Positions 1 to 35,384 of a stretch of 35,384 nt of DNA are shown piece by piece. The translations under genes were made by a program, and so were the position numbers. Below the pieces are notes generated by a model, which ran no database searches, was not told the DNA's origin, and saw only the letters and a list, made by a program, of their open reading frames with translations. Every line of letters begins with the position of its first letter. Positions within the stretch are counted from its first letter, which is position 1. Location: assembly GCA_016926255.1 (NCBI GenBank), contig JAFGOY010000052.1, positions 1 through 35,384 of the forward strand, read 5' to 3'. Source of the DNA: Anaerolineae bacterium. GTDB taxonomy: Bacteria; Chloroflexota; Anaerolineae; Aggregatilineales; UBA3940.

Positions 1-903
1 CCCTTCGGTCGCCAGCATAGTCCCATCGGGGGAAAATGCCACATCACGGAAGAAATCTGGTATTGTCGCTAATCTTTCACCAGTCAGTGCATTCCATAGA
101 ATGGTCACGTTGTCAGATGCTGAAGCAAGTGTGTGATCGTCCGGTGACATGGCCAGAAAGTGGATAGCATTTTGATCCCCCTCCAGAGTTCGCACAATTT
201 CACCCGAAGTCAAGTTCCACAGGATAACCCGGTTATCCTCGCCCCCGGAAGCGAGAAGAGTATTGGTGACAAACACTGTGGCAGGGACATTTCCTGTGTG
301 CCCTTCAAGGATTTCTTCTACGTACCCACTTTGAATATTCCAGACAACCACATTACTGCCCGATCCATAAGCCAACCGACTCGAATCGGGAGAGAAGGAG
401 GCTTTGTTGTAATCAGATTCGAAGGTCTGGAGCAGTTCTCCCGTTTCAACATCCCAAAGTGTATGAATACCGTAGCCGGATACTGCCAGGTATCGACTGT
501 TGGGTGAGAATGCCATATAGTATGTCGACTGGTCTGTGCTCCATAATTCTCCAAATGTGTCAATCTCGTAAAGAAAGAAACCGATGCTCGTGCCCACCGC
601 CAGATACCGGCCATCCGGGGAAGGCGTTACTTCCGTAACATAGCCCATCCCGATACGAGCGACCGCTCCTTCGGGTATCTGCGGGGTATAGGGCAGCGTG
701 ATCACCGGCACCGGCGTCTCGGTTGGCGTCGGCACCACCGTATCGGTGACCGGAATCGATGTCGCTGTCGGCGCAGGCGTCGAAGTCGACACCGCCGTCG
801 GCTCGTCGGTGGCCTCAACCGCCGTCGCTTCGATCTGCGGCTGGCAGGCGGTGATGCTCATGGTCAACATAATCAGCAGTGCGATATACTGGCATCGTTT
901 CAT
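1..903 (-). CDS. WD40-repeat lipoprotein (C-terminus beyond window)
   Basis: The minus-strand frame is open from an ATG at 901-903 to the window edge (301 codons, no stop), so the 3' end lies outside. The N-terminus is a lipoprotein signal: a Lys/Arg start, a hydrophobic core and a lipobox ending SITAC, Cys at about residue 23. A Thr/Pro/Val-rich linker follows to about residue 75. Then come six visible WD40-like units with recurring FSPD...LA (G/S) and LW(D/N)..TGE patterns, for example AFSPNSRYLAV and ILWNLTSGE. WD40 units form a beta-propeller that binds partners; what this one binds cannot be told. It would sit on the outer face of the cytoplasmic membrane. The next gene downstream in this window (1163) is divergent, so the 259-bp gap must hold its promoter. 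Family assignment is secure, function is not. Confidence 0.9.
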   Translation of the reverse strand, partial: MKRCQYIALLIMLTMSITACQPQIEATAVEATDEPTAVSTSTPAPTATSIPVTDTVVPTPTETPVPVITLPYTPQIPEGAVARIGMGYVTEVTPSPDGRYLAVGTSIGFFLYEIDTFGELWSTDQSTYYMAFSPNSRYLAVSGYGIHTLWDVETGELLQTFESDYNKASFSPDSSRLAYGSGSNVVVWNIQSGYVEEILEGHTGNVPATVFVTNTLLASGGEDNRVILWNLTSGEIVRTLEGDQNAIHFLAMSPDDHTLASASDNVTILWNALTGERLATIPDFFRDVAFSPDGTMLATEG

Positions 904-1058
904 CGTGATTGCTCCCCCCGGAGTTGGTATCTGCCCATACTCTAGGCGTTTTTCGAGGCGATAGCAAGCGCCGACACCCCGATCCACCATTGACACGATC
1001 CCCATGCCAGTGTATAAGTTGGGTCGATACAATAAATTCCGGCCAATCACGATTAGAG

Positions 1059-1130
1059 GTCGCCGGAGGCGACGCATCGCTAATAGCCGGAGGATTGATC
1101 CTCCGGCCCCCGGCAGATTGATCGCCGGGG
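1059..1130. repeat. Cluster of three intergenic palindromes
   Basis: Three hairpins lie back to back between divergent genes: GTCGCC-GGA-GGCGAC (1059-1073), a 10-bp perfect stem GCCGGAGGAT with 2-nt loop (1086-1107), and CCCCGGC...GCCGGGG (1108-1130). None is followed by a T-run, so they look like repetitive extragenic palindromes rather than terminators. The CGCCGGAGGCG core recurs at 27091-27109. Confidence 0.7.
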
Positions 1131-1162
1131 CTGCAAACCCGTCACCCATCGAGGATCAACCC

Positions 1163-2113
1163 ATGACTCAAGCCACCCTGATCGTCAATCGCGTGCTGCC
1201 CATCCTGCTCCTGATCGGCCTGGGCTACTGGATTCACCAGCGCCGCTTCCTCTCCGACACCGCCATCGACGATTTGCGCAAGATCGCGGTCAACATCGCC
1301 CTACCCTCGGTGCTCTTCGTCTCCTTCCTCAACATCCAAATGGAACCCGCCTACCTGCTCCTCTTCGCGCTGACCTTCGTGCTGTGCCTCACATTGCTGG
1401 GGCTGGGCAGCCTGCTCAAGCGCTGGCTGAAAATCGATCACGAGTACTTTCCGTTTCTGGTCACCGGCTTTGAATACGGGATGCTGGGCGTCAGCCTGTT
1501 CGGGGCAGCCTACAGCCTCGAAGCGGTCGGCACCATCGCCGTCGTCGATCTCGGCCACGAGATATTCATCTGGTTCGTGTTCCTCGCCCTGCTGCTCAAG
1601 AAGCGCGACGATCTCCAGGGCGTGGGTCAACTGGCGAGGGTCTTCTTCCAGTCGCCGGTCGTGATTGCAATCCTGCTCGGCATTCTGTTCAACCTGCTGG
1701 GCTTGCAGGCGATCCTCACCGAGGGCATTGTCAGCGGGGCGATCATCGCCGCGCTGAACTTTTTGAGCAATCTCACCGTCCCGCTGATCCTGATCATCGT
1801 CGGCTACGGCATCAAGCTGTCGGCGGAAGGGCTGCGCGAGTCGCTGCTGGTGACCATCCTGCGGCTGGGGCTGCTCGTTCCGCTGGCAATCGCGGTCAAC
1901 ACCCTGCTGATCCGGGGTGCGCTCGGACTCGGCAAACCCTTTGAAGCGGCGATGTTCACGCTGCTGGTGCTGCCGCCGCCCTTCATCATCCCGCTGTACA
2001 TGCGCTCAGGCGACGAAGACGAGCGGCGCTACGTCAACAATGTACTGGCGCTCCATACCGTCGTCTCGCTGATCATCTTCACCGTTTACCTGATCCTCAA
2101 CCCGGTGATATAG
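1163..2113 (+). CDS. AEC family (auxin efflux carrier-like) transporter
   Basis: A 316-residue polytopic membrane protein with about ten hydrophobic segments in two halves separated by a charged loop (around KKRDD, near residue 150). This size and layout match the AEC family of bacterial permeases, which export or take up small organic acids such as malate or malonate. The N-terminal pattern (PILLLIGLGYWIHQRRFLSD, then a DL.K...N.ALPS..F block) is typical of the family. An ATG at 1163 with GAGG eight bases upstream is preferred. An upstream in-frame ATG at 1004 would add 53 Arg-rich residues translated through the palindrome cluster, which is unlikely. It stands alone, so the substrate cannot be inferred. 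A hairpin follows the stop. Confidence 0.87.
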   Translation: MTQATLIVNRVLPILLLIGLGYWIHQRRFLSDTAIDDLRKIAVNIALPSVLFVSFLNIQMEPAYLLLFALTFVLCLTLLGLGSLLKRWLKIDHEYFPFLVTGFEYGMLGVSLFGAAYSLEAVGTIAVVDLGHEIFIWFVFLALLLKKRDDLQGVGQLARVFFQSPVVIAILLGILFNLLGLQAILTEGIVSGAIIAALNFLSNLTVPLILIIVGYGIKLSAEGLRESLLVTILRLGLLVPLAIAVNTLLIRGALGLGKPFEAAMFTLLVLPPPFIIPLYMRSGDEDERRYVNNVLALHTVVSLIIFTVYLILNPVI

Positions 2114-2118
2114 TAGGT

Positions 2119-2153
2119 TCTATCCGAAATTCGCTGCGCGAACTTCGGATAGA
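2119..2153 (+). terminator. Hairpin after AEC transporter gene
   Basis: A 10-bp perfect stem (TCTATCCGAA / TTCGGATAGA) starts 6 nt after the stop codon and contains a nested TTCGC-TGC-GCGAA arm. It is followed by AAAAGG rather than a T-run, so it may be a weak terminator or an mRNA 3' stabiliser. Confidence 0.5.
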
Positions 2154-2214
2154 AAAGGTCACTTTTCGATACAGGTCGGCAATTAGCGGTCACCGCAGGC
2201 CAATGTATCGACTT

Positions 2215-2240
2215 TAGCCCGGTGCTTCAACGCCGGGTAA
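2215..2240. repeat. Dispersed palindrome, family A, copy 1
   Basis: TAGCCCGGTGCTT then CAACGCCGGGTAA, a CCCGG/CCGGG stem extended by a G-U pair. Near-identical elements lie at 25782-25808 and 26921-26943, with a relative at 30785-30802. It ends 13 bp before the next start codon, so it lies in the 5' leader of the methyltransferase gene. Confidence 0.7.
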
Positions 2241-2253
2241 GGATGGAGAATTC

Positions 2254-2799
2254 ATGCCTCATCACAACGATCACATGTCCAACACCGGTTTCCGGCTAAT
2301 GGCAGTGGCTTTCAGGATAGCCGAGCTGCTGAACGGCAGACGCGTCGACCGGCGCGTCCAGACCTTCGGGATCGAACCGGGGATGACCGTCGTCGATTAC
2401 GCCTGCGGGCCGGGGCGATACGCTGTCCGGTATGCGAAACTGGTCGGCAGCGCAGGGAAAGTCTACGCGGTCGATATCCACCCGCTGGCAGTCAAGGCAG
2501 TCGAGAAAGAGATCGCCCGGCGCGGGCTGGCGAACATCACCCCGGTGCTGGCCGATGGCTATAACAGCACCCTCCCCGACCATACTGCCGATCTTGTCAC
2601 TGCGATCGATGTATTCTTCGCAATCAAAGACCCGCTCGCCTTCCTCGGCGAGTTGAAGCGAATCACCAAACCGGATGGTACTCTGGTCATCGATCCCGGC
2701 CACGAGCCAATGGCCGAAACGAAGCAGAAGATCGCCTCTTCTGGCCTCTGGGAGATCGTCGAGGAGGCTGGCGATCATCTGAAATGCAGGCCGCTATGA
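2254..2799 (+). CDS. Class I SAM-dependent methyltransferase
   Basis: A 181-residue protein with the Rossmann-type SAM-binding motif I VVDYACGPGRYAVRYA at about residues 46-61, the acidic end of beta 2 (VYAVDIHP), and later AIDVFF and a LKRITKPDGTLVIDPG segment. The layout resembles small UbiE/ArsM-like methyltransferases. The substrate cannot be told. The start at 2254 is preceded by GGATGGAG. A second in-frame ATG lies at codon 8 (2275). At 181 residues it is near the lower limit for a complete fold, with no additional substrate domain. Not obviously co-transcribed with either neighbour: a hairpin precedes it and a promoter-like TATAAT follows. Confidence 0.87.
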   Translation: MPHHNDHMSNTGFRLMAVAFRIAELLNGRRVDRRVQTFGIEPGMTVVDYACGPGRYAVRYAKLVGSAGKVYAVDIHPLAVKAVEKEIARRGLANITPVLADGYNSTLPDHTADLVTAIDVFFAIKDPLAFLGELKRITKPDGTLVIDPGHEPMAETKQKIASSGLWEIVEEAGDHLKCRPL

Positions 2800-2812
2800 A
2801 CTTCTTGGCAGG

Positions 2813-2840
2813 GTTACAACATCTTACGTCTGATTGTAAC
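2813..2840. promoter_or_regulatory. Inverted repeat GTTACAA-N14-TTGTAAC, possible operator
   Basis: Perfect 7-bp half-sites (2813-2819 and 2834-2840) lie just upstream of the TATAAT at 2862, in the position of a -35 region. With a half-site centre-to-centre distance of 21 bp, two helical turns, this could bind a dimeric regulator. No regulator gene is adjacent, so this is a prediction only. Confidence 0.35.
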
Positions 2841-2861
2841 GCAGACTGATTTCCGTATACT

Positions 2862-2867
2862 TATAAT
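2862..2867 (+). promoter_or_regulatory. -10 box (TATAAT) for the CpaF/TadA gene
   Basis: Perfect consensus -10 hexamer 35 bp before the ATG at 2902. There is no good -35 at 16-18 bp, which would fit an activator- or repressor-dependent promoter using the inverted repeat upstream. Transcription from here would begin about 2874, past the in-frame ATG at 2872, which argues for the downstream start. Confidence 0.45.
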
Positions 2868-2901
2868 GTGAGTGAATGGTGTTTGGCGGTCAGGAGATCG
2901 C

Positions 2902-4506
2902 ATGTCGCTGCTAGATCGTATGAAGCAGGGCGCTGACGATTCAGACAGCGCTCCGCAGTCAAAAAATGAACAGAGCCTCGATCCCCTCGGTATGCCTGCC
3001 CGGCAGACTGAGATGCTTGATATTGCCACCGTCGAAGCAAAAAATGAAGAGCGGATGATCGAGCTAAAGGCCCGCATCCAGCGCCAGATGATCATCGAAC
3101 TTAACCAGACCAAGAAAACGAAGTTCGATGCCGAGGGGAAAGAGACCAAAGAGGACGAGAAGGAGAAGAAGCCCAAAGGCCCTCTTGCCCGCCCGAAAAA
3201 AGAAAGCACCGAACAGCTTACCGCCAAGATCAGGGAGCTGTTTGACACCATCATCGTCGAAGACCGGCTCATGCTCAATCGCAACGAGCGCAAGGCGATC
3301 TACGAGCAGATCGTCGCCGACATCCTGGGATTCGGCCCATTGGAAGTCCTCCTTGCCGATGAGCACACCAGCGATATCATGGTCATCGGCCATGACCGCA
3401 TCTTTATCGAGCAGCGCGGGCAAATCTACCATACCAACATCAAATTCGACGACGAAGAACACCTGATGCACATCATCAGCCGCATTCTGGCCCCATTGGG
3501 CAGGCGCGTCGATGAAACCTCGCCGATGGTCGATGCCCGCCTTCCGGATGGCTCCCGCGTGAACGCGGTGGTCAGGCCGGTCGCGCTCGATGGCCCCTGC
3601 CTGACAATCCGCAAGTTCTCCGCCATTCCCTTCACCCAGGTCGACCTGATCGAGTTCGGCACGGCAACCGAGGAAATCTTCGATTTTCTCAACGCCTGCG
3701 TCAAGGCTTCGTTGAACATCCTCGTTGCCGGGGGCAGCAGCTGCGGCAAGACGACGCTGCTCAACGTGCTCTCCGGCTATATCCCCGACGGCGAACGAGT
3801 GGTGACGCTTGAGAACGCCGCAGAACTCCAGCTTCAGCAGGAGCACATTGTCCGGCTGGAAACCCGCCCGGAAAACATCGAAGGCGAAGGCGAGATCACG
3901 ATCCGCGACCTGGTCGTCAACTCGATGCGCATGCGCCCCGACCGGATCATCGTCGGCGAGGTGCGTTCCGGCGAAGCCATTGACCTGATCCAGGCGATGA
4001 ACTCCGGGCGCGATGGCTCGATGTGTACCCTGCACTCCAACAGCGCCAAGGACGCCATTTCGCGCCTTGAGGTGATGTGTATTTCCTCCGGGATGGATTT
4101 ACCGATCCGGGCGATCCGAGAGCAGATCGCATCGGCGGTTGACGTAGTGATTTTTATGAGCCGCCTGCGTGATGGCACCCGCAAGATCATGGAGATCGCC
4201 GAGGTCGAAGGGCTTGAGGGCGACAGCGTGATGCTCACCAATATTTTCGCCTTCGAGCGCACCGGCACCAGGGATAACAAGGTGCAGGGTCAGCTCAGGC
4301 CGTCGGGGATCACGCCGCGCTTCATCGAGACAATCGAGGATGCGGGTATCCGCCTTTCGCCGGGGATGTTCGGGCTGGACGCTTACGACGGCCAGCGCCG
4401 CCCGCGCAAAGAGTTCATCACCGTCGAGGAAGAAGAACCAGAATCAGGAGCGCCGCCCGGCGAACCCCCTGCCCCGCCCCCACCAAGTTTTTCGCCGATG
4501 GTATAA
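2902..4506 (+). CDS. CpaF/TadA-type secretion ATPase, orphan
   Basis: A 534-residue protein of the PilT/VirB11 superfamily, CpaF/TadA branch, whose members drive Flp/Tad pilus assembly. Residues 1-110 are charged and Lys/Glu-rich. An N-terminal ATPase domain (FGPLEVLLAD...DIMV) precedes the P-loop. Walker A is GGSSCGKT (277-284, Lys283), Walker B region is DRIIVGEVRSGEA, the His box is CTLHSNSAKDA, and the QLQQ..IVRLETRP..IEG block is diagnostic. The Asp-box position reads LENAAEL (Glu304-Asn305), where the family normally has Glu-Asp. A Pro-rich tail ends the protein. The start at 2902 has AGGAG five bases before it; an ATG at 2872 overlaps the promoter. No TadB, TadC, CpaE, secretin or pilin gene is adjacent, which is unusual. 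A palindromic terminator follows. Confidence 0.93.
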   Translation: MSLLDRMKQGADDSDSAPQSKNEQSLDPLGMPARQTEMLDIATVEAKNEERMIELKARIQRQMIIELNQTKKTKFDAEGKETKEDEKEKKPKGPLARPKKESTEQLTAKIRELFDTIIVEDRLMLNRNERKAIYEQIVADILGFGPLEVLLADEHTSDIMVIGHDRIFIEQRGQIYHTNIKFDDEEHLMHIISRILAPLGRRVDETSPMVDARLPDGSRVNAVVRPVALDGPCLTIRKFSAIPFTQVDLIEFGTATEEIFDFLNACVKASLNILVAGGSSCGKTTLLNVLSGYIPDGERVVTLENAAELQLQQEHIVRLETRPENIEGEGEITIRDLVVNSMRMRPDRIIVGEVRSGEAIDLIQAMNSGRDGSMCTLHSNSAKDAISRLEVMCISSGMDLPIRAIREQIASAVDVVIFMSRLRDGTRKIMEIAEVEGLEGDSVMLTNIFAFERTGTRDNKVQGQLRPSGITPRFIETIEDAGIRLSPGMFGLDAYDGQRRPRKEFITVEEEEPESGAPPGEPPAPPPPSFSPMV

Positions 4507-4517
4507 ATCAGCACAAA

Positions 4518-4545
4518 AAACCCCCCTCGAATTCGAGGGGGGTTT
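4518..4545. terminator. Bidirectional terminator, 28-bp perfect palindrome
   Basis: AAACCCCCCTC, GAATTC, GAGGGGGGTTT form a perfect palindrome between convergent genes. It has A-run and T-run flanks on both sides, so it can stop transcription from the ATPase gene (plus) and the VWA gene (minus). Confidence 0.85.
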
Positions 4546-4575
4546 AATTCTGTTGCGGTACGCCCTGCGTTATTG

Positions 4576-6066
4576 CTACTGCTGACCGGTCAGCGCGGCG
4601 AGTTCCTCCTGAACCAGCCGCACGACCAGCGCGTCGAGGTCTTCGACCGAGTAGCTGTCTTCGGGGACGCTGTACTCGGTGCCCGGTTCGCCGGAACTCT
4701 GCGGGGTATCCTGGTAGGTCAGGAAGATGAAGTTCCCATCGGTAAACTGCGCGATCTGCCGCAGGATGTATTCGGCCTGCTTCTGGTAAGCGTCCTCACC
4801 ATCGAGGCGCGAGCCAATCGGGAATATCTTGATCCCCAGTTCGGCGGCGTTCATCATCTCGACGCCGTAGTCGTAGTCCTGCGTATAATCGAGATGCGGC
4901 GGCGCATCGGCGACCAGGAAGCAGAGGCTGACCGTGTCCTCGACCCGCCAGTTCATCTCATCGACGGCGACGTGAAGCGCCTCGTTCATCGATTCAGGGC
5001 TGTCGCCGCCGCCTTCGGCGCGAACGTCACGCAGTTCCCGCTGGAAACTGTTGATATTGCTCGTAAAATCCGTGCTGCGAACCACGTAGGCATCGCCCCG
5101 GTCGCGGTAGTGAACCAGTCCGAAGCGTACGTCAGGGCTGCTGGGTAGCGCCTCGATCTGCGCCGAAATGCTGAGGATGTTCTCCTTGAGCTGATCGATC
5201 TCGTCGCCCATGCTGCCGGTTGCGTCGAGCAGGAACAGCACGTCGAGCTGCACCTGCTGGCCCGACGAGGACGCGTTCAACGTGACCGGCCAGACGGCGT
5301 CGGTGTTCTGGCGGGTGATCGTGATGCTCTCACTCGCCCGCCCTTTCTCGACGCTGACGTCGAAGCTCGAGACGCCGGTCGTGTTCGGGTAAGCACGCGG
5401 GAAGAAATAGGCCCGACCAGTGGCGGTCGTCCGCAGGCCGACGACGAACTCCTGCCCGGCATAGACATAAACGACTGCGCCCAGCACCGGCAGCCCGTCC
5501 TGATTGGTCACCTGGATGATGTGGCGCTCGGTCACGTCGACATGGCTGACCGGGTAGCCCAGGAAGTGCTCGAAGTCGAGACGGTATTGCAGGTACTCGC
5601 CGAAATCCTCGTTGTCGTCGATCTCGCCAGCTTGCAGCGGCGAAAACTGGTCATCGGGCGGCACCATTTCGGCCTGAGTCGCCATCGGGAGCGCCTCATC
5701 AACGCCGCCGCCCATATCCGGGCCACCGCCCAGCCCGCCCGCCTCGGCATCGAAAAAGCCTTCCTCCGATTCGACTGCGCCCACCGAACTGTCGTCACGG
5801 TCTTCCGCCGCGGCTGGTGCTTCTTCCATCGGCTCTTCCGCCGATTCTTCTACCGCCGGTTCCTCCAGCACTTCGCCGGAAGTGTCTTCGTCGGCTTTAT
5901 TCTCCGATGCGGCTGAGTCGTGTTCGACCAGCGGGGATGCGTCGACGGCGGGGGCTTCGGTCGCTGCCTCATCAGGGGCACCGGCGAACAATGCGCAGCC
6001 CGACGCCAGAAGCGCCAACAGCACTGCCCCGACAATTAACCGCCACAGCTTGTTCTTTCCGTTCAT
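4576..6066 (-). CDS. VWA-domain lipoprotein
   Basis: A 496-residue predicted lipoprotein: signal NKLWRLIVGAVLLALLASGC, then an acidic Glu/Ala/Ser-rich region to about residue 130. Around residues 180-250 is a beta-rich segment (NQDGLPVLGAVVYVYAGQ..., TTATGRAYFFP) like a carboxypeptidase-regulatory or transthyretin-like domain. A von Willebrand A domain follows with the MIDAS start LFLLDATGSMGDEI at about 280, DVRFGLVHYRDRGD, and GGDSPESMNEAL. The MIDAS motif is DxTGS. Such proteins bind metal and a protein ligand outside the cell. The ATG at 6066 has AGGAG upstream (GAGGAGTTGGAG); an ATG 12 codons earlier would spoil the signal peptide. It ends in a terminator shared with the CpaF/TadA gene but is convergent with it, so a link is not shown. 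Confidence 0.9.
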   Translation of the reverse strand: MNGKNKLWRLIVGAVLLALLASGCALFAGAPDEAATEAPAVDASPLVEHDSAASENKADEDTSGEVLEEPAVEESAEEPMEEAPAAAEDRDDSSVGAVESEEGFFDAEAGGLGGGPDMGGGVDEALPMATQAEMVPPDDQFSPLQAGEIDDNEDFGEYLQYRLDFEHFLGYPVSHVDVTERHIIQVTNQDGLPVLGAVVYVYAGQEFVVGLRTTATGRAYFFPRAYPNTTGVSSFDVSVEKGRASESITITRQNTDAVWPVTLNASSSGQQVQLDVLFLLDATGSMGDEIDQLKENILSISAQIEALPSSPDVRFGLVHYRDRGDAYVVRSTDFTSNINSFQRELRDVRAEGGGDSPESMNEALHVAVDEMNWRVEDTVSLCFLVADAPPHLDYTQDYDYGVEMMNAAELGIKIFPIGSRLDGEDAYQKQAEYILRQIAQFTDGNFIFLTYQDTPQSSGEPGTEYSVPEDSYSVEDLDALVVRLVQEELAALTGQQ

Positions 6067-6200
6067 CTCCAACTCCTCTTGATTTCCGTTCAAACTGCTC
6101 ATCGATTATTTTTTATGCCGTTACTCTAAAGACGCCGATCCGATTAAAAAGGTTCCCATTTACCTACCATCATATTCGAAACGCGGAAAAAGACGACCAG

Positions 6201-6237
6201 ACAAAAAACGCGCAGAGGCTAATGGACACTCTGCGCG
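6201..6237 (-). terminator. Rho-independent terminator (minus strand)
   Basis: Nine-base-pair perfect stem CGCGCAGAG/CTCTGCGCG with an 11-nt loop, followed on the minus strand by TTTTTT. It lies about 80 nt beyond the stop codon of the 6318-6863 gene and separates it from the VWA gene. Confidence 0.8.
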
Positions 6238-6317
6238 GCAGAACCAGATCAAATACTATTCGTTTTTTCTCATCACCGGTTACCCAATCCGCTGGATAGG
6301 CTTCGCTCCCTGTTTGC

Positions 6318-6863
6318 TTACCTCAGTTTTTTGTACGTAGCCTCACTCAGCCAAGTAATATCCTTCTCGCGTGAGGCTTTAACCCGTTCAGCGACAAGCT
6401 TTGGCCCGCAAAGGCTGGAGACAGTAAACTCGTTATGACCAAGTACACTGAAAGTCAAACCTACCTTCCCGCTTTCAGTCTCAGCGAACACACCTTTCGA
6501 GATTCCGGTTCCCCCAAACGGTGCCAACAACAGAAAGAAAGAACCAAGAAATGCGTTGCCTAGAATCATTATCAAAATACCAACTACGACGATCACACCG
6601 GTTGATATCCAGAATACACGTTTAGCCTTTGCAATATCCCTGCGAAACCAATCCTGAAGCGTATTGACATCAACATCCACCTCATGGCGTTGAAAATCAT
6701 CGTACCTGGTGGTGGTGACGGTCGAGGTCGTTGTCGAGGATGAACTATACGAGTAAGAATTTGAGGAAACAATCCGGGCTGTATAAACCACACAGGGTTT
6801 CAGTTTCTCCGAATGTACACCCGTCACAAAGCAAACGCCCTCGCGATAATCTCCGATGCTCAC
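6318..6863 (-). CDS. Hypothetical two-helix membrane protein
   Basis: A 181-residue protein I do not recognise. An N-terminal part with Tyr/Ser/Thr-rich low complexity (SSNSYSYSSSSTTTSTV, residues about 32-48) is followed by a hydrophobic pair (VFWISTGVIVVVGILIMIL and NAFLGSFFLLLAPFGGTGI, about 84-125). The C-terminal cytoplasmic or external part ends in WLSEATYKKLR. There is no signal peptide. The start is GTG at 6863, with AGAAGGGA upstream and no nearby ATG. A good extended -10 promoter precedes it and a strong terminator follows, so it is a monocistronic, real gene. The TTT/STV tract looks like a linker, and its exact role is unknown. Confidence 0.75.
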   Translation of the reverse strand: MSIGDYREGVCFVTGVHSEKLKPCVVYTARIVSSNSYSYSSSSTTTSTVTTTRYDDFQRHEVDVDVNTLQDWFRRDIAKAKRVFWISTGVIVVVGILIMILGNAFLGSFFLLLAPFGGTGISKGVFAETESGKVGLTFSVLGHNEFTVSSLCGPKLVAERVKASREKDITWLSEATYKKLR

Positions 6864-6928
6864 GTTATCCCTTCTTTCGTTGCTAACAGATGTAAAATTG
6901 GTTAGTTTTTTGAATGACTCTCGTCGGA

Positions 6929-6937
6929 ATTATAGCA
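6929..6937 (-). promoter_or_regulatory. Extended -10 promoter for the 6318-6863 gene
   Basis: On the minus strand the sequence reads TGCTATAAT, an extended -10 (TGnTATAAT), 65 nt upstream of the GTG start. The -35 position (ATGAAC with a 16-bp gap) is weak, as is common with extended -10 promoters. Confidence 0.55.
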
Positions 6938-7090
6938 TACCAGACATAGTGTTCATATCTAACGAGTTCCGCATGAACGCTTTTATCTGGTAAACATCGG
7001 GACAATCATATTCACCCTGATCCAGCGAACCACTTCCTAAAACTGGCGCAACGCGGTAATCTGATCAAGAATGAATGCAGGCCGCCACTG

Positions 7091-7104
7091 GCCGGACGTC
7101 CGGC
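7091..7104. repeat. 14-bp palindrome in the PP2C gene leader
   Basis: GCCGGACGTCCGGC is perfectly self-complementary and is flanked by GCCGCC (7081) and GGCGGC (7102). It lies 30 nt before the ATG at 7135 and could be an operator or a 5' leader hairpin. There is no similar site elsewhere that I could find. Confidence 0.4.
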
Positions 7105-7134
7105 GGCTTAATCACCGGTCACCGAGGAACGTGC

Positions 7135-9381
7135 ATGAAATCCACGCAGCCGCTTGGCGAAAACAACATCATCACCGCCCACGCCATCCACAGGGGGCGA
7201 GGCGAAGATGACAGGAACCAGGAAGACGCCTGCACTGCAGCGACGATCACCCTCGCCGACGACCACACCCTGCACGTGGCAATGGTCGCCGACGGCATGG
7301 GCGGCATCGAGGGTGGCGAGATCGCCAGCCGGATTGCCATCGACACTACACTCGATCACCTGCGCCACGGTCACGCCGATCAGCTCCCCGGCCTGATCGA
7401 GAAGGCGCTGCTCACCGCGCACGAGAAAGTCGTCGAGAAGCGCCTCGAACTCGGCTTCGACCGGATGGGGACGACCGCCACGCTCGCCGCCATCACCGCA
7501 GAAAACTGCCTCTACCTCGGCCACGCCGGTGACAGCCGCGCCTATTTGATCCGTAACAGGAAGCTCCACCAGCTCACGCGCGATCACTCGTGGGGCAACC
7601 AGCAGTTCTGGGCCGGGGCAATGTCGCTTACCGAAATCCAGGCCCACGACCGGCGTGACGCGCTGGTTCGCTATTTAGGCCGCCCCGAAGGACTCGAAAT
7701 CGACCTGGCACTGCGCCTCGATCCCTACCAGGGCGACGAAGAAGCCGTCAAAAACCAGGGGTTGCTGCTCCTGCCCGGCGACTCGGTGATGGTGTGCAGC
7801 GACGGCCTGATCAAGATGCGGCCAAACGGCAGCGGCCATTTTGTCGAAGCCGACGAGATCATCGCCGCCGTTACCGATTTCCTCCCGGCGGAGGCGGTCG
7901 AGAAACTGCTTGAGATCGCCCTCTACCGCGAGGCCGACGACAACATCTCGCTGGCGGTGATGACCCTCCCGGTCAGCGCTCCCTACCCCGACGAGCGTTC
8001 GATGCCTTCCGAACTGGTCGAGACGCGCCCGTCGTTTGCCACCATCCGCGACACGTTCACCTACGACCGTATGGAAACAGTACTCGCTCGCCCAATCGGC
8101 GATATGCTTCCGCCCGATATCCAGGATGGAGTCAAAGACAAACCCGAACCGAAAGTTCCCAACCGGCTGCTGTTGACCATCGCCGCCGCGATCCTGTTCG
8201 CCGCCGCGCTGATAGTCGGTGCTGTGCTGCTGTTCGGCGCTCATGAGCCCCCCCCCGATCAGCCGGTGGTGGTCGCCGCTGTCAGCGGTGAGGCGACGGT
8301 CAAATCGCGCGATCAGGAACCGGTTCCGCTCAAACCCGGCACCGACCTCCCCGCGCTCGACTCGCACCTCATCGTTGAGACGGCGGACGGGGCCAGCGCC
8401 CGCCTGCAAGTCCCGGAGATCGGTCTGGCGCTGACACTCAGCGGCGGGTCAACCCTGTGGCTCGATCCCCCGGTAGAGGAAAGCAACGAGCAGGCAGTCA
8501 AGATCACGCTCGCCCAGGGCAGCCTGCTGGTGCAGCGTGGAGCCACCGACGCAGGCCCGGTGCCGGTCTACACCGCGATGCCGCGCGTCCGGGCGGTGCT
8601 TTCCGGGAGTCTGCTGGGCATGCAGTTCGACGAAACGCGTGAGACATTCACCGCCGACTGCATGCAAGGACCGTGCGAAGTTTACGGCAAGGTCGGTTCA
8701 CAACCGATGGCTCGCTGCCAGCGCAGTATATTGGATACAGGCACTACGATGACCACCCCATTCGATATCCGGGGCATCGACTGGGACCCGGTGGCCGGGT
8801 CGGGCATCTCCGATACAGACCTGTGCCTGGGCATCGCCCCGACGCCCGTCGCCGTGATCGACCGCTTCGAGGTCAATACCCGACAGGTCGCCTATCACCA
8901 GCAGGGCAATCTCGAATTTACCTGGGCCGCTGCCGATGCGGTCAGCGGGATCATCCAGGACGGCCTATCTATCGAGATCGAGCCGACTGATTTGAACGAG
9001 GGCACGACCTCCATTCCGATCTCGTCGCTGGGAGTCGGGCTGCACAGCTTCACGCTCACCGTCGAGGATTCGTTCGGCGCAGCGCGAACCAGCGCCCCGG
9101 TCGAAGTCGAAGTGACGGCGGCCCGCTGCACCCTGCTCGACGATGCCACCCTGCTGACGCTCCCCCCGGAGGCGGGCCAGGAACTCAACCCGGACGCCGA
9201 ACCGGTCGAGCCGCCCGACTCCGCCGAGGCTGTCCTGCTGGGGCGCGCCCCCGACAGTGTCCCCTGGGTACAGGTCGCCTATGACAATCTCGACACTCTC
9301 TCCATGACCGGCTGGCTTCCCGTCGATCAACTCGACTGCCCGGATATTTCCATCACCCGCTTCGTCGTCGTCGAACCATAG
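7135..9381 (+). CDS. PP2C phosphatase-TM-FecR-like-Ig-SH3-like fusion
   Basis: A 748-residue membrane protein. Residues about 10-280 form a complete PP2C/SpoIIE-type Ser/Thr phosphatase: RNQED (27-31), VADGMGG (51-57), MGTTATLAAI, HAGDSRAYLIR, LTRDHSW, VCSDGLIK and DDNISLAVM, with all metal-binding Asp present. It should remove phosphate from Ser/Thr on cytoplasmic proteins, reversing a partner kinase. One TM helix lies at about 345-367 (LLLTIAAAILFAAALIVGAV). Outside the membrane come a FecR-like beta domain (VVAAVSGEATVKSRD...; about 375-480), an Ig-like segment (about 590-680), and a C-terminal SH3-like piece (CTLLDDATLL...WLPVDQLDC). The ATG at 7135 has GAGG eight bases upstream; an earlier in-frame ATG at 7075 lies upstream of the palindrome. 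No kinase gene is in the window. Confidence 0.92.
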   Translation: MKSTQPLGENNIITAHAIHRGRGEDDRNQEDACTAATITLADDHTLHVAMVADGMGGIEGGEIASRIAIDTTLDHLRHGHADQLPGLIEKALLTAHEKVVEKRLELGFDRMGTTATLAAITAENCLYLGHAGDSRAYLIRNRKLHQLTRDHSWGNQQFWAGAMSLTEIQAHDRRDALVRYLGRPEGLEIDLALRLDPYQGDEEAVKNQGLLLLPGDSVMVCSDGLIKMRPNGSGHFVEADEIIAAVTDFLPAEAVEKLLEIALYREADDNISLAVMTLPVSAPYPDERSMPSELVETRPSFATIRDTFTYDRMETVLARPIGDMLPPDIQDGVKDKPEPKVPNRLLLTIAAAILFAAALIVGAVLLFGAHEPPPDQPVVVAAVSGEATVKSRDQEPVPLKPGTDLPALDSHLIVETADGASARLQVPEIGLALTLSGGSTLWLDPPVEESNEQAVKITLAQGSLLVQRGATDAGPVPVYTAMPRVRAVLSGSLLGMQFDETRETFTADCMQGPCEVYGKVGSQPMARCQRSILDTGTTMTTPFDIRGIDWDPVAGSGISDTDLCLGIAPTPVAVIDRFEVNTRQVAYHQQGNLEFTWAAADAVSGIIQDGLSIEIEPTDLNEGTTSIPISSLGVGLHSFTLTVEDSFGAARTSAPVEVEVTAARCTLLDDATLLTLPPEAGQELNPDAEPVEPPDSAEAVLLGRAPDSVPWVQVAYDNLDTLSMTGWLPVDQLDCPDISITRFVVVEP

Positions 9382-9535
9382 GCGGTTCAGATCGCCCCCT
9401 TCAGCAGCATATGACTTAAATCCCCCCTCCCCGCACTGGCCCCAGATCGGCGCTTTGCCTATACTGGATAATAAGAGATCATTGCAACTATCACTGATGA
9501 GCGACCGTTTGTTTAGCAGTAAGGAGAAGATGCCT

Positions 9536-10696
9536 ATGCCTGGGAAAACACGATCCACACGGATTGGACTCGTACTGTTGATCATAGTGGCGCTGGCCGC
9601 GATTGCCTGTAACATGGCATCGTGTGGGGCTTCGGCAACGCCCCCCACTGCTACCGAGGAGACACCATCCCAGGGCGGCGAGCCGCCCGGTGACATCCCT
9701 ACAGCGACCAACACGCCGGAAAGCAGCGCCGACACCGGCGACGCAGGCGAGGACGGCGGAGACGGCGGTGATGAAACGGAAGTCGAAGAAGAAGAGGAAG
9801 AGGAACCCGTAGACACCAGTGAATGCAACTGGGACGCCGATTTTGTCTCCGATGTGACCATCCCCGACGACACCGAGATCGCCCCCGGTGCGACCTTCGT
9901 CAAGACGTGGCGCATCAAGAACAGCGGCTGCCAGAACTGGCCGGGCAGCGCGATCATGGTTTTCGATCACGGCGACCGGATGGGTTCGCCGGACTGGGTG
10001 GCAATCCCGGCAGCCAATGTCGGGATGAACGCCGATGTCTCGGTGAATCTCACCGCACCGACCACGCCGGGGACGTACCAGGGCTATTTCCAGTGCCAGT
10101 CACCCGACGGAATCCGCTTCTGCCAGGTCTACGTGCAGATCGTCGTCCCTGAGCCGACCCCCACCCCAACCAATACCCCGGAGCCAACCGAAGAGGCCGA
10201 GCCGGAGAGTATGACTATCCCGGTGACTTACAACAACCGCACCGGCGACATCAGTACCGGCGGCTGCGACCACTCGCGGATACGGGCAGGGATCGCAGGG
10301 GCAGGTAATGCCATTCGCGGCCTCGCCGCCTTCGATCTCGACGACCTGGAAGATACCGAGATCGTCAGTGCCTCCCTGCTGCTCAACGACTATGACGACG
10401 ATGACGACCCCTTCGACAAGATCGCCCCGCTGCGCGTCGAGCAGGTGGAAGTCGCCAATTCCTGCGGCCCGGATGCGATGGCAAGCGGTGACGTAGGCGA
10501 CATCGCCGACATCGCCACCGAGGGTGGACTGTCCTCACCGGTTGACGTCACCGACGAGGTTGCCGACCTGATCGACGACAGCGAACGCTGGTTCCAGATT
10601 CGCCTGAGTTTCCGCGAGGACGACGAGGGCTCCGCTTCCGCGAGTATGGTCGAGTGGGATTCGATCTCGCTCGTGGTGGAATACTTTGAGGATTAG
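9536..10696 (+). CDS. Lipoprotein with NBR1-type Ig-like domain
   Basis: A 386-residue predicted lipoprotein: signal STRIGLVLLIIVALAAIAC, an acidic Glu/Asp/Gly-rich stretch to about residue 95, then a domain matching the NBR1-type Ig-like fold (CNWDADFVSDVTIPDD..., PGATFVKTWRIKNSGC.NWPGS, TPGTYQGYFQCQSPDG) at about 98-206. A Pro/Thr linker (TPTPTNTPEPTEEAEPE) leads to a C-terminal domain of about 160 residues (RGLAAFDLDDLEDTEIVSA) resembling beta-sandwich DNRLRE-like modules. These are structural adhesion or scaffold domains, not enzymes. Two ATGs (9530, 9536) follow AAGGAG; 9536 gives the better spacing (9 nt). It follows the PP2C gene by 154 bp and ends at a strong hairpin. It may be exported and tethered near the phosphatase's outer domains, which is speculative. 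Confidence 0.87.
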   Translation: MPGKTRSTRIGLVLLIIVALAAIACNMASCGASATPPTATEETPSQGGEPPGDIPTATNTPESSADTGDAGEDGGDGGDETEVEEEEEEEPVDTSECNWDADFVSDVTIPDDTEIAPGATFVKTWRIKNSGCQNWPGSAIMVFDHGDRMGSPDWVAIPAANVGMNADVSVNLTAPTTPGTYQGYFQCQSPDGIRFCQVYVQIVVPEPTPTPTNTPEPTEEAEPESMTIPVTYNNRTGDISTGGCDHSRIRAGIAGAGNAIRGLAAFDLDDLEDTEIVSASLLLNDYDDDDDPFDKIAPLRVEQVEVANSCGPDAMASGDVGDIADIATEGGLSSPVDVTDEVADLIDDSERWFQIRLSFREDDEGSASASMVEWDSISLVVEYFED

Positions 10697-10716
10697 GTTG
10701 TAATTAGCGAAGATCG

Positions 10717-10755
10717 CACCCCCCTGCATTTCGCCCGGCGAAAAGCAGGGGGGTG
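10717..10755 (+). terminator. Hairpin after NBR1-Ig lipoprotein gene
   Basis: Perfect 11-bp stem CACCCCCCTGC/GCAGGGGGGTG with an inner TTTCGC...GCGAAA arm. It begins 20 nt past the stop and has no T-run (GATTCC follows). The 3' half (GCAGGGGGGTGAT) recurs with variations at 20371-20384 and 22119-22132, so it doubles as a dispersed repeat. Confidence 0.55.
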
Positions 10756-10880
10756 ATTCCCCACATCGCAAACCTACGCTCGGCTAACGTTCCCCTAACA
10801 ACCCCATCCACACATGGACTCACTCCGCTCAGCGGACTATAATGGTGGGCGCTTAACAACCATATCCAGGAGTTAATATT

Positions 10881-11975
10881 GTGACATCACAATCGCAAAC
10901 CGAACGCACCCCCTACCTACCGGAACTGGAGCCAAGCTCATGGCTGATCACCGGCGGCGCGGGTTTTCTCGGCGGCAACCTGATCGAACACCTGCTGGCA
11001 CGCGGGCAGAAAGTCACCTCGATTGACTTCGCGCCCTTCGAATACGATCACCTCCGCGACCAGGTGACCGTGGTCGACGGCGACATCCGCGACAAGCCGC
11101 TCGTCAACAGGATCACGCAGGGCATGGACTTCGTCGTCCACTGCGCCGCTGCGCTGCCCCTTTACACCCCCGAAGAAATCTACACTACCGACATCGACGG
11201 TACGCGCAACGTCTTCGAAGCCGCACTGAATGCCGGGGTCAAACGCGCCATTCACATCTCGACCACTGCCGTCTACGGCATCCCCGATCACCACCCGCTG
11301 CTCGAAACCGATGAAATGCAGGGTGTCGGCCCCTACGGTGAGGCGAAGGTCGCCGCCGAGGGAGTCGTGATGGGATTCCGCGAGCAGGGGCTGATCACGC
11401 CGATCCTGCGCCCCAAGTCCTTCATCGGCAAGTATCGACTCGGCATCTTCGCCATGCTCTGCGAATGGGCACTCGACGGTCATAACTGGCCGCTGCTCGG
11501 CAGGGGCAATAATCCCTACCAGTATCTCGATGTCGAAGACCTGTGCGATGCGATCTGGCTGTGCGCCACGCTCCCCGAAGAAAACGCCAACGACGTATTC
11601 AACATCGGTGCAAAGGAATACGGCACACCCAAGACCGACTTCCAGGCGGTGCTCGACGCTGCCGGATTCGGCAAGAAGGTGATCCCGATCCCGGCTGGCC
11701 CGGCGATCTGGACGCTGCGCGCGCTGGAAGCGGTTGGGTTGTCGCCGCTCTACAAGTGGATTTACGAGACGATTATCGAAGAGTCCTTCGTCTCGATTGA
11801 ACGCGCCGAGCAGAAGCTCGGCTTCAAGCCGAAGTACTCGAACGTCGATGCGCTGCTGCGCACCCTCGAATGGTACAAGGCCAACCGCGAGGAGATCGAG
11901 AGCAGGCAGGGCGGCGTTTCTCACCGCGTCGCCTGGAAGCAGGGCGCGCTGAGCCTGGCGAAGCTGTTCTTTTAG
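10881..11975 (+). CDS. NAD(P)-dependent epimerase/dehydratase (extended SDR)
   Basis: A 364-residue protein of the extended short-chain dehydrogenase/reductase family. The nucleotide-binding TGGAGFLGGNLIEHLL is at about 24-39, a DGDIRD patch follows, and the active-site pair is Tyr152 and Lys156 (GPYGEAKVAAE) with upstream ISTTAVYG. The overall pattern is closest to the sugar-nucleotide epimerase / 3-beta-HSD-like branch, but the substrate is not clear. The start is GTG at 10881 with AGGAG nine bases upstream and no competing ATG. It is isolated: terminator-like hairpin upstream, 290-bp non-coding stretch downstream. Confidence 0.9.
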   Translation: MTSQSQTERTPYLPELEPSSWLITGGAGFLGGNLIEHLLARGQKVTSIDFAPFEYDHLRDQVTVVDGDIRDKPLVNRITQGMDFVVHCAAALPLYTPEEIYTTDIDGTRNVFEAALNAGVKRAIHISTTAVYGIPDHHPLLETDEMQGVGPYGEAKVAAEGVVMGFREQGLITPILRPKSFIGKYRLGIFAMLCEWALDGHNWPLLGRGNNPYQYLDVEDLCDAIWLCATLPEENANDVFNIGAKEYGTPKTDFQAVLDAAGFGKKVIPIPAGPAIWTLRALEAVGLSPLYKWIYETIIEESFVSIERAEQKLGFKPKYSNVDALLRTLEWYKANREEIESRQGGVSHRVAWKQGALSLAKLFF

Positions 11976-12265
11976 CGACTAACTCAAGGAAAATTGGCGG
12001 CACACCCCCTTTGTCCCTGCGGGACATTTCTCCCTTCCAGGGGGCAGGTGGGGCACGAATTGTAAGACTCGGATCAAACAACCGGGCCAACCCACTCGCC
12101 CTCTTGGGGGAGATGGCGAACCAGAGGTTCGTCATCAGGGGGATGGATGTTTTGACGAAGGCAAAACTCCCAGTTACCAGCCTCCGGCTGATAAACGATG
12201 GGCCGACGCAGTCGGCCAGAGGGGGTTAAACCAGGGCGACCCGTCGATGGGCCGCCCTTTCTGAT
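11976..12265. other. 290-bp spacer with repeat remnants
   Basis: No gene seen. It contains TGTCCC-TGC-GGGACA, a GGCCGAC-GCA-GTCGGCC palindrome (12201-12217), and GAGGGGGTT (12219-12227), the end of the family C repeat. The two flanking genes converge. No T-run terminator was recognised. Confidence 0.5.
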
Positions 12266-13276
12266 CTACTCCGCGAGGATGTCCTCGATTGCCTGTAACT
12301 CGTCGGCGCTGAAATCCAGCTTCTCGACCGCCGCCGCGTTCTCCTCGACCTGCTGCACGCTGCTCGTCCCGATCAGCGCCGAGGTCGAGGCCGGGTGACG
12401 CAGCACCCAGGCCAGCGCCATTTGCGCCAGCGACTGCCCCCGCTCACGGGCGATATCGTTCAGCCGCCGCGCCTTATTGACATTCTCCTCGGTCACCTGG
12501 TCCTTCTTCAGAAAGCCGCTCGGCTTCGACGCCCGCGATCCTTCGGGGATGCCGTCGAGATAACGATCCGTGAGCAACCCCTGCGCCAGCGGCGAGAAGA
12601 AGATCAGCCCGATGCCAAGCTCCTGAGCCGTATCGAGCAGTGCCTCCTCCGGCCAGCGCACGAACATGCTGTACTTCACCTGATTGATCAGGCACGGCGT
12701 GCCGAGATCGTTCAGGATGCGAACGGCCTCGCGGGTCTGTTCCGCGTCGTAGTTCGAAATGCCCGCGTAGAGCGCCTTGCCCTGCCGCACCACGTGATCG
12801 AGCGCCCCCATCGTCTCTTCGAGCGGCGTTTCCGGGTCGGGCCGGTGATGGTAGAAAATGTCGACATAATCCAGCCCCATCCGCCTGAGACTCTGGTCGA
12901 GGCTGCTGATCAAATACTTGCGCGATCCCCATTCACCGTAGGGGCCGTTCCACATCCAGTAGCCCGCCTTGGTCGAGATGACCAGTTCGTGGCGATGGGC
13001 GGCGAAATCCTTCCGCAGGATCGCGCCGAACGTCTCCTCCGCCGATCCGGGCGGCGGGCCGTAGTTGTTCGCCAGATCGAAATGCGTGATGCCCAGGTCG
13101 AAGGCCCGGTGCAGCATCGCCCGGCCATTCTCCAGCGGGTCGATACCGCCGAAGTTGTGCCACAGCCCCAGCGAGATCGCGGGGAGCTTCAACCCGCTCC
13201 GCCCACTGCGGATATAAGGCATCGACTCGTAGCGATTGTCGGCAGGCAGATAATTGGGATCAACCGGTTGGGTCAT
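12266..13276 (-). CDS. Aldo-keto reductase, YghZ/L-glyceraldehyde-3-phosphate reductase type
   Basis: A 336-residue aldo/keto reductase. The catalytic tetrad is visible: Asp67 and Tyr72 (HFDLANNYGPP), Lys103 (ISTKAGYWMWNGPYGEWGSRK), and His144 (FYHHRPDPETPLEE). The NADPH-binding end (ALIGTSSVQQVEENAAAVEK) and the pattern around ANNYGPPPGSAE match E. coli YghZ, which reduces L-glyceraldehyde 3-phosphate and methylglyoxal. The opening (YESMPYIRSGRSGLKLPAISLGLW) matches as well. The start at 13276 has GGAG upstream. It is last of five minus-strand genes (17925 to 12266) but a 97-bp gap separates it from the phosphatase gene. Confidence 0.92.
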   Translation of the reverse strand: MTQPVDPNYLPADNRYESMPYIRSGRSGLKLPAISLGLWHNFGGIDPLENGRAMLHRAFDLGITHFDLANNYGPPPGSAEETFGAILRKDFAAHRHELVISTKAGYWMWNGPYGEWGSRKYLISSLDQSLRRMGLDYVDIFYHHRPDPETPLEETMGALDHVVRQGKALYAGISNYDAEQTREAVRILNDLGTPCLINQVKYSMFVRWPEEALLDTAQELGIGLIFFSPLAQGLLTDRYLDGIPEGSRASKPSGFLKKDQVTEENVNKARRLNDIARERGQSLAQMALAWVLRHPASTSALIGTSSVQQVEENAAAVEKLDFSADELQAIEDILAE

Positions 13277-13347
13277 TGTCTGTTCTCCATTTTTAGCACT
13301 GTCGAGTGCCGATTATCATTCACCCTTATCTTATATCCTGTTTTTCC

Positions 13348-13370
13348 CTTTGCGTCCTTTGCGGTTAGCC
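13348..13370. repeat. Dispersed repeat, family E, copy 1
   Basis: CTTTGCGTCCTTTGCGGTTAGCC ends three bases before the stop codon of the histidine phosphatase gene. A near copy (27136-27160) likewise reaches the stop codon of a DegV gene. Both lie in the same orientation. Confidence 0.6.
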
Positions 13371-13373
13371 AGC

Positions 13374-14045
13374 CTATCTGTCGGTGGTCGGCACTGCCTC
13401 TCCGCTCAGGTGATCGATATCCGCCCAGCGCACCAGCTTCCCCGACAGGCTGCTGCCGCCACCCCGCACCGCCCCATTCCCGACCGTCACCTCGGTAACT
13501 GCACAGTTGTAGTACGGGAACTTGCGATACCATTCGATGTTGCTGCCGGGGCACAGTTCCTTGAGCGTCGCCTTGAAAATCCCCACGTGCGCAACGATGA
13601 TGATGTTCTGATCCTCCCGCCCGTCGAGCACCTGCTCAAGCCCTTCGCGCATGCGCTGCCAGAGCATCAGGTAGTTCTCGCCGCCGGGGAACATGACCGT
13701 CACCTTGCCATCGTACCATTTCTGAATCGTGCCGAAATACTGGTCGGAGAACTCGGCGAAGGATTCGCCCTCGTATACGCCGATCTGTATCTCCGCGAAC
13801 TGCTCCCTGACTTCCACGTCAAGGCCCAGCGGCCCGGCGATGGCCTGCGCCGTCTCGACCGCCCGCTTGAGCGGTGACGAGTAGATCGCGTGGATCGGCA
13901 CGCCGAGGTTGGCAAAGTATTCGGCGGTTTGCTTTGCCTGCAAAACGCCCTTTTCGGTCAGCGAGTAGTCGATGTTCTTACATGAAAAAACCTGCTCGAC
14001 ATTGGCGACATTTTCGCCATGCCGTACAAAGTAAATTCGATTCAT
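13374..14045 (-). CDS. Histidine phosphatase family protein (phosphoglycerate mutase-like)
   Basis: A 223-residue protein of the phosphoglycerate-mutase-like superfamily. It has the phospho-His motif IYFVRHGENVANVEQ (His9 in RHG), a second Arg in SPLKRAVETAQAIA, and a downstream VAHVGIFKATLKELC with the acid-base His. This superfamily removes phosphate from metabolites or alpha-ribazole phosphate; the substrate here cannot be told. The ATG at 14045 has AGGAG fifteen bases upstream, which is farther than usual; no better start was seen. It lies 74 bp downstream of the methyltransferase gene in the same direction, so they may be co-transcribed. Confidence 0.9.
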   Translation of the reverse strand: MNRIYFVRHGENVANVEQVFSCKNIDYSLTEKGVLQAKQTAEYFANLGVPIHAIYSSPLKRAVETAQAIAGPLGLDVEVREQFAEIQIGVYEGESFAEFSDQYFGTIQKWYDGKVTVMFPGGENYLMLWQRMREGLEQVLDGREDQNIIIVAHVGIFKATLKELCPGSNIEWYRKFPYYNCAVTEVTVGNGAVRGGGSSLSGKLVRWADIDHLSGEAVPTTDR

Positions 14046-14119
14046 AATCGGGATGGATTACTCCTGTATTTCATTTTGTATTTCATTTCCTTCGTTCTTA
14101 TGGTTTCCTGCCCACCGCA

Positions 14120-14935
14120 TCATTTGCGGCCCACTGCCATGATATGGAAGCTCACCCCGATCAGCGATGGCTCTTCCTCGACGGCCCGCATGTACTTGAG
14201 CATCTTCTCATAGTAGATACCCTGCTCATCGAGCCAGCCGCTGCTTTCGCTCATCAGGCCAACCGGCCCCTCGATCCCGATCAGCCCTTCGAACTGGAAC
14301 CCGGCCCAGCTAACCTCCGACATCAGTTCGTTGGGATGGTGAAAGAAAGCAATCGTGAAGAATGGCCCATCGGTTACGTTGCGATGCTGTCCATCGATCA
14401 GGTCTTGATCGACTATCTCTTCGAATTCGGGGTAATCAAAGCCCCGGTCGGTGAACCCGGAGATCATCGAGGCAAAGCGCGATATGCCCACACACAGTAC
14501 CACCCCACCCGGCTTCAATACCCGAAAAGCCTCGCCGATGGCTTTCAGCCGTTCCTCGCTTTCGGTCAGGTGATAGAGCGGCCCCATCAGCAGCACGATG
14601 TCGGCACTGTTATCGGGAAAGTCGAGGGCCAGTGCATCACCCACTTCCATCGAGATCGGTTTGTGCTGGCGATCTTCGGCCTTCTTCCGCGCCGCTTCGA
14701 TATGCTCTGGCGTGATGTCGCGAAGATGAACCTGGTGACCCAGTTCGGCCAGCCAGAAGGAATACGCACCGGTCGCACCGCCCACGTCGACGATCACCTG
14801 CGGTTCCGAAGTCAGGTAGCGGCTGATGATCTCCTTGCTGCGGATGAATTCCCAGCGTGCGATACCCGCATCGAGACGATCATCCTCAGAATAGTTCTTG
14901 CCATAATAGTCGATGATCGGATTCTGGTCGGTCAT
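14120..14935 (-). CDS. Class I SAM-dependent methyltransferase
   Basis: A 271-residue methyltransferase with SAM motif I VIVDVGGATGAYSFWLAE (about 47-64), beta 2 acidic VHLRDITPEHIEAA, motif II DIVLLMGPLYHLTESEERL and LKPGGVVLCVGISRFASM. The VLKPGG post-motif is typical of the Methyltransf_11/25 groups. The C-terminal half (NVTDGPFFTIAFFHHPNEL) looks like a substrate-binding cap. The substrate is unknown. The start at 14935 has a weak AGGTGGG upstream. It precedes the histidine phosphatase gene by 74 bp. A family C repeat separates it from the phosphodiesterase gene upstream. Confidence 0.9.
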   Translation of the reverse strand: MTDQNPIIDYYGKNYSEDDRLDAGIARWEFIRSKEIISRYLTSEPQVIVDVGGATGAYSFWLAELGHQVHLRDITPEHIEAARKKAEDRQHKPISMEVGDALALDFPDNSADIVLLMGPLYHLTESEERLKAIGEAFRVLKPGGVVLCVGISRFASMISGFTDRGFDYPEFEEIVDQDLIDGQHRNVTDGPFFTIAFFHHPNELMSEVSWAGFQFEGLIGIEGPVGLMSESSGWLDEQGIYYEKMLKYMRAVEEEPSLIGVSFHIMAVGRK

Positions 14936-15013
14936 GACATTGTCCCACCTGTGCAGGAATCATAAAAACACTACGTTTTTGCGATTAGTTGTGTCGCATT
15001 AAATCAATAACAA

Positions 15014-15097
15014 AACCCCCTCAGACCCACCTGCGGTCGCCCGTCTCCCCCTTGCAAGGGGGAGAAAAACTGAGCGAAGCGAAAGTTAGAGGGGGTT
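15014..15097. repeat. Dispersed 84-bp palindromic repeat, family C, copy 1
   Basis: AACCCCCTC at one end and GAGGGGGTT at the other form terminal inverted repeats. A 22-bp perfect palindrome at 15044-15065 (TCTCCCCCTTG centre) lies between. A second 85-bp copy lies at 28095-28179. It carries no coding potential and looks like a non-autonomous, MITE-like or REP-type element. Confidence 0.7.
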
Positions 15098-15119
15098 CAA
15101 ACTCACGCTGACAAATAAC

Positions 15120-16793
15120 CTAATCTTCTAAATACCCCAACCCGCGCAGCCGATCTTTGACCTCCTCCGCTTCCTCAGTCGAGAGGCCCGTCTCAGGGTC
15201 GATATCCGCGTCGGCGGTTTCAGAATAAGTCACCTCCCACGGCTGTTCAAGGATGTCGGTAAGCACCTGCCCGTCCATCTCGGTCGGCACCGGCTGCCCC
15301 ATCAGGTACATCATCGTCGGGGCCACATCGAGGATATGCGCCGTCTCGCGGATTTCCCCCTTCTTGATCCCTGGCCCGCTGGCGATGAAAATCCCCTCGC
15401 GGCGGTGGTTGCCGGAGTCGCCGCGAATCTGCTCGGTGAACAGCTTGGGCGTCGTTGCGAACAGCGGGAACGAAATGCAGCGGTAGCCATCCATGATCAA
15501 CTGGATGTCCGGGCCGCGATCGGCATACGGGCCGCTGTATTCCTCGCTGCCCAGGATGATCCGGTCGATAATCGGTTCGCCCGTCTCCGGGTGGCGCATG
15601 CCGTTCAGCGCCGAGATCACCTTCTCGCGGACTTCGTATTCCTCGTACCCCGGCTCGACGCTCCCGTGCGGCCAGCGCCCTCTGGTGTTGATGTATATCT
15701 GTCCGACATGGCCCATCGAGAAAGCGACCGTCCGCTCCCAGTCGACATCGTCGTATGAAAGGAAGCGGCGGAACACCGCATTGCGCTGTTTCTTCGACAC
15801 CCGCGCCGCGATATTGTGGACGCCCAGCTTTTCAGCGAACTGGTAGATCGTCTGCGGAGAGATGCCGTTCTTGAACAGCCACGCCTTGAGCTGTGTCAGT
15901 GGCTTGCGCTTGAGCTGCATCAGCCCGGTCTGCATCAGGAGCAGGTTCAGGTTGACCGTGTAGTGCAGCGGCCCGAACCCGTGATCCGACATCACCAGCA
16001 CGATCGTGTCTTCGCCCGCTGCTTCGATCAACTTGCCCATCTGCTCGTCGACCAGTGCGTAAAGATTGCGCAGGCCGTTCTTGATGTGATCGGGTGCATC
16101 CGGATCGTACTGCGGGTGTGATTCGTCGGCGAAGCGCCACAGCGCATGCGAGCCGATGTCGGTTTCCCCGAAGACCACCATGAACACGTCCCAGGCTTCG
16201 TTCTCGACCAGGGTCGTCGCCCATTTACCCCGCGTCCGCACCAGGTCATAGATGTCTTTGATGTAGGCATCCTCGTGCCCGCGTGAATACTGCACCGCCG
16301 GGGCGATGCGGTACGGGCCAATCTTCCCCTCGTATTTCTTGATCAAATCCGCCGGGTGGCTGATCGTGCCGCTGCGCGGCGAGAGCAGCCCGGAGATGAT
16401 AAAGCTGTTGTCCAGCTTTTGCGGCGGGTAGGTGACCGGGATGTTCACCATACCCACCTTCGTCCCCGCTCTGGCAAAGCGCGCCCAGACGGTCGGCTGC
16501 TGGATCGACGTGGCGTTGACCATGTCGTAGTCGGTGCCTTTTGGCCGGATGAAGTCGAAGACGCCGTGCTTGCCGGGGTTCATCCCGGTCATAAAGCTCG
16601 GCCAGGCCGGTGAGGTGACCGGCGGGAAGGTCGAGTTGAGGTCGCAGCTTACGCCTTCGTCGAGCAGGCGCTTGAGCGTCGGCAGGTGGCCCTGTTCGGC
16701 CCAGGGCCGGACAAGGTTGAAGGTGCCTCCGTCGAGGCCCAGGATCAGCAGTTTCTTTCCGTTTGATTTCGAAGTCAGGTCTTGCTCTGACAC
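15120..16793 (-). CDS. Alkaline-phosphatase-fold phosphodiesterase/nucleotide pyrophosphatase
   Basis: A 557-residue soluble protein of the alkaline phosphatase superfamily, type I phosphodiesterase branch. The family signatures are LLILGLDGGTFNLVRPW, FPPVTSPAWPSFMTGMNPGKHGVFDF (Thr nucleophile in the VTSPAW segment), GETDIGSHALWRF and VLVMSDHGFGPLHYTVNLN (metal-binding Asp/His). A conserved C-terminal motif reads FIASGPGIKKGE...LDVAPTMMYLMG. It cleaves phosphate esters with two metals; the substrate is unknown. The likely start is GTG at 16793, nine bases after AGGAG; the ATG at 16802 directly abuts AGGAG and is the weaker choice. It follows the flippase-like gene by 64 bp in the same direction, which suggests a shared lipid or glycan job. 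Confidence 0.92.
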   Translation of the reverse strand: MSEQDLTSKSNGKKLLILGLDGGTFNLVRPWAEQGHLPTLKRLLDEGVSCDLNSTFPPVTSPAWPSFMTGMNPGKHGVFDFIRPKGTDYDMVNATSIQQPTVWARFARAGTKVGMVNIPVTYPPQKLDNSFIISGLLSPRSGTISHPADLIKKYEGKIGPYRIAPAVQYSRGHEDAYIKDIYDLVRTRGKWATTLVENEAWDVFMVVFGETDIGSHALWRFADESHPQYDPDAPDHIKNGLRNLYALVDEQMGKLIEAAGEDTIVLVMSDHGFGPLHYTVNLNLLLMQTGLMQLKRKPLTQLKAWLFKNGISPQTIYQFAEKLGVHNIAARVSKKQRNAVFRRFLSYDDVDWERTVAFSMGHVGQIYINTRGRWPHGSVEPGYEEYEVREKVISALNGMRHPETGEPIIDRIILGSEEYSGPYADRGPDIQLIMDGYRCISFPLFATTPKLFTEQIRGDSGNHRREGIFIASGPGIKKGEIRETAHILDVAPTMMYLMGQPVPTEMDGQVLTDILEQPWEVTYSETADADIDPETGLSTEEAEEVKDRLRGLGYLED

Positions 16794-16857
16794 TGGTTCC
16801 ATCTCCTAAACTATTGTTTCGTATGGCCGGTAAATCCTGGCCGCCTGATGATTGATT

Positions 16858-17925
16858 TTACCGGGCCTCTATCTGTTCGTTTTCAGCAGGAACGCGATTC
16901 AATCCGCCGACCGCTTCCACCGAACCGGCTGCATCCGGCGATTTCGCCACGCTGCGCATCCCCGACACCATCGAGAACAGGCCGCCCAGCGCGCCGGTGC
17001 CCAGCCGTAAAAAGTTGAAGGCCAGCGCCATCGTGATCGCCGCTTCTTCCGAAACGCCCAGCGGGACGAACAGCAGGGTGTACATGTACTCGCGCACCCC
17101 CAGCCCGTTGAACGACAGCGGCAGCATGTTGACCACGCTCACCACCGGCGTGAAGATCGCGTAATAATAAGGTTGAACGTCCACATTCAGCGCAATCCCG
17201 ATCAAATAGTTGATCACAATCAGGCTGATGGTGAACGGCAGCGATGAAAGGATTCCCAGCATAAAGGTTCGTGTATCGTAGGTGCGAACCGCCTGGTGAA
17301 AATTGACGAGTGATTTATTGGTGACCACCGGCTTGAGGAACGGCAGTTTTTCTTCGAGCCAGCGCAGGATATCGAGCCGCGCCAGCCAGCCGACGGCCAG
17401 CACGCCCACCGCGATCCCGCCGACGATCAGCATGATCTCGATGCTGACCAGCCGGGGCCAGATCGCCAGCACCACCAGCGCGATCAGCGACGTACCCAGC
17501 AGGCCGACGGCCCGTTCGGCCAGCACGCTCATCGCCGATTCGGCCCCCTTCTTCGACATCTCCCGCAGCGCGATGATCTTCACCACGTCGCCGCCGAAAC
17601 CGGTCGGCAGGAAGCTGTTCCAGAAGAAGCCGAGCAGGTAGAGTCGGAACAGTTCGAACAGCGAAACGTCGACCCCCAGCGGCTTGAGCATGATCTGCCA
17701 GCGGATCGAGCGGATGAACACCGATACCAGATACATCAGGATCGCCGCACCGTAGAGCCAGAGGTTCATCCCGGCGAACTGCCTGCCGATCTCTTTCATG
17801 TCGACCGTGCTGAAAAGCCACGTCAGCAGCCCGATGCTCAACACGATCTGGGCGATGCCGATCAGCCTCTTGCGCAGGGTATTTTTCGGTTTTTGCGGTG
17901 ATTCCGGTGATTGTTGTTCACTCAT
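16858..17925 (-). CDS. Lysylphosphatidylglycerol synthase TM-region/flippase-like protein (UPF0104)
   Basis: A 355-residue integral membrane protein with about eight to nine helices. Its motifs are those of the UPF0104/LPG-synthase transmembrane (flippase-like) family: an N-terminal LRKRLIGIAQIVLSIGLLTW, then FLPTGFGGDVVKIIALREMS, and LPLSFNGLGVREYMYTLLF. Such proteins translocate lipids or lipid-linked products across the membrane; the exact cargo is unknown here. The catalytic lysyl transferase domain is absent. The start at 17925 has no clear Shine-Dalgarno. A minus-strand TATAAT at 18003-18008 fits a promoter 78 nt upstream. It is first in a run with the phosphodiesterase gene. Confidence 0.9.
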   Translation of the reverse strand: MSEQQSPESPQKPKNTLRKRLIGIAQIVLSIGLLTWLFSTVDMKEIGRQFAGMNLWLYGAAILMYLVSVFIRSIRWQIMLKPLGVDVSLFELFRLYLLGFFWNSFLPTGFGGDVVKIIALREMSKKGAESAMSVLAERAVGLLGTSLIALVVLAIWPRLVSIEIMLIVGGIAVGVLAVGWLARLDILRWLEEKLPFLKPVVTNKSLVNFHQAVRTYDTRTFMLGILSSLPFTISLIVINYLIGIALNVDVQPYYYAIFTPVVSVVNMLPLSFNGLGVREYMYTLLFVPLGVSEEAAITMALAFNFLRLGTGALGGLFSMVSGMRSVAKSPDAAGSVEAVGGLNRVPAENEQIEAR

Positions 17926-18291
17926 AGTCAGGGTGTTTTATCCTGGGTATAGATTCACAAACCATGCAGCCATTTCTTTAGATGCAGGGTTCACGGGGAG
18001 GTATTATACCGCAGGATCATCGCTTAGGGGTGATGCACCCCCCACCGGTTCACCTGCGAGTACAAACCGGCGGCAGAAACCGCGTGTAATCTTCCACCAG
18101 CAGCCCCTCTGATTTTCTAACCAGACAGGCGCACCGGTCAATATCCTTACGAGGTCATTTTTTGCAGAAGCCATCAGATTGTATGGTGATTGTTAACCGT
18201 TCCCAGGGCAATGACAATTGTCCACCACCGAATATCAACGATAATAAATACGATAATATGTTGCTTTCTGAATCTTATTGGGAGCGTCACC
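17926..18291. other. 366-bp divergent intergenic region
   Basis: No gene was found. It lies between a minus-strand and a plus-strand gene and should carry both promoters. Visible structure: GGTATTATACC with the minus -10, a hairpin GGGGTG-ATG-CACCCC (18027-18041), and CCGGTT...AACCGG (18045-18070). A plus-strand candidate is TTGTCC-N16-GATAAT (18218-18245), about 45 bp before the GTG. Confidence 0.5.
18003..18008 (-). promoter_or_regulatory. -10 box (TATAAT) for the flippase gene
   Basis: Perfect consensus -10 on the minus strand 78 nt before the ATG at 17925. There is no recognisable -35; the hairpin at 18027-18041 occupies that area and could be an operator. Confidence 0.4.
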
Positions 18292-19161
18292 GTGATCAAA
18301 ATTGTATCGGATACAAATGCCAGCCTTCCCCGCGAAATCACAGTCGAATACGATCTCGCTATTCTCTCACATTACGTCACTCTCGACGGCAGGACTTATC
18401 AGGTTGGCGTCGATCTTCACCCGCAGCAGTTCTACGATTTCCTCAGCACCTCCGACCAGCTTCCTGTCACCGGCCCGGTGACAGTCGATGACTTTTACGC
18501 CGTCTACAACCGGCTTCTCGATGAAGACCCGGCAGTGACCATCATCTCGATTCACCTCTCGCGTGAACTGAGCGAAACCTGCGACAACGCAGTCTGGGCA
18601 GCACAGGCCCTCCGTCCCGCCGACATTCGCGTCTTTGATTCACGTTTTATATCGTTCGGCTACGGCCTGATGGTGATCGAAGCGGCGGAGATGGCAAGAA
18701 ATGGGTTTACCGCTTCTGATATCCTCGACCGGCTGGATGAAATGCGCCGGGGGATGAGAAGCTATACGCTGCTGTCCACACTCGATTATCTGGCGAAGGG
18801 TGGGCGCATCGGGCGGGCACAGCAGTGGGTCGGCACGCTACTCGACATGAAGCCGATCCTCGCCCTGGAGGACGGTGTCGTCGCCCCGCACAGCACCCAG
18901 CGCACCTGGAATCGCTCGCTCGATGTGCTGGTCGAACTGGTAGTGGACGGCTGCTCTGGCAGCGATGGCAGAACACCCCTGCCCGGCATTCAGATCGGCG
19001 TGTCGCATGCCAACAACGAACTGGAGGCATGCCACATCGCCGAAACCCTGCGCACCGAACTCAACCCCGACCGGCTGATCGTCGGGCCGCTGGGTGCAGG
19101 GCTGGTTCCCCACATGGGGCCGGGTGCAGTGTCTCTGGCATGGTATGCACCCGGAAGCTGA
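18292..19161 (+). CDS. DegV family protein, divergent
   Basis: A 289-residue DegV/FakB-like protein: N-terminal IKIVSDTNASLPREI, LDYLAKGGRIGRAQQWVGTLLDMKP-type block and C-terminal LGAGLVPHMGPGAVSLAWY. Family members bind a fatty acid for phosphorylation by FakA. The start is GTG at 18292 with GGGAG seven bases upstream; this gives the length of the family (286-289) while an ATG at 18190 would add 34 odd residues. Compared with its two paralogues here, the SGT patch reads SET (94-96), TSxP reads TGPV (60-63) and HTGPG reads HMGPG, so ligand binding may differ. The gene starts a run with the unknown membrane protein gene, 187 bp apart. Confidence 0.9.
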   Translation: MIKIVSDTNASLPREITVEYDLAILSHYVTLDGRTYQVGVDLHPQQFYDFLSTSDQLPVTGPVTVDDFYAVYNRLLDEDPAVTIISIHLSRELSETCDNAVWAAQALRPADIRVFDSRFISFGYGLMVIEAAEMARNGFTASDILDRLDEMRRGMRSYTLLSTLDYLAKGGRIGRAQQWVGTLLDMKPILALEDGVVAPHSTQRTWNRSLDVLVELVVDGCSGSDGRTPLPGIQIGVSHANNELEACHIAETLRTELNPDRLIVGPLGAGLVPHMGPGAVSLAWYAPGS

Positions 19162-19348
19162 CCGGAACACGCCCGATCATTCAATTTGCCTTGATTTTCA
19201 TCTGTGATACCATATCAAGGCTGTATCACCCTGTTTCGTCCTGCGTGGAAATCACCCTTAACCGCTAAAACTTCCTTCGCCGCACGAATCCTCCCCTGCT
19301 GGCGGACAGCGACCTGTATTGCAGACCCTAACGAAAGGATAGTCTCCG

Positions 19349-20278
19349 GTGAATGTAAAACAAGTTGTTGGCCTTATTCTCAAAGTCCTCGCCCTGACAA
19401 TTGTGATGTTTATCCTGTTCTCAGTTGGTGCCGCCTTACTCGGCCCGAAAATCGACGCCCCTCCCCTGACGCCCGAACAAAGTACCCAGTCAATGCTCGC
19501 CATACTCGTCGGCAGCCTGATCGATGCCATGATCATGACCTACGCGATCCTCCGTTCCCGACAGTACGGCTGGAAGCTGATGGGGATCGTCTCACTGATT
19601 TTCTACGGCGCGAAGACCTTCATGTCGACGATTGAAGCCTGGTGGTTCATGGACAACGTCACCGGCCCCATGATCCCCGGCATGTTTATGATGACCCTCC
19701 CGCTGGTGCTGCTCTCTCCGCCGCTCGCCGTCTGGATGCTCGGCAAGGCGAAGAAGCCCGAAGAACCGGAAGAAGGGGCAGAGAATCACCGCTTGATCAT
19801 GCCTGTCGGCCAATGGGTGTGGAAACTCGCCATACTTGCAATCATCGTCTATCCGTGGGTCTATATCATCTTTGGCTATTATGTCGCTTTCAAAGCCCCG
19901 GCGGTGCGGGAATTCTACGGCGGCACCGATCCCGGTTCCTTTGCGGCCCAGATCGCCCACCTCGCCCGCACATCACCGTCACTCTACCCCTGGCAGATTT
20001 TCCGGGGGCTGCTCTGGATCGGCTTTGCGCTGCCCGTGATCCGCACAACGAAAGGCCGCGCCTGGGAAACCGGGCTGATCGTCGCCCTGTTCTACGGCAT
20101 CTCGATGAATACCGTTCATTTCATCCCCAACGTGCTGATGCCCAGAGGCGTGGCGATGGCCCACTTCTGGGAGACGGTGCCATCAAACGCGATGTGGGCC
20201 TTTGCCATCGTCTGGCTGCTCCACCGGAAACATACTTCCTTCCGCGACCTCTTCGCACCGGAGCCACAGGAAAGCTAA
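19349..20278 (+). CDS. Unknown polytopic membrane protein
   Basis: A 309-residue protein I do not recognise. About eight hydrophobic segments are visible, for example VVGLILKVLALTIVMFILF, SLIDAMIMTYAILR, LPLVLLSPPLAVWML, LAILAIIVYPWVYIIFGYY and VPSNAMWAFAIVWLL. A short hydrophilic loop (KAKKPEEPEEGAENHR) lies between segments four and five. It starts with GTG at 19349 preceded by AAAGGA nine to ten bases upstream. It could be a transporter or an intramembrane enzyme; no catalytic motif was seen. Two hairpins follow the stop. Confidence 0.8.
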   Translation: MNVKQVVGLILKVLALTIVMFILFSVGAALLGPKIDAPPLTPEQSTQSMLAILVGSLIDAMIMTYAILRSRQYGWKLMGIVSLIFYGAKTFMSTIEAWWFMDNVTGPMIPGMFMMTLPLVLLSPPLAVWMLGKAKKPEEPEEGAENHRLIMPVGQWVWKLAILAIIVYPWVYIIFGYYVAFKAPAVREFYGGTDPGSFAAQIAHLARTSPSLYPWQIFRGLLWIGFALPVIRTTKGRAWETGLIVALFYGISMNTVHFIPNVLMPRGVAMAHFWETVPSNAMWAFAIVWLLHRKHTSFRDLFAPEPQES

Positions 20279-20329
20279 GCCATCACACGAATCTTGTGAT
20301 ACAAAATTCGTGCCACGATTCAGAATGTC

Positions 20330-20351
20330 GCCCCCCTTTTGCAAGGGGGGC
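20330..20351 (+). terminator. GC-rich hairpin after membrane protein gene
   Basis: GCCCCCCTT-TTGC-AAGGGGGGC, 52 nt past the stop, with CTTGTGTTTC following. An earlier stem ACGAAT/ATTCGT (20287-20311) is closer to the gene. Neither has a long T-run, so termination strength is uncertain. Confidence 0.45.
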
Positions 20352-20355
20352 TTGT

Positions 20356-20395
20356 GTTTCGCTGTGAGAGAATCAGGGGGTGATCGTCACCCCCT
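20356..20395. repeat. Mosaic repeat, family D2, with AGGGGGTGA hairpin
   Basis: Contains GTTTCGCTGTGAGA then CAGGGGGTGATCGTC. The last part forms the AGGGGGTGA-TCG-TCACCCCCT hairpin (20375-20395). The same modules recur at 10730-10758 and 22103-22135. Confidence 0.55.
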
Positions 20396-20408
20396 CGCCT
20401 CACATCAC

Positions 20409-20448
20409 GATCAGAAAAGATGCGAAGTTGTTTTTTTGACAGTTCCTG
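20409..20448. repeat. 40-bp direct repeat, family D, copy 1
   Basis: GATCAGAAAAGATGCGAAGT, then a T-run and GACAGTTCCTG. The second copy at 22052-22090 differs by one substitution and one missing T. Copies flank the 20572-21975 gene in the same orientation. Confidence 0.8.
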
Positions 20449-20571
20449 TGTGAACCAGAAAATTTGCTATACTGGATAACAAGCACGTTAAAAACCTGCA
20501 TCTTCATCTGCCTGAAATTCGTGGCTAAAAAAACGTACGGATGAAGAATACTCTTTTTAAGGAGGTAAATC

Positions 20572-21975
20572 ATGAAACGCAGCATCATGATTGTCTTCTT
20601 CGCAGTGCTGTTACTCTTACCGGCCTGCCAGGTAGAGTCAAACGCAGATGATATGTATTACGAAGAAGATGTAGTTGAAGTTGAAGTTGAAGAATCGGAA
20701 AGCTTCACTCCTCTCCTTGATGCTGAATCACTCCCGGCGCTGACATTCTGCACCGATTCCCAGCCACCGTTGATCACCGATCTGGGCGTATACCAGACTC
20801 CCGATCTTGCCGAACCGCTGCCCCGTGTACCGTTCCGTGACCCCGTCTTTGGCACCTGCCTGGTGCGAGTCACCGACCACAAAGCTGATCTCGCGTCAGA
20901 TGGCGTGGCGGGAGGGCTTAAGAATGAATACGCCCGCGTACAATCTTTCAATGCTGACGACAGCCTGCTGGTTGTAATGAATACAGAAGGCTGGTGGTAT
21001 CTGTATGATGCAGCCAGCTTGCAACCACTCGGACAACTTCCTGTCGAAGTCGAGCCACGATGGGATGCGAATGATCCCGATCTGCTCTATTTCACAGACG
21101 AGACTCGTCTGGTAACGTTCAATGTACGCACCGGGGAGCGGATCGTCGTCCACGATTTCACCACCGATTTACCCGATTTGTCATCAGAAGACCAGGTATG
21201 GACGAACTATGAAGGCACGACCTCATATGATGGACGCTACTGGGGGGTGATGGCGGAAATAAACTGGGAAACCGTGGCTTTTCTGATCTATGATCGGGAA
21301 GCCGGGGAGGTGGCAGCATCGCGCGATGTGCCCGGCAAGCCTGAAATCGACCATGTGACGATCAGCCCGTTGGGCAACTACTTCCTGGCATCCTTTGATA
21401 ATTACTGTGAATACGATAATCTCGGCGACGATGCCCATCCCTGTGGCCTGATGGTCTATGACAGCGATCTTCAAAACGGACGCAGCCTGCTTCGCAATAT
21501 TGGGCACTACGATACGGTGCTCGACGCCGACGGGCAGGAAATAATCATCTACCAGGATGTTGACACCGACCATATCTCGATGCTCGATTTAGCCACCGGA
21601 GAGATAACCGATCTGTTCCCCATCGATTTCAGTCACAGCCCCATCGGGTTTCATTTTTCAGGGCGTGCTTCGCTCGTATCTGGCTGGGCATTGATATCCA
21701 CCTATTCCGGTGGGTATCCAACCGATTACACATGGATGGACGACAGCATCTTCGCAGTAGAGTTGAAGAAAGACGGGCGCGTCGTCCGGCTGGCCCACAC
21801 GCACTCCCTCGTCAATGAGAATGAGGAACATGATTACTGGGCCGAACCGCAGGCCACTGTGAATCAGGATTTCACACGGGTGTTATTCACCACCAACGGG
21901 GGGCGCTCCGGTTCAGATCAGGTCGATATGATGATGATCGTGCTGCCGCCTGAATGGTGGAAGCAGTTGCCATAG
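20572..21975 (+). CDS. Lipoprotein, probable beta-propeller
   Basis: A 467-residue predicted lipoprotein. The signal is MKRSIMIVFFAVLLLLPAC, with lipobox LPAC and an acidic region (YYEEDVVEVEVEESE) after it. The rest is beta-rich: repeated blocks such as SFNADDSLLVVMNTEGWWYL, NVRTGERIVVHDF, TISPLGNYFLASFDNYC and LDLATGEITDLFPIDF resemble TolB/YVTN-like propeller blades. No catalytic residues were identified, so a binding role is inferred. It has an ideal ribosome site (TAAGGAGG, six to seven bases before ATG). It is bracketed by the 40-bp direct repeats and hairpin modules, unusual for a single gene. Confidence 0.85.
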   Translation: MKRSIMIVFFAVLLLLPACQVESNADDMYYEEDVVEVEVEESESFTPLLDAESLPALTFCTDSQPPLITDLGVYQTPDLAEPLPRVPFRDPVFGTCLVRVTDHKADLASDGVAGGLKNEYARVQSFNADDSLLVVMNTEGWWYLYDAASLQPLGQLPVEVEPRWDANDPDLLYFTDETRLVTFNVRTGERIVVHDFTTDLPDLSSEDQVWTNYEGTTSYDGRYWGVMAEINWETVAFLIYDREAGEVAASRDVPGKPEIDHVTISPLGNYFLASFDNYCEYDNLGDDAHPCGLMVYDSDLQNGRSLLRNIGHYDTVLDADGQEIIIYQDVDTDHISMLDLATGEITDLFPIDFSHSPIGFHFSGRASLVSGWALISTYSGGYPTDYTWMDDSIFAVELKKDGRVVRLAHTHSLVNENEEHDYWAEPQATVNQDFTRVLFTTNGGRSGSDQVDMMMIVLPPEWWKQLP

Positions 21976-22016
21976 ATAGAACAACGTGGACGGGAAAATC
22001 GAACCGGTTTTTTGTA

Positions 22017-22040
22017 GGGGCGATCCCTTGCGGTCGCCCC
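22017..22040. repeat. GGGGCGA...TCGCCCC palindrome
   Basis: TAGGGGCGATCCCTTGCGG then TCGCCCCCC, a 7-bp inverted repeat. Similar GTAGGGGCGA(T/C)CC elements are common in bacterial intergenic DNA from established knowledge; only one copy is seen here. Confidence 0.5.
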
Positions 22041-22051
22041 CCGCTTCCTCA

Positions 22052-22090
22052 GATCAGAAAAGATGCGAAGTTGTCTTTTGACAGTTCCTG
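22052..22090. repeat. 40-bp direct repeat, family D, copy 2
   Basis: GATCAGAAAAGATGCGAAGT, then TGTCTTTTGACAGTTCCTG. Nearly identical to 20409-20448, and it lies 76 bp downstream of the lipoprotein gene. Between and beside the copies lie other repeat modules. Confidence 0.8.
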
Positions 22091-22102
22091 AGGAGGACAA
22101 GC

Positions 22103-22135
22103 GTTTCGCGCTGCGAAATGCAGGGGGGTGATCAT
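22103..22135. repeat. Mosaic repeat, family D2, copy 3
   Basis: GTTTCGCGCTGCGAAAT, then GCAGGGGGGTGATCATC. Matches the 3' part of the hairpin at 10717-10755 and the module at 20356. The TTTCGC/GCGAAA arm is present here but mismatched in the 20356 copy. Confidence 0.6.
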
Positions 22136-22274
22136 CGCTCACCGATCCCATCACAATCAGAATCCACTCCGAATCAACGTGAAAACTGATCTCACATTTT
22201 GATACAATAAAAATGTTAATAGTGACTTTTCCCTGTAAATTGATAATCAAACACAACAAGCGGAGTAAACGCCT

Positions 22275-23261
22275 ATGGCATTGACGGACGAACAAAAGCT
22301 GGAGGCCTACAAAACGATGATGGTCATCCGGCGTTTCGAAGAGAAATGCGCCGAACTTTACGCGGCGGGTGATATTGGCGGGTTCCTGCATCTCTACATC
22401 GGGCAGGAAGCCATCGCGCTGGCGACCAAATACGCCCTGCGCGACGACGACAACGTGATCACCGCCTACCGTGATCACGGGTTGGCAATTGCACGCGGTC
22501 TGCCGGTCAAAAACCTGATGGCCGAAATGCTCGGCAAGGCGACCGGGACGAGCAAGGGCAAGGGCGGGTCGATGCACCTTGCCGACAAGGAAAAACGGTT
22601 CTGGGGCGGCTGGGCGATTGTCGGCGGGCACCTGCCGCTGGCAGCCGGTCTCGCGCTGGCCGATACCTATCGCGGTGAAGATCGTGTCACCCTGGCGCTG
22701 ATGGGCGACGGCGCGACCAATATCGGCTATTTTCACGAATCCCTCAACATGGCGGCGGTCTGGAAACTGCCCGTCGTGTGGTTGGTCGAGAACAATCAAT
22801 ATGGCATGGGGACGGCGGTCATCCGCGCTTCTGCCGTTTCCGATATCGCCAAGAAAGCCGAAGCCTACGGAATGCCCTGCTGCGTCCAGGTCGACGGGAT
22901 GGATTTGCAGGCATTGGTCGACTATTTGGAAGAAGCGGCGATCTACGCCCGCGAGGGGAAAGGATCGTTCTTCGTCGAGGCACTCACCTATCGCTATCGC
23001 GGCCACTCGATGGGCGACCCGGAGCGCTACCGCCCGGTGCATGAAGTCGAGGAAAAGAAACTAGACGACCCGATCTCTCACCTCGGCAGCCACCTGATCG
23101 AGGCGAACCTGGCAACGACCGACGACCTGCAAAAGATATCCGACGAAGCCGACCAGGAGATCGCCGAAGCGGTCGAGTTCGCAAAGAACAGTCCCTTCCC
23201 TGAGCCGGGTGAGTTGTACACCGATATCTATGCCGACAGCATGGGCGAGGTGAGCCGATGA
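22275..23261 (+). CDS. pdhA: Pyruvate dehydrogenase-type E1 component, alpha subunit
   Basis: A 328-residue thiamine-diphosphate-dependent E1 alpha. The TPP-binding segment LMGDGATNIGYFHESLNMAA...VVWLVENNQYGMGT is visible, with Gly-Asp-Gly and the Asn for Mg2+ coordination. It also has the KGKGGSMHLADKEKRFWGG block and the RYRGHSMGDPERYR loop near the end. With E1 beta it decarboxylates a 2-oxoacid and transfers the acyl group to the E2 lipoyl domain; pyruvate is likeliest but acetoin or branched-chain oxoacids are possible. The start at 22275 has GGAG upstream. It overlaps pdhB by 4 bp (ATGA), showing translational coupling. Confidence 0.95.
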   Translation: MALTDEQKLEAYKTMMVIRRFEEKCAELYAAGDIGGFLHLYIGQEAIALATKYALRDDDNVITAYRDHGLAIARGLPVKNLMAEMLGKATGTSKGKGGSMHLADKEKRFWGGWAIVGGHLPLAAGLALADTYRGEDRVTLALMGDGATNIGYFHESLNMAAVWKLPVVWLVENNQYGMGTAVIRASAVSDIAKKAEAYGMPCCVQVDGMDLQALVDYLEEAAIYAREGKGSFFVEALTYRYRGHSMGDPERYRPVHEVEEKKLDDPISHLGSHLIEANLATTDDLQKISDEADQEIAEAVEFAKNSPFPEPGELYTDIYADSMGEVSR

Positions 23262-24238
23262 CCGAAACAAAACGAATCTCCTACCGTGAAGCCATCTCCG
23301 AAGCCCTGTGGGAAGAGATGGAGCGCGACGAAAACGTCTTTATCATGGGCGAAGAGGTCGGCGTGTGGGGCGGCACTTATGCCGTCACACGCGGCTTTTA
23401 CGACCACTTCGGCGAGAAGCGTGTCCGCGACACCCCGATCGCCGAAATGGTGATCGTTGGGGCAGCGACCGGCGCGGCGATGAACGGTCTGCGGCCTGTC
23501 GCCGAGATCATGACGATCAACTTTGCCTTCCTCGCCCTCGACGCGATGATCAACAGCGCGGGGGTCGCCCATTATATGTTCGGCGGCCAGTTCAGCGTGC
23601 CGATGGTCGTCCGCACGACAACGGGCGGCGGTCGCCAGCTAGGGGCGACCCACTCCCGTTCGCCTGAGCCGGTCTTCGCCCACTTCCCCGGCCTGACCGT
23701 CATCGCGCCGAGCACTCCCGCCGACGCCAAGGGGCTGCTCAAGGCAGCGATCCGCAGCAACGACCCGGTGTTGTTCGTCGAGCATTCGACGCTCTACCAG
23801 AACCGCGACGAGGTGCCGGTCGGCGATTACGTGCTGCCGATTGGTAAATCGGACGTGAAGCGCGAAGGCAGCGACGTGACCATCGTCGCCTATTCGAAGA
23901 TGGTCGAGTATTCGCTCGCCGCCGCCGATATCCTGTCGAAAGAGGGCATCAGCGCCGAGGTGATCGACCTGCGAACGCTGCGCCCGCTCGACCTCGACCC
24001 GGTCTACGAGAGCTTCAAGAAGACCAACCGGGGCGTGGTAGTCGAAGAGGCGACGCCATACTACAATGTCAGTGGTGAAGTCGCCGCGCGTGTTCAGGAT
24101 GTCTGCTTCGACTGGATGGACGCACCCGTGAAGCGCGTCAATGCCCTTGACGTGCCCCTGCCCTATTCACGCGAATTAGAGCAGATGGCGCTGCCCAACC
24201 CGGAGAAGATCGTCGAGGCGGTCAAAGAGATCGTGTAG
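23258..24238 (+). CDS. pdhB: Pyruvate dehydrogenase-type E1 component, beta subunit
   Basis: A 326-residue transketolase-type beta subunit: ISYREAISEALWEEMERDEN, VFIMGEEVGVWGGTYAVTRG, VRDTPIAEMVIVGAATGAAM, the LGATHSRSPEP loop with its active-site His, and IDLRTLRPLDLDPVYESFKK. It pairs with the alpha subunit. Its ATG sits inside the alpha stop codon overlap, so its translation depends on pdhA. It is followed by a repeat-bearing 149-bp gap before the E2 gene. Confidence 0.95.
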   Translation: MTETKRISYREAISEALWEEMERDENVFIMGEEVGVWGGTYAVTRGFYDHFGEKRVRDTPIAEMVIVGAATGAAMNGLRPVAEIMTINFAFLALDAMINSAGVAHYMFGGQFSVPMVVRTTTGGGRQLGATHSRSPEPVFAHFPGLTVIAPSTPADAKGLLKAAIRSNDPVLFVEHSTLYQNRDEVPVGDYVLPIGKSDVKREGSDVTIVAYSKMVEYSLAAADILSKEGISAEVIDLRTLRPLDLDPVYESFKKTNRGVVVEEATPYYNVSGEVAARVQDVCFDWMDAPVKRVNALDVPLPYSRELEQMALPNPEKIVEAVKEIV

Positions 24239-24298
24239 TGTTTTGTTGAAAACTCTGGCTGACGATTAACTATCTCGAATCCTCACCGATAATATGCT

Positions 24299-24320
24299 CC
24301 CTCCCCCTTGAGGGGGAGGG
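24299..24320. repeat. CCCTCCCCCT-TG-AGGGGGAGGG palindrome inside pdh operon
   Basis: Ten-bp perfect stem with a 2-nt loop, similar to the central palindrome of the family C repeats. It lies between pdhB and pdhC. It has no T-run, so read-through is expected, but it could attenuate pdhC expression. Confidence 0.6.
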
Positions 24321-24387
24321 CCAAGGGTGGGGGTGAAAACGTCACAAATAGTGATCATCAGATAGCCAGGCCAAAAGGAAAACACCT

Positions 24388-25695
24388 ATGGCAGAACTGA
24401 TTAACATGCCCAAGCTGGGCTTTGACATGAAAGAAGGCCAGCTTATTAACTGGAGCAAGCAGGTTGGTGACCCGGTTGAAAAGGGCGACATCCTGGCCGA
24501 GATCGAATCGGACAAGGCGACCATCGAGGTCGAGGCGTTTACGTCGGGCACCCTGCTCGAAGTGCTCGTCCACGAAGGCGACTGGGTGCCGATTGGCGCG
24601 CCGATTGCCGTGATCGGCGAGGCAGGCGAAAAAGTCGACCTCGCCGCGCTGGGCGTCGAGGAGAAGGGTGAGGCGGAACCGGCTGCGGTGGCGGATGCGC
24701 CAGCATCCGCTGTGGATGCAAAAGCGTCCGCCCCCGAACCCGAAGCAGCCGCACCGACTATGGCAGCGGATACCAATGGGAAAGGGCTTCCCGGCGGCGT
24801 GCGGGCCAGCCCGCTCGCCCGGCGCATCGCCGAAGATCGCGGTATCGATCTCAAGCAGGTGCCCGGTAGCGGCCCGATGGGCCGTGTCGTCCGAGACGAT
24901 GTCGAATCGTTTACCCCGTCAAAGGCTCTGACGACGCCGTCGGCTCCGGCTGCGCCCGCAGGCACGCCGATAACCATCGGCGCGACGCCGGTCGTGGTCG
25001 GCCCCGACGACGAGGTGATCCCCACCCCGCGCATGCGCGCCCGGATCGGCCAGCGGATGGTCGAGGCGAAGCTGCAAGCCCCCCACTTCTACATCACCAC
25101 CAGCATCGACATGGGGGCAGCGTTGAGCCTGCGTAAGGAGATCAACGAAAAGCTCGAAGCGAAGGGAATCAAGGTATCGGTCAACGATATGGCGGTCAAG
25201 GCCGCTGCGCTGGCGCTGGTCGAATACCCCAACCTGAACGCTGCCTTCAACGGCGACACGATTGTCAAACGCGGCCACGTCAACATCGGGATCGCGGTCG
25301 CGCTCGACGACGGGCTGATCAACGTGGTCAGCAAAGACGCCGACCGGGCCAGCCTGTCAGCAATGGCGGCCAATCACCGCGACATGATCCTCCGCGCCCG
25401 CGAGGGGAAGATCAGGCCGGAGGACGTGGAAGGCGAGACCTTCGCCATCTCGAACCTCGGTGCCTGGGATGTCGAGCATTTCGCGGCGATCATCAACCCA
25501 CCCTCGGCGGCGATCCTCGCGCTGGCGACCGCCCAGCAGGTGCCGGTCGTCGACGAGAACGGCGAGATTGTGGTCGGCTGGCAGATGAAAGCCACCCTGA
25601 GCGGCGATCACCGCGTCACCGACGGCGCGGAAGGTGCCGCTTTCTTGCAGGAGTTCAAGCAGATTTTGGAAGACCCGATCCGCCTGCTCGTCTGA
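24388..25695 (+). CDS. pdhC: Dihydrolipoamide acyltransferase (E2)
   Basis: A 435-residue E2. One N-terminal lipoyl domain with the lipoylation site EIESDKATIEVEA (Lys43), an Ala/Pro-rich linker (about 85-130), a peripheral-subunit-binding domain (RASPLARRIAEDRG..., about 138-172), another linker, then the catalytic acyltransferase core ending in SGDHRVTDGAEGAAFLQ with His and Asp of HxxxDG. It takes the acetyl group from E1 and gives it to CoA. The start at 24388 has AAAAGGAAAAC upstream. The E3 (dihydrolipoamide dehydrogenase) gene is not in the window, so E3 must be elsewhere. A terminator follows. Confidence 0.95.
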   Translation: MAELINMPKLGFDMKEGQLINWSKQVGDPVEKGDILAEIESDKATIEVEAFTSGTLLEVLVHEGDWVPIGAPIAVIGEAGEKVDLAALGVEEKGEAEPAAVADAPASAVDAKASAPEPEAAAPTMAADTNGKGLPGGVRASPLARRIAEDRGIDLKQVPGSGPMGRVVRDDVESFTPSKALTTPSAPAAPAGTPITIGATPVVVGPDDEVIPTPRMRARIGQRMVEAKLQAPHFYITTSIDMGAALSLRKEINEKLEAKGIKVSVNDMAVKAAALALVEYPNLNAAFNGDTIVKRGHVNIGIAVALDDGLINVVSKDADRASLSAMAANHRDMILRAREGKIRPEDVEGETFAISNLGAWDVEHFAAIINPPSAAILALATAQQVPVVDENGEIVVGWQMKATLSGDHRVTDGAEGAAFLQEFKQILEDPIRLLV

Positions 25696-25715
25696 TCCAC
25701 TCAGCACGATCACCA

Positions 25716-25747
25716 CAGGCCGCGTCAATGGCGCGGCCTGTTTGTTT
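25716..25747 (+). terminator. Terminator after E2 gene
   Basis: CAGGCCGCG-TCAATGG-CGCGGCCTG followed by TTTGTTT, 21 nt past the stop. A classical rho-independent signal. Confidence 0.8.
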
Positions 25748-25781
25748 CTACTCTCGATTGTATCCGATTGTCAGCCGTTTT

Positions 25782-25808
25782 TAGCCCGGTATCTTTAGCG
25801 CCGGGATA
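25782..25808. repeat. Dispersed palindrome, family A, copy 2
   Basis: TAGCCCGGTATCTTTAGCG, then CCGGGATA. Stem CCCGG/CCGGG as in copy 1 at 2215-2240 but with a different loop. Lies between the E2 gene and the WG-repeat gene, which converge. Confidence 0.65.
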
Positions 25809-25832
25809 GACAAACGAGTCATTGACAAACCA

Positions 25833-26891
25833 CTACTCAGAAACCCAGATGAATTTGGCATCCTCGTTGATGTAGCCCAGCGTATCGCCGCGCTGCGCGA
25901 AAGCCAGCCCATCGGAAAATGAATAGGCATTGTCGAACTGCGGCTCGATGACCATCTCACCGGTCGTATCGATGTACCCCCACTTCCCGTCGACCTTCAC
26001 CGGGGCCAGGCCCTCGGTAAACGACCAGGTATCCTCGTACTGGGCTTCGACGACCCATTCGCCGGTCTTGTCGATATAGCCCAGCAAGCCATCGATCTGC
26101 ACGGCGGCCAGGCCGTCGGCAAATGAATAGGCGAAATCGAACTGCGGCTCGATGACCATTTCGCCGGTCTTGTCGATATAGCCGCTTTTCCCATCGACTT
26201 CCACGACGGCCAGGCCCTCGGAGAACGGGTAGACGTCATCGACCTGCGGCTCGATGACAATCTTGCCGGTGTGATCGATGAAATAGACCCGGTCGTTCTT
26301 CTTGTCCCTGATTTTGGATACCCCATCGGAAAAGGTCCCGGCTGGCAGCACCCTGATGGTATCGGAGCCGGAGGGGATGAGGGTTATTTCGAGATCTTCA
26401 GGAAGGGTAATCACCACCTCCCCGGTCGGGTCGATGTAGGTAAGGTGATTCTGCCCGTCCCTGTCTTTGGTGTAGGCAAGCGCAAGCCCTTCGCTGAAAT
26501 GGAGCGGCTCTAAATACTGCGGGTCGAGGAATACCTTACCATCCGGCCCGATGCAGCCCCACAGGTCGCCGATCTTCGCGGAGGCGCAGACTTCTTCAAA
26601 TTTTATCGCGTCGTTCAATATCGGCTCGACGACAAACTCGCCCGTCCGGTCGATGTAGCCCCACTTCTCGCCGACCTTCACGGGCGCAATATTCGATCCG
26701 AGGAAACTCCCCACGTCGTCGAACTGCGGCTCGATCACCACCTTGCCATTGATGTCGATGAAGCCGCATGTGTTATTCTCGTCGCAGATGACGTACAGGG
26801 TTTGCGATCCTTCGTCGGCGTTTACCGATCCGCAGGCAGTCAGCACGAACAGTACCAACCCAAACGACACGATCTTTATCAAATTTCTCAT
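25833..26891 (-). CDS. WG-repeat lipoprotein
   Basis: A 352-residue predicted lipoprotein: signal RNLIKIVSFGLVLFVLTACG with lipobox LTAC. About nine WG (KWG-type) repeats follow, spaced about 30-45 residues, with the core (Y/F)IDxTGExVIEPQF and the following FSEGLA. Examples: GYIDKTGEMVIEPQF and GYIDTTGEMVIEPQF. The first copies are degenerate and the last is partial (YINEDAKFIW). Such repeats are structural, and partners are unknown. The two middle copies are very alike at the DNA level, pointing to recent duplication. The start at 26891 lacks a strong ribosome site. Confidence 0.9.
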   Translation of the reverse strand: MRNLIKIVSFGLVLFVLTACGSVNADEGSQTLYVICDENNTCGFIDINGKVVIEPQFDDVGSFLGSNIAPVKVGEKWGYIDRTGEFVVEPILNDAIKFEEVCASAKIGDLWGCIGPDGKVFLDPQYLEPLHFSEGLALAYTKDRDGQNHLTYIDPTGEVVITLPEDLEITLIPSGSDTIRVLPAGTFSDGVSKIRDKKNDRVYFIDHTGKIVIEPQVDDVYPFSEGLAVVEVDGKSGYIDKTGEMVIEPQFDFAYSFADGLAAVQIDGLLGYIDKTGEWVVEAQYEDTWSFTEGLAPVKVDGKWGYIDTTGEMVIEPQFDNAYSFSDGLAFAQRGDTLGYINEDAKFIWVSE

Positions 26892-26920
26892 AACCTGATC
26901 CCACCTCGTAGGGGTATCTT

Positions 26921-26943
26921 GGCCCGGTGCTTTTGCGCCGGGA
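26921..26943. repeat. Dispersed palindrome, family A, copy 3
   Basis: GGCCCGGTGCTTTTGCGCCG plus GGA. Stem CCCGGTGC/GCGCCGGG with a TTTT loop. It sits 30 bp upstream of the WG-repeat gene on the minus strand, in its leader or promoter zone. Confidence 0.65.
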
Positions 26944-27017
26944 ATATCGCATAATCTAACTTCAAGTTTCCCGCTGCGCCAGAACTGCGCCGAGCACCGT
27001 CGGGAGACCGATCATAC

Positions 27018-27053
27018 CAAAAACGAGCCGGAGGCAGTAAACCTCCGGCTCGT
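27018..27053 (-). terminator. Rho-independent terminator for the 27157-28017 DegV gene
   Basis: Perfect 12-bp stem ACGAGCCGGAGG/CCTCCGGCTCGT with a 7-nt loop. On the minus strand it is followed by TTTTTGG (the A-run at 27019-27023). It lies about 100 nt past the stop. Confidence 0.8.
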
Positions 27054-27090
27054 CCACATATTTTACAGGTATTCCTTTCTCTGCCTGGAT

Positions 27091-27131
27091 GTTTCGCCGG
27101 AGGCGAAACTCCTGAGCGACCTGCCGGTCGC
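27091..27131. repeat. Intergenic palindrome pair, related to 1059-1073
   Basis: GTTTCGCC-GGA-GGCGAAAC (27091-27109), then GCGACC-TGCC-GGTCGC (27116-27131). The first shares its CGCCGGAGGCG core with the 1059-1073 palindrome. They lie between the DegV stop and its terminator, i.e. in the mRNA 3' end. Confidence 0.55.
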
Positions 27132-27135
27132 CGCC

Positions 27136-27160
27136 CTCTGCGTTCTTTGCGGTTGGCTAC
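27136..27160. repeat. Dispersed repeat, family E, copy 2
   Basis: CTCTGCGTTCTTTGCGGTTG then GCTAC. Resembles the copy at 13348-13370. It overlaps the stop codon (CTA on the plus strand, 27157-27159) of the DegV gene. Confidence 0.6.
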
Positions 27161-28017
27161 CCTTCCGGCACCCGCACCCAGCACACGCCGAGAGCCCCCG
27201 GCCCGGTATGCACGCCGATCCCCGGCCCCACTTCGCAGACCAGCAGTTCCGCCGGGTTCAGTTCCGCCCGCAGCGTCTTGACCAACTCGTCTTTTTCCTC
27301 GTAGTTGACCGCATAGGCGACCGCCATATGCAGCGCCCCGTCGCCCGAATCGGCAGCCTGTTCGAGCGCCATATCGCGCAGCCCGACTACCGCTTTCTTC
27401 CACGTCCTGAATTTGCTGTGCGGGGAGATCACACCCTCCTCGATTCCCAGCACCGGCTTGATCTGGAGCATCGATCCCATCAGGTGCGATGCCTTCCCGA
27501 TCCGCCCGCCTTTCGCCAGGTATTCGAGCGTGTTCAGCACAAAATACACTTTGATCTCGTCGCGCATCTGGGCCAGCCGGTCGAGGATCGCCTCCGGCGT
27601 CGCCCCGCTGCGCACCATCTCCGCCGCCTGCCGCACCATCAACGCCTGCCCGATGGAGCACGACTTCGTATCGAACAGGCGAATGTCCGCATCCGGCAGA
27701 TCGACGGCAGCCGCCCGCGCCGAGGCGATCGTCCCGCTCATATCCCCTGAAATGTGGATCGAGAGGATCGTCACCTTCGGGTCTTCGGCCAGCAGCCTGT
27801 CATACACAATCTTGAACTCCCCGGCGGGCGGCTGGCTGGTGGTCGGAAGTTCCGCCGCCGCCGACATCCGCGCGTAAGATTCGGCAGGCTGAATCTCGAA
27901 ATGCTCGCGGACGACCTCGTCGCCAAAGATGATATGGATCGGCACCAGTTCGATGCCGTACTCGTCGACGACCGCCTGGGGTAAATTCGAATCGGTATCG
28001 GTGACAATTTTGATCAT
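27157..28017 (-). CDS. DegV family fatty-acid-binding protein
   Basis: A 286-residue DegV/FakB-like protein with the family signatures intact: IKIVTDTDSNLPQAVVDE, ELPTTSQPPAGEF, LSIHISGDMSGTIASA, NTLEYLAKGGRIGKASHLMG, and the C-terminal GIGVHTGPGALGVCWV. DegV proteins bind a fatty acid and present it to FakA kinase; FakA is not in the window. The start at 28017 has GAGG seven bases upstream. A paralogue lies 222 bp upstream in the same direction. The C-terminal EVGPGIGVHTGPG differs little from EVGPAIGVHAGPG there, so these two are closer to each other than to the 18292 copy. Confidence 0.94.
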   Translation of the reverse strand: MIKIVTDTDSNLPQAVVDEYGIELVPIHIIFGDEVVREHFEIQPAESYARMSAAAELPTTSQPPAGEFKIVYDRLLAEDPKVTILSIHISGDMSGTIASARAAAVDLPDADIRLFDTKSCSIGQALMVRQAAEMVRSGATPEAILDRLAQMRDEIKVYFVLNTLEYLAKGGRIGKASHLMGSMLQIKPVLGIEEGVISPHSKFRTWKKAVVGLRDMALEQAADSGDGALHMAVAYAVNYEEKDELVKTLRAELNPAELLVCEVGPGIGVHTGPGALGVCWVRVPEG

Positions 28018-28094
28018 GGTTTCCTCGCTAGAAAATAGTGATGGTTGACGTGTTGGTTCATCTGTCGAATGAAATAGTCAATGCCAGTGGTTTG

Positions 28095-28179
28095 AACCCC
28101 CTCCTCCGAACCCCCGGTTCTCCCCCAAGGGGGAGGAAAATCGAGCGCTGACAAAGTTAGTGCGAGATTGGAGGGGATT
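28095..28179. repeat. Dispersed 85-bp palindromic repeat, family C, copy 2
   Basis: Starts AACCCCCTCC and ends GGAGGGGATT, with an inner CTCCCCC-AA-GGGGGAG palindrome (28120-28135). Matches the 84-bp element at 15014-15097 in size and layout but is not identical. It lies between two DegV genes. Confidence 0.65.
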
Positions 28180-28239
28180 ATACTCACACCTTCCATGCAA
28201 GAATCAAAGTGTTTCCTCTGCTCATTCGGAACATATCGG

Positions 28240-29103
28240 TCAGTCGACCGGGCACCAGCTTACCGCGATCACCCCCGGCCCCGCGTGGACGCCAATCGCC
28301 GGGCCAACCTCGGCGAAGATCGTCATCGTCGGGTTGATCGCCTCGGTCAGCCAGTCGAGCATCCGCTGCCCTTCGTCGGGGCAGACGCCATGCGCGACCG
28401 CCAGTTGAAACCCCGATTGGCCACCGGTGATTTTCTCGGCCACGTCCTCGACGACCAGGTCACGCATCGTCACCAGCGACCGTTTGCGCGTGCGCGCCTT
28501 CGAATGGGGAGTCACCTGCCCATCGACGAAAGCCAGAATCGGCTTGATGTCGAGCAGCGTCCCCATCAGGTGTGATGCCCGCCCGATCCGCCCGCCCTTT
28601 GCCAGGTATTCGAGTGTATCGACGACGAACAGGATTTGCATGGCTTCGCTCATCTGCTTGATGCGATCCATCACCCGGTTGACGGTCGCCCCGTCACGGG
28701 CCAGCTTCGCCGCCTCGTAGACGATCAGGGCCAATCCCACCGATATCGACCGCGTGTCGATGATCCGGATGTCGGCATCGGGATAGCTGGCCGCCGCCGG
28801 TCGCGCCGAGCGCACCGTCCCGCTCACCTCGGAGCTTGGATGGATGCATAAGATGGTTGCTTCCGGGTCTTCCGCCAGGATGTCGTCGAAGATCGGGTAG
28901 AAGTCACCGGGAGGGGGCGCGCTGGTCTTGGGAAGCTCGCTCGCGCCCGGCAGTTTGGCGAAGAACTCCGCCGGGCTGATCTCGTAGAATCCCCGGTAGG
29001 TCTCTTCGCCGAAATGAACGTACTGGGGCACCATCGGGATGTTGAACTCGTCCAGAATTTCCTTCGGTAAGCTGCACGTCGTATCGGTTACGATCTTGAT
29101 CAC
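28240..29103 (-). CDS. DegV family fatty-acid-binding protein
   Basis: A 287-residue DegV/FakB-like protein: IKIVTDTTCSLPKEILDE, ELPKTSAPPPGDF, LCIHPSSEVSGTVRSARPAA, DTRSISVGLALIVYEAAKLA, DTLEYLAKGGRIGRASHLMG and GPAIGVHAGPGVIAVSW. Thr is replaced by Ala in the HxGPG motif. The start is GTG at 29103, preceded by AAGGAG six bases upstream. Along with its neighbour it looks like a tandem duplication; a family C repeat lies in the gap. Confidence 0.93.
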   Translation of the reverse strand: MIKIVTDTTCSLPKEILDEFNIPMVPQYVHFGEETYRGFYEISPAEFFAKLPGASELPKTSAPPPGDFYPIFDDILAEDPEATILCIHPSSEVSGTVRSARPAAASYPDADIRIIDTRSISVGLALIVYEAAKLARDGATVNRVMDRIKQMSEAMQILFVVDTLEYLAKGGRIGRASHLMGTLLDIKPILAFVDGQVTPHSKARTRKRSLVTMRDLVVEDVAEKITGGQSGFQLAVAHGVCPDEGQRMLDWLTEAINPTMTIFAEVGPAIGVHAGPGVIAVSWCPVD

Positions 29104-29174
29104 CTGCCGCTCCTTTGAATTTGATGAGCAACATTCGGTCTGGTCTGGTGTTTACATATAAGTACTCGTCTGCT

Positions 29175-29201
29175 GAAACACTGCAAAGGGCAAAGTGTTT
29201 C
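29175..29201. repeat. GAAACACT...AGTGTTTC inverted repeat
   Basis: Perfect 8-bp stem with an 11-nt loop between divergent genes (DegV, minus; small membrane protein, plus). It could be an operator. A plus-strand promoter candidate TTGTGC-N17-TAGGAT (29226-29254) lies downstream. Confidence 0.4.
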
Positions 29202-29312
29202 GCCTCGATCTGTGATTCAACAGGGTTGTGCGAAAATTAAAACTGGTCTAGGATAACGGCAGTCACTTTTCAATTACCTGTATGATTCTTTTAAAAGAAG
29301 GAGTGAGGAGTT

Positions 29313-29819
29313 ATGAAGTTAGATACCAATGCACTTTGGAAGTCGGCTGCGATTGCAGCGGGCGGCGGCCTTGTTCTCGCCTTGCTCAAGCTGATCCCGC
29401 TTGCGGGCATCGTCTGCTGCTGCCTCCTGTGGCTCGGCTATGCCGGGGCAGGCGTGTTGTATGGTGTCTTCGCCAAGCAGGGTGAAAATGGCGTTGACGC
29501 CGGATCGGGCGCACTGGGCGGCGCAATCGCCGGTGCTGCCGCTGGACTGATGGCCGGTATCGTCGGCGCGATCTCTTCGCTGATCATGGGAACGGCAGGC
29601 ATGATGTCGTCACTGTCCCAGTTGCAAGACCAGGGCATTGACGTACCGCCGGAAATGTACGACATGTACGGGAGTGCGGCTGTCGGCCCGATGAGCGCCG
29701 TCATGAGCCTGTGCGGTGCTTTCATCTTCGCCGCGATCCTCGGCGCAATCGGCGGCGTGATCTACGGCGCAACCCAGAAGGACAAGGGAGAAGTTCCACC
29801 CGCTGCTCCGGCTGAGTAA
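29313..29819 (+). CDS. Small Gly/Ala-rich membrane protein
   Basis: A 168-residue protein with three to four hydrophobic segments (ALWKSAAIAAGGGLVLALLK, GIVCCCLLWLGYAGAGVLYG, GALGGAIAGAAAGLMAGIVG, and LCGAFIFAAILGAIGGVIYG). Gly-Ala-zipper-like patterns (GAIAGAAAGLMAGIVGAISS) suggest tight helix packing. The Cys-Cys-Cys run in helix 2 is unusual. I do not recognise a family. The start at 29313 has GAGGAG before it. A strong terminator follows, so it is monocistronic. Confidence 0.82.
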   Translation: MKLDTNALWKSAAIAAGGGLVLALLKLIPLAGIVCCCLLWLGYAGAGVLYGVFAKQGENGVDAGSGALGGAIAGAAAGLMAGIVGAISSLIMGTAGMMSSLSQLQDQGIDVPPEMYDMYGSAAVGPMSAVMSLCGAFIFAAILGAIGGVIYGATQKDKGEVPPAAPAE

Positions 29820-29840
29820 TTGATTTGCTAAGAAAAAAGA

Positions 29841-29867
29841 GGCGGCCTCAGTGATGGCCGCCTTTTT
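29841..29867. terminator. Bidirectional terminator
   Basis: GGCGGCC-TCAGTGAT-GGCCGCC followed by TTTTT, 22 nt past the stop. An A-run precedes it, so it also serves the convergent OsmC gene at 29883. Confidence 0.88.
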
Positions 29868-29882
29868 GATTTCCCCACTGCC

Positions 29883-30320
29883 TCAATCCGGGATGATCTC
29901 GTAATCCGTCTCGATTGGCACGATCTGCTTGAGCATCCCCGCCACCGGGCAGTATTTTTCCATCGACAGTTCGATAGATCGCTCAACCGCCGCCGGGTCG
30001 ATATCGTGACCGGTGACGGTATAAGTCACCCAGATGTGGGTATAGACCTTCGGGTGCTCATCGGCTTTCTCGGCCCGCACCGTGACCTCGAAGCCGGTCA
30101 CATCCTGGCGTTTCTTGCGCAGTATGCTGACCACGTCCATGCCTGTGCATCCCGCCAGGCTGACCAGCATCAACGACTGTGGGCGTGCGCCCTCCCCCTG
30201 GCCTCCAACTGTTCCTGTGGCGTCCATGTGGATATCCGGCGACTCTTCCGGCGGGTAGGCCTTGCCCTCGAAATGCATCCCATCGACCAGTTTGATTGTT
30301 ATCTCATGATTATCACTCAT
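29883..30320 (-). CDS. OsmC family protein
   Basis: A 145-residue OsmC/Ohr-like protein. The redox-active Cys pair is present: Cys58 in LMLVSLAGCTGMDVV and Cys124 in EKYCPVAGMLKQI. Members reduce organic hydroperoxides or act in osmotic and oxidative stress; the SLAGCTGMDVVSILRKK form is typical of the general OsmC branch. AGGAGG lies ten bases before the ATG at 30320 and four before an in-frame GTG at 30326; the ATG is preferred. Only 16 bp separate it from the VanZ-like gene upstream on the same strand, so it is probably part of an operon. Confidence 0.92.
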   Translation of the reverse strand: MSDNHEITIKLVDGMHFEGKAYPPEESPDIHMDATGTVGGQGEGARPQSLMLVSLAGCTGMDVVSILRKKRQDVTGFEVTVRAEKADEHPKVYTHIWVTYTVTGHDIDPAAVERSIELSMEKYCPVAGMLKQIVPIETDYEIIPD

Positions 30321-30336
30321 AGTCACTCAACCTCCT

Positions 30337-30759
30337 CTACCTGTTTAGAGTCGAAACAGGGCCGCTGGTTTCACCCTTCTGCCGATCCGCCCGGCGGCGG
30401 GCGCGTCGATACAGGACCAGCACACACAAACATGCCCCGGTGGTATCGACACCCAGATCGAACAGGCTGTTGGCAAAGAACACCCGGTGCCGCAGCACAG
30501 CCTGCAGAATCTCCTGTCCGATCCCCATCAGCAGCCCCACCCCGGCGATCACCGCCAGAGTGTGCTTCCGTTCGAACCGGTTCGGCGCATCCAGTGCCCC
30601 GACGATCAGCCCGGCCAGCACTGCGTAACCCGTCGAGTGGATCACGACGTTCCGCAGTTCGAGGATCGGCGGCGCAAGCTTCGAATGGAAAAACAGGGCA
30701 GCGATCAGCGTTCCGCCATACATCGCCGCCATCCACAGGTACACGAATACATGTTTCAT
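30337..30759 (-). CDS. VanZ-like family membrane protein
   Basis: A 140-residue membrane protein with four hydrophobic segments and the VanZ-type ending LMGIGQEILQAV...FFANSLFDLGVDTTGAC. The family was named for teicoplanin resistance (VanZ); most members have no tested function. It lies 51 bp downstream of the receiver-domain gene and 16 bp upstream of the OsmC gene on the same strand. The C-terminal tail is basic (RRARRRADRQKGE). The start at 30759 lacks a clear ribosome site. Confidence 0.88.
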   Translation of the reverse strand: MKHVFVYLWMAAMYGGTLIAALFFHSKLAPPILELRNVVIHSTGYAVLAGLIVGALDAPNRFERKHTLAVIAGVGLLMGIGQEILQAVLRHRVFFANSLFDLGVDTTGACLCVLVLYRRARRRADRQKGETSGPVSTLNR

Positions 30760-30784
30760 CAGATTAACTGCATCCGGCTGTTGT

Positions 30785-30802
30785 CCGGTGCCCCAGCACC
30801 GG
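30785..30802. repeat. Palindrome related to family A
   Basis: CCGGTGC-CCCA-GCACCGG, perfect 7-bp stem, followed by GGGATA as in the family A elements. It lies between the receiver-domain and VanZ-like genes, so it is transcribed within the operon. Confidence 0.5.
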
Positions 30803-30810
30803 GGATACGC

Positions 30811-31245
30811 TTACTGTTTCCCATTCGCCCTGTCCGCAAGCAGATCGGTGATCTGGTAGACAATGGTCGGGAACACAAACGGCTTTTCGAAGTAGACGAT
30901 CTCCTCGTGCTCGTCGAGCCATTCCTGTTCGTCCGGCTTGAAGTGAAACCGCGATGTCGCAGACATCAGCACCAGGAAGCCGACCTCCTTTTCCTCAATG
31001 ATGATCCGCAGCAGGTCTACCCCGTTTCCCTCGTAGCTGAGCCGGTAATCGATCAGCATCGCGTCGAAATCCTGGTTCCTGATGACCGCCAGCCCTTCGT
31101 TGTAATCGCGGGCAACGGTTACGCTCGCCCCACAGATCGATTCGAGCAGCATGCCAAACAACACTGCATGCTGCTCGTCATCATCGACGATCAAAAGCTT
31201 CAACCCCTTCAAGCGGTTGATGACACCCTTACGATCCTTTTTCAT
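30811..31245 (-). CDS. Stand-alone response regulator receiver domain
   Basis: A 144-residue single receiver domain: LKLLIVDDDEQHAVLF with the acidic pair Asp21-Asp22, the phospho-acceptor Asp66 in AMLIDYRL, Ser/Thr in LMSATS, and Lys121 in FEKPF. No output domain is present, so it may act as a phosphate sink or partner-binding switch. The start at 31245 has AGGTG upstream. First gene of the likely RR-VanZ-OsmC operon. It is divergent from the GTPase gene, whose partner is a large GAF sensor, so they could share a kinase, but this is not shown. Confidence 0.92.
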   Translation of the reverse strand: MKKDRKGVINRLKGLKLLIVDDDEQHAVLFGMLLESICGASVTVARDYNEGLAVIRNQDFDAMLIDYRLSYEGNGVDLLRIIIEEKEVGFLVLMSATSRFHFKPDEQEWLDEHEEIVYFEKPFVFPTIVYQITDLLADRANGKQ

Positions 31246-31436
31246 GATTCACACCTATAATTGCAAATAATTGCCGATAGCAAAAAAACATACTGATCCC
31301 ACGCTGAACACATCAGCAGGGGTATAATGAATGTACTGGGAAAAATCAATTTCCATTGCCCATTATAACACGGCCCATTATCGATTGATTTCCCGAATAG
31401 TACAGAATCCCCACCCCGGCGCAGAGACTAAAACGG

Positions 31437-31465
31437 TTGTTCGCATTCCGGTTGTATGCTAGACT
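31437..31465 (+). promoter_or_regulatory. Candidate sigma-70-type promoter for the GTPase gene
   Basis: TTGTTC-N17-TAGACT, 32 bp before the ATG at 31497. A perfect TATAAT also lies at 31323-31328 and another on the minus strand at 31362-31367. A GCTGA-ACACA-TCAGC inverted repeat precedes the former. The spacer therefore holds several candidates and I cannot choose firmly. Confidence 0.35.
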
Positions 31466-31496
31466 GAGAACAGTTAGAAAGGAACTCGACAGCTAC

Positions 31497-32516
31497 ATGA
31501 ATCTACCAACCCGGCTGCGTGATGCGCGCAACCTGATCGGAATGCTTGACCTGCGCGAGATCGAGGCAACAGTTGCTCAGGAAGCACGCGCCCAGTTAGT
31601 CATTATTGGCCCTGTCAACTCCGGCAAGTCGACGCTCTTTAACCAGCTTAAGGGCCAGCGGCTGTCCGACGTCTCCGCGGTGCCGGGCACGACCAAAGTC
31701 CCGGTCAGCGAACACTTCGGCCCTTTCTGGCTGGTCGATACGCCCGGCCTGGGTGAAGCGATGGGGGCTGAGCGCACCACCAGCGCAATGAACGCCCTCA
31801 GCCACGCCGACGTCGTGATCCTGGTTCTCGACGCCGCGGCCGGGATTCGCCAGGGCGATATCGACCTCTACCGGGATGTTCGGGCACAGGGGATGACCGT
31901 CGTCCCTGTCCTGAACAAGATCGACCTGATCAAGAAAGATCTCTCCGCCGTTCTACGCGATGCCGAACACAAGCTCCGCGCCCCGCTGATTCCGATCTCG
32001 GCTAAAAAAGGTACCAACATCGCCCAGCAGTTGATCCCGGCGGTGATCGACGCCCACCCTCGCATGGCGGTGACCATCGGGCGCAGCCTGCCGCATTTCC
32101 GCTCGATAGCTGCCCGGCGCGTAATTCGGGAATCAGGTATACTAGCAGCGGTTGTCGGTGCCGAACCGGTGCCCGGTCTTGATATCCCGCTGCTGGTCGG
32201 CGTACAGGTCAGGATGTTGATGCGGCTGGCGGCGATCTACGGCGAAACGATGTCTGCCTCACGCGCTCAGGAACTACTCAGTGCGATTGTGGGCGGCGTG
32301 GCGATCCGCTATGGCGCGCAGGAACTGGTCAAGCTGATCCCCGGCCCTGGTTGGGTAATCGCAGGCGCAGCATCGGCGACCGGGACGGCGGCATTGGGCC
32401 ATACGGTTGTTGCATTTCTTAATCACCAGAAAACGCCGAAAGAACTGCGTGAATTCTACCGGCAAAAACGACGGGAACTGCGGCGTTTGAAGAAGCGTCA
32501 GGTCAAAAAACGATGA
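31497..32516 (+). CDS. Era-like GTPase with DUF697-like C-terminal domain
   Basis: A 339-residue GTPase: G1 GPVNSGKST (38-46), G3 DTPGLGE (81-87), G4 NKID (140-143), G5 SAKKG (169-173). The G2 region is the PGTTKVPVSEHF segment. The C-terminal half has a hydrophobic domain (IPLLVGVQVRMLMRLAAIYG, ELVKLIPGPGWVIAGAASAT) resembling DUF697, which is often fused to such GTPases, and a basic tail. It likely acts at the membrane. The ATG at 31497 is taken because the -10-like TAGACT lies upstream; a TTG at 31437 would add 20 residues. It ends in ATGA, overlapping the next gene by 4 bp. Confidence 0.85.
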   Translation: MNLPTRLRDARNLIGMLDLREIEATVAQEARAQLVIIGPVNSGKSTLFNQLKGQRLSDVSAVPGTTKVPVSEHFGPFWLVDTPGLGEAMGAERTTSAMNALSHADVVILVLDAAAGIRQGDIDLYRDVRAQGMTVVPVLNKIDLIKKDLSAVLRDAEHKLRAPLIPISAKKGTNIAQQLIPAVIDAHPRMAVTIGRSLPHFRSIAARRVIRESGILAAVVGAEPVPGLDIPLLVGVQVRMLMRLAAIYGETMSASRAQELLSAIVGGVAIRYGAQELVKLIPGPGWVIAGAASATGTAALGHTVVAFLNHQKTPKELREFYRQKRRELRRLKKRQVKKR

Positions 32517-35384
32517 ACACTAGGTCGCCCTTTGCCATCACCGGCGTAGGGTCACCTCGGCAGGTGCAGAAACGGCTCGGCAAACGGCAGTACCGGATAA
32601 TCTTCGGTCTCTGGCTGCTTGCGGCGGCTATTACCCTGACGATCAACTGGCATCTTCCCATCGAAGGGCGAGAGGGGTTATTATTTTTCTCCCTGTTAGC
32701 TGGTCTCTCGCTGGCCTTCAACGTCCGGCTGCCTGCGGGCGGAAATGGCGGGCTGGTCGATACCGCGATCTGCGCGGCGGCGCTGGCGATTGGGTTCAGG
32801 CAGGCCACGCTGGTCGCCTTGATCGTCACCGTTTTTTGTGTGCCGGTTGGTCTTCTGATACTCAACATCATCCCCCGTCTGCGCCGCTACCGGCAGGCCA
32901 TCGCCATTGATTTGCTGCGCCACAGCACGATGATTATTTTCAGTGTCCTCCCTGCCGGATGGTTGTTTGACCGGCTCATCGTTCACGGCAGTGATATCGT
33001 CACCTTTCACGACCATATCTGGCCGCTGACGGTTTTCAGTTTCATCTACTTCGTGATCTCGAACCTGTTCCTCAATTTCTGGCTGGCGATGGACAGAGTC
33101 CCCATCATCAAATACTATGCCCGTTTCTGGCAGCCCATTATCATATCGACGCTGTTCGGCCCGCTGATTCTCAGCGTGGGGCTGTTCTTCGGTTATCGCC
33201 TCCCGGAGTTCGTCCGCGTGCTGGGGTTGTTCCCTTATACCATCGGGGTATTGTTGTTCAATCGACTGGTGTACTCACAGCTCCACCTGCTCGACCGTGT
33301 CGACGATCTCCATACACTGAACAGCATCACCCAGGCATTGAACCGTTCTCTTGATTTCGACGAACTACTGGCGACACTCCACGACGAGATTTCCCTGCTC
33401 CTCGACACCTCGGGCTTTTACCTCGCCTTATACGATGAAGACACCAACACCCTTTCATTCGAACTGCTTTATGCCAAGGGCAAGCAGCTTCCCCCCTCCA
33501 CGCGTCCCTTTGCCAACGGTCTCACCGAACACATCATCCGCACCAAGGAATCCCTGCTGATCCCGCGTGATATTCCCGGTTTTGCCGGGAAACACAACCT
33601 CAACATCGAGGCATTCGGTGCATCGGTGCTCAGTTTTCTCGGCGTCCCGGTGATGGTCGGCGACGAGGTCATCGGTGTGATGGCCCTCCGCAATTACAGT
33701 GAGATATTCGCCTATAACGAAGACGACCAACGCCTGCTGGAAATCATTGCCAGAGCGACCGCTGTCGCTGTTCAAAATGCCCAGTTGTTCCAGCAGAGCC
33801 GCCGCCAGTCGGCAGAACTCAGCGCCCTGAATCTGGTTTCGTCGCTGATCAGTGCCGGGCTGGATACCGACGTCGTTGGCGAGACGATTTGCAACCTTGT
33901 GATCCGGGTAATGGCCTGCCAGAAAGCTGCCCTCTTTTTACTCGATTCCGACAAGAACTTCGTCCGCATTGCCTACAACATCGGCATCAGCCAGGAATTC
34001 ATCGACAAATCACAGAATATTGATGTACAGCATTCCCCCAGGGCGCTGTCGATTCGCAGGCGAATGGTGGTTGTCACCGAAGATATTGCTGAAGACAGGC
34101 GCTTTCAGGATGAACTGGAGCTTTATCAGAACGAGGGCTTCCAATCGGTGATCGAGGTGCCGCTGGTGCTTGGCGACGAGGTGATCGGTTCGCTGACCGC
34201 TTATTACGACGAACCCCGCCATTTCCCGCCCAGCGATATCAACCTGATGCACACGCTGGCCGGGCAGTTAGCCGTTACTTTCGAAAATGCCCGCCTTTTC
34301 GAGGTGACCAACAGCCATCGCCACGAGTTGGAAACCCTGTATATCACCGGGCGGGTGATCAACTCCTCGCTCTCCATCGACAACGTGCTGCGCGCCGTCG
34401 CCGCCAACATGACCGAGATATTCAACGTAAAGCTGTGCGCCATCCTGCTCGTCGACGAAAACCAGAAGAACCTCGTGCCGCGTCTGTGCCTGCTTGTCGA
34501 GAACGATATCGCCAGGGAAGAAGAGATCGAGGTAACAGAATTTCCCCTCGACCAGCTCTCGGAGATCGCCGAGGCGGTGCGAAATCTTGAAATTCTACCG
34601 CTCGAAGAATCCGACTGCATGAAAGGGAGCATCCTCCACCAGATGATCTCAAATTGCTGCATGCAGTCCGGGATCGGCATCCCCCTGACCATTCACGGCG
34701 AACTGGTCGGCCTGGTTTTGCTGGGCCAGCCGGACAGCATGTTCGAACTGGACGCCGAAGATGTTCACCTCGCCGGGGCGCTCGCCGATCAGGCCGCGAT
34801 GGCAATTCAGAATGCCCGGTTGTTCCAACGCACCGACGAAGCGCTTGCCCGCCGCCTGGAGGAGCTTTCCGCAATCCAGACCGTATCCCAGCGCATGGCC
34901 CGCCGGTTGAACCTCCAGACCGTCATCGATCAGGTGATCACGGTCGCCATCGAATCCACTGCCGCCGATTACGGCGAAGTGCTGCTCTACGATTCAAACG
35001 ACAATCTGCTTACCAGCGCCGCCCGCGAGGGCATCCCGGAGCGATTCAGCGATCTGGAACGCTGGTCAGCCGACGAAGGGCTGACCGGCAGGGCGGTGAG
35101 AACCAGGCAGCCCGTATTGGTGAACAATGTCAGGGCAGATAGCGATTACATGCACAGTCATTCCGGCACCCGGTCGGAACTGGCCGTCCCCATCGTTCTC
35201 GACGACGAATGCCTGGGGGTGATCAACCTTGAAAGCACGCTGGAAAACGCTTTCGACGCCGAACAGGAGCGTTTTATCACCAGCCTCGCCGAACATGCCG
35301 CCGTCGCCATTCAAAACGCCCGGCTCTTCGAAACAATACAGAAACGCGCCGAAGACTTCCGGACGCTGCGTGCGGTGGCCGTCG
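32513..35384 (+). CDS. Membrane-anchored multi-GAF sensor (C-terminus beyond window)
   Basis: Open from an ATG at 32513 to the window edge (957 codons, no stop). The N-terminal 265 residues contain about seven to eight hydrophobic segments (LWLLAAAITLTINW..., WPLTVFSFIYFVISNLFLNF, and others). Four GAF domains follow at about 280-420, 440-585, 610-765 and 785-930. Each ends in an xNA(R/Q)LF helix and each next unit begins with a similar leader (LHTLNSITQALNRSL, LSALNLVSSLISAGL, LETLYITGRVINSSL, LSAIQTVSQRMARRL), with a fifth leader (FRTLRAVAV) at the edge. Such proteins usually end in a histidine kinase, a GGDEF or a sigma-B-type phosphatase; the end is not visible. Its start overlaps the GTPase stop, so the two are translationally coupled. 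Confidence 0.9.
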   Translation, partial: MNTRSPFAITGVGSPRQVQKRLGKRQYRIIFGLWLLAAAITLTINWHLPIEGREGLLFFSLLAGLSLAFNVRLPAGGNGGLVDTAICAAALAIGFRQATLVALIVTVFCVPVGLLILNIIPRLRRYRQAIAIDLLRHSTMIIFSVLPAGWLFDRLIVHGSDIVTFHDHIWPLTVFSFIYFVISNLFLNFWLAMDRVPIIKYYARFWQPIIISTLFGPLILSVGLFFGYRLPEFVRVLGLFPYTIGVLLFNRLVYSQLHLLDRVDDLHTLNSITQALNRSLDFDELLATLHDEISLLLDTSGFYLALYDEDTNTLSFELLYAKGKQLPPSTRPFANGLTEHIIRTKESLLIPRDIPGFAGKHNLNIEAFGASVLSFLGVPVMVGDEVIGVMALRNYSEIFAYNEDDQRLLEIIARATAVAVQNAQLFQQSRRQSAELSALNLVSSLISAGLDTDVVGETICNLVIRVMACQKAALFLLDSDKNFVRIAYNIGISQEFIDKSQNIDVQHSPRALSIRRRMVVVTEDIAEDRRFQDELELYQNEGFQSVIEVPLVLGDEVIGSLTAYYDEPRHFPPSDINLMHTLAGQLAVTFENARLFEVTNSHRHELETLYITGRVINSSLSIDNVLRAVAANMTEIFNVKLCAILLVDENQKNLVPRLCLLVENDIAREEEIEVTEFPLDQLSEIAEAVRNLEILPLEESDCMKGSILHQMISNCCMQSGIGIPLTIHGELVGLVLLGQPDSMFELDAEDVHLAGALADQAAMAIQNARLFQRTDEALARRLEELSAIQTVSQRMARRLNLQTVIDQVITVAIESTAADYGEVLLYDSNDNLLTSAAREGIPERFSDLERWSADEGLTGRAVRTRQPVLVNNVRADSDYMHSHSGTRSELAVPIVLDDECLGVINLESTLENAFDAEQERFITSLAEHAAVAIQNARLFETIQKRAEDFRTLRAVAV

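Follow-up and report, generated by a model that had tools for sequence, protein, structure and literature searches.

The window is a 35,384-nucleotide stretch of DNA from an Anaerolineae bacterium (Chloroflexota; GenBank assembly GCA_016926255.1, contig JAFGOY010000052.1). At 7135-9381 on the forward strand it carries a gene for a 748-residue protein, delineated by its open frame and by domain searches, that is predicted to include: (i) a cytoplasmic PP2C phosphatase domain, (ii) a disordered linker, (iii) one transmembrane (TM) helix and (iv) an extracytoplasmic arm of FecR-like, Ig/PKD-like and SH3-like parts. The open frame extends over 7075-9381, with an alternative start at an in-frame upstream ATG (7075).

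The PP2C (PPM) domain spans residues 28-276 (7216-7962, forward strand), as placed by Pfam, Foldseek and clade alignments. The Pfam models PP2C_2 (1.4e-11, 44.8 bits, cut-off 24) and PP2C (7e-11, 42.7 bits, cut-off 20.3) both detect it. A preliminary description of this DNA had the PP2C motifs intact, and this is confirmed: none of the conserved Asp, Thr and Gly residues is lost (E30-D31, D53-G54, T113-T114, GD132-133, D223-G224 and D269-N270). These include the metal-binding Asp residues of motifs 1, 2, 8 and 11 (D31, D53, D223 and D269) and the motif 4 Thr (T114). AlphaFold predicts the PP2C fold for residues 1-372, with pLDDT mostly 70-96 across the domain, and Foldseek matches this model to Stp1 of S. 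agalactiae (2pk0, E 7e-17) and to PstP (1txo, E 6.6e-16). The closest PDB sequences are tPphA (2.9e-20), Stp1, PppA and PstP. An insertion of ~20 residues that precedes the LLPGD..CSDG motif is common to the clade in the alignments. The protein is, judged by sequence and model, a PP2C Ser/Thr phosphatase, with its catalysis predicted from the family. Two PP2C-TM relatives of the same family (L037 and L038) have GNxGNG in place of GDSR around residue 132; certain clade members such as these may be altered in catalysis.

The PP2C domain is followed by a disordered cytoplasmic linker (residues 282-341; 7978-8157; AlphaFold pLDDT <50) and by a single TM helix (residues 344-367; 8164-8235), both on the forward strand. 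The helix has a Kyte-Doolittle value of 2.89, is confident in the AlphaFold model and is flanked by four K/R residues on its N side and none on its C side; thus, the PP2C domain is predicted to face the cytoplasm (N-in). Hydropathy, model and flanking charge agree with the one helix first proposed near residues 345-367, and the tail beyond it, put at about 380 beta-rich residues, is beta-rich and 381 residues long (368-748). As a predicted layout, a cytoplasmic PP2C, one TM helix and an extracytoplasmic C-terminal domain are those of PstP. The arrangement had been proposed to sense outside and dephosphorylate inside: the topology stands as a prediction, and the role is a best inference rather than a demonstrated one.

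The FecR-like domain (residues 375-543; 8257-8763, forward strand) is assigned by a profile of relatives and by Pfam matches in those relatives. Pfam FecR scores residues 414-486 of the window protein at E 0.2 (12.6 bits, cut-off 24), its close relatives at 33.5 and 36.2 bits, and the nearest named relative, the PP2C-TM-FecR of Anaerolineales bacterium TGS_CHL6 (locus L161), above the cut-off at 5.7e-08. With the window protein left out of its construction, a FecR profile gives that protein 44.8 bits (best of 1000 shuffles, 7.6) over a match that spans the common DCxxGxC motif. A profile of more diverged kinases and phosphatases alone, with a CYxGxC motif, gives a weak 6.2 bits (best of 200 shuffles, 1.5). 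When the window protein is included, the FecR profile matches a FecR-like stretch of 6ovk (E 0.0018), a siderophore-signalling protein that we take to be PupR. The Ig/PKD-like part (residues 571-664; 8845-9126) and the SH3_3-like part (residues 665-748; 9127-9378), likewise on the forward strand, are assigned by homology to the tails of FHA proteins. A profile of those tails alone scores the window tail at 81 bits (best shuffle, 8.2). The Ig part of the homologous tails matches the PKD domains of KIAA0319L (E 1e-7), and SH3_3 passes its Pfam cut-off of 27 bits in the homologous tails of L098 and L099 and is not reported in the window protein. The arm has Cys residues at 509 and 514 within the conserved DCxxGxC motif, at 528 and 564 (the latter just beyond the FecR-like domain) and at the conserved positions 665 and 735, and with these six Cys is probably disulfide-stabilised. 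The AlphaFold model of the ectodomain is beta-rich with a mean pLDDT of 50, and because it is weak the exact folds are taken from homology, most of all in the Ig part. Thus, the FecR, Ig and SH3 modules of the preliminary description hold as domain content by homology profiles, and not as exact folds. The full architecture is seen in no other genome examined.

Downstream of the phosphatase gene, ~150 nt past its stop, is a gene for an N_BRCA1_IG lipoprotein (9530-10696, forward strand; Pfam 3.9e-22), which is not counted in the system discussed below. This Ig-like lipoprotein is real, and it had been proposed as an external partner. A dedicated partner or ligand of the phosphatase would fit a product that is secreted and Ig-like and whose gene is close by on the same strand; however, the intergenic distance is greater than is usual within operons, and of the 12 window genes tested not one is found again at related PP2C loci, which makes such a partnership very improbable. 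The partners favoured by the evidence are STPKs and FHA proteins that carry the same ectodomains. The window also encodes a TadA/CpaF-type secretion ATPase (2872-4506, forward strand; T2SSE 5.5e-57), the immediate neighbours of which are not pilus genes, and two DegV-family proteins 9 kb apart (18190-19161, forward strand; 28240-29103, reverse strand).

In other genomes, PP2C-TM-FecR genes of the same insertion clade as the window protein have a recurrent context. In 11 genomes the gene is directly downstream of one for a VWA-TM-FHA protein, either with a small Ser/Thr kinase (STPK) gene between the two (TGS, G213, G387, G357, G331 and G390) or without it (G036, G337, G363, G353 and G027). In G264 and G283 the place of the phosphatase is taken by an STPK-TM-FecR. 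The VWA domain is detected by Pfam in some of the cassette proteins and assigned by full-length homology in the others. The window has no VWA-TM-FHA neighbour, no kinase or FHA gene beside the PP2C gene and no kinase anywhere, and family relatives in G003 and G006 have no VWA-TM-FHA neighbour as far as their contigs extend. The genome of the window protein has its VWA-TM-FHA gene on another contig (C43), and its small STPK appears to be divided between the end of C43 and that of C63, with an RCC1-like gene next; thus, the window phosphatase is a putative eraser displaced from the cassette. About 33 STPKs are encoded in this genome. Of its four PP2C matches, one besides the window protein is membrane-anchored with an FGE-sulfatase-like exterior, as assigned by its likeness to L044. 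Such PP2C-TM proteins with an exterior resembling FGE-sulfatase (formylglycine-generating enzyme-like) are encoded at L040:4641-6989 (reverse strand; G000:C38) and L044:5309-7741 (forward strand), and by their predicted architecture are another membrane phosphatase type in this bacterial family. A VWA lipoprotein is encoded just upstream of the window phosphatase on the opposite strand (4576-6102; VWA_4 7e-14), and profile comparison finds no homology between it and the cassette VWA-TM-FHA proteins. A defence system was considered and rejected: PADLOC has no match for the phosphatases or the VWA-FHA protein, and the kinases match only generic kinase-bearing defence models.

The Ig-SH3 tail links the window protein to FHA proteins. 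BLASTP with residues 571-748 finds the C-terminus of FHA membrane proteins from three further genera in its family (1e-9 to 1.5e-14). More distant copies are on FHA-TM proteins across the class, including L094 of the same genome, and on the STPK-FHA-TM proteins L098 and L105. The latter (L098:2421-6455, reverse strand; L105:3061-7200, forward strand; ~1350 residues) are, by predicted domain content, a writer and a reader combined in one chain. A large DUF7408/DUF4350 membrane protein is recurrently encoded near the FHA-TM-tail gene (L035:1469-3916, L051:5325-7808 and L036:9155-11614), and at L035 an STPK gene sits between the two.

The FecR domain, with its C-x-x-G-x-C motif, is found on PP2C-TM and Ser/Thr kinase-TM proteins alike. 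In TGS_CHL6 an STPK-TM-FecR gene adjoins the PP2C-TM-FecR gene on its downstream side, and the two FecR domains are 67% identical (identities are quoted only where a pair aligned over at least 150 residues, as shorter end-gap-free overlaps gave spurious values of 100%). The STPK-TM-FecR gene is followed by a third, degenerate PP2C-TM-FecR-like gene (L161:11996-13351, forward strand), the product of which is possibly a pseudophosphatase receptor. A second, more diverged FecR-like family (motif C..CYxGxC), often with TSP_3 repeats next, is likewise on PP2C-TM and STPK-TM proteins of the order. For all four genomes that hold both types, the FecR tree places the kinase domain with the phosphatase domain of its own genome (supports: TGS 100/100, G213 97/94, G357 89/93 and G387 98/98). 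The AU test rejects (p 9.8e-6) a tree in which all kinase FecR ectodomains are forced into one clade, none of 200,000 label shuffles reaches four same-genome pairs of four, and parsimony requires seven switches of output domain. These results are to be read with the long branches of the tree and its four genomes in mind, gene conversion or duplication being alternatives to selection; in a reduced tree without the long rows, the TGS, G213 and G357 pairs hold and the rows of G387 fall in a grade next to the root, itself placed arbitrarily.

Ectodomains might also be shared simply because domains are shuffled promiscuously or genes converted, with no functional match between the enzymes. TSP_3, PKD, SH3_3 and Ig envelope modules move freely in these genomes, and gene conversion is possible between the adjacent TGS_CHL6 genes. 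Pairing nonetheless recurs in G213, G357 and G387, where the paired genes are on different contigs, and the opposing enzymes both carry the common domain in each of the four genomes; shuffling alone is thus considered an unlikely explanation. Counting against functional matching, an STPK with the window type of FecR was sought in the genome of the window protein (96% complete) and not found, and the PP2C gene there has no kinase or FHA gene beside it.

Versions of the outer arm on the opposing kinases and the readers of related bacteria suggest that the opposing enzymes are kept tuned to one outside cue. The window protein would be a single-pass, receptor-type Ser/Thr phosphatase in which a cytoplasmic PP2C domain dephosphorylates targets of Hanks-type kinases and the FecR-like, Ig/PKD-like and SH3-like arm binds something in the cell envelope. 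It would form the eraser of a module with the recurrent layout VWA-TM-FHA, small STPK and PP2C-TM-FecR. Kinase, reader and phosphatase may answer one envelope cue, or be gathered by it, which is the likeliest reason for the matching; the phosphatase would thereby act on sites used by its matched kinase. The added Ig-SH3 tail is typical of FHA membrane proteins and therefore suggests pairing with FHA-bound targets.

A different role for the arm would be that of a passive anchor at a wall or outer-layer site, with phosphatase activity that is constitutive, as may be the case for PstP. SH3_3 domains are typical envelope-binding modules, the linker is disordered with no clear signalling element, and many unrelated ectodomains are carried by the PP2Cs of this order. 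The dispensable periplasmic domain of PstP (PMC12421883) provides a precedent. A passive anchor is judged improbable, since the grouping by genome of kinase and phosphatase FecR domains is not expected of it unless co-localisation is itself selected, in which case the anchor would merge with the matched-ectodomain reading. Likeliest is a phosphatase that is predicted to be envelope-sensing or envelope-localised and set against kinases and FHA readers with the same outer modules. That it specifically senses the envelope and serves as eraser in a writer-reader-eraser system whose members have matched ectodomains is somewhat better than an even bet. More tentative, and falling short of even, is the broader proposal that writer STPK, reader FHA protein and eraser PP2C are kept in register by the same ectodomain, repeatedly replaced as a set in each genome, as antagonist receptors of one ligand. 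The question bears on how bacterial PP2Cs are regulated and find their targets in genomes of many kinases and few phosphatases. Recurrent same-genome sharing of ectodomains would offer a testable way to assign erasers to their writers and a route to the outside cue that a kinase and a phosphatase sense.

Open-access papers sought on PP2C with FecR and on FecR-domain kinases in Chloroflexi contained nothing on this architecture, and none of those found reports FecR on PP2C or the same ectodomain on a kinase, an FHA reader and a phosphatase. The membrane-anchored PstP of Mycobacterium tuberculosis has a cytoplasmic PP2C domain, one TM helix and a periplasmic domain with two disulfides (PMC12421883). 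The window protein is alike in its PP2C fold and in its order of PP2C, TM helix and Cys-containing extracytoplasmic C-terminal domain. By contrast, its ectodomain consists of FecR, Ig/PKD and SH3 parts, types common to kinases and FHA proteins, its gene is not in a PASTA kinase operon, and its PP2C domain has an extra insertion. The periplasmic domain of mycobacterial PstP is dispensable, yet its disulfides stabilise the protein (PMC12421883); thus, an ectodomain need not control activity. Membrane anchoring had been thought to set the window protein apart; PstP is a precedent, and different ectodomains (SH3_3 and FGE-sulfatase) are commonly found on PP2C-TM proteins of this order, with examples in the same genome. 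A PP2C with a periplasmic sensory domain is also noted in Campylobacterota (PMC9239204). A membrane PP2C with a periplasmic domain is a known type, and it is the tail that is unusual.

Stp1, PrpC and IreP, the partners of PASTA kinases, share the PP2C catalytic domain, and Stp1 the fold, but are soluble, whereas the window protein is membrane-anchored. It scores 136.5 bits against the Stp1/IreP equivalog model NF033484 of NCBIfam (cut-off 230) and is therefore not an equivalog. The FecR and PupR anti-sigma factors have an extracytoplasmic FecR-like domain after one TM helix, as does the window protein, the cytoplasmic part of which is instead PP2C (a kinase in other proteins) with no anti-sigma domain; the window genes scanned include neither one for a TonB receptor nor one for an ECF sigma factor. 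The PpkA-PppA-Fha threonine phosphorylation pathway of the T6SS has kinase, PP2C, and FHA and VWA components. The cassette has the same component types, and PppA is a fold match of the window phosphatase (6jkv, 3e-15). Unlike in that pathway, the phosphatase here is membrane-anchored with a large ectodomain, and T6SS genes were not noticed in the window or the cluster loci. That extracellular sensory domains are common to several receptor types is a known principle (Zhulin et al. 2003, cited in PMC1262709). One sensor domain is shared there by several output enzymes, as here; by contrast, the outputs of the present proteins would oppose each other in a single modification, and the sharing is seen anew in one genome after another.
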